In this document: positions 1-7,855 of the stretch, in pieces | Layout of the letters: each line of letters opens with the position of its first letter | Position numbering within the stretch: the stretch's first letter is position 1 | Source of the DNA: Dehalococcoidia bacterium | Lineage (GTDB): Bacteria; Chloroflexota; Dehalococcoidia; Dehalococcoidales; JAUWZL01 | Length of the DNA: 7,855 nt | Assembly: GCA_030615305.1 (NCBI GenBank) | Contig: JAUWZL010000031.1 | Coordinates: forward strand, 1 to 7,855 | Direction of reading: 5' to 3' | The notes under the pieces: generated by a model | Databases searched by the model: none | Told to the model about the DNA's origin: nothing | Seen by the model: the letters and a program-made list of their open reading frames with translations, nothing else | Position numbers and translations under genes: made by a program

Positions 1-991
1 ACCTTACTTTGCCGGCTACAATCTTCTTGTCATGTTTTATCGCCTGAACGATTCTTTCAGTGTCCAGGTTGGGCATTTCCGTTGGCAAACCGGCACCTGC
101 TATCACGCCTTTTAGCCTGGTTAGCTCACCACTCTCAAGAAGGCTCAATCTTTGGGCGATTCTAGCTGCCGCCATCATGCCAATGGCAATTGCCTGGCCG
201 TGCTCCAACTTAAAATCGGAGACGGTTTCAATGGCGTGGCCTACGGTGTGGCCGTAGTTTAAGATATTTCTCATGCCCAGGTCTAGCTCGTCTTTGGTCA
301 CTACCTCCGCCTTAATCCTGGCGGAGCGAAAGACAACTTCTTCCATTGCAGCATCGTCCAGCTCCTTTATTTTATCAAGGTTGGTTTCAATAAAGGTGAA
401 GAATTCACTATCCTGGATAACGGCACTTTTGATGACTTCAGCCATGCCGTTGGCAAACTCCTCAGCTGGCAGTGTCTTTAGTGTTGCCGTGTCAGAAATT
501 ACCAATCGTGGTTGATAGAAAGCCCCGATTTTATTCTTTAATTGTCCGTGGTTTACCGCCACCTTGCCGCCGATACTGCTGTCAACCTGTGCCAGCAGGG
601 TGGTCGGTATTTGCACCAGCGGTACTCCCCGCAAATATGTTGCCGCCACGAAGCCAGCCAGGTCGCCAATAACGCCGCCGCCCAAAGCCAGAATGGGCGT
701 TGCCCGCTCAGCGTAGGCGCTGGTAAGCTCGGCATAAAGCCTGCCGGCGACATCAAGCGATTTTTGCTCCTCTCCATCAGCAACCAACAGAACAGTTACC
801 TTGAAACCTTCTCCTAAGAGACCCTCTTTTAAGCTATTACCGTATAGCCTCTGCACGACAGGGTTGGTGATAATTGCCAGCTTATCGCTTGTGCCAATCT
901 CTTTTAGCCAATTGCCAGCCTGCCTGAGTAGGCCAGAGCCTATAAGAATCTTGTAGCTTCTATTTTCAAGCTTTACCTCAATTTTTCTCAT
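1..991 (-). CDS. aroB: 3-dehydroquinate synthase, partial (C-terminus beyond the left edge)
   Basis: Converts DAHP to 3-dehydroquinate, the second step of the shikimate pathway, in the cytoplasm with NAD+ and a divalent metal. The minus-strand frame is open for 330 codons and still open at the edge. The family is usually about 350-365 residues, so roughly 20-35 are missing. Visible motifs: the nucleotide-binding ALGGGVIGDLAGF (102-114), QIPTTLLAQVDSSIGGK (127-143), and the metal ligands Glu185 in GMAEVIK, His248 in NYGHTVGH and His264 in LEHGQ. The last visible residues, HDKKIVAGKVR, match the conserved segment before the C-terminal helix. The ATG (989-991) directly abuts the aroF stop (TAG then ATG, no gap), so translation is probably coupled to aroF. 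No separate promoter is visible. It shares the aroF attenuator and promoter. Identification is secure. No frameshift is seen. Confidence 0.95.
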   Translation of the reverse strand, partial: MRKIEVKLENRSYKILIGSGLLRQAGNWLKEIGTSDKLAIITNPVVQRLYGNSLKEGLLGEGFKVTVLLVADGEEQKSLDVAGRLYAELTSAYAERATPILALGGGVIGDLAGFVAATYLRGVPLVQIPTTLLAQVDSSIGGKVAVNHGQLKNKIGAFYQPRLVISDTATLKTLPAEEFANGMAEVIKSAVIQDSEFFTFIETNLDKIKELDDAAMEEVVFRSARIKAEVVTKDELDLGMRNILNYGHTVGHAIETVSDFKLEHGQAIAIGMMAAARIAQRLSLLESGELTRLKGVIAGAGLPTEMPNLDTERIVQAIKHDKKIVAGKVR

Positions 992-2068
992 CTAGGCCAC
1001 TCTAACCCTTTTTCTATTCGGTGCCACCACCTGGTTGATTCTCTTACAGGTAACAATAACCTCTTTTAGTTCATCGGGGGTTATCATCTGCTGGGCGTCA
1101 ACCAGTGCCTCAGCCGGGTCATAGTGTACCTCAATGAGCAGGCCGGTGGCTCCGGCAGCTATAGCGGCACAGCTCATATCGAAGATGAGGTCGCGACGAC
1201 CAGCGGCATGGCTGGGGTCTACAACTATTGGCAGATAGGTTTCTCTCTGAACAACCGGTACCGCCGCCAGGTCTAGGGTATATCTTGTATAGCTCTTACC
1301 CCTGCCGATGGGGACTATCCCCCGCTCACAAAGGATGACATCCTTGTTACCCTCAGCCACGATATATTCAGAAAAGGAGAGAAACTCTTCAATGCTAGCA
1401 CCAAAATGCCTCTTGAACAGAACCGGCTTGCCCATCCTGGCTACCTTGCTGAGCATGTCCTGGTGGTACATATTCCTGGCCCCTATCTGCAATATGTCAA
1501 CGTACTCAGCTATCAGGTCAGCCTGCGTTTCACCCCTTACCTCGGTCATCACCGGCATGCCGAACCTCTTTCCCGCTTCACGTAGCCAGCTTAAAGCCTC
1601 CCTGGCCTCTTCGTCGCCCAGAGAGCCTAACCCCTGGAATGAGTGGACTGAGCTCCTTGGTTTAAATATGCCGCCCCTAAGAATATGAGCACCAGCAGCT
1701 TTAATCTCTTGGGCGATTCTGAAAAGTTGCCTTTTACTCTCTATGGCACAGGGACCGGCGATAAATACTGGTTCATCACCGCCGATTCCAATGTCACCGA
1801 CCTTGACTATCCGGCTCTCATCCTTGCCTTCAAAGAGTTCACTGTACTCCCGACTGATTAGCTTATAAGGGGTCTCCACCATCCTGGCTTCCTTTACCCC
1901 GGGCAGAGCGGCTAGGTGAGCAAAGGATACCTTGCTCTCATCGCCAACAAGCCCGATAACTGTCCTGAATTCTCCCCTGGAAACGTCGGCCCTCAGTCCG
2001 TGTTTCTTTATCTCTCCTATCACATCTTTTATTTCTTCAGCCGTTGCATCTTTTTTCATTATTATCAT
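992..2068 (-). CDS. aroF: DAHP synthase, type I-beta, with N-terminal ferredoxin-like regulatory domain
   Basis: 3-deoxy-7-phosphoheptulonate synthase condenses phosphoenolpyruvate and erythrose 4-phosphate, the committed step to chorismate and Phe, Tyr and Trp. The 358-residue protein has a small N-terminal domain (about 1-70) like that of Thermotoga DAHP synthase, where it mediates feedback inhibition by Phe/Tyr. A TIM barrel follows. Catalytic motifs: AGPCAIES (104-111), LRGGIFKPRSS (130-140), LQIGARNM (193-200), KPVLFKR (214-220), ILCERG (245-250), VDPSHAAGRRD (283-293). Metal ligands by family alignment are Cys107, His287, Glu313 and Asp324. The first ATG (2066-2068) is chosen because MIIMKK matches the beta-strand start of the family and GGGGGAAG lies just upstream. 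A second in-frame ATG is at codon 4. It is the first gene of an aroF-aroB unit and lies downstream of an apparent aromatic-codon attenuator. Control would then act on both transcription and enzyme activity; the allosteric part is inferred from the domain. Confidence 0.96.
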   Translation of the reverse strand: MIIMKKDATAEEIKDVIGEIKKHGLRADVSRGEFRTVIGLVGDESKVSFAHLAALPGVKEARMVETPYKLISREYSELFEGKDESRIVKVGDIGIGGDEPVFIAGPCAIESKRQLFRIAQEIKAAGAHILRGGIFKPRSSVHSFQGLGSLGDEEAREALSWLREAGKRFGMPVMTEVRGETQADLIAEYVDILQIGARNMYHQDMLSKVARMGKPVLFKRHFGASIEEFLSFSEYIVAEGNKDVILCERGIVPIGRGKSYTRYTLDLAAVPVVQRETYLPIVVDPSHAAGRRDLIFDMSCAAIAAGATGLLIEVHYDPAEALVDAQQMITPDELKEVIVTCKRINQVVAPNRKRVRVA

Positions 2069-2127
2069 CTTCTTCCCCCAATTTTTATTCTACCCGTAAC
2101 CAATTCCATCCGGGTTTTTTACTAACT

Positions 2128-2154
2128 AAAAAATCCTCCCGCCTGGGAGGATTT
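2128..2154 (-). terminator. Intrinsic terminator of the aroF attenuator (segments 3:4)
   Basis: Read on the minus strand, AAATCCTCCC and GGGAGGATTT form a perfect 10-bp stem with an AGGC tetraloop (stem 2131-2154). The descending arm runs into a T-run (six T at 2128-2133, three in the stem). The orientation fits transcription toward aroF, whose start codon is 60 nt further on. A terminator in this direction inside a gene's own leader implies attenuation. On the plus strand the stem is not followed by a T-run. Confidence 0.85.
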
Positions 2155-2206
2155 ACAATTTATTACTGATTATCTAATTCAAACCTTCATATTAATACCC
2201 CCAGGC
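2141..2206 (-). promoter_or_regulatory. Antiterminator pairing (segments 2:3) of the aroF attenuator
   Basis: On the minus strand, segment 2 (2206 down to 2194, GCCTGGGGGTATT) is complementary to segment 3 (2153 down to 2141, AATCCTCCCAGGC). Nine consecutive pairs include one G-U; one mismatch follows, then three A-U pairs. Segment 3 includes the ascending arm and loop of the terminator, so 2:3 and 3:4 cannot coexist. Segment 2 overlaps the last codons of the leader ORF. A ribosome at the leader stop codon would therefore cover it, while one stalled at the aromatic codons would leave it free. The pairing is read from the sequence; its regulatory effect is inference. Confidence 0.75.
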
Positions 2207-2279
2207 GCGGCCGATGCCGCCAGGAAAATGTAAAATATGTGTAATAATTTAGTCCACTAGGGTCAATATTAAGTAACAT
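2187..2279 (-). CDS. Aromatic-rich leader peptide of the aroF-aroB operon (30 aa)
   Basis: An unannotated-size ORF runs from an ATG at 2279-2277 to a TGA at 2189-2187, about 20 nt after the predicted transcription start and 118 nt before aroF. Codons 12-20 read YYTYFTFSW: three Tyr, two Phe and one Trp in nine codons, covering all three aromatic end-products of the pathway. Aromatic residues occur nowhere else in the peptide. The C-terminal part is Arg-rich because it overlaps the GC-rich hairpin, which suggests that the RNA rather than the peptide is under selection there. The Shine-Dalgarno is weak (a purine-rich GAGAGACGG about 8 nt upstream). An in-frame TTG two codons earlier could also serve as start. 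By analogy with trp, phe and his leader peptides it would be a cis-acting ribosome-stalling sensor with no function as a protein. Expression has not been shown. Confidence 0.75.
   Translation of the reverse strand: MLLNIDPSGLNYYTYFTFSWRHRPRLGVLI
2201..2224 (-). promoter_or_regulatory. GC-rich leader hairpin (segments 1:2) of the aroF attenuator
   Basis: On the minus strand, GCGGC (2220-2216) pairs with GCCGC (2211-2207) around an ATCG loop. A longer register with a two-base bulge and one U-U mismatch extends the helix to CC (2224-2223) with GG (2202-2201). It begins at the Trp codon (2222-2220) of the leader ORF and sequesters the 5' half of segment 2. It would act as the anti-antiterminator, and possibly as the pause hairpin that couples ribosome and polymerase. 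Confidence 0.65.
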
Positions 2280-2290
2280 TTTCAAAACCG

Positions 2291-2306
2291 TCTCTCTTTT
2301 GAGAGA
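2291..2306. repeat. Perfect inverted repeat over the aroF transcription start region
   Basis: TCTCTC, TTTT, GAGAGA forms a perfect 6-bp inverted repeat adjoining the -10 box of the aro promoter and spanning its likely start point (about 2299). Only the downstream arm would be transcribed, so an RNA hairpin is unlikely. A protein operator or an incidental initial-transcribed sequence is possible. No regulator is identifiable from the window. Confidence 0.4.
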
Positions 2307-2335
2307 ATATATCACATTAAGATATAATTTGTCAA
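2306..2335 (-). promoter_or_regulatory. aroF operon promoter (sigma-70 type)
   Basis: On the minus strand a consensus -35 TTGACA (2335-2330) and a -10 TATATT (2311-2306) are separated by 18 bp. TGA precedes the -10 box, giving an extended -10 element. The start is expected near 2299, about 20 nt before the leader ORF and about 230 nt before aroF. It is the only good promoter upstream of aroF and fits an operon with a long regulatory leader. Confidence 0.75.
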
Positions 2336-2367
2336 GCAATTTTTTAGCACATCTGCAATTTCATTAG

Positions 2368-2424
2368 ATTGTATTTGTTGACATTCACCATAAATCTGTG
2401 ATAGAGTTTAAAATTGTATTTGTT
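2368..2424. repeat. 12-bp direct repeat flanking the rpsL promoter
   Basis: ATTGTATTTGTT occurs at 2368-2379 and again at 2413-2424, 45 bp apart start to start. The first copy overlaps the first two bases of the -35 box; the second lies at the predicted transcription start. It may be an operator pair or a relic of promoter duplication. The sequence is AT-rich, so chance is not excluded. Confidence 0.4.
2378..2407 (+). promoter_or_regulatory. rpsL operon promoter (sigma-70 type)
   Basis: TTGACA at 2378-2383, an 18-bp spacer, and TAGAGT at 2402-2407 preceded by TGA (extended -10). The -10 itself is a four-of-six match, offset by the consensus -35, the TGn element and AT-rich DNA upstream. The start is expected near 2414, giving a leader of about 120 nt. 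It diverges from the aroF promoter, with 42 bp between the two -35 boxes. Confidence 0.65.
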
Positions 2425-2436
2425 AGTTCACTATAG

Positions 2437-2477
2437 AGGATTGATTTAACAAATTAACAGACTGTTTAATCAATCCT
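2437..2477 (+). promoter_or_regulatory. rpsL leader hairpin 1
   Basis: AGGATTGATT (2437-2446) pairs with AATCAATCCT (2468-2477) over 10 bp. After one T-T mismatch, AACA (2448-2451) pairs with TGTT (2463-2466), leaving an 11-nt loop. It lies within the predicted rpsL 5' leader. No T-run follows, so it is not a terminator by itself. Its 3' arm contains ATCCTT, which can instead pair with the 5' arm of hairpin 2. Confidence 0.65.
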
Positions 2478-2486
2478 TGTGGCTTG

Positions 2487-2514
2487 CAAAGGATGAGCTT
2501 AGGCTCATCCTTTG
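2487..2514 (+). promoter_or_regulatory. rpsL leader hairpin 2
   Basis: CAAAGGATGAGC (2487-2498) and GCTCATCCTTTG (2503-2514) form a perfect 12-bp stem with a TTAG tetraloop. It ends 11 nt before the rpsL Shine-Dalgarno. The stem resembles an intrinsic terminator, but the tail TTTGGGTTG is a poor T-run, so strong termination is doubtful. TCCTTT in its 3' arm (2508-2513) is also complementary to AAAGGA of the Shine-Dalgarno (2526-2531). Formation of the hairpin would therefore keep the ribosome site open. Confidence 0.7.
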
Positions 2515-2525
2515 GGTTGTGAGCT

Positions 2526-2534
2526 AAAGGAGGG
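2526..2534 (+). promoter_or_regulatory. Strong Shine-Dalgarno of rpsL, paired with a TTG start
   Basis: AAAGGAGGG is an almost full-length match to the 16S anti-Shine-Dalgarno and ends three bases before the TTG at 2538. The spacing is short. This site fixes the rpsL start at TTG, since no ATG or GTG gives the conserved S12 N-terminus. Confidence 0.85.
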
Positions 2535-2537
2535 AAA

Positions 2538-2969
2538 TTGCCTACTGTTAATCAGCTTGTCCGTAAAGGGCGTAAAACGGTTAGCAAGAAAACCAAAACG
2601 CCGGCACTTAGGTTTAGCTACAATGCCTTAAAGAATAAGATGGTTCGTCAGAAGGGCTCACCGCAAAAGCGAGGCGTCTGCTTGCAGGTCAAGACGACCA
2701 CACCAAAGAAGCCCAACTCGGCACTGCGCAAGATTGCACGAGTGCGGCTAACCAATGGCCTGGAGGTAACAGCCTATATACCTGGAGAAGGGCACGAGCT
2801 TCAGGAACATTCTGTAGTTCTAATTCGTGGTGGGCGAGTGCCTGATTTGCCTGGTGTCCGCTATCATATTGTAAGGGGAACACTGGATGCTAGCGGTGTA
2901 GCTAATCGCCGCCAGGGCCGCAGCAAATATGGCAGTAAACGAGCCAAGGCCACGACTGAGGCTACCTAA
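2538..2969 (+). CDS. rpsL: 30S ribosomal protein S12
   Basis: S12 lies at the decoding centre of the small subunit and helps monitor codon-anticodon pairing. The 143-residue product begins [13 protein letters not shown], the universal S12 start, so the TTG start is confident. It carries the family signatures PQKRGVC (42-48), [13 protein letters not shown] (53-65), [16 protein letters not shown] (71-86) and QGRSKYG (126-132). It is longer than the 123-124 residue E. coli form because of a 14-residue insertion (about 25-38), comparable in place to the insertion in Bacillus S12, plus a short C-terminal tail. Two substitutions are notable: Glu87 in GHELQEHS, where Asn is usual, and Pro102 in GGRVPDLPG, where Lys is usual. 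Asp103, the equivalent of the methylthiolated Asp in E. coli, is kept. It is first in the ribosomal operon, 14 nt before rpsG. Confidence 0.97.
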
Positions 2970-2983
2970 ATCTAGGAGGTAAA

Positions 2984-3454
2984 ATGCCAAGACGGGCACC
3001 GGCAAAAAAGAGAAAGATATCACCTGATGCTAAGTACGACAGTGAAACTGTAGCCAGGTTGATTAATAAGGTAATGCTAAATGGCAAAAAGACCACTGCC
3101 GAGGGGATCGTATATGATGCTCTGGAGATTGTGGAACAGCGCGAGAAAAAGGAGCCGGTCAGTGTTTTAAAACAGGCGGTACGTAATGCTACCCCTCTGC
3201 TTGAGGTTAAACCGCGCCGTGTTGGTGGTGCTACCTATCAGGTGCCGGTGGAAGTCCGGCCTGGCCGTGATATAACTTTGGCTGTACGATGGCTGCTTAA
3301 AGCGACCCGGGCCAGGACAGGGAAGTCCACAGCTGAGAAACTGGCAGCTGAGCTAATTGATGCCTCAAAGGGGCAGGGGGCAGCAGTCAAGAAGCGTGAA
3401 GATACTCATAAGATGGCTGAGGCTAACAGAGCCTTTGCTCACTATAGATGGTGA
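2984..3454 (+). CDS. rpsG: 30S ribosomal protein S7
   Basis: S7 is a primary binder of the 3' major domain of 16S rRNA. It nucleates head assembly and lies near the E-site tRNA. At 156 residues it has normal length. It begins [10 protein letters not shown] and contains [11 protein letters not shown] (26-36), the long [21 protein letters not shown] block (73-93) and the conserved C-terminus [21 protein letters not shown]. The ATG follows a clear AGGAGGT (2974-2980) at good spacing. It starts 14 nt after rpsL and is co-transcribed with it. In E. coli S7 represses this operon through the rpsL-rpsG spacer. Here that spacer is too short to hold such a structure, so any feedback would have to use another site, for example the rpsL leader; this is inference. 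Confidence 0.98.
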
Positions 3455-3508
3455 GGGGTTCCAATTAGTAATATTAAAGTTATAGAAAAAAGGTCAAGGG
3501 CTAACACC

Positions 3509-5590
3509 ATGCCTAGGAGTTTTCCACTAGCTCGCATACGTAATATAGGTATTATCGCTCATATTGATGCCGGTAAGACCACCGTTACCGAGAGGATACT
3601 CTACTATACCGGTCGCACCTATAAGATTGGCGAGGTGGACGAGGGTACCACGGTAATGGACTGGATGGACCAGGAGAGGCAGCGTGGCATTACCATTACG
3701 GCGGCGGCTACCACCTGCCACTGGAAGGACCGCCGTATCAATATTATTGATACTCCAGGCCATGTTGATTTTACTGCTGAGGTTGAGCGTAGCCTCAGAG
3801 TACTGGATGGCGGTGTGGTCGTTTTTGATGCCGTGGCCGGGGTTGAAGCCCAGTCGGAGACGGTGTGGCGGCAGGCTAATAGATATGGCGTCCCCCGAAT
3901 TTGCTTCATCAATAAGATGGATCGGGTGGGCGCTAATTTTAACCGCTGTCTTACCATGATTAAAGACCGTCTCCATGCCAAGCCGCTGACGGTGCAGTTA
4001 CCCCTGGGCAGCGAAGACTCATTCCAGGGCGTTATTGACCTGGTGGGGAATAAGGCATGGACCTTTGACGGCCAGCTTGACTCAGCACCAAAGGAGATAG
4101 CTATTCCTGACTCAGAACAGGCAATGTGCACTAAATTTCGCAGGGCGCTCATTGAGAAACTGGCTGAAGAGGATGACAGTATGCTGTCGGCTTATCTTGA
4201 GAACCGTAGCATCACTGCCCCTGATTTAAAGTCAGCCTTAAGAAGGGTAACCCTGGCCAATAAAGGCATACCTGTTCTTTGCGGCAGCGCACTAAAGAAT
4301 AAAGGCATCAGGCTGCTTCTTGATGCCATCGTAGATTATCTGCCATCGCCACTAGATATGCCACCATTGGTGGCTATTGATATTAGAACAGGGGCTGAAG
4401 TCACCCGTCCTGCCAGCGATAAAGCCCCTTTTTCAGCGCTGGCCTTTAAGGTGGTCGCTGACCCATTTGTCGGTCGGCTGGTCTATCTCAGGATTTATTC
4501 GGGCAGAGCAAAAGCCGGTGCCCAGGTATTCAACTCAACCCGAGGCAGGCGAGAACGCATCGGGCGGCTACTGCTGATGCACGCTAATCGTCATGAGGAA
4601 GTAAACGAGACTGATACCGGAGCCATTGTAGCCACCATGGGCCTTAAGGATACATTTACTGGTGATACCCTGTGTGAGTCTACTCAGCAGGTTGTTCTTG
4701 AGTCGATTCGCTTTCCTGAACCAGTGATATCTGTTGCCATCGAACCCAAGACAAGGGCTGACCGAGACCGAATGGGTGAGGCCCTGCAAAAGCTGACCGA
4801 GGAGGACCCAACCTTTAAGGTAGCCTACAACGAGGATACCGGACAGACGGTTATCTCGGGCATGGGTGAGCTTCACGTAGAGGTTATAGTCAGCAGATTA
4901 CTCAGTGAATATAAGGTAGCCGCCAAGGTGGGCAAGCCTCGGGTTGCCTATAAGGAGACCATTACTGTCCCGGCCAAGGCTGAGGGGAGGTTTGTTCGGC
5001 AAACTGGGGGCCGTGGCCAGTATGGGCATATCTGGATTGAGCTTGAGCCTTTAGAGCGTGGTACTGGCTTTCAATTTGTAGACCGAATTAGGGGCGGTGT
5101 ATTGCCCAAGCCGTTTATTTTAGCCGCCAAAGCCGGTATCAAAGAGGCAATTGAGACCGGGGGCAGTGCCGGCTACCCAGTGGTTGATATTAAGGCAACC
5201 CTATACGATGGCAGCTATCATGAGGTTGACTCTTCAGAAATTGCTTTTAAGATGGCCGGCTCAATAGCGCTCAAGAATGGTATCAGCCAGGCTAAGCCAG
5301 CCATCCTGGAACCGGTTATGAGACTGGAAGTGGTCACCCCGGGACAGTTTCTGGGAGATGTAATTAGTGACCTCAGCTCCAGGAGGGGGCATATCCAGTC
5401 TATTGAGACACGTGGTGACACCTCCACCGTTTGTTGCCTGTTACCACTGGCTGAGACCTTTGGTTATGCCACTGCCATCAGGTCACTGACTCAAGGCAGG
5501 GCGACGCATTCTATGGAGTTCCACCAGTATCAGGAGCTACCGGCTGAATTAGCTGACGGGATTAGGGGTAAAGCTGTGGGTAGAAAATAG
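3509..5590 (+). CDS. fusA: Elongation factor G
   Basis: EF-G is the translocation GTPase that moves tRNA and mRNA after peptide transfer and assists ribosome recycling. The 693-residue protein has the usual five domains. The G domain shows P-loop AHIDAGKT (17-24), switch I RGITI (59-63), DTPGH (81-85), NKMD (135-138) and CGSAL (258-262). Domain II has [12 protein letters not shown] (377-388). Domain III has SGMGELHVE (450-458). Domain IV has TGGRGQYGH (499-507) and [17 protein letters not shown] (569-585). Domain V has [14 protein letters not shown] (661-674). All catalytic elements are present, including His85. The P-loop continues GKTTVT rather than the usual GKTTTT. The start ATG has only a weak AAGGG upstream, and 54 nt separate it from rpsG. 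Location in the str operon makes it the main EF-G rather than a paralogue. No tuf follows. Confidence 0.97.
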
Positions 5591-5615
5591 ATAGCTAACC
5601 TAAAGTAGGGTCTAA

Positions 5616-5924
5616 ATGCCAAAACAGAGGATTCGTATCAAACTAAAGGGTTTTGACCACAGGATACTTGACCAGGCGGCGCGGCAGATAGTAGAAGCGC
5701 TGGAGAGAACCGGTGCCATTGTTACCGGTCCGGTGCCGCTGCCGACCCGTATCAAGAAGTTCAGCGTTATCCGCTCGCCTTTTATAGACAAGGACTCCCA
5801 GGAGCAGTTTGAAATTCGGACCCATAAGCGCCTTATAGACATTGTGGAGACGACTTCTAAAGCGATAGATGCTCTGGCCAACCTCAATCTGCCATCTGGT
5901 GTTGGCATAGACATTAAGCTATAG
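5616..5924 (+). CDS. rpsJ: 30S ribosomal protein S10 (NusE)
   Basis: S10 binds the 3' domain of 16S rRNA in the subunit head. With NusB, and through NusG, it also takes part in antitermination and transcription-translation coupling. The 102-residue product has normal length, with KIRIRLK-like [15 protein letters not shown] (6-20), the loop segment [19 protein letters not shown] (37-55), and [14 protein letters not shown] (63-76). It starts 25 nt after fusA at an ATG preceded by TAGGG. In most bacteria it opens the S10 operon. Here it follows fusA directly with no promoter or terminator visible between them, so str and S10 genes appear to form one unit. Confidence 0.98.
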
Positions 5925-5935
5925 GACAGTCTGAT

Positions 5936-6553
5936 ATGATACAAGGGATTATTGGACGCAAGCTGGGTATGACCCAGGTATTCAGGGAGAACGGTAAAGC
6001 TGAGGCAGTAACCTTTGTCAGCGCCGGTCCCTGTACTGTGATACAGGTCAGAACGGAAGCCAAGGAGGGCTATAACGCCGCCCAGCTTGGCTTTGGTGAG
6101 GCCAAAAGGCTGAAGTCTGCCCAGCGGGGACACCTTAAGGGGCAGGGAGATTTCAGGTATTTAAGGGAATTCAGGCTGGTTGACAGTGAAGACGTTAAGG
6201 TAGGGGATAAGGTTGATGTCAGCCTGTTTAAGCCCGGTGATTTGGTTAATGTTACCGGGGTGTCCAAGGGTAAAGGCTTTGCCGGAGTGGTCAAACGCCA
6301 CGGCTTTGCCGGTGGGCCCAAAACACATGGCCAATCCGACCGGCACCGTGCCCCGGGTTCTATAGGGGCGGGCTCTTCTCCTGGTCGGGTGTTAAAAGGC
6401 AAACGCATGCCCGGGCACATGGGCGACGAGCAAGTGACGGTGCGTAACCTTGAGGTGCTTAAGACCGACACTGACCGTAACCTGTTACTGGTTAAGGGAG
6501 CGGTGCCTGGCGCCAAGAATGGACTATTACTGATAAGAAAGTCAGAGAAGTAA
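5936..6553 (+). CDS. rplC: 50S ribosomal protein L3
   Basis: L3 is an early assembly protein of the large subunit whose long loop reaches the peptidyl transferase centre. The product is 205 residues, normal for the family. It begins IIGRKLGMTQVF (5-16) and carries the loop GVSKGKGFAGVVKRHGFAGG (108-127) followed by THGQSDRHRAPGSIGAGSSPGRVLKGKRMPGHMG (130-163). The Gln methylated by PrmB in E. coli (GSIGQNQ) is replaced in GSIGAGSS, so that modification is not expected here. The start is 11 nt after rpsJ, and an AGGA overlapping the rpsJ stop serves as Shine-Dalgarno, suggesting coupled translation. Confidence 0.97.
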   Translation: MIQGIIGRKLGMTQVFRENGKAEAVTFVSAGPCTVIQVRTEAKEGYNAAQLGFGEAKRLKSAQRGHLKGQGDFRYLREFRLVDSEDVKVGDKVDVSLFKPGDLVNVTGVSKGKGFAGVVKRHGFAGGPKTHGQSDRHRAPGSIGAGSSPGRVLKGKRMPGHMGDEQVTVRNLEVLKTDTDRNLLLVKGAVPGAKNGLLLIRKSEK

Positions 6554-6556
6554 GAA

Positions 6557-7189
6557 GTGCAAGTTCCAGTTTATAGTATGGCCGGCAAAGTGGTGAAGCA
6601 CATTGACATTTCTGATGATGTCTTTGCCCTGCCCGTTAATGAGGCTGTGGTACACCAGGCAGTGGTCAGGCAGCTGGCAAATGCCCGCCAGGGGACGGCA
6701 AGCACTAAAACCCGCAGTGAGGTTGCCGGTAGTAAGCAGAAGATGTTCCGGCAGAAGCATACCGGGCGTGCCCGGGCTGGCAGCATAAGGTCCCCACTGC
6801 GCCGTGGCGGTGGTGTTACTTTTGGCCCTAAACCCAGGAGCTACCGGCAGGCAATGCCTAAAAAGATGCGCCGGCTGGCTCTAAGGTGCGTCCTGTCAGC
6901 TAAGGCCGGGGGTAAAGAACTGATGGTCTTGGATGAGTTAAGGCTTGAAGAACCCAAGACTAAAGAGATGGTTAAGATTCTGGCGGCACTGGGAATAGAA
7001 GACTCAGCTCTTATTGCTACCGGTGAGCCGGTGGAAAATGTGGTAAAATCAGCCCGTAATCTGCCTGGAGTTAAAACAATTCCAGCCAATTTACTTAACG
7101 TGGTTGATATTACTTCCCATAAGATGCTGCTCCTAACCGAGACGGCGGTACGCCAGGTAGAGCAACTGTGGGGCAAGGAGGCAGCTTAA
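6557..7189 (+). CDS. rplD: 50S ribosomal protein L4
   Basis: L4 binds 23S rRNA domain I. Its extended loop lines the narrowest part of the peptide exit tunnel, and in some bacteria it also represses the S10 operon. The 210-residue product starts at GTG, 3 nt after the rplC stop. MQVPVYSMAGK matches the family N-terminus, and no clear Shine-Dalgarno is present, so it probably relies on coupling to rplC. The tunnel loop reads RQGTASTKTRSEV (44-56), then FRQKHTGRARAGSIRSP (64-80) and GGGVTFGPKPRSY (84-96). The usual QKGTGRAR is QKHTGRAR here, and the normally preceding Pro-Trp is Met-Phe. The C-terminal domain has the conserved TGEPVENVVKSARNLPGV stretch (155-172). Confidence 0.96.
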   Translation: MQVPVYSMAGKVVKHIDISDDVFALPVNEAVVHQAVVRQLANARQGTASTKTRSEVAGSKQKMFRQKHTGRARAGSIRSPLRRGGGVTFGPKPRSYRQAMPKKMRRLALRCVLSAKAGGKELMVLDELRLEEPKTKEMVKILAALGIEDSALIATGEPVENVVKSARNLPGVKTIPANLLNVVDITSHKMLLLTETAVRQVEQLWGKEAA

Positions 7190-7193
7190 GACA

Positions 7194-7478
7194 ATGCATC
7201 TCTACGAAGTCTTGCGCCGTCCGTTAATAACGGAAAAGAATACCCTGCTCCAGGCTCAGGGCAGGTATGCCTTTGAAGTAGCCGCCAAGGCTAACAAGCA
7301 GCAGATTAAGCAGGCTGTGGAAACCGCCTTTAAGGTTGGGGTGACCGCAGTTAACACCATGACAGTACCGGGCAAACAGCGTCGCGTGGGCAGACGACAG
7401 GTTCTTACTTCACCCTGGAAGAAGGCAATTGTTACCCTTAAGCCAGGGGATAAAATAGAGCTATTTGAAGGGGTTTAG
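7194..7478 (+). CDS. rplW: 50S ribosomal protein L23
   Basis: L23 sits at the exit of the polypeptide tunnel and is the docking site for trigger factor and signal recognition particle. The 94-residue product has the family start LYEVLRRPLITEKNTLL (3-19), YAFEVAAKANKQQIKQAVETAF (25-46), VNTMTVPGKQRRVGRR (53-68) and the C-terminal strand WKKAIVTLKPGDKIELFEG. It starts at an ATG 4 nt after rplD. AAGGAGG inside the end of rplD (7175-7181), about 12 nt upstream, is the likely Shine-Dalgarno. Unlike its neighbours it is followed by a 116-nt gap before rplB. Confidence 0.97.
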   Translation: MHLYEVLRRPLITEKNTLLQAQGRYAFEVAAKANKQQIKQAVETAFKVGVTAVNTMTVPGKQRRVGRRQVLTSPWKKAIVTLKPGDKIELFEGV

Positions 7479-7500
7479 TATCTTAAGAAGGGAAGTTTGA

Positions 7501-7560
7501 ATGGGGGAGAGGTTGCACAACTGGTCAGAAAATTTAGGTTCTTTATGGGTATGGGGATAA
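7501..7560 (+). CDS. Possible Trp-rich mini-ORF between rplW and rplB (19 aa)
   Basis: A short frame runs from ATG at 7501 to TAA at 7558-7560. AAGGGA (7488-7493) is placed 7 nt upstream, a better-placed ribosome site than several neighbouring genes have. The predicted peptide ends [13 protein letters not shown] and contains three Trp residues in 19. It resembles no protein I recognise. It occupies half of an unusually long gap in an otherwise compact operon and ends 34 nt before rplB. It could be a regulatory upstream ORF, a real small protein, or chance; no conserved stem-loop accompanies it. Confidence that it is translated is low. Confidence 0.3.
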
Positions 7561-7594
7561 TAGTCAGGAAGAATCAAGGAGATTATATAAGCAA

Positions 7595-7855
7595 ATGGCA
7601 CTAAAGACATACCGGCCAACTTCTCCCGGCAGGCGGGGTATGACCGGCTCTACCTTTGAGGAACTGACCAAAAGTAAGCCGGAGAAATCTCTGCTTCTGC
7701 CTCTCAAGAAGAAGGCTGGGCGTAGTAATCAGGGGAGAATAACTGTCCGCCACCGGGGTGGTGGTGCCAAGCGCAGGCTGCGCATCATTGACTTTAAGCG
7801 GGCTAAGCTCGGTGTTCCCGGCAGAGTGGCCGCCATTGAGTATGACCCCAACCGT
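7595..7855 (+). CDS. rplB: 50S ribosomal protein L2, partial (N-terminal 87 residues)
   Basis: L2 is a core large-subunit protein needed for subunit joining and peptidyl transferase assembly. The frame begins [25 protein letters not shown], the family N-terminus, and continues with [31 protein letters not shown] (39-69) and [12 protein letters not shown] (76-87), part of the RNA-binding OB-like domain. It runs off the right edge in frame; the family is about 275 residues, so roughly two thirds is missing. AAGGAG (7576-7581) lies 13 nt before the ATG, a long spacing. Its place after rplW matches the S10 operon. Confidence 0.97.

Follow-up and report, generated by a model that had tools for sequence, protein, structure and literature searches.

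We report here that the aroF-aroB operon of a Dehalococcoidia bacterium is very probably controlled by a ribosome-mediated transcription attenuator of the trp/phe-leader kind. The window, which is the whole stretch of 7,855 nucleotides that we analyzed, carries on its minus strand the classical order of promoter, leader ORF, 1:2, 2:3 and 3:4 pairings, and aroF-aroB (Table 1). ORFs on the plus strand resemble, as we take it, ribosomal-protein and fusA genes. An earlier note, made from the letters of this DNA, had described three mutually exclusive pairings before aroF-aroB. All three can be read directly in the window; the observation is confirmed, and the interpretation given to it is supported up to the limit of sequence evidence. 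The evidence computed here comprises the ORF, three mutually exclusive pairings, the conservation and co-variation of these in relatives, and the geometry of the leader.

Table 1. Features of the leader region and of the operon that follows it in the window
Feature	Position	Strand	Description
Sigma-70-like promoter	2335-2306	-	TTGACA-18-TATATT, TG ahead of the -10; 11 of 12 consensus bases
Leader peptide ORF	2279-2187	-	ATG, 30 codons, MLLNIDPSGLNYYTYFTFSWRHRPRLGVLI, contains NYYTYFTFSW
Regulatory codons	2246-2220	-	codons 12-20: Tyr Tyr Thr Tyr Phe Thr Phe Ser Trp; 6 of 9 aromatic
Segment 1 (5' arm of 1:2)	2221-2216	-	family register 2221-2218 with 2207-2204, plus 2216-2208
Segment 2 (3' arm of 1:2, 5' arm of antiterminator)	2208-2194	-	
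Leader stop codon TGA	2189-2187	-	
Intrinsic terminator 3:4	2154-2125	-	perfect 10-bp stem 2154-2131, loop AGGC, T-run
Segment 3 (3' arm of antiterminator; 5' arm and loop of terminator)	2153-2140	-	
aroF-type DAHP synthase (3-deoxy-7-phosphoheptulonate synthase)	2068-992	-	358 aa; starts 62 nt after the terminator
aroB, 3-dehydroquinate synthase	991-2	-	incomplete, cut by the window end

The aroF product scores above the cut-offs of NF006421 (436.1 bits, cut-off 335) and TIGR01361 (312 bits, cut-off 267.75), and the aroB product above that of TIGR01357 (369.7 bits, cut-off 305). From the promoter, transcription is predicted to start at about 2299; stretches of the TTGACA...TATA-like kind, read by eye, are also present in many related upstream regions. 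The Trp codon at 2222-2220 overlaps segment 1, and the C-terminal part of the leader peptide is encoded by segment 2. The terminator, described earlier as a perfect 10-bp stem with a T-run, folds at -15.6 kcal/mol (2154-2131) and was recovered by a terminator scan too, and the TGA stop stands where it had been placed. The nine plus three pairs counted before for the antiterminator are right and can be extended by one, the pair 2207-2140, which takes one base of segment 4. In total, 2207-2198 pair with 2149-2140 (ten consecutive pairs, one of them G-U) and, after a mismatch, 2196-2194 pair with 2153-2151, at an energy of -22.1 kcal/mol. The GC hairpin reported at 2201-2224 exists and can take two registers, which is the one substantial change to the earlier reading, as the coordinates given there stand: GCGGC/GCCGC (2220-2216 with 2211-2207) is the best single-sequence fold, and a second register, GGCG/CGCC (2221-2218 with 2207-2204), is the one that relatives keep. 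Because the GGCG/CGCC register overlaps segment 2, the pairings 1:2 and 2:3 are mutually exclusive.

Enterobacterial trp and phe leaders combine an ORF rich in regulatory codons with 1:2, 2:3 and 3:4 pairings and a terminator. The window shares with the trp-leader kind clustered end-product codons in a short ORF, exclusive pairings and a terminator with a T-run before the first gene, and, given the known size of a ribosome footprint, its stop and regulatory codons are spaced such that a ribosome is placed on segment 2 or segment 1. The start site, ribosome stalling, termination and the response to amino acids are predicted from sequence as follows. RNA polymerase would start near 2299, with a ribosome trailing on the leader ORF. 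With charged Phe-, Tyr- and Trp-tRNA in plentiful supply, the ribosome would reach the stop codon and cover segment 2; segment 3 would then pair with segment 4, and transcription would stop near 2128-2125. Under scarcity of an aromatic amino acid, the ribosome would stall at the aromatic codons and cover segment 1, leaving segment 2 free to take segment 3, so that no terminator would form and aroF-aroB would be transcribed. In the absence of translation, 1:2 would form, 3:4 would stay free, and termination would ensue. By the spacing of the codons and the stop, a ribosome awaiting Trp- or Phe-tRNA at 2228-2220 should sit on segment 1 and free segment 2, and a ribosome at the stop codon should sit on segment 2. 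The earlier proposal that a stall on aromatic codons masks segment 1 would hold for these Phe and Trp codons but not for the first Tyr pair (2246-2241), which lies too far upstream and should leave segment 1 free; a lack of Phe or Trp is therefore expected to act more strongly than a lack of Tyr. We infer that the Phe and Trp codons near 2228-2220 count most in this species.

The nearest DAHP synthases are encoded in Dehalococcoidia/Dehalococcoidales MAGs and are up to 85% identical to that of the window, in agreement with the placement in Chloroflexota suggested before. Every one of the 25 Dehalococcoidia loci in which the aroF start is complete (L001-L024 and L031; L030, without the aroF start, was left out) has an aromatic-rich ORF upstream. 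Across the order to which G001 belongs, DAHP-synthase matches were obtained in 137 of 156 genomes and fall into two main kinds, which are 66-85% and 43-49% identical to the DAHP synthase of the window. For the first kind, an aromatic-rich ORF (at least four aromatics in 10 residues) is present in 93 of 94 distinct upstream regions, and a terminator-like hairpin follows within 110 nt of the ORF in 92 of the 93 distinct ORF-bearing regions. Counted over leader rows, one duplicate included, such hairpins occur in 93 of 94 rows vs 7 of 282 shuffles, and a stricter ORF rule (at least five aromatics, ATG start) still retains 91 of the 94 rows, one row being a duplicate. The exceptions are L171 (G141:C33:1498-2158), where a second DAHP synthase copy of the same kind, 66% identical to that of the window, has an upstream region without the leader, and L093, where the leader is present and the hairpin was not accepted by the terminator scan. 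Left out were L171 as a second copy, incomplete or unfetched aroF matches in G082, G132 and G049:C129, and duplicate upstream regions save one (L142 = L019), which is counted among the 94 rows and in the aromatic-count, swap, geometry and nearest-pair tests. Upstream of the second DAHP-synthase kind, an aromatic leader ORF was found in none of the 10 readable regions; 9 of the 18 fetched regions of this kind, in which tblastn did not locate the start, were left out. At ilvB and hisG loci, 0 of 35 regions upstream of long ORFs contain an aromatic ORF at a threshold of five, and 3 of 35 at a threshold of four.

The aromatic codons of the 94 rows comprise TAT (238), TAC (155), TTT (190), TTC (55) and TGG (104). 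The leaders have no single peptide sequence in common; what they keep is a content of aromatic codons whose distance to segment 2 varies little. Over 93 leader rows, the median distance from the start of the last aromatic codon to segment 2 is 15 nt (quartiles 13-19), and that from the end of segment 2 to the stop codon is 8 nt (quartiles 4-11); these medians bear out the earlier statement that the geometry fits the classical model. DAHP synthases 59-61% identical to that of the window are also encoded in four Bathyarchaeota MAGs and one uncultured archaeon (L025-L029), where no ATG leader of the aroF kind was found in the 256-420 nt upstream.

Compensatory changes in homologous leaders, the absence of which the earlier note had named as grounds for rejecting its reading, are present for both 1:2 and 2:3. 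In a swap test on the 93 rows with a terminator, the pairing of each segment 2 with its own segment 3 has a mean energy of -20.3, vs -17.4 (sd 0.27) for permuted partners (z about -10.6), and none of 5000 permutations was as good as the own partners. In a second test, 46 disjoint nearest pairs were formed on word content outside the tested segments and not on a tree; the own 2:3 pairing was better in 28, the swapped pairing in six, and 12 were ties (sign test p 0.0002). The 2:3 energy falls short of beating all 30 mononucleotide shuffles in 17 of the 93 rows. Pair counts were made on 41 leaders picked by eye as alignable from 86 reference leaders (listed after leaving out eight rows), a choice by which the counts lean towards order. 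On these 41 leaders, 2:3 is 88.9% paired vs 83.8% in shuffles, with 29 cells changed on both sides vs 12.2, and 1:2 is 93.3% paired vs 87.4%, with 12 double-changed cells vs 2.5. For both pairings, the percentage paired, the double-changed cells and the covariation scores were reached by 0 of 500 shuffles; for 2:3, two of the five pair measures (pairs with a double change and number of pair types) are no higher than in the shuffles. The clearest 2:3 columns lie in the terminator loop, where one column pair reads T-A in 15 leaders, G-C in nine, C-G in six, T-G in two and unpaired in nine, and another T-A in 22, C-G in 10, T-G in four and unpaired in five. On a tree of 28 aroF proteins, from which 13 of the 41 leaders were left out (short loci), single-column tests of coupled change stayed below significance, with too few independent pairs. 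The pairing 3:4 was left out of the column-by-column count because its register shifts by one base between leaders. A three-way case is seen in 11 leaders in which segment 3 reads CCCTCTCAAGC and segment 4 reads AGAGGG: segment 2 has the matching A in five of them (L113, L118, L141, L144 and L190) and keeps G, forming a G-U pair, in six (L100, L105, L108, L110, L112 and L124). These 11 leaders may be one clade and may therefore represent few independent events. With about 90 conserved leaders, the family offers a set for studying coupled change in three RNA segments.

A constitutive intrinsic terminator next to a short ORF translated for some other purpose, for example as a trans-acting peptide, would involve no amino-acid sensing. 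We consider this highly improbable. A leader peptide acting in trans is documented for peTrpL of Sinorhizobium, according to the accessible part of PMC7298713, but the leaders studied here keep aromatic codons at a steady distance from segment 2 instead of one peptide sequence. A terminator by itself would not require 2:3 pairing, yet 2:3 and 1:2 co-vary, and the identity of the codons shifts with the downstream gene, which argues against a reading without sensing.

T-boxes bind tRNA directly. A metabolite- or tRNA-binding leader, that is a riboswitch or a T-box, which overlaps a short ORF by chance has in its favor that T-boxes occur in the same group: upstream of trpE, a T-box scores above the Rfam gathering score in eight of the nine loci given (L282 is without one). 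In 1900-2600 of the window, however, no match to a riboswitch or to the T-box family (RF00230) was obtained even at E up to 5, no Rfam family scored at its threshold, and no aptamer-like conserved block outside the segments was seen by eye in the 41-row alignment. The sole match better than E 0.1 in 1900-2600 was to Phe_leader (RF01859), at 31.7 bits and E 0.0027 against a gathering score of 55. The chances of a riboswitch or T-box thus appear very slim.

Translation- or Rho-coupled polarity, in which the leader ORF does no more than protect the transcript against Rho and the hairpins play no part, is scarcely tenable: leader translation near the transcription start could in principle act in this way, with nothing specific to point to here, but the window has a perfect terminator with a T-run, terminator-like hairpins recur in the leader rows far beyond the shuffles, and the exclusive pairings co-vary. 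A chance arrangement in a single sequence has a negligible probability, for although dinucleotide shuffling of the upstream 420 nt produced an ATG ORF with at least six aromatics in 10 residues 15 times in 2000, and shuffling of the segment-2 region matched the 2:3 energy of -22.1 in 5 of 2000 cases, so that the features of the window, taken one by one, are only moderately improbable, conservation of the ORF in relatives decides the matter.

The attenuator favored here is of a known kind. With enterobacterial trp and phe leaders it shares a leader ORF with regulatory codons, the 1:2/2:3/3:4 pairings, an intrinsic terminator, their order and their spacing, and its agreement with Phe_leader RF01859 is best on the terminator; it differs in its mixed Tyr, Phe and Trp codons, its gene and its phylum. 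Control of aroF by a leader has itself been proposed before. In Corynebacterium glutamicum, a leader peptide with Phe-Tyr-Phe and a predicted attenuator precede aroF (cg1129), as described in the accessible part of PMC4046766; by this description the arrangement before the DAHP synthase is alike, but it is that of an Actinobacterium, and only three aromatic codons are mentioned there. In Acholeplasma, uORFC-13-1 upstream of aroF is a uORF beside a terminator that has been proposed to read Phe (PMC8632094, accessible part); going by that description it differs from the leader of the window in its 24 representatives with at least one Phe codon and in another base-paired substructure, and Chloroflexi does not occur in the text as far as it was available. 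For E. coli aroF, attenuation has been hypothesized, as cited in the available portions of PMC8632094 and PMC2659441. That attenuators are best documented in Proteobacteria and Actinobacteria, as the earlier note held, agrees with what could be consulted of a 2010 survey (PMC2965389), a portion that does not mention Chloroflexi. A literature search with partial coverage, including few subscription journals, gave among the matches listed no leader-peptide attenuation in Chloroflexi, Dehalococcoides or Chloroflexota. Leader-type control of aroF has thus been proposed in other lineages, and for Chloroflexota we found no case described. As far as searched, the lineage, the gene set and the coexistence with T-boxes are new.

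Three T-boxes, two of them for trp genes, were reported for Dehalococcoides in 2008 (PMC2494555, accessible part). From what was available on it, the trpE T-box is alike in being a sensor of tRNA charging in the same lineage and pathway; it differs from the aroF leader of the window in having no leader peptide and sits upstream of trpE in relatives. Two sensors of tRNA charging are thus predicted to split one pathway in the same genomes, with trpE read by a T-box and aroF by a leader peptide. The finding would extend a textbook ribosome-read attenuator to a mostly uncultured lineage for which the literature that we found showed T-boxes only.

A covariance model (R1) was built from the 41 aligned leaders and run, under strict filters, on a sample of 393 genomes of the class and 400 of the phylum; it matched 67 and 23 of them, respectively. 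Because the only phylum match beyond the class matches is marginal (G593, E 0.005), the R1-type form looks confined to Dehalococcoidia. Beyond the aroF leaders already read, 40 R1 places were obtained, and the next gene was read at 20 of these with NCBIfam. It is a DAHP synthase at L242-L245, L251 and L260, in genomes without an entry in the order-wide DAHP-synthase search; a hisC-type aminotransferase above cut-off at L224, L227 and L241; an AMP-forming acyl-CoA ligase below curated cut-offs at L223, L230, L234, L235 and L250; a CoA transferase at L225; a double-cubane/dehydratase-like protein at L226; a molybdopterin oxidoreductase at L237; and another aminotransferase at L248. The next gene has no profile match at L222 and L261, and L222 precedes an octopine-dehydrogenase-like gene and a TrpX-like transporter (below cut-off; L264). 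The ORF scan recovered no ORF of any kind at L244 and none of the aromatic leader kind at L248, and two ORF scans give differing results for L228 and L231. In L260 (G489:C86:5232-5362), the usual terminator core CCTCCC/GGGAGG is replaced by CCCCTTCTGGACACACCAGAAGGG, and segment 2 (TGTGTCTGGGAGGG) still pairs with the replaced core.

Clusters around L225 and L226 (L266-L268) contain an R1-type leader, a CoA transferase, a 2-hydroxyacyl-CoA dehydratase, an activase and a GlcD-like oxidase, the latter three read in the parallel cluster L267, and resemble an aryl-lactate pathway. One of these genomes, G016 (L268), had no DAHP-synthase match in the order-wide search. The ligase operon of G030 comprises a LIV-type ABC transporter and a PaaK-like ligase (below cut-off), and G001, G322 and G398 have the same order of look-alike ORFs, judged by first residues only. 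The leader L250 (G322:C5:49744-49878) has the Phe run NFFFFFFFS before an AMP-forming acyl-CoA ligase (profile) in an operon with a LIV-type ABC transporter look-alike, and L255 (G398:C3:351456-351584) reads NFSFFFSFFTF before an acyl-CoA ligase (by look) and a LIV-type look-alike operon. In G322 the leader of the DAHP synthase (L251) is mixed (SWYFFGFWF), whereas that of the ligase operon is the Phe run of L250; the regulatory codons follow the downstream product. With no more than two or three aromatics in 10 residues, several ligase-operon leaders (L230, L232, L233, L236, L238, L239 and L240) are less certain in their specificity. Of 17 genomes searched for the alpha subunit of indolepyruvate oxidoreductase, eight have a match no more than 5 kb from such a leader (G001, partial; G030, G031, G032, G060, G061, G076 and G322); in a ninth, G144, the match near the leader is a fragment of 49 positions. 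At G030:C1:868722-870806, and likewise in G031 and G032, the ligase-operon leader lies about 160 nt from a divergent indolepyruvate ferredoxin oxidoreductase alpha gene. We take G030-G032 to be Dehalococcoides because of their 20-27 reductive-dehalogenase matches (20 in G030).

Dehalococcoidia are a group of sediment and groundwater, and the Dehalococcoides group is used to clean up chlorinated solvents. A route from arylacetates is known from methanogens. We tentatively propose, as a possibility somewhat short of even, that Dehalococcoidia, organohalide-respiring genomes included, have a multi-operon aromatic regulon governed by leader-peptide attenuators beside the trp T-boxes. It would include aroF, an aromatic aminotransferase, the TrpX-like transporter, the 2-hydroxyacyl-CoA dehydratase cluster and an arylacetate uptake/aryl-CoA ligase operon, often near indolepyruvate ferredoxin oxidoreductase, whose Phe-run leaders (e.g. 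L250) may mark the conversion of phenylacetate to phenylalanine by reductive carboxylation, induced by a shortage of Phe. A literature search on the arylacetate route gave no relevant paper among the matches listed. Leader codons could in this way help to assign gene functions: Phe-rich leaders give a hint of what the otherwise unassigned operon of acyl/aryl-CoA ligase and ABC transporter acts on, that of G030 included.

Leader peptides of trpE, ilvB and hisG were sought on both strands of 24, 25 and 25 loci, respectively, to about 1.5 kb upstream, as a terminator combined with clusters of Trp, Leu/Ile/Val, His or aromatic codons, and no plausible leader was found. The candidates L286, L300, L332 and L304 were rejected; they are scattered, none is ATG-started, and their position or peptide is implausible. 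At hisG, two hisG-family matches lie about 735 bp apart inside one frame of about 470 codons in L331 (G030:C1:774428-775747) and in 18 further genomes, as if HisG had been duplicated in tandem within one protein.
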